Assembly (NCBI RefSeq): GCF_027887165.1
Contig: NC_077233.1
Coordinates: 215,486,967-215,550,966, forward strand
From: Monodelphis domestica
Taxonomy: Eukaryota > Chordata > Mammalia > Didelphimorphia > Didelphidae
Reading direction: 5' to 3'
Length of the DNA: 64,000 nucleotides
Of this stretch, positions 1 to 64,000 are shown one piece after another. How positions within the stretch are numbered: position 1 is the first letter of the stretch; the number at the start of each line of letters is the position of its first letter. The notes beneath the pieces were generated by a model. That model was not told where the DNA came from, did not search any database, and was given only the letters and a program-made list of their open reading frames with translations. Made by a program: the position numbers and the translations under genes.

Positions 1-286
1 ATTTACCTTCCCTATCCCTTTTGATCAGGTCTATTTGTGCTTTGGCTTTGTCAGATATCATGATTGCAACTCCTGCCTTCTTTCTATCGGTTGAGGCCCA
101 AAAGGTCTTACTCCAACCTTTAATTCTAACCTTGTGAGTGTCAACTCGTCTCATATGTGTTTCTTGAAGACAACATATGGTAGGGTTTTGGGTTCTAATC
201 CAATCTGCTATTTGTCTACGTTTTATGGGTGAGTTCATCCCATTCACGTTCAAAGTTATGATTGTCATTTGTGGATTCGCTGGCAT
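1..286 (-). CDS. L1 ORF2 protein, N-terminal endonuclease part (partial at window edge)
   Basis: An open frame of 95 codons runs from an ATG at 286-284 to the window edge with no stop. It encodes the start of the APE-type endonuclease of L1 ORF2p, which nicks target DNA for target-primed reverse transcription. Conserved features visible are the TLNVNG motif (metal-binding Asn) at about residues 11-16 and CLQETH (catalytic Glu) at about residues 39-44. They are followed by KGWSKTFWAS and KKAGVAIMISDKAKA. A second in-frame ATG lies at 268. No damage is seen in this part. The reverse-transcriptase domain would lie left of the window, so competence of the whole ORF2 cannot be judged. Confidence 0.92.
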   Translation of the reverse strand, partial: MPANPQMTIITLNVNGMNSPIKRRQIADWIRTQNPTICCLQETHMRRVDTHKVRIKGWSKTFWASTDRKKAGVAIMISDKAKAQIDLIKRDREGK

Positions 287-971
287 TTTGATATCTTCCC
301 CTAGTTCTGACCTTTCTTCTTTAGCTTTCTCCTTTTGAACCAGTGATTTACTTTAGGTCAGTCCCCCTAGTCCCCTCCCTTGAGATGCTTCCCTTTCTAG
401 CCCCTCCCTTTTTATGCTCCCTTCCCCTCCCCCTCTCCTTCCCTCCCTTTTTATACTCCCTCCCCACTCCCCCTCCTTAATTTTCCTTTCTTTCTTGCCC
501 TAATGTATAAAATAGAATTCAGGATCCCACTGGATCTAGATGTTCTTCCCTCTCAGATTTGCTTTCACTGAGAGTAAGGTTTAAGTAATTCCACTTCACG
601 CTCTCTTCCTCTCCTTCTCATATGAGAGTTCTTCCCCTCCCCTTCACATGTGTATCTTTATATGGGAAAGATTATTCTATTGAGTCCCCCCCATTTCTTG
701 AAGTTAATCTTAGTATTATCGATGGTTCCCCCCTCCCTTTTCCTTTCTTTGCCCTCACTTTCCCCAAATCTTCTTAATGCCCCAATCTTTCCCTATGCAT
801 GTTTCTTCTAACTACTCTTATGATGCTACAATTTATGAGAGTTACACAAAACATTTTCCCCACATATTAATATATATAATTTGATGTAAATGTAGTCCTT
901 ATAGAAGAGAGTTTGACTTAAAGAAAAAGATAAGATTTATCTCCTTTTCCCTTTCTTTCATATTTACCTTT
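287..971 (-). other. L1 inter-ORF spacer, purine-rich on the sense strand
   Basis: The 685 bases between the ORF1 stop and the ORF2 start contain no long open frame. On the L1 sense strand the sequence is strongly purine rich (GGGAGG and AAAGGG runs), with two short GGGAGTATAAAAAGGG-like segments. Human L1 has a far shorter spacer of about 60 bases. Confidence 0.8.
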
Positions 972-1952
972 TCATGTTTCTCTTGCTTTCTGTGCTTGGA
1001 TATCGAACTTTCCACAGAGCTCTGGTCTTTTCTTAGCAAATGCTTGGAAATCTTCTATTTTGTTGAATGCCCATACTTTCCCCTGGAAGTATATAGTCAG
1101 TTTTGCTGGGTAGTTGATTCTTGGTTGGAGACCCAGCTCTCTTGCCTTTCTAAATATCGTGTTCCATGCTTTGTGGTCTCTTAGTGTGTTAGCCGCTAAG
1201 TCGTGTGTGATCCTTATGGGAGCCCCCTTATATCTGAAGCTCCTCTTCTTGGCTTCTTGTAGGATTTTCTCCTTTTCTTGGAAGCTCTTGAATTTGGCAA
1301 TTACATTCCTAGGGGTTGTCTTTTGGGGATTTAGTATAGAAGGTGTTCTATGAATCCTTTCTATTTCTATTTTGCCCCCTTGCTCCAGAACGTGAGGGCA
1401 ATTTTCTTTTATAATCTCCTGTAGAATAATATCGAGTTTATTGTTTATCTCTGGTTTTTCTGGGAGACCGATAATTCAAAGATTTTCTCATCTCCCTCTG
1501 TTTTTGAGATCTGTGACCTTCTCAGTGAGATATTTTATGTTTTCTTCTAATTCATTAATTTTGGGGGTTTGCTTTATTGATTCTTGCTGTTTTATCATCT
1601 CGCTTTCTTCGAGTTGCTTAATTCTGGTCGTTAGGGACTGGTTTTGCTTTTCAGCCTTGTCTGCCCTTCTATTGGATGCTTCAAGTTCTTTTTCCAATTG
1701 AGCAGTCTTATCTGTCAGACTGCTGATCTCTTTCTCCCATTTTTCTTTCCAGTTTTCCATCTTTTGGATAAGTTCCAGTTTGAGATCTTCCAGAGCTTGT
1801 TGATAGTTTCCATTTTGGGAGGCATGTTCTGATTTTTTTTGGATTTCCTCCTCATTCTCCTCTTTTCCTTGGGTACTTCCACCATAAAAGTTTTCAATAG
1901 TCACTTTTTTCCCTTTCTTCTTGGAGGCTTGATTTTGGGCCATGTGAGCCAT
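972..1952 (-). pseudogene. L1 ORF1 RNA-binding protein, full length with two in-frame stops
   Basis: This is the L1 ORF1p nucleic-acid chaperone, which coats L1 RNA in cytoplasmic particles. The frame from the ATG at 1952 to the TGA at 974-972 is 326 codons and stays in register. It begins MAHMAQNQASKKKGKK. A heptad-rich coiled coil spans about residues 55-150, and the RNA-binding and C-terminal domains (RIHRTPS, FRYKGAPIRI, YPAKLTIYFQGK) follow. Two TGA codons interrupt it, at 1490-1488 and 1478-1476, just after the coiled coil. At both sites the context suggests an original CGA Arg codon, so both look like CpG decay. Without these two changes the frame is open throughout. This copy cannot make a full ORF1p. 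Confidence 0.93.
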
Positions 1953-2630
1953 CCCTTTGGTGGTTTTATACCCCTTTCCTTTTTGGTCTGGGGTCTGGGT
2001 TATATGGGCGGTTTTTTTCTGTGAATTTAGGTTGCTTCAGACTAGTTCTTCCCAGCCTCCGAGGTTTCTTAGAGCGCTGGGTCCCTGATCACAGCCACAC
2101 TGCCCAGGTGTTCAGCTCCGCCCAGATAATCAACGTGTGGTCCGCCCCTGGTGTTTAGCTCTGCGGAGATGTTCAGCGCAGCCGCCCCAAGAACAGCTCC
2201 GCTGACCCCCCTAATCAGGGCTGGATTCTCCAGTGAAACCGCCCTGAGACGTTTTTTCCTGGCAGTCCCCAGATCCCAAGGACCCTGGAGTGCCACCCCC
2301 CCCTCCCAGACAGAGATGTTCCCCACTCACTCGCTGTCCTGGTGAGCGCTCAGGTAGTTCACTCTGGTTTGGTGGGGGAGGTGGGGTGGGGGAAGGGCGG
2401 CTCAGTTCACTTTTCTGTGCAAGCTTTTCCTCCTTATTATAGTGTGGAAATGTTCAAGCCCCACGTACCTTCGCCTCTGTGGAGTACTGGGAGTACTGGG
2501 GTGTCCTTCTGTTCCTCCAAAGGTGATTTTTATGCTCCTTTGATGTAGTCTATTTCATTCGGTGCTGGGGAGAGGAAGCGTGTGGCGTCTAGATTGCAGC
2601 CATGATTACCTGGAAGAACCACCACATCAT
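1953..2630 (-). promoter_or_regulatory. L1 5' UTR and internal promoter region
   Basis: This stretch lies upstream of ORF1. It is GC- and CpG-richer than the surroundings, particularly 2050-2350, and carries no protein-like signal. L1 5' UTRs act as internal RNA polymerase II promoters. An ATGGC motif at the extreme 5' end resembles the YY1 site that positions initiation in eutherian L1. The 5' boundary is estimated from where the GC-rich unit ends. Confidence 0.65.
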
Positions 2631-3155
2631 AATTTTACCTCTCAGACCCCAGAGTAATCCTAGAGTAAATGCCAACTATTGGAAACATTAAAAATGAGGT
2701 TGTTTTTAAAAGGAGCAGACATTTTATAATTGAACCTCTGTTTCATGGGTCCCTGGTACTAGGTCTTTTTTGCCATCTTTTGTGAAAACATTGTCACCCC
2801 CAGGGGTCCTAGCGTATTTCAGACTCTGAGATAGTCACGTGTCTCACTATATGTTGGTTGTTATGCAAAATTAATTATCTTGGTCATTTGAATGTTTTCC
2901 CTAAAATATAATATAATCTCATTACAGACTACTCCATTGTAGAGTGAATCTCGAGCCAAAATCCATTTAGGAAATTGAAGGTAATTTAGAGTTATATGAT
3001 GAGCAAAAAAAGAAGCCCCTTTCACTGCTAAATGCTAATTTTGTCTGCCTCTGTAATGTAAGAGTGTCATTCATTTAGACAGGGAATTGCTGTAAGTGTG
3101 TAACAGGCTCAGAGTAGCAAGAGAATGATGAGTGGGACACAAAAGGAGACTATCT
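2631..3155. other. No recognised feature
   Basis: AT-rich sequence flanking the 5' end of the L1. I see no gene, repeat boundary or RNA structure that I can support here. Confidence 0.4.
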
Positions 3156-3157
3156 GT

Positions 3158-3308
3158 GCAAGAGAATCCAGGGAGCACTTTTTTGTGGTAGCAAAGAACT
3201 AGAAACAAAGCAGATTTGGAAAAACCTTGGCTGGAAAATGGCTGAATAAATTGTGGTTGATGAATGTAATGGATTATTATTGAGCCATAAGAACTGACAA
3301 ATATTCTC
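3158..3308 (+). mobile_element. L1 3'-end fragment
   Basis: About 150 bases resemble the terminal L1 ORF2 segment present at 19490-19590 and 20870-20970: a 'gtggtagcaaagaact' block, then 'aaaatggctgaataaattgtgg' and 'taatggattattattg'. The fragment is diverged and carries no open frame. Confidence 0.7.
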
Positions 3309-3309
3309 T

Positions 3310-4360
3310 AAGTCCACTCTTCTAACTCCCACTCTCACTGGCAGATTGAGTCTCCAGAGGAGAGCTGGCTACTTTTCCCCTGGAGTTCTAGAGATAACCC
3401 TATGGAGTTTGAGTTTCTAATACTATTGCTCATGAGCCCCTCTCTGCTGTGCTCCCCTCAATAGCAATTATCCAGTTCACATCACTGAACTTTTACAAAA
3501 GGATGTTTACTGAAAAAGTATATAACCAGAATAGCAGTTATAAACAAATGCCCTTAAAGTGGACCTCACAATCTCCCCTTACATGCAAGATCACTGGGGA
3601 GAATAGATTCAGACCCACAGCACAAAAGCAGTGGGAAATATATGTAAGGAACCTATGGAGCTAAGGGGGTATCTTTAGATTCTTGGTCCTGAGAATCCTT
3701 TTGTCCCATTTCAGCATCCCTACTAAGTTCACTTTGAAGCAAGGAATTGCCCCTTTATTCAGCTTGTTGGGCTCCTTGGGGCATACTAGTGTCTGGGATA
3801 ACTCATCAACCAACTGCTGGAAAGCATCAGGTATTGTACTCTCCTGCCATGATGGCTGCTCATGGATCTTGGATGTTCCTACTGTTGACTCCAGTTATTA
3901 GTGAGATCTCTCTGTGAATAACTCAGTCCTACCAGTTGTCCAGGCATTCCTCTATTGAAAATTTCATTTGCCTAAGATTAGAAAAGGATAAATATAAGAG
4001 TGACAGAGATGCCTTGTGTTATGGACACATTGAAGCTGAACAAAAGATAGGGCAGCCAACCCCTTCTGCCCCTAGATCACAAACAGCATTTCTTGCCTTG
4101 TTCACTGCCAGAAAGGAAAAGGTAAAGGACTGAAGGAGAGATGGATCAATCCTGCTGCATGTGAACTCTGTTCCAGCTACATGCCTCCTGAGTCATCAAT
4201 CTTTCGGACTCTGAAGACAATTAGAAGGCTTTTCACCACCGCAAAGTAGGAACCCCTGAGATATCATGGCTGAAACTAAAGTCCCATATGTTGGATAGAA
4301 TGTTTGTACATGCTTTGCTAACTCAGCCATCATTGACCAATCCCCTGTCATCAGAAGAAT
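3310..4360. other. No recognised gene; unassigned sequence
   Basis: The longest open frames here, at 3449-3664, 3683-3901 and 3936-4133, show no recognisable domain. A part around 3690-3900 could be an old LTR or repeat, but I cannot assign it. Confidence 0.35.
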
Positions 4361-4364
4361 ATAG

Positions 4365-4760
4365 AGAAAGTTGGGAAGACTTGTATGAACTGATACAGAA
4401 TGAAGTATATAGAACCAGAAGAAAACTTTGTTCATTGTCTACAAAAACATGAGGAAAACTATGATGACTCTTGGAACTCTGATCAATGTAGTGACCTGAT
4501 CAATGCAGTGGTGATCCAGGAAAGGACTACTGTAAGCCTCCAGGTAGAGAACTAGATCCTTGTTGGCCATTGCCCATTATATTCAAAAGAAAAAAAGCAT
4601 CAAGGAAACACTTGTTTAAAAAATAGAATGTACTGTATGAAATTTAATATACATTTTTAAAACTATATAACAAAGGTTCATGGTTTCATATATGAACCTC
4701 TTTTTTGCATATTGAAATTTTTGTACTTGTGTTTTGCAATTAGGCTCATAATAAAAATGA
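4365..4760 (+). mobile_element. Old L1 3' UTR fragment
   Basis: It begins 'gggaagacttgtatgaactg' and 'agtatatagaaccagaag', and continues through an ATGATGACTC-like segment. This corresponds to the L1 tails at 10240-10690 and 21000-21415 and ends in an A-rich stretch before 4760. It is strongly diverged. Confidence 0.65.
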
Positions 4761-4882
4761 AATAAATTTAAAGAGAGAGAGGAAGAGAGAAAATGGGACA
4801 TGAGCCAGAGGGAACAGAAGGAAAAGGATTTCTCTCAGGGGTGAAGTTTTCCCACTGGAAAGTCAGTTTCTAGGAGGGTAAA

Positions 4883-5105
4883 CCAATTATAGTTGATATT
4901 TACATAGTGTTTTAAGCTTTATAAAGTGCTTTTCCCACAACAGCCCTTTGAGGTCAGTAGTACAAGTGCTATTGTCTCCATTTTTACAGATGACAAAACT
5001 AAGCCAAGTGGCTTTCCCATAGTCAAACAGCTAGTGTGAGTCAGAGGTAAGGTTGGAACCCTAGTGCCCTGATTTCAAGACTAACATGCTTTCCAGTAGA
5101 GCACA
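4883..5105 (-). repeat. MIR/THER-1-like core SINE
   Basis: The antisense core is recognisable: 'ccatttttacagatgacaaaact', followed by the 'gtcaaacagctagt' block. The 5' part, 'tatttacatagtgttttaag', resembles the 3' tail of this SINE class. Confidence 0.7.
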
Positions 5106-5202
5106 TTGCTTTATAACAAATAGAAGATATAAAGCTTACAGGCGAGTGTCAATTTTTTCTGGTGAAGGGTATAGTCAGATTGAAAGAGGAGTGGATAAGA
5201 AG

Positions 5203-5240
5203 GAAGAAAGGAAGGAAGGAAGGAAGCAAGGAAGGAAGGA
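5203..5240. repeat. (GGAA)n microsatellite
   Basis: Imperfect GGAA/GAAG tetranucleotide repeats. Confidence 0.9.
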
Positions 5241-5328
5241 AGAATACAGAGTGTTTTCTGTAATATCTAACTTTATCTTAGAGCCAAACTTGCACTGGAA
5301 TGGTCATATCTTAATGGAATGCACAAGG

Positions 5329-5329
5329 C

Positions 5330-5367
<38 letters not shown>

Positions 5368-5368
5368 T
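5329..5368. repeat. (AAT)n microsatellite
   Basis: About thirteen AAT units directly abut the 3' tail of the following MIR-like SINE. This is a common place for a repeat to grow from an A-rich tail. Confidence 0.95.
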
Positions 5369-5585
5369 AACATTTATATAGTGCTTTAAGGTTTGCAAAG
5401 TGTTTTACATATATAAGTTCATCTGATGCTCACAGCAACCCTGTAAGGTGGGTACTATTGTTATCCCCATTTTACAGATGAGGAAACTGAGTCTGATAAA
5501 GGTCAAATGACAAGCTCAGAGTCACCTAGTTAGTAAGCATCTGATGCTAAATTTTAACTCATTGGTTCCTGATTCTAAGTTCCCT
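5369..5585 (-). repeat. MIR/THER-1-like core SINE
   Basis: Antisense copy showing 'tttatatagtgctttaaggt', then 'ccattttacagatgaggaaa', the conserved core, and a 'cacctagttagtaagc' block. Confidence 0.85.
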
Positions 5586-5589
5586 ACTC

Positions 5590-5996
5590 TATTTACTGTA
5601 TCCCTTCCTTATTCCCTCCTTCCTTTCTTTTCTCCCTCTCTTCTTCCTTCCCTTGCTCCGTTCCAGAATCTATCCTTCTTCTTTTCCTCATTTCCTCATT
5701 TTCTCTCCTTCCCTCTCTCCTTCATCCCTTTCTACCCTTCCCTCTCTTCCCCATTCCTTTCTTCCTTCTTTTTTCTTCCTTTCCTCCTTTCCTTCACTAC
5801 CACCTTTTCCTCTTCTTCCTTTCCTCCCTCTATTCCTTCCTCCCTTCCTCCTCCCCTAATCTTTCCCTCCTTCCCTCTCCTTTCCCTTTCTTTGTTCCTC
5901 CCTCCCTTCTTCCTTCTCTTCTATTCTTCCTTCTTTTCTTTCATCTTTCTTCCCCCCCCCCATCTTTCCTTCCTTCCCTCCTTTCCTTCCTAGTTC
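5590..5996. repeat. Polypyrimidine (CCTT/CT-rich) tract, about 400 bases
   Basis: The plus strand is almost wholly C and T, in irregular CCTTCC and TTTCTTCC runs. The open frames across it (5544-5993 and 5653-5859) are composition artefacts encoding Ser/Pro/Phe/Leu, not genes. Confidence 0.93.
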
Positions 5997-6019
5997 TCCT
6001 GGATAAATCAAACTCTAAA

Positions 6020-6200
6020 TAGCAGAGATTAGGGAAAGAATGGTGGGCTTGGAGTGAAAAGACTTGAGCTCAAGTCTTGCTCTCCATCAACTTGAAACAA
6101 ATCACTCTTCTGAATATCAGTTTTCTCATCTGGAAAACAAAGGTATCAGATTAGGTCATCTCTAAGCTCCCTCCAGTTTCTAACATTCATAGATTGTTGA
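6020..6200 (+). repeat. MIR-like SINE
   Basis: Sense-oriented copy with a 'gagctcaagtcttgctctcc' segment, then 'tcagttttctcatctggaaa', and a 3' 'tctctaagctccctccag' tail. Confidence 0.7.
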
Positions 6201-6344
6201 GTCTATTATGACTCTATTTTGACTCTTTTCCTAGACTTTTAAGTCAAAATTGACTTAGGACTGTTGGAGACAATCTTGTTCAACCCTGTCATTTTGTAGA
6301 TGAGGAAAGTCTTGTCTGATGTCACGAAAGTAGTCCATCTTTAC

Positions 6345-7010
6345 ATTTTAGTTTTTTCCACTATGCTACCCTATCTCTGATTCTGGCACTTAAAATCAAT
6401 TAAAGTGTTAAATGGCACAAGTGACATTTGAGATACTTCCTCAAACTTCTTTAGCCGTCTTTCTATTGGGTTATTGTTTTCAGTGATGCTGTTAAACACA
6501 CAGACACACACACTCACACACAAACACACAGAACAACCCCCCAAGAATTATCGTTATGGCTTAATAAATAACAATCATGGAATTTAACGACTTTGTTCAA
6601 ACCAGGTAATTATAATTATTGAGGGCACATAAACATCACAAAGGAAGGGATTCTTCTTTCACAGGTTTAGCCTCAATCTCTTGGAAGTGATACTGAAAGA
6701 ACCAAACTAAAAATTCCAAAAGTGAAAATCAAAGGTAGAGAAACAAAAACAAATAAACAATAGAGCCTCCAATAAGGGGGTATTTTATGATGAGAAAGTC
6801 CCAGATCAAACAGTTAAAGACATTTTAGAGTTACATCCCACTTCCCAGTTTGCCTCCATTATCTACTTCGATCCTTAAAACAAACCCTGTAAGATACTCA
6901 GGTTAATTTCACAGAACCATCCTCACTTATTTTAAAAGGAAGGAAATGAGGTTTAGAGACATGAAATCACTTGCATTTGTAAATTGTAAACATTGTGCAT
7001 GTTATCGATT
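6345..7010. other. No recognised gene; short CA-rich tract only
   Basis: The only structure I can support is a degenerate CA repeat at about 6495-6530. The rest is AT-rich unassigned DNA. Confidence 0.4.
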
Positions 7011-7014
7011 TTAA

Positions 7015-7115
7015 ACTCCTTGAAGTCAGAAACTGGTTAATTTTGTGTCTCCAGCACCTAGTACAGTGCCAGGCACATAGTAGGTGCTTAGTAAATGCTT
7101 CTAGGTTGATTACTG
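7015..7115 (+). repeat. L2-like 3' end
   Basis: It contains 'ctccttgaagtcagaaactg' and 'tacagtgccaggcacatagt', ending 'gtgcttagtaaatgctt'. This is the characteristic L2 3' terminus. Confidence 0.75.
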
Positions 7116-7134
7116 AAGGTCACAGAGCTAAAGG

Positions 7135-7860
7135 GAATAATGATCATATCACTCCCTTACCCAAAAATCTTCAATGATTCTCTATTGCCTCTAATATAAA
7201 ATGGAAACTCCTCAACTTGACATTAAGAGTACTTTACAATCTGGCTCCTACTACCTTTCAGTGATGTTTTAACCCCCTTTTTGTACTTTGTTGTTTTTTG
7301 TTTGCTTCAGTCATATTCAACTCTTCATGATTCCTTTTTTTTTTTTTTTTTAGATTTTTCTTGGCAAGGATACTGGAATGATTTGCCATTTTCTTCTCCA
7401 GTTCATTTGACAGGTGGGGAAACTAAGGCAAACAGGGTTAAATGACTTGCCAAGGGTCACATAGCTAGTAAGTATCTAAGGCTAGATTTGAACTCATGAA
7501 AATGAATCTTCCTGATTCCAAGCTCACCATACCACCTGGCTATCTCTTTTATATGTTGCATACCAGTCAAAGTGATTTGTTTCCACTGCATAGTAATCTT
7601 CCCATCTCTGTGTTTTTATACAAGTATTGTCCCATGCCTAGATTACATTCCTTCCTTTCTTTCACTTTATAACATCCCCAGAGCCCTTTGTTAGCTCAGT
7701 TGCCATCTCCTATATGGAATTTTTCTTGACCCCCTTGATAATTTGTGTTCTCTACCTGAACCTGAAATGACTTGTATGGATTTGCTCATGCTTTGCTGAC
7801 TTTTTCCCCTCTTCTGTTTTTTCTTTACGTTTTTATAAAGTGTGTGCTACTCATGTGTAC
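7135..7860 (+). mobile_element. L2 fragment, interrupted by a SINE
   Basis: A block resembling 'tcactcccttacccaaaaat' and 'aatctggctcctactacctt' resumes after 7560 with a segment around 'cctagattacattccttcct'. This follows the 3' region of L2. A tRNA-derived SINE at 7285-7550 was inserted later. Confidence 0.65.
7285..7550 (-). repeat. tRNA-derived marsupial SINE (MAR1-like)
   Basis: Antisense copy: the tail part is 'tcatattcaactcttcatga', followed by a T run, 'cttctccagttcatttgac', 'aagggtcacatagctagt' and 'agatttgaactcatg'. The last of these includes the B-box-like GTTCAAATC in reverse. Confidence 0.88.
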
Positions 7861-7869
7861 GTCCTCATG

Positions 7870-8680
7870 GGATGTCTGAACATGTAGACAGGTGGCTCAA
7901 AGAGAGGCATTAACAGATATTGCGGGAGTCTTGCCCACTCCTGTCCAAAAGAGACTGAATCCTGTCTTGAGGGGAGCAGCAGCAGGTGCTTCTTTCTCCA
8001 AACTAATAATTTTGGGGATATTAGATTAATGATAAATTAAATAAAATTATTTTGGCAGACTTGTGCCTAAAACAGCATAATATTAATATTTTAAAAGCTG
8101 TTTTCCACTAAAAATCCCATCATAAATTAAGAAGAGTGAATAAACCCATTTATCCAATTGGATAGCAAACAGAAATGGAAGAAGTTCCACAGATTAGAAC
8201 ACATTAGGAAATCCACAGAATGAATGAGTTCTCCCACTGAGAGAAATCTTAGCCCACCCTAAAGAGAAACCCTGATATCACTGAAGGGGCAGTTGCCCAA
8301 AGTGTCTAGGAAGGCCAGGTAGAAATTCAGACATGTTGAGAACTTAGCTTCTCCTACATGAATTCAAACAAGGCTCTCTTTTTCCTCCCCGAATTAGGTC
8401 CCCAAGAAAACCTGGAGCCATTAGAGACTTGAAGAAGGAGCAACGAATGTCTTTTTTCAAAGCTTTAATACCAAAGGACCTCAATCAGCATTCTCTCGAT
8501 TATTAGAACAGTCTCATATAAGATGTTCTAGACTTGGCTGGAAACCCAATTTACATTTTTTTAAAACAAATTATTTGTTACAAGGGATAGTTCTTTGGGA
8601 GGATTATGAGAGAAATACAAAGAGAAATATAAAAACAAAAAATATCCATAAAAATCGACTCTTAAAATTTATACTTTGGA
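7870..8680. other. No recognised feature
   Basis: AT-rich sequence with no protein-like frame. A possible SINE remnant follows at about 8740-8880. Confidence 0.4.
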
Positions 8681-8939
8681 GTGGCAGCAGAATGTAGTAA
8701 ACATCCCATTTGTTTGAAAGAAGGATCTCAGGCCATCTTGGCTCACTTTGGGCATCCAGCTACATAGGAGGACCTCTCATGTAGAGGATCAAAAGATGGC
8801 CTCAAATGCAGGAAGATGTAGGTTCAACCCTATGCAAATCACCTAACCTCTCAGAACATGAGGCAACTCGCCAAGACTAAAAATTGCAAACCTGTAAAAT
8901 CAAGGTTTAATCCCTATCCCTATCTTTGTAAATTTCTTG

Positions 8940-9188
8940 TATTCATGTAGCTAGGTAAAGTAGTAGAGAGAGCCTGGAGTCAGGAAGACCTGAGTTCAAA
9001 TGTCCCCCCAGACACTTACCAGCTGTGTGACCCTGGGTAAGTCACTTACCCCTGTTTGCCTCAGTTTCATCCTCTGTAAAATGAGCTGGAGAAGGAAATG
9101 TCAGACCACTCCAGTATCATTGTCAAGGGCATCCCAAATGGGATCATGAAGAGTCAGATGTGACTGAAAAATGAAGGAACAACAATAA
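8940..9188 (+). repeat. tRNA-derived marsupial SINE (MAR1-like)
   Basis: Sense copy containing 'gcctggagtcaggaagacct' and 'tgagttcaaatg' (B box), then 'gtgaccctgggtaagtcac' and 'aaaatgagctggagaaggaa'. It ends with the family tail 'tcatgaagagtcagatgtga' and an A-rich end. Confidence 0.92.
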
Positions 9189-9524
9189 CAAAGTAAACTA
9201 TTAGATAGTTTAAAATTAGAGCTGTAGAAAATTGCAAGGGACTTAAGACTTTTATTTTATAGAATAGGAAACTGAGAACCAAGATTAGGTTTCATGTCAA
9301 CAGTCAAATAAGAAATGAGTGCTAGAAATGGATTTCAAGCCTAGATTCTTTGACTGTACAGCCAGGGTTCATTCCACTGTATCATCAGAAAATTGTACAG
9401 AAGGTGGTGTTTGAACTATATTTCGAAGGAAGAAAGGGATCCTATGAGGCAGAAGTAAGGAGAGTATGCATCCCAGGCACAGAGAACTACAAAGACATGG
9501 AGATGGAAGCTGGATAAAGGCTAA

Positions 9525-9650
9525 TAAATAATAATTTAGGTGATAAGCAATATAATTTAATATTATAATAATTTTTATAAATTATTATGAATACATTATT
9601 ATTTGTATAAAACAATATTTTAATAAATAATAATTTAATAATAAATACAA
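9525..9650. repeat. AT-rich (TAATAA)-type low-complexity tract
   Basis: Over 100 bases of almost pure A and T, with irregular AATAAT units. Confidence 0.8.
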
Positions 9651-9686
9651 AGTAAAGGGAACTAACAACTATAGGAACAGAGGGAT

Positions 9687-10136
9687 AAGAACTATGGTTC
9701 ATTAAAGTCTCATACTTCCAGTTCCTAAATAAGTGTGGTATATTCCTCTGTCATCTTGACCTGACATGTGTAAAAATTAAATTAGTTTCTCTACTAAAAG
9801 TATTATATTTTTATGGGGTTTATTGAAGATTATTAGAAATCAAGGATAAAGAAATACAAAATAAGAAAAACACATGTCTAGGGCTGATTAGCCCATTCAC
9901 ATTCACATTACTACATCTTCTATGCCCAGTAGAGAGACACGTGGGCTTAGAAGCGGAAGAAGAGCACTTGGGAGGCAGAGAGCCCTTTAAATACTAAATT
10001 GTGTTCTCTCCCTCAGGTGAGAATTATAGGGAATTCTGGGAAGTACCAAGGACTTCTGGGGATTGAAGTCCAGGGTTCAAATCTCCATTTTACACATGAA
10101 TCCTTTCTGGAACCCATGAAGGACAGAAAAGGGCCA
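9687..10136 (+). repeat. Upstream copy of a local direct repeat
   Basis: 9687-9768 and 10102-10136 resemble 10698-10778 and 10789-10819 in the same order. Shared pieces include 'ctgtcatcttgacctga' and 'ctggaacccatg'. In this copy the two pieces are separated by about 330 unrelated bases. Confidence 0.7.
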
Positions 10137-10139
10137 TGG

Positions 10140-10690
10140 TTGGAAATTGAGATTTCCATCAATTGGGGAATGGTGGAACAATTTGTGGAACATGATTATG
10201 ATGGAATAATATTATGCTATCAGAATTTATGAGCAGGCATGTTTTCAGAACAACCTGGAACTTGCAATAACTGATGCAGAGTGAAGTGAGCAAAACCAAG
10301 AGAACATGGTACATAGTAACAGCAATATTGTGAAATCAACTGTGAATGACTTAGGTATTCTCAGCAATACAATAATCTAAGACAACTCCAAAGGATTTAT
10401 GATAAAAAAAATTCTATATACCCCCAGAGTAAGAACTAGTAGAGTCCAAATGCATACTTTTTTGAACTTTATTTTTCTTGGGGGAGGGGGATCTGTGTCT
10501 TCTTTTACAACACAACTAATGTGGAAATATATTTTGCATGACTGCACATGTATAGCCCATATCAAATTGCTTGCCTTTTCAATGAGATAGTAGGGGAGGG
10601 AGGGAGAGAGAGAATTTGGAAGTCAAACATTTTAAAAGCAAATGTTAAAAAGTATTTTTACATGTAATTGAAAAAAACATTTTTTTTTAT
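10140..10690 (+). mobile_element. L1 3' end and 3' UTR
   Basis: It follows the terminal L1 ORF2 and 3' UTR order: 'atcaattggggaatggtg', 'aactgatgcagagtgaagtg', 'agaacatggtacatagtaac', 'ttgcatgactgcacatgta', and a final 'ttttacatgtaattg' before the A-rich end. No coding frame remains. Confidence 0.9.
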
Positions 10691-10697
10691 TTTTAGA

Positions 10698-10820
10698 AAA
10701 GAACTATGATTGATTAAAGTCCCACATTTCTAGTATCTAAATAAATATGGCATATCCTTCTGTCATCTTGACCTGAAATAGACCTTCCCTGGAACCCATG
10801 GGGGGCAGAAAGGGGCCACT
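10698..10820 (+). repeat. Downstream copy of a local direct repeat
   Basis: Partner of the copy at 9687-10136. The two pieces here are nearly contiguous, and they begin immediately after the L1 3' end. Confidence 0.7.
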
Positions 10821-11084
10821 ATGAAAAGTCTATGGTTTCTATATCCAGTGTAGCTTTCTGTCACTCCATATTCCCTGTGTCTGATCTCATTTTCCTCAGC
10901 ACTAGAAAAACCCCATGGCTGCTATTTGCTTTGTGTTTCTATTACTTTTTGTACCTGTTCCCCTTCTCTTCTCAGGTACACAGGGGCATCTTTTACCTTT
11001 AATGGTCTCATCTACCAAGATCCATTTCGGGAAACAAACAAACAAAAGAAACCAAATCCTACCAGAGCCAAATAGCATCATAGA

Positions 11085-11300
11085 ATGTTAGTGCTGGAAG
11101 GGGCATTCAAGCCTCTAGACTTACTTCCACATTGTATGAAGGAAGATTGCAGAGAAAAAGAGTTAAAAAGGACTGTGGAGACCATTTGATCTCTACAGAT
11201 GAAGGAACCAGTGTCAAGGCAGGTCATGACTTGCCTGAGGTCACATTGGTAGAGAATATCAGAGGTGGGATTTGAAGCCAGTTCTCTGACTCAGGAGCCT
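11085..11300 (-). repeat. MIR-like core SINE
   Basis: It shows 'catagaatgttagtgctgga' at one end and a 'cttgcctgaggtcacattgg' core further on, the antisense MIR arrangement. Confidence 0.65.
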
Positions 11301-11309
11301 GTGTTATTT

Positions 11310-11508
11310 TTTTTTCACTTTTTTTAAACTCTTACCTTCTGTTTTAGAATCAATACTGTGAGTTAGTTCCCAGGCAGAACAATGATAAGGGCTAGGCAAT
11401 GGGGATTAAATTACTTGTCCAGGGTCACACACCTGAGGACAGATTTGAACCCAGGACATCCTGTCTCTAGAATTGATTCTCCAGGTTCACTGAGCCATCC
11501 TTCAATGG
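11310..11508 (-). repeat. tRNA-derived marsupial SINE
   Basis: Antisense copy: 'cttaccttctgttttagaat', 'gataagggctaggcaatggg', 'tgtccagggtcacacacctg', then 'agatttgaacccagga'. This is the variant whose tail contains 'ctaagacagaaggtaagg' in sense. Confidence 0.9.
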
Positions 11509-11517
11509 TACAGTACT

Positions 11518-11768
11518 GCTGGGCCAGCTAGGTGCTACAATGGATAGAATACAGGGGCTTGAAATCAGGAAGATTCATCTTCATGAGTTCAAATCCAGTC
11601 CCAGATACTTTCTAATTGTGTGGGCAAGTCACTTAAGCCTGTTTGCCTCATTTTCCTCATCTGTAAAATGAGCTGGAGAAGGAAATACCAAACCACTCCC
11701 ATATCTTTGCCATGAAATCTTCAAATGGGGTCATAAAGAGTTGGGCATGACTGAATCACAACATGGCA
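11518..11768 (+). repeat. tRNA-derived marsupial SINE (MAR1-like)
   Basis: Sense copy starting 'gggccagctaggtgctacaa', with 'gagttcaaatccagt', 'aaaatgagctggagaaggaa' and the 'gtcataaagagttgggca' tail. It lies head to head with the preceding antisense SINE. Confidence 0.92.
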
Positions 11769-11769
11769 C

Positions 11770-13850
11770 CATGGAGGTCGAGAGAATGGACAGATAAGTC
11801 CTGCCCAAGGTCATAGAGGAAGTGGGTAAATTACCCTAATCCCAGCAGAGCTAGCCATCTCTCATTCCCCCCCCATTTTTTACAAGATTCTATCAGGTAT
11901 CATTCTCTACCAATTTGCTCCTCTAAAAAGATTTGAGGAGAGCTGTTAAATAGCAAAATAATTATCAAGACATGAAAAACTGGTAGTGTGTCAGAACGTG
12001 TTCCCCCTACACTCAGCACTCTCTCTCTCTCTCACTTTCTATTTTCTGCTATGGAGGGAGATGCTGACCTGAGTTTTCAACTTCAGTCTTTCTATCCCAT
12101 GGTGAACTATTTTTTTTTAATTCCCCAGACAATCATTTTCTACTACAACTCTCAACTTCAGTCAAAAGTAGAAAACAAATACAAGTGCAGAACATTGTAC
12201 TCTTGGGGGAAATCTGTGTGCCGACGTAACAAATCAATCATACCCCCCAAAAAAGTAATTTCCCCAAGCAGAAATGGGTAAGCAGGCAAATTCTATTATC
12301 TCATACACACACAGAAACACACACACATTTTTTTTCTTTTTCAGGAATGCAATCTATAGTCTATAAGAGAGATTATGTTCATAAAAATTTAATTTTTTGC
12401 TGTCCCCAAATGAGTAGGCTCTCATTTCTCAAAGCTAACACCTGTCTACTTGGATCTAGGATCTATGCCCATACCACCAGGCAGGAGCTAAAGGTTATCT
12501 CCCCTTGGTCTTGCTTCATCCTTTCAGCTGTCCTGTTGACCATCTAATCATGGCACCTCTGTGCTTGACCCATAAGTTTCACCTTGTGGGTCTAGCAATT
12601 GTTTTGGTTTGTGCTTTTTTTTTCTTTCTCTGCACTCATTCCCCCAACCCCTTTCTTCATAATTATTGTTGTCATCTCTGTTTACTTTGAATCTAACCTC
12701 ATGTGAGATTTACTATCATCAGAGCAGTGTGGCATGTTTATATACATATACCTATTTCATCTTGAAGTCCTCAGGAGGAAAAAAAGGCCAACTTGAAAGA
12801 ACTCCCACAATTCCAGTCCATCCCTCCCATGGCCTTATAGGCAAGCGTTACCCAGAAGTAGATTCCCTGGTTTATCAGACACCTATCCTCTCTCTCCATC
12901 TCAATGTCACCTCTTCTTTCAGGACAGCTTCCCCCTTTCCTCCCCTTATTCAAAATACCTTTCCTGCTTTATTTCTTAAAGCTGACTCCAGTTAATGAAA
13001 TAAGAGTTAAAAACCAACCAGCCACTCTCTTTCCCTCTAAGCCCTCAATAAAACCATAATAAAAACAATGCATTTAAAGGTGTTTTAAAAGCCATTTGTG
13101 TTTCTCTCCTAGAAGATAAGCTCATGGAGGACAGGAACTATGTGGGTTTTTGATCTCTTTCATAGTACTCAGGTTTTGTTTTTTGTTTTTTTTTTCTGAA
13201 GGCTTAATAATTAAGCAACAAAAAACAAAACTTTCCATTCTGAGGTAGTTGGTGCAGAGAGAAAGGGGAGGGGGGAGGTGGTGAGGAGGAGCGCAGAGAT
13301 GTGCAGAGAGGCAGAGGTGAAATTTGTGAAGCCAAATGCACCATCATCCCCATTTTGCAGACAGAGAAACCAAGAAGTGAAGAGCTGAACACAGTGACTC
13401 AAACAATTAATCAAGAAACTCCTGAGCTGACTCTGAGAAGGATTCCCTAAATAAGAAGTTTACAAAATCTTTAAGGCTGTAAAATCAAAACTTTAGCATT
13501 CTCTGTCATACCCCAAGTCCTTAAACCTCAAGATGGTACAGTGATAGGATCCTGTAAGGCTAAGGCGGTAATGTTGTCTGCAGGTGACTGAACTCCTTTT
13601 CAGGGAATCCTCCTAGAACTCTGGGTTACCAAGAAGCCCATTCTGACATCCTACCAGCCAGAACTGTGGCAATAATCTTGGAAATGACAGCCTATGTAGG
13701 CTCCAACATCCATCATTCTATGTACTTTTTGACAATGCTTGACTTTTGCTCAACCTAGGACATAACTGCTATATAGAACTCCCAGTGAGGAAACTCCTTC
13801 TACCAAAGCAGATCAATACCTCCACTGCATTAAGAGAGCTGACTGAATGT
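11770..13850. other. No recognised gene or repeat in about 2.1 kb
   Basis: Small open frames at 11988-12281, 12666-12995 and 13204-13414 show no domain. Only short CA- and CT-rich runs (about 12019-12034 and 12305-12330) and a purine-rich stretch (13250-13300) stand out. Unique or very old DNA. Confidence 0.4.
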
Positions 13851-13854
13851 CAAA

Positions 13855-13975
13855 AAGGTTAGGTAACTTGTCCAAGGTCACACAGCCAAAGTCAGAAGTG
13901 GGACCTAAACCCTCTTTCAAGCCTGCCTTATTCTGAGGCCAGCTTTTTCTTTGATGTCATGCTGACTCATTCCAG
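13855..13975 (-). repeat. MIR-like SINE fragment
   Basis: The antisense core 'cttgtccaaggtcacacagc' is followed by a 'gacctaaaccctctttc' block. Confidence 0.7.
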
Positions 13976-13979
13976 ACTT

Positions 13980-14685
13980 GGTGAATTAATGATGGGGTGG
14001 GGAGAGAGGAGAAAGATGAACTCATTCATTTATATTGCTTGGATATCTTTAGTTGTTTCCTCTAATAGGAAAGGGAAAGAAGGAAGCAATTTAACATTCG
14101 TGGTGATGGATGATAAGTCAGCCTAAAAACTTTCAAGTTTAAAGTCCAGGAACCAAAAACCATCGCGCCCTTTGAGTTGTGCTATTCAGTGGAATTGGCC
14201 TTTATTTGACGAGGCACCTTATATTCTAGGTAACCTGGAGCACTTTAAGGACTAATCAGTTACATGCTGGTAATAGAGTCCCTCTGACTGTAAACAAAGC
14301 ATCCATTATGTGCTTAGCCAGAAGAACTCACACATATACTCTTGGTCATGATGGTGATTATTCATCATAATTCAATCATTTGTATAGTACCGTAAGTCCA
14401 AGTCCCCTCCCAGAGCTATAAAATAGATGTAATGTGCCAATCACCCCCAACTTAAGGAAAAATGGAAACATTAGTATAAAAAGTTACAAAAGGAATAAAT
14501 ATTTGTGGGAGGAAATAGACAGTGGACAGCCCTCATGAAAAGGCTAGATGGATCTTGATTAGATGTCTATTTTGATCAGAGGGAGAAAGCAGTCCCATTT
14601 TGAGACAGTATATAGCATCCTTTAAGTAGAGGTCCACGCTGCTTGTCCTTGAGCAAGTATGGAATGTATGGACTTAAATGTGTAT
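13980..14685. other. No recognised feature
   Basis: Unassigned sequence with no domain-bearing open frame. Confidence 0.35.
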
Positions 14686-14689
14686 AAGC

Positions 14690-14815
14690 TATCTCCCATC
14701 TGGAATGCAAGTTCCTTGAGGGCTGTCTCATTCTTTTGTTTGTACCCCTACAACCTAACACAGTGTCTGATACATACACAGGAGGTGCTTCATAAATGTT
14801 TGATGGATAATTGGA
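14690..14815 (+). repeat. L2-like 3' end
   Basis: It carries 'gcaagttccttgagggctgt' and ends 'gaggtgcttcataaatgttt', the L2 3' terminal pattern. Confidence 0.7.
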
Positions 14816-14819
14816 TGCA

Positions 14820-15900
14820 CTGATTATTGATGGATGCCCCATCCCATCCCAAGAATCTTGTTCCTCAGAGCCTAGAATAATTGCAGATTTGGCACAAATT
14901 GATCCCAGCTCCAGCACTGTTACAGCAGAGAGAATTTCAAGGGATCTCTTTACCCATGAGACATGCACAAGGCTATCTTCACATTTCATGGGTGAGGTGA
15001 TTGATAAAAACAAAAAGTATATTATGGATCCACAGATGGGAACATGTTCTTTCTGGATTTAAGCTATTATCCATGAAAGAGGAGAAAAAAACTCTTCCTT
15101 TGATCTACCTCCGCACTCACGTGGAGCTTTTTTTGTAAGATCAAGGGGTCACTTCTGAGGGTAAGGTAAAAGGAGGCTCCTTCAAAGGAAGAAGGCTTGA
15201 AGTAATTGGATTCCATTCTTGGAATCTGCTCTGCAAAGGAAAGCAGGGAGTAAGCAACCTGAAATGAAGAAGGATGAGCATAGAGGGAATGGGAAGAGCA
15301 CTGCTGCAAGAAAAAATATATAAAATATGTAAAACATAATTAAAGAATTTGAAAGCTCTGTTTTGCTCTCAAAGCTATTTGTGGGGAGGAGGGGACATTA
15401 ATATATATAGCCCCGGTGAGGTATGACATCTGGGAAAAAAGCAATATATTAATTCTCAGATCAATAGTTTGTGAAATGCCTTTTTGCTGTCCCTAGTGTG
15501 TGACTGTTTCTCTGATAAGGAATGATTTTCTTGGAGTTAAGGGCAACTGCCACATGATGAGATTACTCTCTGGAGGGTGGGGAAGGGGACAGAAAAGGGG
15601 AAGAAGCAATAATAGCAGAGGGAAGGGTCATTTAGGACCTGGCCTCACAGGGTCTCTCTGGACTCCCTGTCTGATTCCATTCTCCTTTCACCAATATAGA
15701 AACATCCTTAAACATACCCTCAGTCTGATTCAGGATGCTACTCCAGGTAGAAAAAAGTCCTGAAATATTTTCATTGTGTGCACTAAATTTCTATGTGATC
15801 CATCTATCAGCTTCAGTTTTTTTCTCCCCAAAAGAAAAAAAATGAACTACATCAGCAGGTCTCAAACTATTTTGTCTCAGAACCCCTTTGCATTCTCTCT
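14820..15900. other. No recognised feature
   Basis: Open frames at 14576-15013 (minus), 14811-15062 and 15500-15763 have no recognisable domain, codon pattern or supporting splice context. Confidence 0.35.
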
Positions 15901-15904
15901 CTCT

Positions 15905-16115
15905 CTTTTTTGGTTAACCCTTACCTTCTGTCTTAGAATCAAAACTGTTTTTTGGTTCCAAGGCAACAAAGTGGTAAGGGTTAAGCAATGGGTATCAAGT
16001 GATTTGTCCAGGGTCACACAACTGGGAAGTGAGGTCAAACTTGAACCCAGAACCTCCCAAACCTAAATCTGGATCTCAATCTCATCTGAGCTACCTAAAT
16101 ATCCCACCACCTTGC
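15905..16115 (-). repeat. tRNA-derived marsupial SINE
   Basis: Antisense copy: 'acccttaccttctgtcttag', 'gtaagggttaagcaatggg', 'gtccagggtcacacaactgg', then 'cttgaacccagaacctccc'. It abuts the truncated 5' end of the next L1. Confidence 0.9.
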
Positions 16116-16121
16116 ACTCTT

Positions 16122-19100
16122 AAAAAATTGTAATACATGATATCTGACAAAACCAAAGCACAAATAGACCTGATCAAAAGGGATAGGGAAGGTAAATATA
16201 TTCTGTTAAAAGGGAATATAGACAATGAGGAAATATCACTAATCAACATGTATGCACCAAACGGAATAGCATCCAAATTTCTAATGGAAAAACTAGGAGA
16301 ATTGAAGGAGGGAATAGACAATAAAACCATATTAGTGGGAGACTTGAACCAACCACTATCAAATTTAGATAAATCAAACCAAAAAATAAACAAGAAAGAG
16401 GTAAAAGAGGTGAATGGAATCTTAGAAAAATTAGAGTTCATAGACATATGGAGAAAAATAAATAGGGACAAAAAAGAATACACCTTCTTTTCAGTACCAC
16501 ATGGCACATTCACAAAAATAGATCATACACTAGGTCATAGAAACATGGCACTCAAATGCAGAAAAGCAGAAATAATAACTGCAGCCTTTTCAGATCACAA
16601 GGCAATAAAAATATTGATCAGCAAGGGTACATGGAGACCCAAATCAAAAATTAATTGGAAATTAAATAACATGATACTCCAAAATCGGTTAGAGAAGAAA
16701 TCATAGAAACAATTAACAATTTCGTTGAAGAAAATGACAATGGCGAAACATTCTTTCAAACCTTATGGGATGCAGCCAAGGCAGTACTTAGAGGAAAATT
16801 CATATCCCTGAGTGCATATATTAACAAATTAGGGAGGACAGAGATCAAGGAATTGGAAATGCAAATGAAAAAACTTGAGAATGAACAAATTAAAAACCCC
16901 CAGAAGAAAACCATACTAGAGATCCTAAAAATTAAGGGAGAAATTAATAAAATCGAAAGTGACAGAACTATTAAGCTAATAAACAAGACTAGAAGCTGGT
17001 ACTTTGAAAAAACAGACAAAATAGACAAAGTACTGGTTAATCTAATTAAAAAAAGGAAAGAAGAAAGGCAAATTAATAGCATCAAGGATGAAAAGGGGAA
17101 CCTCACCTCCAATGAAGAGGAAATTAAGGCAATCATTAAAAACTACTTTGCCCAACTATATGGCAATAAATATACCAACCTAGGTGATATGGATGAATAT
17201 TTACAAAAATATAAATTGCCTAGACTAACAGAAGAAGAAATAGTTTTCTTAAATAATCCCATATCAGAAAAAGAAATCCAACAGGCCATCAAAGAACTTC
17301 CTAAGGAAAAATCCCCAGGGCCTGATGGATTCACCAGTGAATTCTATCAAACATTCAGAGAACAGTTAATCCCAATACTATACAAATATTTGACATAATA
17401 AGCAAAGAGGGAGTTCTACCAAACTCCTTTTATGACACAAACATGGTACTGATTCCAAAGCCAGGCAGGCCAAAAACAGAGAAAGAAAATTATAGACCCA
17501 TCTCCCTAATGAATATAGATGCAAAAATCTTAAATAGGATACTAGCAAAAAGACTCCAGCAAGTGATCAGAAGGGTCATCCACCATGATCAAGTAGGATT
17601 TATACCAGGGATGCAGGGCTGGTTCAACATTAGGAAAACTATCCACATAATTGACCACATCAACAAGCAAACCAACAAGAACCACATGATTATCTCAATA
17701 GACGCAGAAAAAGCCTTTGATAAAATACAACACCCATTCCTACTAAAAACACTAGAAAGCATAGGAATAGAAGGGTCGTTCCTAAAAATAATAAACAGTA
17801 TCTATCTGAAATCATCAACTAATATCATCTGCAATGGGGATAAACTAGATGCATTCCCAATAAGATCAGGAGTGAAATAAGGATGCCCATTATCACCTCT
17901 ATTATTTGACATTGTATTAGAAACACTAGCAGTAGCAATTAGAGAAGAAAAAGAAATTGAAGGCATCAAAATAGGCAAGGAGGAGACCAAATTATCGCTC
18001 TTTGCAGATGACATGATGGTCTACTTAAAGAATCCTAGAGATTCAACCAAAAAGCTAATCGAAATAATCAACAACTTTAGCAAAGTTGCAGGATACAAAA
18101 TAAACCCACATAAGTCATCAGCATTTCTATATAATTCCAACACAGCTCAGCAGCAAGAACTAGAAAGAGAAATCCCATTCAAAATTACCCTAGACAAAAT
18201 AAAATACTTAGGAATCTATCTCCCGAGACAAACACAGGAACTATATGAACACAACTACAAAACACTCTCCACACAACTAAAACTAGACTTGAACAATTGA
18301 AAGAACATTAACTGCTCATGGGTAGGACGAGCCAATATAATAAAAATGACCATCCTACCCAAACTCGTTTATCTATTTAGTGCCATACCCATTGAACTTC
18401 CAAAATTTTTTTTTACTGATTTAGAAAAAACCATAACAAAGTTCATTTGGAAGAACAAAAGATCAAGGATATCCAGGGAAATAATGAAAAAAAAATAGAA
18501 AGGAAGGGGGCCTTGCAGTCCCAGATCTCAGACTGTATTATAAAGCAGCGGTCATCAAAACAATTTGGTACTGGCTAAGAGACAGAAAGGAGGATCAGTG
18601 AAATAGACTCGGGGTAAGTGACCTCAGCAGGACAGTACAAGACAAACCCAGAGAACCCAGCTTTTGGGATAAAAATACACTATTTCATAAAAACTGCTGG
18701 GAAAATTGGAGGACAGTGTGGGAAACATTAGGTTTAGATCAACACCTCACACCCTACACCAAGATAAATTCAAAATGGGTGACTGACTTGAACATAAAGA
18801 AGGAAACTATAAGAAAATTAGGTGAACACAGAATAGTATACATGTCAGACCTTTGGGAAGGGAAAGATTTTAAAACCAAGCAAGACTTAGAAAGAGTCAC
18901 AAAATGCAAAATAAATATTTTTGACTACATCAAATTAAAAAGTTTTTGTACAAACAAAACCAATGTAACTAAAATCAGAAGGAAAGCAACAAATTGGGAA
19001 GCAATCTTTATAAAAACCTCTGACAAAGGTTTAATTACTCAAATTTACAAAGAGCTAAATCAATTGTACAAAAAATCAAGCCATTCTCCAATTGATAAAT

Positions 19101-20075
19101 GGGCAAGGAACATGAACAGGAAGTTCTCAGCCAAAGAAATCAAAACTATTAATAAGCACATGAAAAAGTGCTGTACATCTTTTATAATCAGAGAGATGCA
19201 AATCAAAGCAACTCTGAGGTATCACCTCACACCTAGCAGATTGGCTAACATGACAGCTATGCAAAGTAATGAATGCTAGAAGGGATGTGGCAAAGTAGGG
19301 ACACTAATTCATTGCTGGTGGGGTTGTGAATTGATCCAACCATTCTGGAGGGCCATTTGGAACTATGCTCAAAGGGCAATAAAAGACTGTCTTCCCTTTG
19401 ATCCAGTCATAGCAGTGCTGGGTTTGTACCCCAAAGAGATAATAAGGAAAAAAAACTTGTACAAGAATATTCATAGCTGCACTCTTTGTGGTGGCCAAAA
19501 ATTGGAAAATGAGGGGATGCCCTTCAATTGGGGAATGGCTGAACAAAATGTGGTATATGTTGGTGATGGAATACTATTGTGCTAAAAGGAATAATAAAGT
19601 GGAGGAATTCCATGGAGACTGGAACAACCTCCAGGAAGTGACGCAGAGCGAAAGGAGCAGAACCAGGAAATCATTATATACAGAGAATGATACACTGTGG
19701 TACAATCAAAGGTAATGGACTTCTCCATTAGGGACAATGAAATGTCCCTGAACAATCTGCAGGGATCTAAAAAGCACTATCCACAAGCAAAGGATAAACT
19801 GTGAGAGTAAAAACACCGAAGAAAAGCAATTGCTTGACTACAGGGGTTGAGGGGATATGACTGAGGAGAGACTCTAAATGAACACTCTAGAGCAAATACC
19901 AACAACACGGAAATGGGTTCGAGTCAAGAACACATGTGATACCCAGTGGAATCATGTGCCGGCTATGGGAGAGGTGGTGGGAGGGGGAGGAGGGAGGAAA
20001 AGAAAATGATTTTTGTTTCCAATGAATAATATTTGGAAATGACCAAATAAAATAATGTTTTAAAAAAAGTAAGGG
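16122..20075 (+). mobile_element. 5'-truncated L1 retrotransposon
   Basis: The element starts inside the ORF2 endonuclease, at the residue equivalent to about 78 of the copy at position 1-286. It runs through the reverse transcriptase, the C-terminal domain and a 3' UTR to an A-rich end near 20070. ORF1 and the 5' UTR are missing, typical of incomplete target-primed reverse transcription. The 3' UTR begins after 19715 and includes a G-rich 'gggagggggaggagggagga' stretch. Confidence 0.95.
16137..19715 (+). pseudogene. L1 ORF2 (endonuclease and reverse transcriptase), disabled
   Basis: Order of parts: rest of the endonuclease (16137-16704, with LINMYAPNG, VGDLNQPLS, FFSVPHGTFTKIDH and SDHKAIK); linker (to about 17150); reverse transcriptase (about 17200-18100, with [38 protein letters not shown] and [12 protein letters not shown]); C-terminal segment with Cys-rich CGKVGTLIHCWWGCELIQPF (about 19270-19340); stop at 19713-19715. 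The catalytic FADD box is intact at 18001-18012. Damage includes frame breaks near 16690 and 17395, a TAA at 17878-17880 within SGVK-GCPLSP, a TGA at 18298-18300 and a TAG near 18497. It cannot make a functional polyprotein. Confidence 0.95.
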
Positions 20076-20296
20076 CATAAAAGGGAATAAAGAGTAAGGT
20101 TATAAAGGTATAAAAAGTAAGTGTATAAAAATAAATGCATAGATTTCTAATGTTGGGAAAAAAAATTGTGATAATCCTACTACTACCACTACCACATCTG
20201 CCATCAAAGAGCTTATGTTTCTGTGGGTGATAGCTATTGATATTTCCTGATCTAGAAATTTATTATGGGTAACCCAATATTCTCTGGGCCCTTCGG

Positions 20297-20393
20297 GGGC
20301 TTTTGGAGCATGCCCAGTTTGTCTAAAGATACTCCATGGTAGAGAATGAAAAAGGCTTCCATTTGAGGTCATCTGGACATGCTCCAAAAGCCC
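20297..20393. repeat. Inverted repeat, 21-base arms
   Basis: 20297-20317 and 20373-20393 are reverse complements at 20 of 21 positions, with a 55-base loop. A short direct repeat, 'ctccatggtaga', lies at the inner edge of the left side and again just outside the right arm. Confidence 0.8.
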
Positions 20394-20399
20394 TTTAAG

Positions 20400-20815
20400 G
20401 ACATCTCCATGGTAGAACTAGACATGCACAGAAACCCAAATTACATGTGAGAATTAATGTTGACTTCATGGACACTCTGAAAGAATCCCTGTGGACCATA
20501 TTTGGGGAACCATGGAACTATGTGATGGCTAAGGCCTCCAACTCTAAGACTCTACGAGCACTTGTGGTCTCTTATGAAGATTCTTGTGAGTTTAAATGTT
20601 GAATTCCTGCTTAGTACTTATTTTGCTTTGGGCAAGTTGTTTTGCCTCTGCCGTTCTTTTTTTTTCTTCACTTATGAAATGTAAGATTTAGAGTCACTAA
20701 ATGGTCCCTTCCAGCTCTAAATTTTAGGCTTTAGGGCATACCTTAATAATTCTCCTACCCCACCTTCCAGAATAATGATTACATAGCCTTTAAAAGCTGG
20801 GAATACAAAGAGATT
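20400..20815. other. No recognised gene; possible old DNA-transposon or MIR remnant
   Basis: Phrases such as 'gaatccctgtggaccat' resemble a block at 22180-22200, so this may be an old hAT-like remnant. I cannot assign it firmly. Confidence 0.3.
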
Positions 20816-20824
20816 TTTTTAAAG

Positions 20825-21418
20825 GGGAAAATGACATATTTGTACAAAAATATGTATAGCAATTTTGGGGGGTAGCAAAGTATTGGAAATTGAAGAGATG
20901 TCCATCAGTTGGGGAATGGCTGAACAAGTTGTGGCATATGATTCTGATAGAATAATATTGTGTTATAAAACGTTATAAACAGGATGATTTCAGAAAAACC
21001 TGGAAAGATTTATATGATCTGATATAAAGTGAAGTGAGCAGAACCAGGAAAACACTGTACATAGTAAGAGTAATATGGTATGATGCACAATTGTGAATGG
21101 CTTGGTTATTCTCAGTAATACAGTGATCCAAGAAAATCCCCAAGGATTCATGATGAAAAATGCCTTTGGCTTCCAAAGGAAGAACTGACAGAGTCTGGAT
21201 GCAGTCTGAAACATAGTATATTTCCATTTTTCTTCATTTTTTTTTGTTTTTGTTCAAGTTTTTTCCAATATTTTACATTATTGTACAAGAAAAAATATGT
21301 ATCAGGGGGAGAAAAGGGTGGGAAAGAGAAAATTTGGCTCAAAACTTTAAAACAAATGAACAAATGTTAAAAATTGTTTGTACATGTAATTGGGGGAAAA
21401 TAAAATACTAAAAAAATT
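20825..21418 (+). mobile_element. L1 3' end and 3' UTR
   Basis: The order is: 'aaattgaagagatgtccatc', 'gttggggaatggctgaacaa', 'gtgaagtgagcagaaccagg', 'acactgtacatagtaagagt', 'gattcatgatgaaaaatgc', and a final 'tgtacatgtaattggggg' with an A-rich end. It matches the family of tails at 10140 and 28740. Confidence 0.92.
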
Positions 21419-21434
21419 TAACTTGGAATATAAT

Positions 21435-22655
21435 CAACAATAATAACAACAAACATTTATTAAGCACCTATCTTGTGCAAACACAAAAAAATATTTCCTG
21501 CCCTCAAGTAGTTGCAGCATACAGCATGTGCATACATACAAAGCCAATACAAAATAATTTTGAGATGGAAGGAGTGTGCCATTTCCAAGGGAAATGGTAA
21601 AAGGCTTTATGTGGAAGACAGTGCCCAAACTGTGCTTTGAAACACATAGAAGGCAGTCTATGAGACTGAGGTGAGGAGGAAGTCATTCCACATTCAGGAT
21701 AATTTCCACTAAGGCAAAAAGGTAGAAGATGGAATATCACATATGGGGAACAGCTGGTAGCCCAGTTTGGCTGGAACACAGAGAGTGTGAAGGGAACTAA
21801 TATACAATAACCCAAGGAAAATAAGCTGGAGCCAGATCGTGAAAGGCTTCAAATGCCAAACAGAGGAGTTTTCATTTTATCCTAGAAGCATTGGGGAGCC
21901 ACTGAGCAGGAAAGGGACGTGGTTAGACCTGTATTTTAGGAAGTTTATTTTGGTCGCTGTGTGGAGTATGGGTAGAATAAAAAAGTAACTGAAAGCAGGA
22001 AGACCAATTAAGAAAATATTGTCGTAATTAGGGGAGAAATAAGGAAAGGCTATGTGAGTAGAAAGAAGGGGAAGATGCTAGAGATACTGCAAAGGTGGGA
22101 TTCACAAGATGTGGCAGCTGATTGGAAGTAGAAGTTACAAGACAGAGTCCCAGAGGACTCCAAGGTTGTGAGAATGAGCATGGTCCACAGAGATCCTTTC
22201 AAGCTGTCCATGAGGTGAAAACTATTTTCATATATAACCTGGTCTTCTCTGGACATGCCCAGTTCTAACAAGGAGGTGCCCTTGAGGAGCCTTTGAAACA
22301 TGTTCCCCCCTTTGTCTAAAATGGAAGTGTGAATGAAATGAGGATAGTGCCATCAAAAGAAATGAGGAAGTTTGGAGATAGGGTGGATTTAGGGGAAAAT
22401 ATAATGAATTCTATTTTAGGTATATTAAATCTGAAATGCCTTTGGGACATTTGGTGAATATTATATAGGTAATATAGCACTATACTTCAGTCTAGAAATT
22501 ATGACTGGATATATCTAGATTTGGGAGCTATTCATAGAGACAATAATTGAACACATTGGCATCTATGATATTCCCATGGGAAAATGATTAGGGAAAGGAA
22601 ACAAGAGAGGAGGAGATGAAAATGGAAAGAGCAGTTAGGGACACCCAGACTTAGT
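21435..22655 (+). repeat. Long ancient interspersed repeat, left part
   Basis: It begins with 'acatttattaagcaccta', a motif shared with 30978, 42505 and others. It continues with 'tcaaatgccaaacagaggag', 'attggggagccactgagcag' and 'cccagaggactccaaggttg'. The same order recurs in part at 30970-31430. I recognise it as an old mammal-wide repeat but cannot name the family with confidence. It continues beyond the LTR chimera, at 25152. Confidence 0.65.
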
Positions 22656-22659
22656 GGTG

Positions 22660-23321
22660 TGGTATTTAAAATGGTTGAGATATAAATTATAGTAGATATA
22701 AGAGTGGGTGAGTAAATTTGTGACTGCAGAAAATATGTTTCACTACAGTGTCTTGGTTTTAAATCAAATATAAAGTGGTCGCCAGGGAAATATTCCCAAT
22801 TATGAATATACCCAAGTCAACTGGGTTTTATAGAGAATTTAATTAATAATACAATGAGGAATTAAAGAAAGAGTAAGAAAGGAATAAGTATGAAGGGCCT
22901 TAAGCCAACATGGCCTAGACCTGAGTCTTAAGAGAGAGAGATCAGTCAGTCAGTCTTTTATCACTCACCACAAGGTCTGTCTAAGCAAGGATTCTAGTGA
23001 CACCAGGCCAGCTCCATCTCAGCTGACTTCACCAGAGAGAGTTCCAGCCAGAGTCCTCCTCAAAGAGAGATCCAGCCAGAGACTGTTTCAAAGGGCCTCT
23101 CTCCAGAGCCTCCAGATGGACAGAGTCCCCTCAGAGGAGCTCCAGCGAGTCCTCCTTAGAGATTGTCCTCCAAGAGCTTCCCTTCTCCAGAGCCTCTCTC
23201 AAGAGATTCTTCCCAAGTGATCCTCATCAGAGAATTCTCCAAAAGGCTTCCCTTTCAAGCGATCTCCAAAAGAATCTCCTTCCAAAAGCCTCCAAAAGCT
23301 TCTAAAAGCATCTCTCCAGAG
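22660..23321 (-). mobile_element. ERV LTR, R-U5 part only (U3 missing)
   Basis: It aligns with 24100-24605 of the complete LTR to the right. Shared blocks include 'gtggtcgccagggaa', 'atgaatatacccaagtcaac', 'ccaacatggcctagacctga' and, at the junction, 'aaaagcatctctccagag'. The LTR reads right to left. This copy lacks everything upstream of the predicted start site. Its R region is about 150-200 bases longer owing to extra CCAGAG-type repeats. Its outer end (about 22660, TG in plus orientation) matches the end of the complete LTR but carries one terminal repeat unit rather than several. The right edge overlaps the ADAM17 segment by roughly 8-10 bases. Confidence 0.78.
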
Positions 23322-23678
23322 TGGCTCTATGTTATATTCTGCCCCATCTGTATTGATTCTTACTGTAAAGTCATCATCACCTATATGGGCCAGAACTCTG
23401 GAGTTGTGTTCACCCACTACATGCCCTGAGAAGAAATCTTGCCATTTTACAGGATATTCTTGCTCTTCTTTCCCATCCACAACCAATACTTTGAAATTTT
23501 GTGAAAAGCGTTCAGCACTTGATGTTAGATATACCTTAAAATGTCTATTTAAGGCTGAAAAAGTAAATAATCTTTCTAAATGTGATGCTGTCTGTAGATC
23601 CCTTTTCCTCAAGTCATGTTGCTAGATGTTTGACAAAGAAAGGATATCATAATCTGACAGCATGGAATCAAGCTTCTC
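23312..23678 (-). pseudogene. ADAM17: ADAM17 (TACE) prodomain, spliced cDNA fragment
   Basis: ADAM17 is the membrane metalloprotease that sheds TNF and EGFR ligands; its prodomain keeps the zymogen inactive. The minus strand encodes 122 codons collinear with human residues about 33-154, without gaps: EKLDSMLSDYDILSLSNI, then [54 protein letters not shown] and [14 protein letters not shown]. No intron is present although this span should cover several exons, so it derives from mRNA. A TAG at 23624-23622 replaces Gln51. The protease, disintegrin and membrane parts are absent. The downstream end fuses directly to LTR sequence, and the upstream end joins ADAM17 exon 1 in the opposite orientation. 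It is not functional. Confidence 0.93.
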
Positions 23679-23991
23679 ATTCGGAGGGTGGGAGTCCTGA
23701 CTGGGCCTGTCCGGGTGTGGGCGGTCGCGAGCCACGGGACTGAGCTGGGGGGACGGAGCGTATGGTTCTCGCGGGAAGTTGTCTTTCACCCCCAACTTTC
23801 CGGGGGCCAGTGAGTTAGTGGCTAAAGGGGGTGGCAGTGAGGAAGGAGAGGAGCTTGGGGCCAGGTCTTGGGTGCGAGCCGAGCCCCAGGCCCCAGAGAA
23901 GGAAAAGTTTTCGGGCCACCAACATGAAGTTATGTGTCCTAGTCTTCTCCAGCTGCTTTACCCTGCTGCTGGTGAGAAGACCCCCAGACGG
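23679..23991 (+). pseudogene. ADAM17: ADAM17 5' UTR and signal-peptide exon, inverted
   Basis: This GC-rich, CpG-containing block reads on the plus strand, opposite to the adjoining prodomain. An ATG at 23924, in a 'gccaccaacATG' context, starts MKLCVLVFSSCFTLLLV and then RRPPD. The hydrophobic signal is the right length, and RPPD falls at residues 19-22, exactly where human ADAM17 has RPPD. The upstream 245 bases look like a 5' leader. Homology stops near codon 22-23, where a primer-binding-site-like sequence begins. The signal peptide itself is poorly conserved, so the call leans on position, RPPD and the neighbouring prodomain. The alternative is a retroviral leader that mimics it. Confidence 0.68.
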
Positions 23992-24009
23992 GTCCCTTCG
24001 TGGTCACCA
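23992..24009 (-). promoter_or_regulatory. Retroviral primer binding site, tRNA-Arg type
   Basis: On the minus strand this reads TGGTGACCACGAAGGGAC. It is complementary to the 3' end of vertebrate tRNA-Arg(UCG) plus CCA at 17 of 18 positions, as I recall that tRNA. It starts five bases after the CA end of the complete LTR, the expected place for the site that primes minus-strand synthesis. Confidence 0.72.
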
Positions 24010-24014
24010 TAAAC

Positions 24015-24160
24015 TGTTATAATTAAAATAGTTGTCTGCCATAAACTGTGGCAATTAAAAGAGTTGGGGTCATAAACTGTAAGAGTTAAAATGGTTGATG
24101 TTGTAAACTGTAGTGAGTTAAAATGGTGGAAGATATAAATTGTGATAGATATAAGAGTGG
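24015..24160. repeat. Minisatellite at the U5 end of the LTR
   Basis: About five diverged units of 31-33 bases, each beginning 'ataaactgt' or 'taaactgt' and containing 'ttaaaatggttg' or similar. The left LTR copy has only about one unit at the matching place (22660-22690). Confidence 0.8.
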
Positions 24161-25151
24161 GTGAGTAAATTATGACCGCAGAAATTGTTTTCACTACAGT
24201 GTCTTGTTTTAAATCAAATATAAGGTGGTCGCCAGGGAATATATTCCCAATTATGAATATACCCAAGTCAACTAGGTTTTATAGAGAATTTAATTAATAA
24301 TACAATGAGGAATTAAAGAAAGAGAGAAAGAGTAAAAAAGGAATAAGTATGAAGGGCCTTAAGCCAACATGGCCTAGACCTGAGTCTTAAGAGAGAGAAA
24401 ATCAGTCAGTCTTTTATCACTCACCATAAGATTTGTCTAAGTAAGGGATTCAGAGGGACAGAGTCTCCCCAGAGGGAGTTCCAGCCAGAGTCAGCCTCCC
24501 TTGAGAGACCTCCTTAGAGAATTCCTCCAAGAGCTCCTCTCAAGTGATCTTCAAAAGAATCTCCTTCCAAAAGCCTCCAAAAGCCTCTAAAAGCATCTCT
24601 CCAGAGATTCTCCAAAAGGATTGTCCTCCAAGAGATTCTGCTTTTTCTTATATAGGGGGTTTTCTCCTATGTCACCTCCCCTGAGTCCTTATATCTACCA
24701 ATCACAGTAGACGTTTTCCAAAGGACAACCCATTCTAAAAACACTGCTAGGTCAACTATTCCCTTTAGGAGAAAACCTCTGAGTAAGTTTGAACCAGAGA
24801 AAACACAGCTGAGTCGACTAATCCCCTCAAGAGAAAACCTCTGAATAAGTTTTCACCTCTTTGCTCCTGGCAAGTTTACAAGTTGCCCAACCTTTATAGG
24901 TACCTAAGCATCCCATTGTATCAATTCTAAAAACAGGCATGGCTCAAAGAACTCCCTGCCTCATCATAAGCATGGATCCAAGTACTTTCATTGTTTAGCA
25001 AAGAGTTTTCTCCCCTAAAGCAGTCTTAAGTACGGGTAGAGTAGAGGTCCTCCCATTTCTGATCCTGGTGAGTTCTCACAGTCAAAATGGGGAATGTTCC
25101 TAGTAGGGAATTGTTCCAATTGAGAATTCCCCGATGGGGAAATTTTTAACA
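24015..25151 (-). mobile_element. Complete ERV LTR (U3-R-U5)
   Basis: In minus orientation it starts TGTTAAAAATTTCCCC (25151) and ends with CA (24016-24015). U3 has an inverted CCAAT motif near 24698 and a TATA box, TATATAAG, at about 24654-24647. Transcription should start near 24620. R is built of CCAGAG/CTCC-rich degenerate repeats. ATTAAA-like polyadenylation signals lie near 24290. U5 ends in a tandem array of about 31-33 base units with a 'cataaactgt' core. A primer binding site follows, so this is a 5' LTR in layout. No gag, pol or env is present in the window. Confidence 0.82.
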
Positions 25152-26830
25152 TTCACAAGTCTGAGAAATTTCAAGATTTACAATGGGCAGGTCAAATAGG
25201 TTGGACAAAAGCTAATACAGAGTTCTATCATAGAAGTCAAAGAGGAGAGAATATTGAGGAGGAAAGAAAGCTTTAAAGTGGTCAAGAAGGAGATCAAGAA
25301 TAAGACTGGGGGGGGGGGGAGGAACAAACCAGAACTTAGCTCTCTGCCAAGTTACCGATAAAGTTGTGACATGATTGGTAATCTTACAAAGAGCAGTTTC
25401 AGTTAAGTGTTGGGTTTCTTTCTTAAGAAACCAGATTAGAAAGGATTAAGAACTAACTGGGGGGTAAGGAAAAGGAGGCAACAAACAAAGCAACCTTTTC
25501 TAGGAATTTAGCTATGAAAGAGAGAAGGGAGGGGAATCACACACACAATATATCTTGATGGGGTAGAAATTTCAAATGGATTTTTTTTAAAAGATAGAGA
25601 AAATGGGATTTTTAAAGGCAGTTGAGAAGGATCCAATAAATAAGGCAAGAATGAATATTAGAAAAAGAAAATGATAGAGGAAAGTGAACTCTCAGAGGAG
25701 GTGGGAGAAGATGGGATCAATAGCACAAGTGGAGGGATTAACCTTGGCTAGAAAGTATACCACTTCACCAAAAACTGTAACAGAGGATAATTAAATGAGG
25801 GATGGAGAAGGAGTTTGGGGTTGTAGAATGAAAAAAAGAGGATCCTCAAGATATATGGCATCTAATTTCTTAGTTAAATAAGAGATGAAATCCTCTGCTG
25901 AAAGGGAGGAAGAGGTTCCATTAAGAAGCATAAGGAGAAGGCAGTTATGTGACTCAGTGGATAAGCAATGGGTCCTTCTCAACTGCCTTTAAAAATGGGA
26001 GGCCCTGAGTTCTAGCCTCAGATACTTTCTAGCTATGTGATACTGGGCAAGTCACTTAACCCCCATTGCCTATCTATTACCTCTTTTCTGCTTTGGAACC
26101 AATACACAGCATTAATTCTAAAATGGAAAGTAAGGATTTTCTTTTAAAGAGGTATAAGGAGAGAGGAAGTTTGCAATTGTTATTGCAGAGAGTATGATAG
26201 ATAATCAGGAAAGGAAAAAAGAATTACTATGTTCTAATGAGAGCCTACATGAGAGAACAAATCATAAATATGTCACATACAGGGCATAGTTGAGCAACTT
26301 TCTCCAAGGATGTTTGACAGCATTTGAAGAGGAACAGAGAAGACAGTAAGAATAACCCAGGGCTGGGGTTTGGCAATTTGAGTCTGACCATAGGACGAAG
26401 ACACAGGGGATTTAAGAATAATTGGCAGGGTATATCTGAACTGTTCAACCACATATTTCACAGAGACTGTGAAAGAAGAGAAAGAAGGCCAGTAATGGTC
26501 ATTGGGAAGAACAGCAAGAAATGGAAGTAATAGAGCTCACAGGAAGAAGAAGAAACTAAAGGAAATATCATAGGATTGCAGGTAAAGGCTAGAAAGAATT
26601 ATAGAATGCTGAATCATGGCAGTAGAACAATCATGGGTGACAGTGAGATAGATCAGGGATATGACCATGAGGTCCATGAAGTTGGCATTCATGGGAATTT
26701 AAGAGATTCTGGGAAATTAAGAGATTCTGGGAGACCAGGGTGTTTGGACCTGGGTCAAGAAGTATCTTGGTCTCAAGTATGTGGACAGCTTCTAAAGTGA
26801 AAAGATGGCTAGGACTTAGCTAGAAATATT
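25152..26830 (+). repeat. Long ancient interspersed repeat, right part
   Basis: It resumes the pattern interrupted at 22655: 'gtcaaagaggagagaatatt', 'ggaagaaagctttaaagtgg', 'agaaaccagattagaaagga' and 'ggaggcaacaaacaaagc'. A run of Gs lies at about 25308-25318. No coding frame is supported; the frames at 26324-26530 and 26576-26800 have no domain. The right boundary is uncertain. Confidence 0.5.
25935..26160 (+). repeat. tRNA-derived marsupial SINE
   Basis: Sense copy with a 'cctgagttctagcctcagat' segment, 'gtgatactgggcaagtcact', 'ttggaaccaatacacagcat' and a 3' 'aaaatggaaagtaaggattt' end. The 5' third is rearranged. Confidence 0.85.
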
Positions 26831-27182
26831 AGAATATTATTCCTCTTTTTCTTATTTAAGAAGTTCTTGGTTGAATTATACTTTGGGGTTTTTTTCTGGA
26901 TTGTCATGAGGAGAATTGATATTAGGTAGATACAGAGAAAAGTAAGTTCCATGAGGTATAGAGTATCTCTTATCTAGTCTATACTTTTGTCCTGGAATTC
27001 TAGCTAGCACTTTACACACAATAAGCACTTAAAAATTTGAGGATGAACAAGTAATCAAGATGATTGTGAAGCCATTAATTTTAATCTACCACAGCTACTT
27101 ATGGGGATCATCACAATTTTAGCCTCATGCTGACCCAAAATTGCTACATCTCCATAATAATATTTATCTGGGAATCCTCAAT

Positions 27183-27185
<3 letters not shown>

Positions 27186-27261
<76 letters not shown>
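27186..27261. repeat. (CT)n microsatellite
   Basis: About 37 CT units in a row. Confidence 0.97.
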
Positions 27262-27262
<1 letters not shown>

Positions 27263-27284
27263 GTCTGTTTTCTCTTGAAACTAT

Positions 27285-27770
27285 ATCCATGAAAGGAATA
27301 ATGAACTAGAGGAATTCCATGCGAACTGGAATGACCTACAGTAGTAATTGATGCAAAGTGAAGGGAACAGAACCAGGAGAACAATATACACAGAGACGGA
27401 TACACTGTGGCACAATCTAAGGTAATAGACTTCTCTACTAGCAGCAATACAATGATCCAGGACAATTCTGAAGGACTTATGAGAAAGAACACCACCCACA
27501 TCCAAAGAAAGAGCTGTGGGGGAAGAAACACAGAAGAAAAACATGATCATTGATGTAGTTCAATATGGATATAATTAGAGTTTTTATGTTAAATGGTCGT
27601 TCTATTGCAAATATGAATACCATGGAAATAGGTTTTGAGCAATGAGACATGTATGATACTGCTTGTCAGCTCCAGGATGGGGAGGGATGGTGGGGGAGTA
27701 GGGATCATGAATCATGGAATCATGGAAAAATATTCTAAATAAAAAAGAAAAGAAAAAAACCTATTTTTAA
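27285..27770 (+). mobile_element. L1 3' end and 3' UTR
   Basis: It parallels 19590-20070 of the long L1: 'ggaggaattccatgcgaact'-like start, 'gaacagaaccaggagaacaa', 'gacggatacactgtggcaca', 'tagacttctctactagc', then a G-rich 'gggagggatggtgggggag' block and an 'aaatattctaaataaa' end. Confidence 0.92.
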
Positions 27771-27879
27771 AAAGGAACTATATTATGCATATTTTATGTA
27801 TATATCTTACATATATATATATCTTACATATTACCTACCTTTTCTATATATCTTACATAACATATATCTATATAAATGT

Positions 27880-28252
27880 CTGTACCTTTTCCTTTTCACC
27901 TTCTAGAAAAGGGATGTCTATATATCTTCATTTCCTCCTCAGCCATTCTCTTTAATTGCTTGTAGTCTGGGTTCCAACCCTGATTCTACTGAAACTGCTC
28001 TCTCCAAGGTTACCAGTTATCTTTTAACTGCTGAAACATCCTCCTTGGCCTTTCTCCAGCTTTTGACACTGTTGACCACCCCCTTCTCTTAGATATTCTC
28101 ATTTCCCTTGGCTATTGGGACACTGATCTCTCCTAGTATTCCTATCAGTATGTCTTCATTCTCAGGCTCCTTATATGAGGGAATCTTCTATAATTTTGTC
28201 CTTGAACTTTTCTTCTCTATTAACACTCTAGCTTCCAGGATTAGAAATAAAA
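27880..28252 (+). mobile_element. L2 fragment including ORF2 reverse-transcriptase remnant
   Basis: 'gctctctccaaggttaccag' and 'cttttgacactgttgaccac' correspond to the L2 reverse-transcriptase segment with the AFDTVDH signature. The L2 is interrupted by an L1 and resumes near 29955. Confidence 0.7.
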
Positions 28253-28861
28253 AATAAACTGGGGGGGAGGGGTAGCCAATGTCTCTGACAAAGGTCTCAT
28301 TTCTCAAATATATAAAAAATCGAGACAAATTTATAATAATACAATGCATTCCCCATCTGACAAATGATCAGAAGATATAAACAGGCAATTCTCAGCTGAA
28401 GAAATTAAAACTATATTTAATCATGTGAAAAAATGCTCCAAATCATTATTAATTAGGGAAATGTAAATTTAAACCACTCTAAGATACCATCTCACCTCTA
28501 TTAGACTGCCTAATATGATAAAAAAAAGAAAATGATAAATGTTGGAGGGGATGTGGGAAAACTGGGACACTAATACACTGTTGGTAGAACTGTGAACTGA
28601 TGGAACCATTCTGGAAAGCAAACTGGAGCTGGGCTGGGCATACTCTTTGACTCAGCAATATTACTTCTAAGTCTGTATCTGAAAGGAATCAAAGACAAGG
28701 AGAAGAGACCTATTTGCACAAAATTATTCATAGCAGTTCTTTTGGTGGTGGTAAAGAACTGGAAACTGAAGGGATGACCATCAACTGGGGAATGGCCAAA
28801 CAGGTTATGGTATATGATTGTAATGGAAAAGTATTATGCCATAAGAAATGATGAAGAAGAT

Positions 28862-28863
<2 letters not shown>

Positions 28864-28949
<86 letters not shown>
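28864..28949. repeat. (CT)n(CA)n compound microsatellite
   Basis: A CT block switches to a CA block. The open frames over it (28728-29095, minus) are repeat translations, not genes. Confidence 0.97.
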
Positions 28950-28950
<1 letters not shown>

Positions 28951-29238
28951 ACAAAACTTGGAAAGACGATGGAAAGTGAAGTAAACCGAACCAGGAGAAT
29001 GTGGTACACCGTAACAGCAGTAACATACAACAATTAATTGTGAATGAATGCATGATTATCAACAATGTGAGGATAATTCCAAAGGATTCATGCAAAAAAA
29101 AAAAAAACTACCCAGCACCAAAGACAGGCCAATTAGGAAATCTAAATGCAGATTGAAGCATTCTATTTTTCATTTTATTTCCTCCATGAATTTTTCTCTA
29201 GTGTTGTTATGTGTTTTCGTTCACAATATGATGAATGT

Positions 29239-29803
29239 TGGGGTGTATGGGGTACGCAGGGAGGAGTAATATCTTTGGTATGGAGGGCTTGTTGTACCCT
29301 CCTAGGGCAGCTCTCCAGCCTCTGACCCTCACTTCACACCCAGCTCTCACTTGTGGCTCCTAGTAGCTGCTAGCATGTGGCAGCAGCCACACCCCAGGCA
29401 ACGGCTTCAACAGGCCGGCTAAACCTTGTGAGGGTAGCCATCGGGTCGTCGTGGACCCCTGGTGAACTAGGGCTTTGCTCACCCAACATGTGAAGACTGC
29501 TTCTGCTGAACAGATGGAAGAAACCAATAAGAAGGTTCAACGGCTGAGATGGCGATGCAGCAAGGCACTGTGGAGTGCTTAGGGCGTGTTGGAGCACAAA
29601 AGACAACACAGCCATCCAATGCAGCTGAGGAAGTCTCCAGATGTAACGACTTTTCGTGCCAATGGACCCAGGCTTCCAAAGCTGAGAGAGTGGGACTGTC
29701 TCTGTGCATCAACTTTTCCACTTAAATCTTCATGTACAAGTGTCTTTGTGCACAAAAACACACAAAGACAATAGTCATCCTCAGTTATCGAGAGACTACT
29801 ACT
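29239..29803 (+). mobile_element. RTE-type SINE with 13-base target-site duplication
   Basis: A 565-base element unlike its surroundings: a GC-rich head ('ccctcacttcacacccagct', 'gccatcgggtcgtcgtgga') and a body and tail typical of RTE 3' ends ('tgtctttgtgcacaaaaaca', 'catcctcagttatcgagaga', ACTACT). It is bounded by the perfect 13-base duplication ATATGATGAATGT at 29226-29238 and 29804-29816. It has no coding capacity, so it was probably mobilised by an RTE (BovB-like) LINE. Confidence 0.88.
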
Positions 29804-29954
29804 ATATGATGAATGTAGAAATATACACTGTATGATAACATAGTACAACCTGCTGTCTTAGGGAGGGGGAAGGGTGGGTGATAACAGAGATCAAAAAAGG
29901 TCAGAAAATAGTAAATAAAAATTATATCAACATGTAAAAATGTTTTTTAATTTA

Positions 29955-30970
29955 AACAATTTTAAACACTCTACGTCAGTGATATCATCTGCTTCCCTCT
30001 TTATGTAAATGACAATATATTTAATATATTGAATCTTAATCTTTTTTCCATAAATTCCAGTCCCTCATAACCAACTACCTTCTAGACATTTCTACTTGGA
30101 TATTTCAGTCCTATCAGCAATTCAAATTCAACATGTCCAAAATTTAACACATCAGTTTTTCTCCTAAACCACCAATTCTCCTCTGAGCACAATCTCTTTA
30201 GTCACTCAGCTTTGTTACTTCGCTGTCATTTTTGACTCTCCATTGTCCCTATGTCCAAGGGATGTGCTGGAGAGATCACTAACCTCTCATTGTTAAATTT
30301 TCAGTGTGAGCATTTATGCTTTTCAGTGTCAGCAAACACTATATATAAATCAGGACTTTATTGTTTTGTTGATTATCTGGACATAAGAAAATGTTAATAA
30401 TGCAAATTAAAATCAAAAGTACAGGCTATATACATTTCTGTACCCCCTCCCTGGTTGTTAAGCATTTACCAACATATCTCTGCCTATATTCAACAAACCA
30501 CCAGGTTCTTTCAATTTTACCTTTGCCAAAGTTCTCACACATTTCCACTTCTGTTTACTGCCAGAGCCACTACCTTATTTTCATCCCTCAACATCTCTTA
30601 TTCTGAGTGCTTCAATAGTTTCCTAATTACCCTCTCTGGTTGAATTCTTCTCCCCATCCCCCCACCACAGTAATCCAGCCTCCATACAGCTGCCAAAATA
30701 AACTTCATAGAACACATGTCTGATCACATCACTCCCCTATTAAAAAATCTTCAGTTAATTCCCATTTCTTGTATGAACAAATATACATTCCTCTGCCTGA
30801 ACTCCAAAGCTCTCTGTCTGGTTCCAATCTACCTTTCCACTCTTCACATTACTACCTGTCAATATGCTTTGTTAGAGCCAAACTGGACTAGTTGCTCCTT
30901 CAAATTCAACATTCTATCGTGCCTTTCTTTATGTTCATATAGACCAGCCTTCACAGTCAGAACGCACTCA
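29955..30970 (+). mobile_element. L2 fragment, continuation
   Basis: It includes 'caaattcaacatgtccaaaa', then after an inserted repeat 'ctgatcacatcactccccta', 'cctgaactccaaagctctct' and 'ccaatctacctttccactct', in L2 order. It is interrupted at about 30270-30475. Confidence 0.72.
30285..30475 (+). repeat. Unassigned dispersed repeat, copy 1
   Basis: It shares the ordered blocks 'gttaaattttca', 'tgtgagcattta', 'ataaatcagga', 'attgttttgttgatt', 'gttaataatgca' and 'gttgttaagcatttacca' with 46458-46617 and 52978-53165. It sits inside an L2. Confidence 0.7.
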
Positions 30971-30971
30971 G

Positions 30972-31432
30972 TCATTAAACATTTATTAAGCACCTTGGAT
31001 ATACTAGTTAGGCATTGTGCTAAGTGTTGGAGATACAAAGAAAGGCAAAAGATAGTTCCTACTCTGGAGGAGTTCAAAGTTTAATGTGGCAGATGATTTG
31101 CAAATAATTATGTACAAGCAATCTGTTTATAAGACAAATTGAAGATAATCTCAGAAGAAAGGCACTAAGATTAAGGAGCCCTGGAAAATATTTCTTGTGG
31201 AAAGTGAGATTTTAGCTAAAACTTAAAGAAAGCTTAAGAAGCTGAGATGGAGATGAGGAAGGACACAGCCAGTGAAAATACTCAAGAGTTGGGCAGTGAG
31301 GTGCCATGAGGGGGGAAGAGCAAGGCATCCTGAGTCCCTGGATCAAAGTGTCCATGGGAGTGAGGGTAAAGTGTAAGAAGATTGGAAAGGTAGGAGGGCA
31401 GATTGTGAAGGGCTTTGAATGACAGAAGAGTT
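30972..31432 (+). repeat. Ancient interspersed repeat (same family as 21435-22655)
   Basis: 'aacatttattaagcacctt', 'ggcattgtgctaagtgttgg', 'agatacaaagaaaggcaaaa', then 'gattggaaaggtaggagggc' and 'gtgaagggctttgaatgaca'. Confidence 0.72.
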
Positions 31433-31434
31433 TA

Positions 31435-31622
31435 AATCCAGCCTCAGACACTTACTTATTATTTGACCTTTATCAAGTCACTTAAACTGTTTGTCTCAAT
31501 TTCTTCATCTTTAAAGTGAGGATAATAACACCTACCTTCCCTGATAACTTTGAGGTTTAAATGAGTTAATAATTATAAAACAAAGCAAGTGCTATATAAA
31601 TGTTAGCTATTATTATTAAATA
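31435..31622 (+). repeat. MIR/THER-1-like SINE
   Basis: Sense copy: 'ccagcctcagacacttactt', 'tttcttcatctttaaagtga', and the 3' 'aagtgctatataaatgttag' end. Confidence 0.85.
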
Positions 31623-31984
31623 AATGTAAGTATTTCTAAAATTAGAGAATGAAGGGAAGTTAGGGTCCCAAGTGGTTAGGATTGGGGCTTCGGGGATACA
31701 TATGATTCATTAACTTCCCTTTCTGAGATGGTATTAACCATATTCAATTAAAAAGGTGGAACTAAGCAGTCTCTGACATTAAGAAGCTTCCCATTCTACT
31801 GGCAGGATTCAAAATGTATACAATAAAACGTAATACCAGTATGGAGTAAAGGGGGAAAGAAAGAGATCAGTTATCTGGTAAAATACAAGTAGAAAGAAAA
31901 CACTAACAATTCATGAGGAGAGGGATCAGAAAAGTCTTCCTAGAGGCACCTAAGCTAATCACTGATGGAAGAAAAGTATTTTTT

Positions 31985-32145
31985 AAAAAAGAATTTATTT
32001 ATTTATTTTTAAGTTTTATTCATTTAATTAATTGATTTAGAATATTTTTCCATGATTCCATGATTCATGTTCTTTCCCTCCCTTCTTCCCTCCCACCTCC
32101 TGTAACCAATGGGTTTCCACTGGGTTTTACATGTATCATCTTTTA
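31985..32145 (-). mobile_element. L1 3' UTR end (antisense)
   Basis: It is the reverse complement of the terminus seen at 37190-37250: 'tccatgattcatgttctttc' and 'ttccactgggttttacatgt'. Confidence 0.85.
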
Positions 32146-32149
32146 AACA

Positions 32150-32467
32150 GAATTTAGAAGGGATCATATCTATTATTTAGCTCTAACCTCTCTTCTGACC
32201 TCCTCTCTTTCATCTCCAGGTGCTTATTGGATGTCTCAAAGTAGATGTCTCATACACCTCCTAAACTCACTTGACCAAAACTGAATTCATTATTTTTCTT
32301 CCTAAATTCTCCCTTCTTCCTAAATTCTCTATTATTGTCAAGGCTATCATCAACCTCCCAGTTACCTGGATTCCCAATCGACATATCATCCTTAACTTAA
32401 CACTTTCTCTTCTCCCCTCATATCCACTCTGTCACCCAAACCTATCCATTTTACCTTTGTAATATTC
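32150..32467 (+). mobile_element. L2 fragment
   Basis: 'caaaactgaattcattattt', 'cctcccagttacctggattc' and 'ctccactctgtcacccaaac'-like blocks follow the L2 order between reverse transcriptase and 3' UTR. Confidence 0.68.
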
Positions 32468-32569
32468 CTTTTTTTTCTCTTAAGATTCAAGTTCTAGGTA
32501 TAGCAACATGTGCTATGTAAAATCAATCAAGAACAAATATTTGTTAGGCACTTACTATTTGCTGGAGTT

Positions 32570-33110
32570 GATTATTGGTGACTTTTGTACTCAAAAATAA
32601 CCAAAATTACATCACTGTGATGTCTTTTGACTCATGCATAAATTGGATTTAAGGAAGGAAGAGTTGCACAGTCATCAGCCTCACTCTCTCTTCCAGAGTC
32701 ATCCAAATTCAGTGACAAGACTAAAGTCAGACTGACTGGCTATGACTGGGGATGCAGTGAATGGCATGAGCATCTTTGATTTCAGTCCAAGTTGTAAGTG
32801 CTCCATAGTACCTGCTTCAGCCACCTTCGTGGTCATTGTAATAAATTGTTCTCATCTGCCCATTCCAAAGGGAGAAGTCTTCACATGCATGGGGTAGACA
32901 TTCCCCTAACTCCCTGACAAGTTTGAGACCTATTGGTTACTCTCAACCTGGTTTAGCTCATCTGCCAACATGGTTTTACTGAGATGTGGCCACCTTGCTT
33001 TAGCTTTTTGGAGCCACAGGGTGAAAACTGGGTGTAAGGTGAACACCAAGGGTAGATGAGCAATTCTGAAAAGGGTTCACCAAGCCCTTACACCAGAGGT
33101 GTTAATCTTC
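32570..33110 (+). repeat. Unassigned marsupial-type interspersed repeat
   Basis: It has the look of a moderately old consensus repeat ('cactgtgatgtcttttgact', 'cagcctcactctctcttcca', 'acaagtttgagacctattgg'). I recognise its general style from marsupial DNA but cannot name the family. No open frame. Confidence 0.45.
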
Positions 33111-33972
33111 CTAGAATACCTCAGGCAGAGTGAGGGTGGCAGAGAATTCCAGGCATGGGGGACAGCCATTACAAAAGAAAGGAAAAGGAGATGGAAGGTT
33201 TACAAAACATTTTCTATGGAAATTATAGAAAAGGCATACTATGAATGTTGGGAAGAAAAGTGGAGAGGTTTTTGAATAGGCAGAAATTCAAATTGGATAA
33301 GAGGCATCTTCACTCAGATTGTGTGTGCTGGGACTTGAGGAGACTAACAAAATAATCCCTTAGGTCAGAGTTTCCCAAGACTTGTACAAGAATATTCATA
33401 GTCACTCTCTTTGTGGTAGCAAAAAATTGGAATGAGGGGATGCCCTTCAATTAGCTGAACAAATTGTGGTATCTGTTGGGGATGGAATACTATTGTGTGG
33501 AAAGGAATAATGAACTGGAGGAATTCCACATGAACTGGAATGACCTCTAAAAACTGATGCAGAGTGAAAGGAGAAGAACCAGGAGAACATTGTACACAGA
33601 GACGGATATACTGTGGCATAATCAAATGTAATGGACTTCTCTTCTAGCATCAATGCAATGATCCAGTATAATTCTGAGAAAGAACTGTGGAAGTAGAAAC
33701 ACAGAAAAAAAAACATTTGCTTGATCACATGGGTCAATGGGGATATGATTGGGGATGCAGACTCTAAAGCAGGGGCCCCAAAACTTTTTACACAGGGGAC
33801 CAGTTCACTGTCCTTCAGACAGTTGGAGGGCCAGACTATAAAAAAAAAACTATAAACAAATCCCTATGCATACTGCACATATCTTATTTTAAAGTGAAAA
33901 AAAAACACAGGAACAAATACAATATTTAAATAAAGAACAAGTAAATGTAAATCAATAAACTGACCAGTATTT

Positions 33973-35766
33973 CAATGGGAACTATGGGCCTGCTTTTGGC
34001 TAATGAGATGGTCAATGTCCAGTTCCATATTTGTCACTGCTAGCAGTAACAGGTGCCACAAGTGTGCATCAGGCTAGATCTGGTTGGATATTTCAGATGT
34101 TTCATTCTGGAAAAAGTCTGTTCACCAACATAAGTGCTGCCAAAGATGGTTGCCATTTTGAGTTCCTGAGATTAGGATATGTCTCAGAGGGGAGAGATGC
34201 ATAGAAATTAGGTAAGCTGCTTGACTTGAATGTGTCTTTCAGAGAGTCATAATTCTGCAATTCAGACAGTTCCATTTGGTAAATTGTATCCACATTTTCA
34301 ATGTCAATAGAAAATGGATTACAGAAAAACTATGTCCTGTTCATGGAGATGAAGCTCTTTAAATCTGAATTGGAACTCCTTTTGCAACTTTTCCAGTGAA
34401 TCCACACGTGTTTCTTTTGGGAATATAATCAAGGGTTTTTCTGTTAACAGATTTTTGAGTTAAGGGGAGATGGCAGAAATTTCCCTCCTTCATTTGGTTG
34501 ATAAGGAGGCCTAATTTTATTTCAAATACTTTCACATGTGATTGCATATCACAGATGAGCTTCCCTTTTCCTTGAAGTTGCACATTAAAACTGTTGAGTA
34601 GCTCTGTTACATCTGTCAGAAAGGTGAGGTGCCATTTCCATTCTGCATCATTGAGCTCTGGTACTTCTTTGATTTTTGAAAGCATAAAAGCTGTAATCTG
34701 TGTAAGTAAGTCATAGAAATGTCTCAAAACTCTCCCTTGACTCAGGCAACAAACTTCTGTGTGGTACAGAACATCTTCATAGGCAAAATTTAGCTCAGAC
34801 AGAAATTCCTGAAATTGTCTGTGGTTTAGTGCATTAGCTCTGATGAAGTTAACACAAGATACCACAATTTTCATAACAGAGTCCCACTTCAGTGATTTAC
34901 TACATAGCAGTGCATTTTGGTGGATAAAGCAATGTATGGCTATTGGATGAGAATGGTTACATTTCTCCATCTCTTGGTTAATTTGAGCAATTACTCCTTT
35001 CTTAGACCCCATCATGCTAGGAGCACCATCAGTTGTCACACTGGCTAGTTTAGTCCAGTCCAGTCCCAAATCCTTCACAGTTGGGAAACCTTCTCATAGA
35101 TATCCTCTCCTATAGTTGTTCCTTTGATGCTTTGCAGTGAAGCAAGTTCTTCTGTGACTTTGAAATTGCCATTTATCCCACGAACAAAAATTAGACGTTG
35201 TGCAGAATCACAAACATCGTTGTTCTCGTTGAGTGCCAAGGAAAAATAGGAAAGTTTTCTTGTGGAGTTTTGCAAATGCTGATGCAAATTGTCTCCCATT
35301 TCTTCAATCCTTCGTAATTATAGATCCTGAAAGACTAACTGTACTAAATAAGTCTGCCTTTTCTGGACACATCTCTTTGGCAACAGAAAGAAGGCACTCT
35401 TTAACAAATTCTCACTCTACAAATGGTCTGCCAGTGCATGCTATTAGCTTGGCAACTTGAAAACTTTCTGGCAGTGATGAAATATTTAGCTGCTTCTGCT
35501 TCATAAAAGTATTTTGCTGAGTTGTCAATGTATTTTTCAGTTTCAATATTTTATCTTTTCTCACATCTCTGACCAAACAATCATATTTATCTTTATGTTG
35601 AGTTTGATAGTGTTGATGCAAATTATATTCTTTGAACACAGACACTATATTCTGGCATATCAAACACACAGCTCTTTCCTTGTACTGCATGAAAAAGTAA
35701 TCATAAATCATAAAGCTCTTTGAATATCTGACACTCCGAGTCAATTTTTCTCTTTCTTGATGTCAT
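33973..35766 (-). pseudogene. hAT (Charlie-type) transposase, inactivated
   Basis: The frame starts at the ATG at 35766 ([18 protein letters not shown]) and ends at the TGA at 33975. N-terminal BED-type zinc finger: CLICQN plus HQHYQTQH (about 35580-35660). RNase-H-like core: FSLALNEN (about 35230), RLIFVRGINGNFKVTEEL, GTTIGEDIYEKV and VTTDGAPSMMGSKKGVIAQI (about 35000-35055). C-terminal dimerisation motif FGSTYVGEQTFS (about 34105-34150), then LWHLLLLAVTN and LDIDHLISQKQ. The pieces lie in several frames, with a stop near 35412 and frameshifts near 35080, 35300, 35720 and 34300. The first catalytic Asp, expected in an ALDES-like motif, reads Asn here. It cannot be active. Confidence 0.9.
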
Positions 35767-35793
35767 TGTTTCCTAGGGATTCCAAATTGCTAT

Positions 35794-35843
35794 TAGTAAA
35801 ATACCAATATACATATATATATATGTATATTGGTATTTTACTA
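35794..35843. repeat. Perfect 50-base palindrome
   Basis: 35794-35818 and 35819-35843 are exact reverse complements with no loop. The arm begins TAGTAAAATACCAATATACA. It could extrude as a cruciform. It sits at the 5' side of the transposase gene. Confidence 0.93.
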
Positions 35844-35859
35844 TATGTAAATATATGTA

Positions 35860-35888
35860 TATATATTTATGTATATATGTATATATGC

Positions 35889-35934
<46 letters not shown>
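35860..35934. repeat. (TA)n and ATGTATAT microsatellite
   Basis: A degenerate TATG/TA tract ending in about 20 pure TA units. The open frames across it are repeat translations. Confidence 0.95.
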
Positions 35935-35936
<2 letters not shown>

Positions 35937-36377
35937 CCCTACAAAAACAATATACCAATAATAATTTTGCCCACCCAGAGGCATCCAGACTGCACTGCCC
36001 ATCAAGATCTGTGTCCATCAATGCAGCCTTCCCAGTCCACATCATTTCAGCCTCACCAGTGGTCATATTGGTGGAACTCCACTTTTACCTCAGGCTCACA
36101 CTGGTGCGGTGTGGGAACCTGCATGATTATAGAGCCGGTTCCTCCACCACCTTTCCAGTCACACTACCCTGTGCAAACTCACACAGGAATCTGATAGCAT
36201 GGGTAAATGTGTGTCCTCTTGCGGTCCATATTCAAGGATCTGTAATTATAGACCTTAATATAAAAAACACATGCCTCACTTCCTCCACATAGTACAATGG
36301 CAACTATACTCCCCCAGATGCATAAGGGCCCCTATAACCTCCCTTTGCCCAAAAGTCTCTCCCCACATTACTACACA

Positions 36378-36452
36378 GTACAATGGCCCCCATATCCCCT
36401 ATAATAGGGGCCATTATGTTGCATATCTAGAGGAGTATGGGGGCCATTGTAC
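36378..36452. repeat. Perfect 17-base inverted repeat inside the hAT element
   Basis: GTACAATGGCCCCCATA at 36378-36394 is the exact reverse complement of 36436-36452, with a 41-base spacer. A further imperfect copy starts at about 36291 ('agtacaatggcaact'). Confidence 0.9.
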
Positions 36453-37271
36453 TACCATGTTTCCCCAAAAATAAGACACTGTCTTATATTACCCCCAAAG
36501 CAGGGGGTGTCTTATAAAACACCCAGTGGCAGTGGTGGGCTTCTTACAGTAGAGACCCACCGCTGATGTCACAGGCCAGATCACCGCTATCCAATGCCTA
36601 TTATATACAGTACTGGAGGTGGTGCTGGGCTTGTGACACTGTATATTGCTGTCTGGGATAGTGGAGGCTGCAGTGCTGGCTGTGGTGGGCTTGTCACACC
36701 TTGCAGAGGCCCATCACCGCCATCACTATAGCGGGCAGCAGTATACACAGTGCGGAATCCCCTCCCCCAGATCGCTGCTCACCATGCTGACATCCTCCAT
36801 TGTGCAGCCACATAATCCTTTGCATGGCGCCTGATTCTTAGAACAAGGCACCATGCAAAGGATTATGTCACTGGAAGCAGTACTGTATGTGAGTGACGCT
36901 GCGCTTTGCAGTGTCACCACATACAGTAGTCCAGGAGCACAGGATGCATCTGCATATCCTGTGCTCCTCTCACTGACCACCAATGAAAGAGATACCCCTT
37001 TTGGAAGTGCAGTGGGGGCCAGATAAATGGCCTCAGGGGGCCACATGTGGCCTATGGGCCATAGTTTGGGGACCCCTGCTCTAAATGATCACCCTAATGC
37101 AAATATTAATAATATGGAAATAGGTCTTGATCAATGACACATGTAAAACCCAGTGGAACTGTGCATTGGTTACCCGGGCAGGATGGGGAGGAGAGAGAAA
37201 GAACATGAATCATGTAACCATGGAAAAATATTCAAAATTAATTAATTAAATAAAACATTTCAATTTTTAAA

Positions 37272-37345
37272 AATCAGTGTTTCCCAAACTGTGTTCCAAG
37301 GAACCTTGGGTGTTCTGTATTAAATGAATATATTTTCCTTCTAAA
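37272..37345 (+). repeat. Possible end of an old hAT element
   Basis: CAGTGTTTCCCAAACTGTGT followed by 'tccaaggaaccttgggtgtt' resembles a hAT terminal inverted repeat. No partner end is identified. Confidence 0.45.
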
Positions 37346-37659
37346 AATGAATTTATATGTATAAATATAAATATAAATATATATGGATAAGGATCAGCCC
37401 TGGTGTTTCACTGGTATAGGAAATACCCCATGAGGAATCTCCCTCTCCCAGTATAGATCAGGACTTTTTCTGACACCTGGAAAATTACCTAAGGGTCTTT
37501 ATAGCTCTTAGTCTTTTCAAGTCAGGAGAGTTTCCAGGAGCACAGGCAACAGTACAAAGATGGCTAAGTCTTAATAATGAGGGAGGCTTATATTGGCACA
37601 AGGAGACAAGGTTAAGAATCACACTATCTTAAGAGGGAGAAAAAAGAATCACACTATCC

Positions 37660-37858
37660 AGGGGCAGCTGGATGGCTCAGTGGATAGAGAGCGAGGCCTA
37701 GAAACAGAAGGTCTAGGGTTCAGATCTGACCTCAGACACTTCCTAGCTATGTACTGCTGGCCAAATCACTTAGCCCCAATTGTTTAACCCTTACCATTCT
37801 TCTGTCTTGGAACAGCTACTTAGTACCATTCTAAGACAAAAGATAGGGGTTTAAAAAG
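37660..37858 (+). repeat. tRNA-derived marsupial SINE
   Basis: Sense copy: 'ggggcagctggatggctcag', 'gggttcagatctgacctcag', 'ttaacccttaccattcttct' and the 3' 'ctaagacaaaagataggggt'. Confidence 0.93.
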
Positions 37859-37899
37859 AATCACGTCACACATAGCCAGTCCCACAAATATCATGGAAA

Positions 37900-38365
37900 T
37901 GGCCTCAAAAGACCCAGGACACAGGGACATGAATCTTTGAAAGAGACTGAGCCCCATCTTTCTGAGCTTTGGTAAGATGCAGAACATCAAGGGACTGAAG
38001 AAGGTCCAGAAAACCAATGCCAAAACTATTGGTGACCAAACAGAGCCTTCCAACATCCTTTGGACCCAGGAGCCCAGGCCCAAACTCCTCAGACCCAAGA
38101 TCGCCAAGTTAGGCTCTCGGGGCTCCAGAACCACGTGCCCTAAAGTTACTAAGCCCCCAGCAACGCCAAAGTCACAAAGTTCGATCCTGAGGCCATCACT
38201 TCCAAAATCAGGATTTCTAAGTTCCGTGATAAACTTACCAAACCCAGTAATTCCAAGGCTGCTAAGCCAACCCAAGTTGGTCCACTGACATGGAAGCAGC
38301 CAAATCTAAAGTCTCCCCTATAAAGACACCTAGGGCCAATGTTTCCAGTTCTAAGTCTTCAAAAT
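37900..38365 (+). pseudogene. Unidentified Lys/Pro/Ser-rich relic, possible processed pseudogene
   Basis: This block is richer in C and A than its neighbours and reads in alternating frames as basic, Pro-rich sequence: KKVQKTNAKTIGDQ, PKIAKLGSRGSR, CPKVTKPPATPKS, then after a frame change ITSKIRISKFRDKLTKP and SNSKAAKPTQV, then AKSKVSPIKTPRANVSSSKS. The style resembles a linker-histone tail or a similar chromatin protein, but I cannot identify it. No clear poly(A) tail or target-site duplication was found. The 151-codon minus-strand frame at 37820-38275 is probably a shadow. Confidence 0.35.
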
Positions 38366-38399
38366 GGACTCTTAAAGACAGACAGACTTGTTTGAAACT

Positions 38400-38865
38400 A
38401 GACAACAGATTTTCTTGTTCAAGACATCACTTTGCTATTTTGTACAAATAGAGGAAAGAGTGAGTCACTAGAAAGAGAGAAAGACAGAGAGAGAAAGCGG
38501 CAAAGAGACAGACTACATGTGTTACCTAGATTTAGCCCCAAGTATTTACATGACTTGCACAAAGTCACACAAGGCTCTCATTTACTATACTAAGCTGCCT
38601 TTTTATAAATAGGCACACGTATCTGTGTCATATGTGTATGTAAATATGTATTTCTAAATGTTCTGCCAGTATTCTGATATAGCTACTAGTCATGCAACAT
38701 CACAGTTTCTGAAGAACTAATGTCAAGAATCCCTCAGAGAGCTGTGGAGAGAGACTCGTGGCAGGTAAGGGCAAGCTGATGCCTATAATATGCAAGGAAC
38801 TACAAAAAACTGAAGTAAAGAGTAGCATTAAAGAAACATGTTGATGTTCCGTCCTTCAGTTGTCT
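38400..38865. other. No recognised feature
   Basis: Purine-rich AGAGAAAGAC stretch at 38458-38510. Otherwise unassigned. Confidence 0.35.
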
Positions 38866-38867
38866 CC

Positions 38868-39098
38868 AACTCTTTATTTATGACCCCATTTGGGGGTCAG
38901 TTCAATCATGTCTGACTCTTTGTGACCCCATTTGGGGTTTTCCTGGCAAAGATACTGCAGTGGTTTGCCATTTCCTTCTCAGTTCACTTTATTTAGTTAA
39001 AATACAGGGTTAAGTGACTTGTCAGGATCACATAGCTAGGAAGGGTCTGAGTCAGGATTCAAATTGCATATAATGTTCTCTTGATTCTTCTTGTTTCA
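38868..39098 (-). repeat. tRNA-derived marsupial SINE with duplicated tail
   Basis: Antisense copy: 'tcatgtctgactctttgtga', 'gaccccatttgggg', 'gtggtttgccatttccttct'. The tail segment with 'gaccccatttgggg' appears twice (about 38881 and 38924), so the end was locally duplicated. Confidence 0.85.
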
Positions 39099-39099
39099 T

Positions 39100-39820
39100 T
39101 ATTTCATGTAGGTTTTCCAAAATTTATTTATTTTTATTAATATGGTCATCATTTCAACAGAACAGTAGTATTCCATCATATTTGCTCAAGTACTCTCCAA
39201 TTGGGGGTGATTCCTTCTATTTCCAGTTGTTTGCCACCACAAAGAAAGCTGCAATAAGTATTTTGGAACATACTGATTCTTTTCCTTTTTTCCCAGATGT
39301 CTTTGGGAAACAGATACCATAGTGGTATTGCTGGGTCTTTGGGCATACACAATTTTATAAATCTCTGGGCATAATTCTCAATTGCTATCCAAAATTGTTG
39401 AATCAGTTCATAGCTTCACCAACTATGTTATATATTAGTGTCCCCATTTTTCCACTTCCTTCCAACATTTGTCATTTTGCCTTTTAATAATGGTAGCCAA
39501 TCTGATAGGTATAAGACAATATCCCAGAATTGTTCTCAAATCAGTAGTCATTTAGAGCACTTTTTTTCATATACTTACATATGGCTTTGATTTCTTCATC
39601 CAAAAACTCTGTTTATGCCTTTTGCCCATTTATCAGTTGTGATATAGTTCTTATTCTTAAAATTTGACAAAGTTCTTTTTTTTTTTTTGGATATGAGACC
39701 TCTATCCAGAATAAAAGACTTTACAAATTTATTTAGAGACCCTGAATCATGGACCCTGTTGATAATGCCTTCCTCTTTAAAATTATCCTCTATTTGTTTC
39801 ATATATACTTTTTGCTGACT
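39100..39820 (-). mobile_element. L1 ORF2 C-terminal region (antisense)
   Basis: It is the reverse complement of the region equivalent to 19000-19580 in the long L1: 'agtagtattccatcatattt', 'tatttccagttgtttgccac', 'ggtattgctgggtctttggg', 'cttttgcccatttatcagtt', 'gatatgagacctctatccag'. Strongly diverged, with no open frame beyond about 70 codons. Confidence 0.87.
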
Positions 39821-39829
39821 CCCTGTAAT

Positions 39830-40560
39830 ATAAGTTTCATGAAGACTTGGACTCTCACTTTTCTCTCTGTATCCTCAGGGCTTCTAATAAATGCTTGTTG
39901 ACTGCCCAGTTGATTGTTAGTCCCCAAGAAGGACTTTGGTTGGAAGTTGTCCTGGGTCCTTAACACAATGGATGGGAAACATGAAGGAAATCCAAATTCA
40001 TCTTAGGCTCTTATTGATTCAATTTAAGATGTTGCATTCATGGGAGATATCTCCCATATTTCCTATATTTGGTTGAGAATTGGGAGGATAAAAAAGAGTC
40101 CTTAGTTTCAGATATTATTGTATTTTATATTTATTTTGGGAAATTCATCTCCTTTCTTTTCTCAGCTATCTTTGGTCAATATATTTTGAAGAAAGGAAGA
40201 TGATGCCCTCCAGTTCCATGTTAAATTTGAATTGGTAGTGTTCTGCTCCTTCAAGTTGACAAGATTTCATGATCTTACACATGTGGGCAATACTTCTCAT
40301 ATTTTATTTATCTTCTTTCCAAGTCATTTTCCCTAGAAGAACCTAGAGGATTGTTTTTTAAAGAACTAAAAACTACAAAAACTGAATAATATAAAATTGT
40401 AAAAAAGAGAATGGGGAGAAAGTTAGGTTTTGGTAAGTAAACAACAAAACCAAGTGAAATGAGAGGGATAGGTCATTGAATAGAAAGAGCCAGCAAAGGA
40501 AAAGTCAAGTCTTTAGGAAGAAACTTGTTAAACCCCTAAGTGACTTGTATCAGTGAAGTT
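39830..40560. other. No recognised gene; small L2-like scrap
   Basis: 39840-39905 ('ttggactctcacttttctct', 'ataaatgcttgttgactg') resembles an L2 3' end. The rest is unassigned AT-rich DNA. Confidence 0.4.
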
Positions 40561-40569
40561 GCAATAAAC

Positions 40570-42130
40570 TTTTTTTTTTTACTTTTTAAATTTCACTGTT
40601 TATTTGTATATTTTACAATTAGATATGCAACATATAGTTCAATGCAAAATAAATAACAATAATCCATGGCAATTTGTTGCTTTCAACAACATGTAGTTTT
40701 GTGCTTCATAGAATGATCAAAACAAGAAAAAATTCTAGGGTTTATAAAATGGAAAAAAATTTAAAAATCAAGGAAAATGCAGCCTAACACTAGATACATA
40801 ATTTGAATTTAGTTAAGGATATCAAGATCCATCATATTTTTATTACATTGATGAAACATCTAAAATAGTCTTTAAAAGTATAACATCAGAATTAAGTTCA
40901 CAAATACTTCCTAAAATAAAGGCAACACACACAAAATTCAGTATGTGGAACATATTTGCAAATGTGAGTTTAAATTTTGCAGAAGAGCCATTGTTAGGAA
41001 TTATGTCCTTCTATCTTCTCCAGCTGCTAACCCAGTGTTCTGAACTTAGTAAATGCTTTAAGGATGCTTACTTGAATTCAGACCTCTTCTTTAAATCAGT
41101 CATTCTTCCTTACAAAATCTTCTCCAAGAGGTTTTAAGAAAAAAAAAATTAATTATAGAACAGGTTTACATAAGTAAGTCTCACCCATAGTAAATGATAT
41201 AATGATTACTACTTAGGTTATTTGCTTTTTAAAAAACAAAAATTGTTATAACTCCTTCATTTTTGGTTGGCATAACTGGTGGATATAAAAATGTAAGCGC
41301 ACAGATACATCTGCAATCCACTGTCAGGTCTTTTACACAATCGATACCAGATGATGGTTTTTTGGCAAGCTCTTGCACAGAACCTCTGACAACACAACTT
41401 TCGAATGTGAAAATGTATTTTTAGATCTCTATTGCAGTCATTATAACATCTATTTTCCAACATATTCCTTGCTACAGAGCCATGTGTGTATTTAGACAAC
41501 AAACGACTAATTATATTCTTACGATGAATGTGTTTGTAACCTTTTATTTGCATTGAAGAAACTAAAAGTTTATTTTGATGCAGTCTACATTTTAAAAGCA
41601 CATTTAATAACTATACTTGTGGCTCATCCTCTATAACTTTTAAGCAACCTGCACTTTACTTTACTTTCCATCATTCCCAGTCTCCAACAGTGAAAGATGG
41701 TCTGTAGAGCAGATCTTCTTCACTCAGTTCCTCTAAGAGACCACAAAGGGAGTTTTCCTTGCTCGGGCTAGCCGTTCCAGTATTCCAAGTGTACAATTCC
41801 CATCTCATTCATCTGTAATTTTATATCCATAAGCAGCTAGTTGACCAGCCATATACTCTCCATCTGAATTATTGTGAGAACAACCCCATGTCCGTATCCA
41901 AACTTTCTGAATACCAGGAATAGTGCTATCACTTGGCGGATCATCTTCCTCTTGCAAACATTTTTGAGAATTAGGTATTTGCACCTTTGGAACAATACTT
42001 TTTCTTGAAAAATATCTATCCTGAGGCTTTGAATCTTCTCTTGACCCAATATCTCCTATGTCTGCAAGTGGTGAATCACAAAATGCAGCAGGCATCTTCC
42101 CTTGAAATTCTGGAATTTGTCTCACTTCCT
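40570..42130 (-). pseudogene. CDKAL1: CDKAL1 retrocopy with foreign 3' part and poly(A) tail
   Basis: CDKAL1 is a radical-SAM methylthiotransferase that modifies tRNA-Lys(UUU). The minus strand from the ATG at 42095 to 41814 encodes about 94 residues of its N-terminus without introns: [53 protein letters not shown] and [19 protein letters not shown], containing the first Cys of the UPF0004 domain. The frame then hits TGA at 41807-41805, and the sequence is no longer CDKAL1. About 1.2 kb of other sequence follows, ending at an AATAAA (complement of 40599-40604) about 18 bases before a poly(A) tail (poly(T) at 40570-40580). It looks like a retrocopy of an alternatively terminated transcript. 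The radical-SAM and TRAM domains are absent, so it is not functional. Confidence 0.88.
41805..42125 (-). CDS. CDKAL1: Open frame over the CDKAL1-derived N-terminus
   Basis: The frame is uninterrupted for 106 codons from an upstream ATG at 42125. The authentic CDKAL1 start is more likely the ATG at 42095, because the ten preceding residues read as 5' UTR. Conservation of [20 protein letters not shown] is nearly complete, so the copy is young or was constrained. Whether it is transcribed is unknown. Without the radical-SAM cluster it would have no enzyme activity. Confidence 0.6.
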
Positions 42131-42149
42131 CTTGATCAAATGTGATGAA

Positions 42150-42420
42150 GCTGGGGGTGTGGGGATGAAGGGGAAAGAAAACCCAGGTCTAGAATTAGGT
42201 GGCCTACAGACTTCAGATGGAGCTTACCATGACACTTGGGTCCCCCTGCAATAAACTTCTGAGCATAGGGCTGATTGATTTTCTGGGTGGAGAGAGGTCC
42301 TTTTGGGATCCAGGTCTTAAGGTTATAATTTGGGTAAACCAATCACTCCTTTCCAAAAGCAACCTCCCCAAATGGAAAAACAGGAGTCTAAGCTATCTTA
42401 TCTCAAGGGAAAAAAGAAAA
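42150..42420. other. Unassigned, LTR-like block
   Basis: 'ccctgcaataaacttctgag', then a segment with 'ggagagaggtccttttggga', could be the end of an LTR carrying an AATAAA. No partner or flanking duplication was found. Confidence 0.3.
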
Positions 42421-42497
42421 CTCGATATGTGTGTGTATTACAGATTTATACAAATGCAAAATACAAGAATTTGATATAACCAGTGATGTTTTTGCCA

Positions 42498-42557
42498 CTA
42501 ATCAACAAACATTTCTTAAGCAACTAAGTACCAACCACTAGGTTAATATTGAGGATC

Positions 42558-42613
<56 letters not shown>

Positions 42614-43095
42614 GGATGGATGGATGGATGATGGACAGATAGATATCCAGATAGATCACTAGAAATGCAAATCATGAAATAACATCTCTCAAGGAGCTCA
42701 CATTCTAAGAGGGTAGGCAGCTATTCAAGGATATAGAGAATATTAAAAAAAAACTAAATACAAACTAGTAAAATGCAAAGTGGTTTCAGACAGAGGGAAC
42801 TAATAGTTGGGGGGATCAGGAAACATTTTGTGCTAAATGTGCTTGAGCAGAATCTTGAAAGAAGAGAGAGACTGTGAGGTGGAGATGAGCAGGGAATGCA
42901 TACCTAGTATGGGAGAAGGCTCCCAACAAAGAGAAAAAGGAGACATAAAGTGTCCCTCCAAAGGAACAGAGAGAATGCCTTGGGCAATGGTTAGGAGGTC
43001 AGAGGATATATACCTATTGGGTCAGAATTAAAAGTGCTGAAGGCAAAAATGCTGAAGGTGACTACCAGCAAAGCTAAAAAGAGGCTGTTGGAGAA
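42498..43095 (+). repeat. Ancient interspersed repeat (same family as 21435-22655)
   Basis: 'aacaaacatttcttaagcaa', then after a microsatellite 'aaggagctcacattctaaga', 'gaagagagagactgtgaggt' and further GA-rich sequence in family order. Confidence 0.65.
42556..42635. repeat. (GATA)n(GATG)n microsatellite
   Basis: About 14 GATA units followed by about 5 GATG units. Confidence 0.97.
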
Positions 43096-43429
43096 GGGAG
43101 AAAGAGGAAGAGACTGAATGTTCAAATGTAGCCCTCTTTGTTTCTCATCTCTCTTTGGGAAGTCTTCTGTTTTAATTTCTGAACTGACCTTGTCTGAAAA
43201 GTGCATAACAGACCTTCTGAAGTTATTTAAACTCCTGGAGGAAGTAAACTCCATACTTTGGGACTACCAAGGTGTGCTTCTGAAGCCAAAGAGGGCAGAA
43301 ATATGCTATTCCTTTAGGGCTCAGCACAACTCAAATCCATGTGCATTCACAGGCCAGCAGGTAGGGCCCATTTGCAGCAGGTAAGACAGCCAAGCTCTCT
43401 TAAACCAAGACACAAACAGCCTAAAGCAC

Positions 43430-43850
43430 TAGAAGGGCCCCAAGGGGCCAAGTCCTTCTCCTCCTCCCTCGTCATCTCCCATCCCCCATCCTCCCCATCT
43501 CCATCTTTACTCCAGCTTTCTCTTTCCTCATCTTTCACTTCCCTCTTTCTCCAAAACATTCTGTTTCATTCTAAATCCTTCAACAAATTCTCCTTCAGAT
43601 CTGAACAACTTTTTCTCCTCTCTCTTAATTTTTTTCTAACCTTTTGCATTTTTTTAGTCTCATTTCCTGTCTGGGTTTTGCATTTTCCTCCCCCGCCCCT
43701 CCCAGCCTATGACACACTTTCTCTCTCTTTTTTTAATCCTTTTTTTTTCTCTTTTATTTGCTCCAAGTTCTTTCCTCAGGGCATAAGACCTGACCTCCCT
43801 TTCCTTCCTCCCCCAGCAATACCTCTCCTCTCTGCTCTCCCTCAGAGCCC
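43430..43850. repeat. Pyrimidine-rich tract upstream of the GC-rich block
   Basis: The plus strand is dominated by CTCC, TTTC and CTTT runs. The long frame at 43339-44082 is a composition artefact here. Confidence 0.75.
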
Positions 43851-43854
43851 TGAA

Positions 43855-44078
43855 CGCAGTGCTCAGTCTACACCACCCCAGCCTCTCCCATCACCACTGG
43901 GATACACTAGGAGCCTCAGCCAGCCAGCCCTCCTTCCCCCATCCTCAGCAAGAAGAGGAAGTGGGGATCACCGAGGAGGTCTGGGCCTGGTGGAACCAGC
44001 CACTGCTGGGGCATGTAGGAGGAGAGCCACTGATCAGGACCTGGACCTCCTGCGAGGCGCAAAGCATGAGCGCTCGAG
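43855..44078 (+). CDS. Candidate first exon of a host gene (5' UTR plus start codon)
   Basis: A GC-richer, repeat-free block follows a pyrimidine-rich region. At 44066 an ATG (context AAAGCATGAG) begins MSAR and runs into CGAG|GTAGGAAA, a plausible splice donor at 44079. CpG density is moderately raised from here to about 44650. This is the only place in the window that resembles a host promoter and first exon. No TATA box or second exon was identified, and the exon start at 43855 is a guess. Without transcript data it remains a candidate; an old GC-rich repeat is the main alternative. Confidence 0.3.
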
Positions 44079-44179
44079 GTAGGAAACCCCGGACCCGACT
44101 AGGGACAGGGGGATTGGTGGCAGTGGCTCGGAGGCTAGAAAGTCCGGGTCGAGCCTCAAAATCCCTCTTCACAACCCCC

Positions 44180-45140
44180 AGGATTTAGGAGACTGTATCT
44201 GAGTTTGTCTCTTTATTTCTGTCTCGGTCTCTGCTCTTCCCCATTCTCTTCTTCCTTCCCCCTCGGTAAGAAAAGAGGGGCTTGTTATACTGAAGAGAAG
44301 AGGGGGAAGGAGTATGGGGTGAAGAAACTACCGGGTTGAGGAACCTCCTCCGTGCACCTGCCCTCCAGAGCAAGTGAAGTCTTCAAACATCCCGGAAGCC
44401 TGAAACTTTTGAGGGCTCAGGGCTAGACAAGACTGGGGCCACAAAGACAAGACCACAAACCGAGAATGCCCAGAAATTGACTGGAACGGGCCCTGACCTC
44501 TACTCTGGGGGAGGGGAGAGATGAGGTACAGCCCCCCCGCCCCTGGCCCAGGGAAAGATCGAAGGCCTGTAGGAAACCAGACTTGAGGTTGGGGGGGGGG
44601 GGGGCGGGGGAGCACTGGTAACCTGTAGGTCCTTCCCCCCTCCCAGAGGTTCCTCCCCTCCTCCAACAAAAACTTAGGCTACGATTTAATTATGTGTGGC
44701 GCTGTGTGAATCTCTAATATTGTTTTTATTTCTGCTGACATTTGTCCTCTGTATTGAAGGTGGATACGGATTAACCCACCAGAAGCTAGTTGTCTTGTCA
44801 CTTCACATTCACTGAGTGCAGAGGCCTGTGACCCAACTCCCTTGAGCGATGAATTAATCAAGCAACTGGGAATTTAGCTAGAATCCTCTGCTTGCGTTTC
44901 CCTAATCTCTGGTTCTACTTACCCTCAAAGCAGGTGTAAGGAAACGATATCACAGACAATGAGATCCGAGGATAAATTGGCAAACAATAGTACATCATAA
45001 CAGTCTCGAAAAGCCTTGAGTGAAAATTGGGAGGGTTTTGACAGATTAGGAAGAGAGCAGAGCCCCCTCACTCCTAAAATTTGTTGGTTGCACTAACCTA
45101 AGAGCACTATAGCTGTCTTAGCAGATGAGAACTAGGGACC
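44180..45140. other. No recognised gene; G-run
   Basis: A long G run with few interruptions lies at 44587-44610, within moderately GC-rich DNA. The rest is unassigned. Confidence 0.4.
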
Positions 45141-45144
45141 AGAA

Positions 45145-45268
45145 CAAAAGAATGAATGTAAAGGTCTTTTAAGCATTTAGCATGTGTCAGGCATTGTGCC
45201 AAGTGCTGGAGATACAAAAACAAAAATCGAGGTAGTTTCTGTGCTCGAGGAACTTATATTCTAATAAC
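45145..45268 (+). repeat. Ancient interspersed repeat fragment
   Basis: 'tgtcaggcattgtgccaagt', 'gctggagatacaaaaacaaa' and 'gaggaacttatattctaa': the 5' part of the family at 21435. Confidence 0.7.
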
Positions 45269-45307
45269 CACTAGCATTGTTTTAATGTTTGCAATGTGCT
45301 TTACAAA

Positions 45308-45490
45308 GCTCTCATGGGGGCAGCTAGGTAGAACAGTGGATAGTGCCTGGAGTTGGGAGGATCTCCTAGCTTCCTAGCTGTGTGACCCTGGGCAAGTCAC
45401 TTAACTCTAGTTACTTAGCCCTTGCAGATCTTCTGTCTTAGAAGTGATACTAAGACAGAAAGTAAGGATTAAAAAAACAAACAAACAATA
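45308..45490 (+). repeat. tRNA-derived marsupial SINE
   Basis: Sense copy: 'ggggcagctaggtagaacag', 'gtgaccctgggcaagtcact', 'ctaagacagaaagtaaggat'. Its middle lacks the B-box segment. Confidence 0.92.
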
Positions 45491-45499
45491 GCAACAAAG

Positions 45500-45660
45500 A
45501 TTATATCATTTTATCCTCACAACCACCCCAGGAAATAGATGCAATTATTATCTCCATCTTGAGAATGAGGCAGAAAGAAGTTAAGTGATTTGCCCAGGGT
45601 CACACAAATGTGTCTGAGGTCTGATTTTCATTCAGGTCTTCCTGATTCATGATGCAGTGT
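45500..45660 (-). repeat. MIR-like SINE
   Basis: Antisense core: 'ttatctccatcttgagaatg', 'tgatttgcccagggtcacac', then 'ttcaggtcttcctgattc'. Confidence 0.75.
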
Positions 45661-45699
45661 GACAGAAGACAATACATATAGGGCAAGGCTGACTAGAGG

Positions 45700-45845
45700 G
45701 AGTTAGGTAGTATAATGGGGAAAATGTAGGAGTTGAAGTCAGTAAGTCCCAAGTTCAAAACCTGCCTCAACTCAAGCTGTGAGGATCTAGGTAAGTCACT
45801 TAACCTCTCTAGGTTCAGTTCCCTCATCTATAAAAAGAGGGTTTG
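45700..45845 (+). repeat. MIR/SINE fragment
   Basis: Sense copy: 'gtcccaagttcaaaacctgc', 'gtaagtcacttaacctctct' and 'ttccctcatctataaaa'. Confidence 0.75.
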
Positions 45846-45849
45846 GACT

Positions 45850-46086
45850 TCTTGTTCAGTTGTGTCCAATCCTTTATGATCCCATTTGGAGTTTTCTTGG
45901 CAAGGTTACTGGAATGATTTGCCATTTCCTTCTCCAGTTCATTTTATAGATGAGGAACTGAGGCAAATTGAGTTGAGGGACTTGCCTAGGGACACACAGC
46001 TAGTAAGTTTCTAAAGTCAGATTTGAACTCAGGTCTTCTTGACTCCATTCTATCCACTTCAACCACCTAGTTGCCTCAAGGTTGGG
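45850..46086 (-). repeat. tRNA-derived marsupial SINE (MAR1-like)
   Basis: Antisense copy: 'ttcagttgtgtccaatcctt', 'ttgccatttccttctccagt', 'cacacagctagtaagtttct', 'agatttgaactcaggtcttc'. Confidence 0.92.
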
Positions 46087-46209
46087 CAATGACCTCCAAA
46101 ATCTAGCTCTAAATCAATGAACCTATGTTTTGGTCTAGGAAGTCACAGGGATATTATTGGAATGAGAAGCAATGAAGAATGGGTAGGTATACTGTAAGCA
46201 TAGGGGTAA

Positions 46210-47065
46210 AAGAAGTCTTACACCTGAGCTGATTTTTTTAAGTCATCTGAACAAGTACAGAATTGGGAAGGTGTGGCTGGACAACAGTCATATGGAAAAT
46301 ATCCAAAGGTGCTGCAAACTGAATATGCCACAACCGTATGGTCTTGGTCATAGATCTCAATGAACAGAAATGTAGTGTCCAGAATAAGGGAGGGGATTGT
46401 CCTAGTGTGCTGGTCAGACCATATTCTGAGCACTGAGCTCAGTTCTGGGTGCTATAAATCAGGATTTGGTTTAATATTCTATTGATTGCTAGAGGGAAGA
46501 AAGTGATGGAGAAAATGTTAATAATGCAGATCAACAGTCTGTTGTGTACATCTCTTACCACCCTCCCCCCTTCCCCAAACAAACCTTGTTGTTGTTAAAC
46601 ATTTACCCACACAGCCCTGGAAGATGGTAACCAGAATGGTGAAGTGTTTGGAAATGATGGCATACAAAGATAAAGTAAAGGAACTGGGGACATTTAGCAT
46701 AAAGAAGGGAAGACTTAGGAAGTGCATGATAGCTATCTTTAAGTATTTGGAGACATATCATATATGGAAGGATTGGATTGCTTTGCTTGGTCCCAGAGGC
46801 CAGAATAAGAAGCCACTGATGGAAATTGGAATGAGGGATATTTTGCCTTGCTACAAGGAAAACTGTCTTAACAATTAGAACTGTCCCAAAGTGGAAGGGG
46901 AAGCTTCCTCTAGTGTAATGAGTTCCCTGTCACCAGTGGTCTTTAAATGGAAGCTGAATGGCCACTTGTCAAGGATGTTAAAGAACAGATTCTTACTCAG
47001 ATTATTTGCTGAATTGCCTCCACACTCCAAGTCTCTATGTGATTCTAGGTCCTTCCCATTATTTA
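46210..47065 (+). mobile_element. L3/CR1-type LINE 3' region, interrupted
   Basis: Before the interruption: 'ggattgtcctagtgtgctgg' and 'ctgagctcagttctgggtgc', equivalent to the CR1 'RPHLEYCVQFW' region. After it: 'atggtaaccagaatggtgaa', 'aggaactggggacatttagc', 'tggaaattggaatgaggg', 'cttaacaattagaactgtcc', and the 3' UTR with 'gaatggccacttgtcaagga'. The same order recurs at 63545-63980. Confidence 0.75.
46458..46617 (+). repeat. Unassigned dispersed repeat, copy 2
   Basis: It shares 'ataaatcagga', 'gaaagtgatggagaaaatg', 'gttaataatgca' and 'gttgttaaacatttaccc' with copies at 30285 and 52978. It interrupts an L3/CR1 element. Confidence 0.7.
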
Positions 47066-47361
47066 TAGCAAAATAAGAAATATTTAATTTTAGGAGAGGG
47101 AGAGAGTTTCCTGATTTATAACCTGCATGGTCCTTTTAAATACATAACCTGTTTTATTTCCAAGGATGATACTTGAATCAATAAAGTATTTTGGAGCTCT
47201 GACTATCTGCCTAGTTCTATTCTAGAAACTGAGGTAGATATGAGAGAGATAAGTCATGATAGTCCTTGCCCCCAACTAAAAATAATGCCTGGAGGACATT
47301 ATATGTCCCACAGAAGTAGGATATGTGTGATATATATAGTAGAATGAAGAATAGTTTGCAG

Positions 47362-47560
47362 TATCATAGATTTAGAGCTGGAATGGCCTTCAGGGATCAT
47401 CTAATTTCATTCCCTCATTTTGTAAATGAGAAAATTGAGTCTCAAATAGGTTGTGACTTAGCCAAGGTCATGCAGATGGCATGCAGGAGAGCAAGGATTT
47501 GGTTTTCTGCCTTCAAAGTCCAGTTTTCTGTCCATTACCCCACACTACTCAGGTCTAGAG
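47362..47560 (-). repeat. MIR-like SINE
   Basis: 'catagatttagagctggaat' followed by 'ccctcattttgtaaatgaga' and 'cttagccaaggtcatgcaga'. Confidence 0.75.
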
Positions 47561-47564
47561 TCAG

Positions 47565-47770
47565 AAGACAGTGTAGCACACTGGCTCTTAAGTCAAAGGA
47601 CTTGGATTACTTTTATGCTTTTTTAGCTGTGAATCTTTGTTTTAGCTCTTTGGATCTTAATTTAGCTCTTTGGATCTTAATTTCCCCCATCTGTTAAATG
47701 GGGAAGAAGAGTGTTGGGCTAGCTGGGCTCTGGGGGTCCTTCTAGCTTTGACTCTAATCTATTGTCCTAT
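47565..47770 (+). repeat. MIR-like SINE
   Basis: Sense copy starting 'agacagtgtagcacactggc'. It contains a local tandem duplication of 'tagctctttggatcttaatt' at about 47642-47683. Confidence 0.7.
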
Positions 47771-47774
47771 GATC

Positions 47775-48012
47775 TTATGGGCAACTAAGTGGTATAATGA
47801 ATAAAGCACAGGGCTTGGAATCAGGAAGATTCATCATCAGTCTAGCCTCAGACACTTACTAGCTATGTGACCCTGAGCAAATCATATAAATCTGTTTGCC
47901 TCCATTTTCTCATCCACAAAATGAACTGGAGAAGGATATGGTGAACTACGCCAGTAACTTTGCTGAGAAAACCCCAAATGAGGTCACCAAGGGACATCGT
48001 TATGATATTATG
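47775..48012 (+). repeat. tRNA-derived marsupial SINE (MAR1-like)
   Basis: Sense copy: 'gggcaactaagtggtataat', 'tcagacacttactagctatg', 'aaaatgaactggagaaggat', tail 'aaccccaaatgaggtcacca'. Confidence 0.9.
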
Positions 48013-48169
48013 GTCATAAGAGTGTTTAGGTCAAGTGTTCTGGTGCTTGTTATGTGATCTACCTAAAGTCATATAGGTAGCCTTTCTAAGCCTCAGTTAA
48101 TTCTCTTATAAAGTGAGGAGGTTGGATTAAATGATATCTAAGGATTGTTCCAATTCTAAATTCAATGAA

Positions 48170-48889
48170 CCTGTGATACACTCATTAAATCAAATGCTTT
48201 AGTGCAAAGTTGGAAGACATCACTAGAGGTTGGAATAGTCTTAGGAGGATTTGTGGCACTGGGAGGACCTGAGTTTGGCCTGGAAAGGTGGGTAGGATTT
48301 GGATAGGTGGAGAGAAAGGTATTTCAGGAAAGAAATGTGTCAGAAGCTTACTCTTATTTCATTTCTGTAAATCTGTTTTTCATCAGGCTACCTACCACCC
48401 TTTTCAGAAAGATCTGCTTAAGGGAATACTTGCAAATAGAGGAAGATTGGAAACTGGAGGGAGAGGCATAGAAGGAATGGCCTATGGAGACCAAAGAGGT
48501 CTCAGAAGTGCAGACAGATTTTCCCTCTTTATAAATCAAAAGCTAAATCAAATCAGGGTTTTTAGATGATTATAATGAAAATAACTACCAAATGTCAAAT
48601 CAATTTAAGTCCAAGGGCCAATAGAGCCAGCTTTTAATGTTCTTTTTTCTTTGCATATACACTATAGATTCAACCAATTTTTTTCTTATAATAGTGTTGG
48701 TCTAATGAGTCAGGACATTCCCAAGGTGCCCACTTCAACATAAGAAACAAAATATATCTTTTTCTCTTACAGCCCAAAGTTGGCCTCCATTCTCAAAACT
48801 TGACTAAGGGTGAGTCAACCAACCAAGTCTGTCCACTGAGGAGTAGGGACCTTTCCCTTATTCCTGGACATTACCTTCTCACCTGGCTG

Positions 48890-48890
<1 letters not shown>
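48170..48890. other. No recognised feature
   Basis: The frames at 48288-48569 and 48354-48539 have no domain. Confidence 0.35.
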
Positions 48891-48894
<4 letters not shown>

Positions 48895-48931
<37 letters not shown>

Positions 48932-48985
48932 TATGTGTGTGTGTGTATGTATATATATATATTTATTTATTTATTTATATATATG
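48895..48985. repeat. (TA)n(TG)n(TTTA)n compound microsatellite
   Basis: TA units, a short GTGTGT block, TA again, then TTTA units. Confidence 0.97.
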
Positions 48986-48989
48986 GAAA

Positions 48990-49930
48990 AATATTTGAGT
49001 GAATTTAAACTAGAGGAATGCCAAAATTTAAAGGAGAGATGCTCTACAGTGCTACCTTAAAAGCCCTTTCCTCTTACTAATCCTATTTCAAGAAAAAGAA
49101 GAATGAAGCCAAGTTTCTCTCTGGATTCTAAGCATTTCACAGGTGCACACATTCCAAACACAGGTATGGCTGCCAATAAACCCTCCCCCAACATTCTCCT
49201 CAAAGATTCTGCCTACGCCCTTGAGGTACTCCTTCTTTCTGGGTCAATGGTTTTAATGGGGTGAACATTTTCGGGAGGGTAGCCTTTTTGGTTGTCATTT
49301 GTTCAAGGGCTCAAGGATTATAATGGCACTGTCAAATTTATGTAATTGGTGTCTGTGGCACAGAGCCAATGAGTAATAAAAGCTTTTCTGTTTCAGCTTC
49401 TTCAGTCATTCCACCCCCCTTCTCTCTCCATCCCTCCTTTCTTACCTCCCCTCCTCCAGTTTCTTCCATCCCTGATTACTCTTGGCCCTCGATGACGAAG
49501 AATGAACCCACTACCAGTCTATTATACTCTAGTTTCCCTGAGAAAGGTTACCTACAGCCTTTTATGTTCTCAATTTGGTTAGTGAATTACTTCCATCTGA
49601 GCATTTATTTTGAGGATGTCAGCAAGAGAAAAAAAGAGTTTTTTGGAATCTCATGTAAGATCTTCTCCCTAAAGAAGGTGTTCAGTTCTCTATGGAAATT
49701 CTATACCAAGGATGTAGTAACAACTTACATTTACATAAGGCTTATGTTTTGTGGTTTCTATGGCTTATAGGGCTATATGGTTTATAAAATTTTCTCCTGT
49801 CGATAGTTTTATGAAAGGTTTGTCTGCCCATTTTAGGGTTTCTAAGAAGCTAAGTGAGTTGCAAAGTAACACAGCTAGCAAATCAGAACTCAGGCTTGAG
49901 TATTAGTCAATAGAACATTAAGAGATCTAT
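48990..49930. other. No recognised feature
   Basis: The 133-codon frame at 49369-49770 shows no domain. Its first third is low-complexity Pro/Ser. Confidence 0.35.
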
Positions 49931-49934
49931 AATG

Positions 49935-50180
49935 AGATCAGCTAGATGGTATAGCAGATAGAGTGCTAGCCTTGCAGTCAGGAAGATTCATCTTCCTGAG
50001 TTCAAATCTGGCCTCAGACATTTACTAGCCATGTGACCCTTAGGAAGCCACTTAACCCTGCTTGCCTCAATTTCCTCATCTTTAAAATGGACCGGAGGAG
50101 AAAATGACAAACTTTTCAATATCCTTACCAAGAGAATTCTAGTTGGGGTCATGAAGGATAGGGCAGAAACAAAACAATAA
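49935..50180 (+). repeat. tRNA-derived marsupial SINE (MAR1-like)
   Basis: Sense copy: 'cagctagatggtatagcaga', 'gagttcaaatctggcctcag', 'cttgcctcaatttcctcatc', tail 'ttggggtcatgaaggatagg'. Confidence 0.93.
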
Positions 50181-50799
50181 TAATTGCAAATCTTAAAGCA
50201 TTATGTAAATGCTAGAGATTATTATTATCAATTATAATTATTTACGTGTTGTCTTCCCCTAGACCATGAAGTCCTGCAGAGCAGAGGCTGCTTTTTATTA
50301 GATTCTAACAATTTTATTTTGTTAAACAAAACCATGTTTTGGGTTTTTTGGTTGTTTTTTTTTGAGGGGAGGGAGGAGTTCAGGAAGCTTTTTTTTAATT
50401 GTCCAAGCACTTATCAGAGTGTCTAGCCTATGGAAGGTGCTTAATAAATGCTCAATGACTTCATTTGATGTTTTTTTTACCCAAGCCTACCTCACTCTGT
50501 ACACCTCTGAAGCCTGGAAGGAACAATAGCAGTTTGACAAGATAGCATAATAACACCTACAGTTGACATATAGGCAGATGATAAGATTTGCCAAGCACTT
50601 TGAGTATTTACCAGTCAATCAGAGTTAAGTGCCTACACTGTGCTAGGCAGGGCTGCAAAGACATCCTTTGCCCTCCAGTGCTTAGGTGGAGAGCTAATAT
50701 TCAAATATTCTGGCTGAGGGTGTGAAGACATTATTTAAAGGAATGAAAGTGAGATGGGGAAGTAGGGATGTAAGGAAACAGCACTTTTCAAAGCAACCT

Positions 50800-50945
50800 A
50801 GTATGTGTCAGACACCAATATCCCTATTTTACAGATGGGGAGACTAAAATTAAGTGGCCTAGTCACCCAGCTAGTAAGTGTCTGACTTGAACTCAGATCT
50901 TCTTGACTCCAGGGCCAATATCCACTACATCACTTAGCTATTACA
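50800..50945 (-). repeat. MIR-like SINE
   Basis: Antisense core 'ctattttacagatggggaga', then 'gtcacccagctagtaagtgt' and 'cttgaactcagatcttcttg'. Confidence 0.8.
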
Positions 50946-51059
50946 GGAAGAGGTCAGTGTGACTGAAAGGAAAGATTTTAAATTATTTATATGTGTGAGC
51001 GTTAAGATAAATAAACACCAAGTAAATATGAGGATATTTTGAGAGGGAACACACTAGAG

Positions 51060-51235
51060 GCTTATTTAACTCTCAAAACAATACTGTGAAGTAGTATTGA
51101 TATTATGATCCTCATTGAACAGATGGAGAAACTGAGGCCAAGAGATACTTACAGAGCTTACAGCCAGTAAGTGTCTGAGATGGGATTTCAATCCATCCTT
51201 GCCTTCAAGTCTTGTATTCTATTTTCTATGACACA
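51060..51235 (-). repeat. MIR-like SINE
   Basis: 'tcattgaacagatggagaaa', then 'cagccagtaagtgtctgaga'. Confidence 0.75.
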
Positions 51236-51239
51236 TTGA

Positions 51240-52970
51240 TCCACATCCATTCTCTTCTTTGTCCTGGTGAATCTTTCTCTTGTAACCCAGTAGAGCCAAA
51301 AGTGGGTATCTAGGTCAATGATTTTATCGCTTCTACAAGACTGTGCCTTTGGAAGGCTTCACTGGCACTACCCGGGTCTATGACATTCAGAAAAGAGAGA
51401 GAATTAGCATTTGTTTCCTAGTTCTTTCTCTGTTTCCAACCAACATCTTTCTTCTGCCTTTTTTTCCCCAACGGGTAGGAGGAGAGAGAGGAGGCTTAGT
51501 GGTAGGGGAGGTCATTTCCCATGAGCTCGATTTATTTATGAGCAACTTTTGAAGAATAACAATTGTTGAATCATTCCCATCTCACTCTCCAACAAACTCA
51601 TATGGCCTTTCTTCCCCACTGGCCCTTCAGCTCTCTTTAGGAGCAGAGCTGCCTGGGGGAGCTTCCTCTCTGGCACACCCTCTGCTGCAATGAGTTATGG
51701 TACCAGCTTTGAATGGCAATAACAGGCTATGCCAGAAATCACAGAGGCCTCAGAGGTGCCATCCAATGGCAAAATGGATGTCCCTTTTTTTGATCTAAGG
51801 GCAAACAAAAGCACAGTTTGGGTATTATTAGGGCTTTTATAAATTGTTACTTCAGTGAATAAATGTTGGTTTGAAGTAAAACTGCATTTTATTGACATTA
51901 GTATTTCAGTTTCTGCCTTTGAGTAAAGTCTTTATAATTCATTGAGAGTCAAGGGAGGGAAAAACCAGACATATTATAAAGGGAATTGGGTATAGTTAGT
52001 TCAATTTCTAAAATAGTGAGTTTGAATAATAATGATACTGCCTTATTTCTCACACAGAATGTTTTAAGGATTCTCAGCTGTTTTTCTAAAACCAACTCAT
52101 TAATCGTTACAGTGCCTCTGGGAATTGAGTAATTATCTCTCTCTCTCACAGATGAGAAACTGAGGCACGTAGACATTGGGCAGGAATCCTCATGCCTGGG
52201 CTAGTTTTCTGACTATCAGAAAATAATCCTTCCCACAGGGTCAGAGGAAAAGTTTGGGGTTTTTTTAAGTACTCTGGAAATGCAAACTTTCTGAGACTTT
52301 TTTTGGGGTGGGGAGAGTGATAAAAGATGGGGAGAGAAAGAGATAATAGGTAAGAATTTTGAAGATGTACAAGCACAGAATGCCATATGGCTGCTGTAGG
52401 AGCTAAGTGCTCTGAACGCCTAATGGATCTTCTCCCTTTTTTTCCTCTCAAATTATATGGACACATTTTTCACTAGCTAATTTTGAAATATAGCTTTTTG
52501 ATGCATAAAAAAGCCTTCGTATATTATAGCAGAGTCAGCCTAATTGGGCATATGAGACAAAATCAAATGAGATAATAGATGTGTAAGAACACTTTGAAAA
52601 GTATAGAGTGCTATAAAGATGTAAGGTGTATACTTTATAGGCCTATTCAGGTGGTCTATTTGGATATATTCTCTGAATGGGGGCATATCATTTCCCCTAT
52701 AATCTGGGAGAGTCAGCCCCATAGAAATTAGGAGCATCATATAAGGAAGTCCTGAAGATTTTCTGAATACACCTAGAAGGGCTATTCATCCAGCTAGTCA
52801 ATAAGGATTTACTGAATACCCACTGAGCACACTGGTGCACTGAACCTTGCACAGATGGTCAGCATGATCAAACCAGCCTATTCTCCTCTACTACCTGCAC
52901 CATATGAGAAATGGAAGAACTCGAGATATTGTTCAGGGATGTGCTCTTAGAAGAAGCTTGTACACAAAAA
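51240..52970. other. No recognised gene in about 1.7 kb
   Basis: Low repeat content. A MIR scrap lies near 52140-52170. The frames at 51343-51552, 51949-52176 and 52146-52466 show no domain. Possible unique or conserved noncoding DNA. Confidence 0.4.
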
Positions 52971-52977
52971 CCGAATG

Positions 52978-53165
52978 TTAAATTTTCATTGTGAGCATTT
53001 ACACCTTGGAAAAAATAGCAAATGCTACAAATCAGGGCTTGACTTACTATTTTGTTGATTGTCTAGACTTAAAGTAAGTGATGGAGAAAAAAAAAAACCT
53101 ATTTCCCATAGATTCCCCCACCCCAGAGCTGGTCATTAAATATTTACCACCTCACCACTGGGCTG
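52978..53165 (+). repeat. Unassigned dispersed repeat, copy 3
   Basis: 'gttaaattttcattgtgagc', 'gctacaaatcagggcttgac', 'attttgttgattgtctagac', 'gtgatggagaaaa' and 'attaaatatttaccacc' follow the order of copies 1 and 2. Confidence 0.7.
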
Positions 53166-53319
53166 TGGTTGTATTATATTTTATATTTACTTAACCCTGT
53201 TCATTAGCAGTAGGTTTCTAGACAGACAGAATATTGTTAGTTTCAGTAACCTATTGCAGACCTGTAGATAATAACTTACTGATAAATAAACTATGGAGTC
53301 TCCCTTTTACTTCTTATTG

Positions 53320-53558
53320 TTAATGGTGTTCAGTTGTGTCTGACGTTTCCCAACCTTATTTGGGGTTTTCTTGGTAAATTTTTTTTTGCCAGTTCTTTAA
53401 CATTTCCTTCACTAGTTCATTTTATAGATGAGGAAACTGAGGAAAACAGAGTCAAATGACTTGGCCCAGTCATATAGCTATGAAGTATCTGAAGCCAGAT
53501 TTGCACTCAGGTCCTCCCAACTCCAGACCTGGCACTCTATCCACTAGCAGACCCTTGC
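53320..53558 (-). repeat. tRNA-derived marsupial SINE (MAR1-like)
   Basis: Antisense copy: 'ttcagttgtgtctgacgttt', 'tagatgaggaaactgaggaa', 'cctggcactctatccactag'. Confidence 0.9.
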
Positions 53559-53582
53559 CTTAATGATTTCTGGAAACACTTG

Positions 53583-53778
53583 GTGGTAGCAAGGTGGCAC
53601 AGTGAAAGGAGTGCTTCCCCAGACCTTCATCCAAATCTGGCTTCAGATACTTCCTAGCTATGTGATTCTGGGCAAGTCATTTAACCCCAACTGTCTAGCC
53701 CTTACCACTCTTCTGCCTTGGAACTGATACTTAATATTAATACTAAGACAGAAGGTAAGGGTTTGGGTTTTTTTTTAA
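53583..53778 (+). repeat. tRNA-derived marsupial SINE
   Basis: Sense copy: 'agcaaggtggcacagtgaaa', 'gtgattctgggcaagtcatt', 'ctaagacagaaggtaagggt'. Confidence 0.92.
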
Positions 53779-54636
53779 GTGCTTGTTCTCTTCCTTCCCT
53801 CCCAAATAAACAAGAATGTGAAGAAAGACTATTGTAGTGGGAGGCAGGACACACAAAACACTAGGCTAATCAGGTATTAACTTACTTTATGACCTTCAGC
53901 AAACCTCTTGGTTTCTCTGAAACTCAGTTTCCTAATATGTAAAACAAAACTACTAACACCTGCCCTGTTTACCACACAGTGATATTATGAGGTATGCTTG
54001 AGAAAACAGATGTAAAAGCACATTGAAAATTAAAAGGTGCAACATGAATACGGCACCATGCCAATATGCCCAGGTGTTTGCAAAGGGTTGGGGGGGGAGT
54101 GTGATTTGCATCAATGAAAGAAGTAGCTTCATAAATAAAATCATGGCTCCATTGGCCATGGCTTCAGATATTACTGGAAAGAGATGGCTTCCTTGGAGCT
54201 GGGAAGACCTACATTCAAGTTTTCACTCTGACATATACTAGAGCAATTCACTTAACTTTTGTTCTTCCTCAGAAACTCTCTAGAAAAGGAATTCTTAACC
54301 CGGGGTCCATCTACTCCCATGGGAACTGGGAATAGATTTCTGGGAGTGGGTGAATTTTTAGAAAATGTTTAAACTATGTTTTGATATAATTTGTTTTCTT
54401 CGTAAACCTATGCATTTTGTTTTGTGCTGGTAAAAGCATTATGATGAGAAGGGCTCCATACTCTTCACTATATTCCCAGAGGAATACATAAAACACTAAA
54501 AAGGTTAAATCCCCCTGCTCTGACACCATAAGTTACAGAGAAGGTGCTTGCATTGACATAGAGGGAATTTCCTCACTTGGGACTTCCCTATCTCTAAATC
54601 TAACATATAATTACTTCCATAAGGTTTCTTGCAAAT

Positions 54637-54785
<149 letters not shown>

Positions 54786-55009
54786 ACCTTCTGTCCTAGT
54801 AATATTTCTAAGGCAGAAGAATAGGGTAATGCCTGCTGTTGTCCCAACACAGAGTTCTCCAGAGTTAGTTACTAGAAAACCAGAGGGATCTAGGGTCAGA
54901 CTTCTCCCCTCCCCATCTCTACTTGCACCTGCAGACATCACCCACCCCTCTAAAAGGTACACCATCACTAGGCTAGGCAATTGGGATTAAGTGACTTTCC
55001 TAGGATCAT

Positions 55010-55218
55010 ATATTTTTTTGTTTGTTTTTTTTTTTTCATTTTAGAATCAATACTGTGTATTGGTTCCAAGACAGAAGAGTGGCAAGGACTAGGCAATGAG
55101 AGTTAAGTGACTTGTCCAGGGTCACACAACTAGAAATTGTCTGAGGCTAAATTCCAACCCAGGTCCTTCAAATTCTAGGGCTAGCGTTCAATCCATTGGG
55201 TCACTTCGATGCTCAGAC
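55010..55218 (-). repeat. tRNA-derived marsupial SINE
   Basis: Antisense copy: 'tagaatcaatactgtgtatt', 'ggttccaagacagaagagtg', 'gtccagggtcacacaactag'. Confidence 0.92.
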
Positions 55219-55564
55219 AATTGATTTCTAAGTCTGTTATATCATGTTCATCTGAATCCTGGCTTTGACACTTAGGACCATGTGACCTTGGACAAGTTGT
55301 TTTACTTACTCAGAGCATCCATTTCCTTACCTGAAAAATTAAATGAAATTCTATCATTTTCTAATAATCAAATGCTATTACATATTATCTCAAGCAGTTG
55401 CTATAAGGCAAGTGCTGTATAAATGTTAATTATTTTTTCTGTTCTGATCTCCGTAAACCATTCTAATAAGGCTAGTTTATATCTTTATAGCACTTTTATA
55501 AACTATTAAAAACCTTTAGCAACACTGTCTCAACTCTCAACTCAGGAGAGAAGCAAGATAGGTG

Positions 55565-55635
55565 CTATTCTCTCTCTCTGTTTCTCTGTGTCTATGCCTC
55601 TGTGTCTGTGTTTGTCTCTCTCTCTCTCTCTCTCT
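55565..55635. repeat. CT/GT-rich low-complexity tract
   Basis: CTCTCT and CTGTGT runs directly attached to the tail of the next SINE. Confidence 0.9.
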
Positions 55636-55815
55636 CCCTGTCTCCCTTACATTCTGTGTTAGTATCAATTTTAAGACAGAAGAGTGGTGAGGACTAGGCA
55701 ATCAGGGATAAACATCCAGCGTCACACAGATAGAAAGTATCTGAGGCCACATCGAAATCCAGGTCCCCCTGACTCCAGGCCTGGTGCTCCATCCACTGTG
55801 CTACCTAGCTACCTC
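55636..55815 (-). repeat. tRNA-derived marsupial SINE
   Basis: Antisense copy: 'cttacattctgtgttagtat', 'gtgaggactaggcaatcagg', 'catccactgtgctacctagc'. Confidence 0.9.
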
Positions 55816-55819
55816 AGGT

Positions 55820-57460
55820 GATATTCTCTTTGTTTTGTGGATGAGGATGTAAAGGGATTTTGCCAAGGTCACATGGCTAGTGTCAGGGATGGGACTTGAT
55901 CCCAGATTTTTTGGTTTCAGGACTAATTTGTATGATCTTACTTTACCAAGGGTACTTTTACTTTCTTTTGGGAGAAGGGTATACAGAGAGGGAGTTAGTT
56001 TCTCTTTTTCTACTCCCCCCCCCAATATATTTTTTATTATAGATGACACCAAGAATTTGGAGTCAATTTAATAAGATAGTAATAAAATTGCCTTGGTGTT
56101 TCAATTTCCCCAAACAGTAGGCAGATTCAATTGTAGTGTTGTCCTTTGATGTTTTTTATTGTGTGATTTTTTTTAAACTATAACAAAACAATGACTTTGG
56201 ATGATGCTGGTGATGATTAGAAAGGTAATTAATGTGGTTGATATATTGGTTAGGCTGTTTCTGTGCTCTGAAGATCACAGTATTTAAAAACAGATGAGGC
56301 AGCTGAGGTGTGGAAGCATATTCAAAGGCACTCAACAGCTCCTGGGTAAGTATTCGAATAGCCCCCAGAGACTCCTGACTTCACATCCTGTGTCCTAAGC
56401 ACTTGATAAAGTTACATCTCTGTAATGTCCGTGCCACACTTGGGGGTGGGTGGGTGGAGAGGGGAATCTTCCAGAATGAAATTACCCTCATTGCCAACAT
56501 CTCTGGAGCTAAGTTAATTCTCCAGTTGGGTAGTTAGGAGGCAATCAGGTTCCCTGAAGCATTGCTGGATGAATCCCCAAGATAATTTCTTTAGTGGGGA
56601 TTGCTCCACAGTCTGTTGAAATCCACCAAAATGATTTTGCATTATACTGTGAAACCTTATCTGTCCCTGAATCTGGAGAGCCTCCCTTCTTTCACCTTGA
56701 GTGTTATAAAAGTTTTTTTGTTTTTTTTTCTGGTTCTCCTGCTACAGCCCTGGAAAAAGTTCTTTATTTGTTGTCTCCTTCCTTCTTGCCTTTTCCCATA
56801 GACCCTTAGGAGCCATCCATCCTTATCCTGTTTGGCTTGGGAAAGCTTTGGGGCATTTCTTCTTGCCAGTGGCATATTTCTAGTCGGATTCATGGCTTGG
56901 AATCTTATTTATTAGTTTATGTATTTTATTGTAATGAGTTTCATTTCCTCAGTCTTTTACTCAGTTCCTTGTTCTGCAGCCTTTATTGTGAACGATGTTG
57001 GTGCAATGTGAGACAAGGAGTATTCAAAACCAAAAAAAAAAAATCTTTTGTTGAGGAAAATTTGTGAAACTGTTTACCCTGGACATGGCAACATTGAATC
57101 TCTGCCCTCCAACCTATTCCTGCCCCCCAAAAGCAAACAAATGTTGGCACTCTCGTGCTGAGATGTTTCCCCAAATGAATGCTTCCTTAGCCTATAAATG
57201 TCTTGTGCATCGTTCTGTCAGGGCTTGCCAATTCCATAGGTAGAATTGGCAGCTATTTAGGGAATCTAATTTAAAGACCCACTTTAAAAAAGACCCCAGC
57301 AGCTTCTCTGAAAATGCCACCATCAAATTTACTCTTTAAGGACCTTCTGGAGACAGATGCCTAATTTGAATTAAACCAGCTCAGTCTTTAAGAACCACAA
57401 GTGACTGGGAGTGATACCTACATGAAGAAGGAACTTGTCTACAGAGGATTATAAATTTAG
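55820..57460. other. No recognised gene in about 1.6 kb
   Basis: A MIR scrap may lie at 55840-55915. The frames at 56594-56809 and 56837-57067 show no domain. A poly-A-like 'aaaaaaaaaaa' lies at about 57033-57043 without a recognisable retrocopy in front of it. Confidence 0.4.
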
Positions 57461-57464
57461 ATCT

Positions 57465-57615
57465 GCAAAGTATTTTAGAGTCTACTGAGTTCATGTTTAC
57501 AGATAAGGAAATTGAGGCAGAGAGATTAAGTCATTTTCTCAAGGTCACATAAGTAGTGTCAAATTTGAATCCAGGATTTCCAGACTCCAAGTTCAGTATA
57601 CTCTATCCACTCCAC
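57465..57615 (-). repeat. MIR-like SINE
   Basis: Antisense core: 'ttacagataaggaaattgag', 'cattttctcaaggtcacata'. Confidence 0.75.
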
Positions 57616-58049
57616 TGTAAAAATAAACCTCTGTTTCACTTTATTTTTCAAAAACTACATTGTCCTATCTAGTTCCTATACCTGGCAACCTCCCTACTTA
57701 AAATCCAGCATTGGTTTAAATAAAATGGACATCTATCTCAACGCTCCCTCATGCATACCTTCATTCACCTGTTGTTCTCTATCTTCCAACATTCATGATG
57801 TTCAGACCACAGATCACTCATTCTGACCATAGATCGCTGAACTTGGAGCCCTCTCTGGAGATATTCTTCCAAACCCCACCGAGCCTGTCTCTTTCAACTC
57901 CACCCAGGGCTTCCCCTCCCAATCCAGTAAGTCCCCATCAGACTCCAGGTGAAATAAGCGGAACCAAAAAAACAATGGGCCCAGTCTAAGGAACTCCTCA
58001 CCCATCCTAGCTCTGCCAACAAGTGCATTGTAACTAAAATACATTGAAC

Positions 58050-58170
58050 TAACAAGTTTTACCTGAAAGGTGGCTAGAGAGTCAGGAAGACCTTGGTTCA
58101 AGTTCTCCCTCTGATCCATATTGGCTGTGGGACCCCAGGCAAGTCATTTAATCTTTCATTGCTCTAGGTA
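58050..58170 (+). repeat. SINE fragment
   Basis: 'aaaggtggctagagagtcag', 'gaccttggttcaagttctcc', 'ggcaagtcatttaatctttc'. Confidence 0.7.
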
Positions 58171-58179
58171 GAAAACTTC

Positions 58180-58700
58180 GTGTACCAAGGCAGACCTTCA
58201 TCTCCTGGGCTTAGACAGTTATCTAGAATAGAAGTCTCAATCATGGACATTGTTGACTTCAACGCTCTCTTGAGTATGGCTGAACCAGATGACAATGTCA
58301 TTGGGAATACTGTATTTCAGAAAACAAATAAGAATGCAATAGAAAAGAGATAATATGCGATGCATACATATTCTTTTGTACAATTTAGTGGTCCTCATTT
58401 CTGTATGAGTTTGACCTAGAAGAATTAAAAGAATAAATGAAATTCCTGGTCTAGAACTGATCCCTAAAGCGTGATGTACTTTAATGAAGTAAGGAGTAAC
58501 TAAATAAGGTATTAGGTTATCAAGTGGAGGTTGTGAGTCAGGCAATTGGAGTTTTGTCAAATTAACCCATTACTAACCACTGCCTTCAAACAAAAAAAAC
58601 CATGGCTCTAAAGCAGGGGGTTCTTAATTTTTATGTGGATGTTGTGGACCACTTTGGCAGATAGGTTAAACTCTCAGATCCATTCTCAGAATAATGTTTT
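58180..58700. other. No recognised feature
   Basis: The frame at 58237-58560 (minus, 107 codons) has no recognisable domain. Confidence 0.35.
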
Positions 58701-58702
58701 TG

Positions 58703-58952
58703 GGGGCATCAAGGTGGCTCAGTGGATTCAGAACCAAGCCTAGAGACAGGAGGTTGGTCCTAGGTTCAAATTTGACCTCAAAATACTTCCCAGCTGTGTG
58801 ACCCTGGGCAAGTCACTTATCCCCCATTGCCTAGCCCTTACCGCTCTTCTGCCAATATACCATATATACATATATATCATATATATCATATATATAATAT
58901 ACCATAACCAATATACAATACTGATTCCAAGACAGAAGGTAAGAGTTTTTTT
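58703..58952 (+). repeat. tRNA-derived marsupial SINE with internal microsatellite
   Basis: Sense copy: 'gggggcatcaaggtggctca', 'gtgaccctgggcaagtcact', 'ctagcccttaccgctcttct', then a 'catatata' repeat (58855-58925) growing inside the tail before 'cagacagaaggtaagag'-like sequence. Confidence 0.92.
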
Positions 58953-59034
58953 AAAATAATAATGTTTTTAAATGCATAAAATAAATACATTGAATTAAAA
59001 AGGAAACCAATCACCTCAAAATGAAGTTACCAAA

Positions 59035-59300
59035 CTATAAATCCTACTTCAGATACTTTCTGTATGACTTTGAGCCAAACCACTTAACCTCTGCCTCAGT
59101 TTCCTCATCTGTAAAATAAAAGTAATAATAGCATCTACCTACCTGTTAGGATAAAGTGAGATACCTGTAAAGAATTTGGCATATAAATATATGAACTATA
59201 TATATTATGTATACAAATATGTTAATTATGTATAAATAAACTATATTGTATAATATATTACAAATATATAAACTTTAGAAATGTTAGCTATTATATTTTT
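59035..59300 (+). repeat. MIR/THER-1-like SINE with AT-rich tail
   Basis: 'atcctacttcagatactttc', 'tgcctcagtttcctcatctg', 'acctacctgttaggataaag', then a TATAAATA-rich tail. Confidence 0.8.
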
Positions 59301-59459
59301 AAAAGCAAGGTCATGGATCTCAGGACAAGGACTCCTCCTTTAAAAAATTGGAACTCAGTAGATATGTGTTGTTGACAACTAAGCTTTAAAGGTTCAGCGC
59401 AAAAAGGAGCCTGGGTAGAATGTTGTCAACTCACTCTTTTTAGCACTAGACAGTCAGTT

Positions 59460-59885
59460 AAACATTTATAAAGCAGGAAGTCCCAGTACTACATTTCTTT
59501 GTGGCTTCCCAGATTATAATCTGTGGCCTTGATTAAAAGATGCTTATTATAACTAAATAAAAAATTATGAAGTGCCTGCTGTGTGCCAGGCACTGTGATA
59601 AGGACTGGAAATACAAATAGAAAAAAGAATGTCTCTGCCTTCAAAGAGTTACAACCCAATGGGCAAAACAAACAAACAAACAAACAAAAAACCCAAGACA
59701 CAAAGGACAGCTGAAAGTGTGGGGTGGGAGGAAGGAGGGAAGATACCCAGGCCTGGGGAATTATGGAGAAGTCCTCAGGAGTGAAGACTTTAAGAAGAAA
59801 AATGAAGAGATGACTGGCCTGGGCACCCTTCTTAAACAGAGGTTCTAGAAGGAACTCTTCCCTCCATCCTACCATACTGCATTCT
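59460..59885 (+). repeat. Ancient interspersed repeat (same family as 21435-22655)
   Basis: 'gtgcctgctgtgtgccaggc', 'gataaggactggaaatacaa', 'cttcaaagagttacaaccca'. An (ACAA)n run lies at about 59667-59690. Confidence 0.7.
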
Positions 59886-59974
59886 GGTTGAACTGAGAGG
59901 AAGCTCCTCCCCAAAATATTGCTTTCAGGCTTGAACTTAGCCAGTAGATTTTACAGTTCCTAGTTTACTCCCAC

Positions 59975-60165
59975 TAATAATAATAATAATAGCTAATATT
60001 TATATAACACTTTTACTACATGCAAAGAACTTTCCAATTATTAATTAATTTAATCTTCACAACCACCCTGAGTAGTGTTAGGTGCTATTACATCCCCATT
60101 TTACAACTAAGGAAACTGAGGCAAATGGGGCTTAAATGACTTTCCCTATATCACACAGAATCAAT
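59975..60165 (-). repeat. MIR/THER-1-like SINE
   Basis: An AATAAT tail, then 'tagctaatatttatataaca', 'ccattttacaactaaggaaa', 'ctgaggcaaatgggg'. Confidence 0.82.
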
Positions 60166-60189
60166 AAGTGTTTAAGGCTAAACTCTGGT

Positions 60190-60402
60190 CTTTTTTTTTT
60201 AACCCTTCCATTCCATCTTAGAATCAATACTATATATTGGTTCCAAGGTAGAAGAGTAGTAAGGGCTAGGCAATGGGAGTTAAGTGACTTTCTAAGGGTC
60301 CCACTGCTAGGAAGTATCTGAGGCTGGATTTGAACTCAGGAAGATGAGTCTTCCTGACTGCAGGTCAGGCACTTTACACACTGTGCCACCTATCTGCCTT
60401 CA
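60190..60402 (-). repeat. tRNA-derived marsupial SINE
   Basis: Antisense copy: 'cttagaatcaatactatata', 'gtaagggctaggcaatggga', 'ggatttgaactcaggaagat', 'cactgtgccacctatctgcc'. Confidence 0.93.
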
Positions 60403-60404
60403 TA

Positions 60405-61160
60405 AAGATATAATTTAGAATCTCATGGGAATCACACAAAAGAACAGAAGAGGCTGTGACGAAAAGGAAACCCTGAGTGATCATGATCACAAGAAACTTG
60501 TGTCCTGGACCTTGTCAGCTTGGGGCACCAAAGGGAAGTTGAGATACACTGTTTCTTCCAGAAAAAATGTGGCCAGTCTTAGAAGATCACCTCTACCAGT
60601 GAAACTTTCTTTTATAGTCTGATGCTTTCTTTTATAGTCTGCTTTCAGTCACTTCTCTGAGGCCATAATTAGTGGCCCCATTCCTGGCCTGTTCCATACT
60701 TGCAGGATTTACTTTCTACACTGACAGGTACACTGACCTTGCTGTTGGGAAGTTGGGATGGCTATTACTGTTTCTTTGGAGTTCTATTTATTCACACTGG
60801 GAAGAAAGGGTGGGGAGAACTAAACACTGGGCAGGAAACTACATACAGCCCTAGATTCCCACAGGAGATAAAAGGAAGGATGGATGCTGGAAAACCAATT
60901 TTGCCTTACAATAGGTACCCTTCTCTCTTCATGCTAAATTTGGACACACCTCCTCTTTTGGAGAAATTTACCAATTGTATGGTTAATCCCATTCTGAGAT
61001 GCAATTTCACTAGAATAGGACCTACCAAGAAAAGAAACTCCTCCTAATATAAATGGGCACTTCCTCTTCAATTTAGGTTCTTCTAGAGTAGCCTTGGAGC
61101 ACTGAGAGTGAAATGATTTACCCAGGATCATATGAAATATGTCTGAGACAAGACTTAGAC
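60405..61160. other. No recognised gene
   Basis: 'ctttcttttatagtctg' is tandemly duplicated (period 20) at about 60605-60641. The frames at 60425-60622 and 60700-61047 have no recognisable domain. Confidence 0.4.
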
Positions 61161-61164
61161 CTTG

Positions 61165-61392
61165 AAGTCAGCTGTGTTGTTGTTTAATTGTTTTCAGTCT
61201 TGTTTGTCACTTTGACTCTATTTGGGATTTTCTTGGCAGAGATACTAGTCATTTCCTTTCCCAGCTCATTTTACAAATGAGGAAACTGAGGCAAACAGAG
61301 TTAAGTGACTGGTTTAAGGCCATACAATTAGTAAGTGTCTGAGGCTGAGTTAAAACTCAGATCCAATTCTCTATCCACTACATCACCGTGCT
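61165..61392 (-). repeat. tRNA-derived marsupial SINE (MAR1-like)
   Basis: Antisense copy: 'tatttgggattttcttggca', 'gaggaaactgaggcaaacag', 'tctctatccactacatcacc'. Confidence 0.92.
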
Positions 61393-61544
61393 GCAAACTC
61401 TAATGAAAATAAATAGTAGAGGAGGAACCATACTATGCTGGTATACAATATGTCAAAGGATGGGGGTTCACACTTCAGCCCTTCCACTGACAACCTCTAT
61501 AACCTGAAGCAAGTCCCTTAATCCCTCTGGGATAAAAATCATTT

Positions 61545-62095
61545 TTCTTTGTATACTGATATCAGACTAGATCTTCCTGCCCTAATTCTGTGTGTATGTG
61601 GTCCATTTGGCCTAAAATTGAATTCTCTTCCAAGTCTGTCACTGACTTGATCCTTAATTTCCTCATCAGTAGAAAGATAATTCATTTTTCCTCTCAGGAA
61701 TGTCATCCAAAAAATACAGGTAAAATGAGGGTCATAGAGAACTTGAGGGTCCTTGGAAAAATGATTCTCTAAAGTTGCTTCTACCATGTCGTTTTCCAAC
61801 TTATTGTATTGCTGAACCAAACATGAGCAGTCTCCCATAAAAAGAAATTTGGATTGATTTGGACTTGTTTATGTTGTTTTTAGCTATTTTAAGGGAAAGA
61901 TTTGGATTGAAGGAAGAAAAGGACAACTGCTTAAAGGGGATGAGATGATGACTGGTGACAGAGAGAAGAGAAAGCTGTTTAATTCTTGATTAACTTTTGT
62001 TTCTCTACCAAGGAAAATAACTCCAAGGAAAATAGCCATAGCAAAAATGACTAATAGGGAGCTCATATTCCTAAACATAGGTCTGACCATTCCAC
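61545..62095. other. No recognised feature
   Basis: The frames at 61539-61838 and 61884-62090 (minus) show no domain. Confidence 0.35.
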
Positions 62096-62099
62096 AGTT

Positions 62100-62215
62100 C
62101 CCTGCTCAAAAAAGCTCCCTATTGCTTCCAGGATCACTTCTGCTAGGCATTTAAAGTTCTTTACAACATGGTTTCAGCTTGCCTTTCCACCCTGATTACC
62201 TTATTTCTTTTGACA
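62100..62215 (+). mobile_element. L2 fragment
   Basis: 'agctccctattgcttccagg', 'aaagttctttacaacatggt', 'cttgcctttccaccctgatt'. Confidence 0.7.
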
Positions 62216-62221
62216 GAACCA

Positions 62222-62475
62222 GCTATGTGATTCAGTTAAGAGAGAGCTGGGCCTGGAATTAGAAGGACCTGGTTTCAAATTCCACAGAAGACAAGAGTTT
62301 CATAACCCTGGATGTGTCACTTAACCCACTATCTGCCTCAAATTCCTCAATTATAGAATAGGGGTAATAATAACACATATCACCCAGGATTGTTGTGAAG
62401 ATAAAATGAGACAGTATTTATAAAGTACTTAGCACAGTGCCTGGCACATAGGAGGACTCAATAAATTCTTGTTTC
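62222..62475 (+). repeat. MIR/THER-1-like SINE
   Basis: Sense copy: 'gagctgggcctggaattaga', 'ggtgtcac'-like core, 'ggattgttgtgaagataaaa', 'cagtgcctggcacataggag', 'aataaattcttgtttcc'. Confidence 0.85.
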
Positions 62476-62479
62476 CTTC

Positions 62480-63985
62480 CTTCTTTTCCTTTCTTATCTT
62501 AGATTCCTGGGAGAATTCTAGAACATACTATTAAAGGAGAGGGGGTAGTGAATATATAGAAAAGGAAGCAGTGATCATTAGGAGCCAGCATAGCTTCACT
62601 GAAACACCTACTAGACTAGTATTATTTCCTTTTTTTAAATAAACTTCCTAAAATGAAAGATCAGGGGAATGTTCTCAATATAATTTATCTAGATTTGAGA
62701 GAAGCATTCTATAAAAAATCTCAGTCATCCTCTGGAAAGGAGATAGAGAGGTGAACTAGGTACAATTATGTGTATTTGGAGTAGATGGAATGATCAGACA
62801 CAAATAATAGTTACTAATAGTTTGATTTTGCCTTAGCAGGAGGACTCCAGTCAAATCCCTCCAATTAGGGGCAGCTAGGTAGCAATGTGGATAGAGCACC
62901 ATGACTGGATTTAGGAGAGGAGAACCTGGGTTCAAATCTCAGATGCTTCCTAGCTCTCTGAGCTTGGCAAATCACTTAATCTTGATTGCTTAGCCTTTGT
63001 TGCTCTTTCTGTCTTACAATTGATACTAAGACATAAGACAAGAGTTTTTAATTTTGTTTTTAAAGATTACCTCAGAGGATCTATGCTTTGTACTGCACTA
63101 TTTAACATTTTTATCAGTAACTTGGATAAAGGAAAAAGCAGCATCAGATTTGAAGCTGCCACAAAATTGGGAGAGTTAACAAAATGAATAAAGCTCAAGA
63201 TTTTAAAAAATCTTTACAGGCCAAAATACTGACTCCAAACTAGTAAAATAAAATTTTGTAAGATTAAATACAAAGTCTTGAGTTAAAAAATGTTTGACTT
63301 TATCAAAGCAAGATGAAAAAAGAATGATTAGACAACAGTTTGTTTAAAAAAAGATCTGAAGGTTTTAGAGGACCTCAAGCTCAATATAAACAGAGGGACT
63401 TGACAACTTCCCCCCCCCCAAATTAAAATGATTTTCACATTCATAGAAGAAAAAACCCTTCTGAACCCTGCCTTAGTCATGCCTCATATGGAATGTTATC
63501 TTGTGGAAACCATGTTTTAGGAATGACATTGATACGCTGGAGAATATAAAGATAAAGGTAACCAGGATGGTGAAGATTTTTGAATGCATGCTATATAGGG
63601 ATTAGTTAAAGGAAATAGAAATGCTAGTCTGGAAAAGATATAAAGATTCAGAGGGCACATAAAATTTGCTTTAAATTATTTAAAGAATTGTCACCTGGAA
63701 GAGGATCAAAGTTGTTTTATGTGGGCCCAAAGGCGAGAACTAGGAGTATTGAATGGGATATGCAGAAAGACAAATTTAAACTGATATCAGGAAAAACTTC
63801 CTAACAATTAGAACTATCCCCAAAAATGGATGACTACACTGGAAGGTAGGGAGTTTTTCCTCAGTGGATGGAGGTCCTTAAGGAAAACAAGAATGGCCAT
63901 TTGGTAAGAATCCTTTAAAGGTGTGACGTGGACTAGATAGATACTAAGGTCCTTTCTAGCTCTGAAATTCTGTGATAGAAGTCGA
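62480..63985 (+). mobile_element. L3/CR1-type LINE, reverse-transcriptase end and 3' UTR
   Basis: 'gcactatttaacatttttat' followed by 'cagtaacttggataaaggaa' corresponds to the LFNIFINDLD motif of CR1-clade reverse transcriptases. Further on: 'gtaaccaggatggtgaagat', 'caggaaaaacttcctaacaa', 'ttagaactatccccaaaaat', and the 3' terminus 'ctttctagctctgaaattct' with 'gtgatag'. It is interrupted by a SINE at 62866-63060. No frame survives. Confidence 0.75.
62866..63062 (+). repeat. tRNA-derived marsupial SINE
   Basis: Sense copy: 'ggggcagctaggtagcaatg', 'cctgggttcaaatctcagat', 'ctaagacataagacaagagt'. Confidence 0.93.
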
Positions 63986-64000
63986 TTTTTTTAGTGAAAA

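Follow-up and report, generated by a model that had tools for sequence, protein, structure and literature searches.

The locus considered here raises the question of how an intron-less copy of a host mRNA, with its first exon inverted, came to lie between pieces of two LTRs. The window, i.e., the whole stretch of 64 kb that was analysed, comes from Monodelphis domestica (C7:215486967-215550966 of a genome assembly of 3.59 Gb in 13 contigs), and its sequence read on the minus strand gives the order LTR, spacer, primer-binding site (PBS), antisense ADAM17, sense ADAM17 and R-U5. All parts that a sequence-only reading of this DNA had named are present and, as judged by matches to the parent gene in the same assembly, are not due to chance. 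The complete left LTR (U3-R-U5, TG...CA; 24015..25182, minus strand) had been placed correctly except for its start, which lies at 25182 and not at 25151 according to the other genome copies of the family, all ends being taken from these copies (start TGTAAATCTT, end AACA). It carries a TATATAA box in the sequence (24648..24654, minus strand), and by rule of thumb its R presumably starts at about 24629-24623. A GTTTA spacer (24010..24014, minus strand), read from the sequence and from other copies, leads to the PBS, which is real and could be located as the 18 nt TGGTGACCACGAAGGGAC (23992..24009, minus strand), taken by us to be of the tRNA-Arg type; ARAGORN found no tRNA genes in the 64-kb window. 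The last C of the PBS doubles as an ADAM17 letter, and is followed by the ADAM17 5'UTR and first ~23 codons in antisense to the LTRs (23710..23991, plus strand), then by the sense part with the end of exon 1, exons 2-4 and the first 12 nt of exon 5 (23313..23715, minus strand). The right arm (22658..23321, minus strand) is, as had been read, an R-U5 without U3, but it ends at 22658 instead of 22660, and its R begins ~20 nt inside the predicted R.

A genome search with positions 23312-23991, the check that had been proposed for the ADAM17 assignment, matched the exons of a parent gene on another contig (C1, near 538.456-538.478 Mb), exon 1 included. Exon 1, in antisense, corresponds to parent L007 613-893 and agrees with it at 95% over 281 nt; for exons 2, 3 and 4 the matches span 134, 135 and 90 nt, with identities of 97, 100 and 99%, respectively. 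Since each exon matches its own separate place in the parent, the copy is spliced. A motif placed the start of exon 5 at 2.6 kb beyond exon 4, and we take the parent to be ADAM17 from the prodomain sequence of the exon 5 translation. The matches to the parent exons thus bear out the view that an intron-less ADAM17 cDNA with inverted exon 1 stands behind a PBS. The sense part does end near codon 154 as proposed, but starts at codon 20-22 and not at codon 33, and the codon gap formerly seen between the two halves does not exist: the start of the sense half falls within parent positions 885-890, that of the antisense half at 893/894. No codons are therefore missing and, on the mRNA, the halves abut with an overlap of at most 10 nt. 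The sense copy carries an in-frame stop (TAG for parental CAG). As in LTR-mediated retrocopies, an intron-less copy of a multi-exon host mRNA is flanked by LTR-type borders; a poly(A) tail on the ADAM17 copy and the long target duplication of an L1 processed pseudogene are both absent, in keeping with the earlier view that the copy was not made by L1. These observations support the conclusion that the chimera integrated as one unit with LTR ends, its ADAM17 cDNA being a product of retroviral reverse transcriptase rather than of L1. The same search, whose counts are lower bounds, found no other copy of the chimera in the assembly, and there is hence no sign of remobilisation. About 90 nt upstream of parent position 613, a possible ADAM17 cap site, lies the YY1-like motif AAGATGGCGG.

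Each of the three internal junctions falls on letters shared by the two sequences joined. At the first, the PBS ends at 23992 and the ADAM17 antisense runs downwards from position 893 of the parent locus (L007), with 1 common letter (C); this number would rise to 4 (CCCG) had the strand that primed already passed the tRNA block, as two further loci (L047 and L050) suggest that such strands can do. At the inversion itself lies the 6-nt microhomology CCCGGA (23710..23715, minus strand), found by sequence comparison both at parent 613-618 (as reverse complement) and at 885-890. At the third, ADAM17 exon 5 and R have the 9 nt CTCTGGAGA in common (23313..23321, minus strand). The microhomology typical of template switches is therefore present with 9 and 6 nt at two junctions, the PBS junction having only 1-4 nt.

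The outer borders carry the candidate 4-bp target-site duplication CCAT (25183..25186, minus strand) and CCAC (22654..22657, minus strand). The LTR family duplicates 4 bp at its insertion site: a script located both LTR ends in 18 of 29 other LTR loci, whose flanks match at all four positions in 10, at three in 3 and at two or fewer in 5, and among these 5 at least L018 and L029 have internal sequence after the LTR. The flanks of the element agree at 3/4 positions, a score to be expected by calculation in 13 of 256 random pairs (5%). The insertion is accordingly of the LTR type (TG...CA and a duplication of family length), the duplication being imperfect.

With respect to the two LTR pieces, 80 of 482 aligned letters differ between the left and the right R-U5, and the pieces belong to different subfamilies. 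In an IQ-TREE reconstruction with 29 genome copies (from 30 loci, that of the window being entered as its two pieces, W5 and W3), the left R-U5 falls into a clade of five (support 100/98), and the right R-U5 is nearest to L031 and L027 but in no strongly supported clade. Forcing the two pieces to be sisters is rejected (p-AU 1.6e-33), this test having been run when the FastTree result was already known. Because the pieces belong to different LTR subfamilies, two viral RNAs took part. Their terminal branches are short and similar (left/right 0.028/0.020 in IQ-TREE, 0.021/0.032 in FastTree), and since these 2-3% resemble the divergence of the ADAM17 copy from its parent (1.7% in the sense part), a single entry event is indicated. 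The sense figure corresponds to 7 substitutions in ~400 nt, 2 of them at CpG, where the first 2 of the 9 substitutions listed by the script were excluded as lead-in before CCCGGA, as were 4 gaps, of which two are terminal and two fall on exon joints that the analysis itself had cut. In the antisense half, 14 of 280 positions (5%) show transitions, 8 of these at CpG, and there is one indel; its divergence exceeds that of the sense half and counts against the explanation favoured below. Most likely, the LTR pieces were already unlike at birth and entered the genome together. The usual expectation that LTRs are alike at birth and both carry U3 does not hold here, as U3 is missing from the right arm, which derives from a different subfamily than the left LTR. 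The microhomologies CCCGGA and CTCTGGAGA, the CCAT/CCAC flanks and the unlikeness of the R-U5 pieces had all gone unmentioned in the sequence-only reading.

We consider it probable that plus- and minus-strand strong-stop DNAs primed one and the same ADAM17 mRNA in a retroviral particle and were joined by their 3' ends (strong-stop twin priming). The setting would be a particle containing two ERV RNAs of different subfamilies together with ADAM17 mRNA; the steps as such, their order, the single particle and the identity of the tRNA are what we infer. A tRNA-begun minus-strand DNA would have extended through U5 and almost the whole R of one RNA before changing templates at CTCTGGAGA, where it moved to exon 5 of the ADAM17 mRNA and proceeded towards the 5' end of the latter. 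From the other lineage, a plus-strand strong-stop DNA consisting of U3-R-U5 and the tRNA-copied PBS might have annealed to exon 1, ADAM17 taking the place of the minus-strand PBS, and likewise have been extended towards the mRNA 5' end. The first strand would have stopped at the annealing site of the second, and the 3' ends of both antisense DNAs could then have paired via CCCGGA, each templating the other, which would yield U3-R-U5-PBS, antisense exon 1, sense exons 1-5 and R-U5. Integrase would finally have inserted this product with a 4-bp duplication, one strand contributing its U3 end and the other its U5 end. The right R-U5 would represent a second nascent DNA because its subfamily differs from that of the left LTR, and the missing right U3 and the unlike R-U5 would both follow if the right-end strand never made the first jump to the 3' R. 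In support of this reading, the full 18-nt PBS is present with ADAM17 antisense beginning at its very last base, and the right arm is what would be expected of a nearly complete minus-strand strong-stop DNA. Against it weigh the position of the R switch, which shows that switching did not take place exactly at the RNA end, as well as the weak pairing between PBS and ADAM17 (see below), the 3/4 duplication and the lack of a strongly supported clade for the right R-U5. The same holds for two features of the loci described below, i.e., that most related copies have no normal LTR end on one side and that the sites read include no second five-part element.

PBS ends joined to antisense RNA sequence are found elsewhere in the genome. 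An exact search for TTTATGGYGACCACGAAGGGA, i.e., 17 of the 18 PBS bases, gave 26 places (reversed control: 0), with C as 18th base in 18 and T in 8, and the sequence after the PBS was read at all of them. Related products occur at 10 of the 26 sites, comprising five with antisense LTR, three with antisense host RNA and two direct fusions to U5 or R-U5. In the first group (L044, L052, L061, L063, L065) antisense R/U3 of the LTR follows the PBS, the joint in L044, L061 and L065 being AGGGAC, the last six PBS bases, which face GTCCCT in R. The second group includes the element of the window itself (L066). In L046, ~390 nt of antisense 18S rRNA (300 bits) follow the PBS, again with AGGGAC as joint, and beyond them lies an inverted U3 at 67% identity. 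In L049, a stretch of 820 nt is the antisense of a host gene for which a DUF4455 domain was recognised (E 1.9e-23); it matches six pieces, probably exons, that are spread over 25 kb at C1:467.475-467.501 Mb, with 90-98% identity. The parent strand at the joint reads TGGCGGAAACCACGGAGGGAC, nearly the PBS itself, and therefore the mRNA mimics the PBS complement, i.e., what the PBS pairs with. As to the fusions, in L048 nothing but the final 17 nt of U5 comes after LTR-PBS, and the duplication (AGAC) is perfect; L054 has a U5 piece and PBS, after which a sense R-U5 ending in AACA follows. As far as read, 7 of the 10 related loci (L044, L046, L049, L054, L061, L063, L065) have no normal LTR end on one side; these show misuse of the PBS and not the rescue step, and L048 shows rescue without an insert. 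The other 16 sites hold viral leaders, sense pol (L057, L068), other LTR families and tRNA-extended leaders, as well as a PBS that this LTR does not precede (L059) and unassigned stretches, e.g., in L055, L060 and L067; an antisense L1-like stretch after the PBS of L056, which may be plain flank, was left out of the count.

When pairing with the PBS was anchored at the junction, scores were 13 for L049, 8 for the LTR sites and 6 each for ADAM17 and 18S, with 0.5%, 0.07%, 1.2% and 6.8% of control positions, respectively, scoring as high; the L049 control is only 200 nt long and the 18S control is a shuffle of 18 nt, and both are rough. The pairing of ADAM17 with the PBS end is thus weak, and the weaker of the two mRNA cases. 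Whether strong-stop twin priming constitutes a distinct and recurrent retroviral route by which cellular RNA is fossilised, with the PBS end mis-annealing to RNAs that resemble the tRNA 3' end, antisense copying and rescue by a nascent minus strand, seems to us evenly balanced. On that reading, the genome might preserve a series from no insert (L048) via R-U5 (L054), the LTR itself, 18S rRNA and the mRNA of the DUF4455 gene to the full form with ADAM17.

Among the alternatives, serial switching of one minus strand, from R-U5 to ADAM17 mRNA, to an antisense ADAM17 RNA already joined to an ERV 5' end and on to PBS-LTR, is unlikely, although it is the route described for LTR-mediated retrocopies in PMC5408686 and would account for the microhomology at two of the three junctions. 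It needs a second, antisense ADAM17 RNA, i.e., a promoter antisense transcript, whose own junction would have to coincide fortuitously with the final base of the PBS and also lie no more than 10 nt from the break of the first RNA, and it leaves unexplained why antisense 18S, the DUF4455 gene and the LTR itself are likewise found at PBS ends. The sequence-only reading had assumed a switch of retroviral reverse transcriptase from ERV RNA to ADAM17 mRNA, which our model retains, followed by a reversal of direction through snap-back, which does not fit the structure. For a single nascent strand that folds and copies itself, CCCGGA could indeed pair within one molecule, and L044, L061, L063 and L065 resemble fold-backs of an LTR strand. 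However, a PBS-primed strand that folded back would come upon its own PBS again within a few nucleotides of ADAM17 instead of continuing with codons 23-154; after a snap-back of the other strand, codons 23-154 should be present as an inverted repeat and the PBS should be lacking. Neither arrangement is seen. Because the sense codons run past the priming point to ~154, fold-back is rejected; as a single step it is contradicted and would require an extra switch for its rescue, which makes it very improbable. The second switch offered as an alternative to snap-back comes closer, but two primers joined 3'-to-3' explain all junctions with fewer assumptions.

Rearrangement of an ordinary LTR retrocopy after insertion, be it by local inversion, gene conversion or recombination with another LTR, could give different subfamilies at the two ends; that one end of the inversion falls on the PBS, that the outer flanks are still duplication-like (3/4) and that the terminal branches agree in age leave it barely plausible. 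Scarcely credible is an L1 twin-primed ADAM17 pseudogene between LTR pieces, or pieces of separate insertions: L1 twin priming does yield 5'-inverted mRNA retrocopies (PMC2912911), but there is no poly(A), the 3' end in exon 5 meets R at a 9-nt match, the 5' side is joined at the PBS end, both outer borders have LTR-type ends, and the similar age of the parts contradicts this reading. Two independent LTR insertions were rejected on the same similarity in age and on the junction at the PBS.

LTR-mediated retrocopies were reportedly described by Tan et al. (2016, Genome Res). Host sequence between LTRs is also known from retroviral oncogene capture through template switching; the present element differs in having no viral genes, an inverted piece and no other copy found. 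According to PMC5408686, LTR-mediated retrocopies arise via microsimilarity, and Tan and coworkers are reported there to have found that L1 dominates in mammals. With such retrocopies (PMC5408686 and PMC8232201) the element shares the host mRNA, the reverse transcriptase of an LTR element, the LTR ends, the microhomology and the absence of poly(A). In contrast to them, its cDNA is part-inverted, its switch points would be the two strong-stop DNAs, its right LTR has no U3 and its LTR pieces come from two subfamilies; it is a variant and not a standard LTR-mediated retrocopy. In L1 twin priming, as outlined in PMC2912911, a single L1 RNA is primed twice, and the resulting cDNAs anneal where they are complementary over a short stretch. 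The present element would resemble this in the double priming of one RNA, in the joining of both cDNAs through a short complementary stretch and in the inverted 5' segment; the match is one of anatomy only, as the one RNA follows here from the abutting ends. The primers, however, would be retroviral strong-stop DNAs (LTR-PBS on the left, R-U5 on the right) and not cut target DNA, and integration would proceed via the LTR ends, duplicating 4 bp. PMC12789967 sets out in which order the strong-stop transfers take place, and in the open-access literature searched we found no report in which strong-stop DNAs of an endogenous retrovirus served as primers on the mRNA of a host gene.

If strong-stop twin priming is true, the second (plus-strand) transfer, and not only switching of the minus strand, captures germ-line host RNA, inverted exons between LTRs require no snap-back, and the fate of misplaced strong-stop DNAs becomes testable from fossils. 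The arrangement of LTR, 18-nt PBS and antisense host RNA also provides a signature that can be searched for in genomes. A looser PBS pattern with up to 2 mismatches gave 124 places (control: 0), of which 67 were read, namely the 26 exact sites, 40 more (23 with one mismatch and 17 with two, each for ~320 nt past the PBS) and L039. No second locus with all five parts was found among these 67 sites, the reading extending in the 40 to only ~320 nt past the PBS. Antisense LTR follows the PBS in 4 of the 40, i.e., L086, L094 and L105, plus L073 by its likeness to L086 and L105, and one further site (L103) has sense 18S rRNA (230 bits) followed by an inverted U3. Finally, L099 carries ~54 nt of the sense U5 end directly after the PBS, like L048.

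At L049 (G000:C2:345934150-345937170, same assembly), where the primer-binding site (PBS) of the ERV runs into antisense RNA of a DUF4455-domain host gene, the captured transcript starts with the R part of the LTR, which is joined through a splice donor in U5 to a host exon (donor CTTGTG^GTGAGT, acceptor AG^GAATCTC). Judging by this joint, the insert would be a host transcript that was driven by the LTR and then itself reverse-transcribed. 18S rRNA is contained in two further ERV chimeras, antisense in L046 and sense in L103, and the rRNA portions differ between them; in both, an inverted U3 comes after the rRNA.

Inverted arrangements of the LTRs of the ADAM17-chimera ERV family are found at L044, L052, L061, L063 and L065, where the PBS runs into antisense R/U3 of the LTR itself, as well as at L022/L023, where the LTRs lie tail-to-tail without a PBS. 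At L057 and L068, sense pol, presumably its RNase H region by likeness, is fused to the PBS at the identical point, which may reflect either one shared deletion or a repeated event.

Directly after the 18-nt PBS, an extra 13-20 nt are present in L047, L050, L051, L062, L072, L097 and L101, which we take to resemble the complement of the same tRNA as the PBS. The first base of this extension varies (C in L047, L050, L072 and L097, T in L051 and L101, A in L062), possibly owing to read-through of a modified tRNA base.

Elsewhere in the window, a minus-strand open frame at 41805-42125, presumably CDKAL1-like, is possibly another retrocopy. The minus-strand open frames at 34359-35744 seem to resemble a hAT/ZBED-type transposase-derived protein, and those on the plus strand at 16137-19279 are assumed to encode an L1-type endonuclease/reverse transcriptase.
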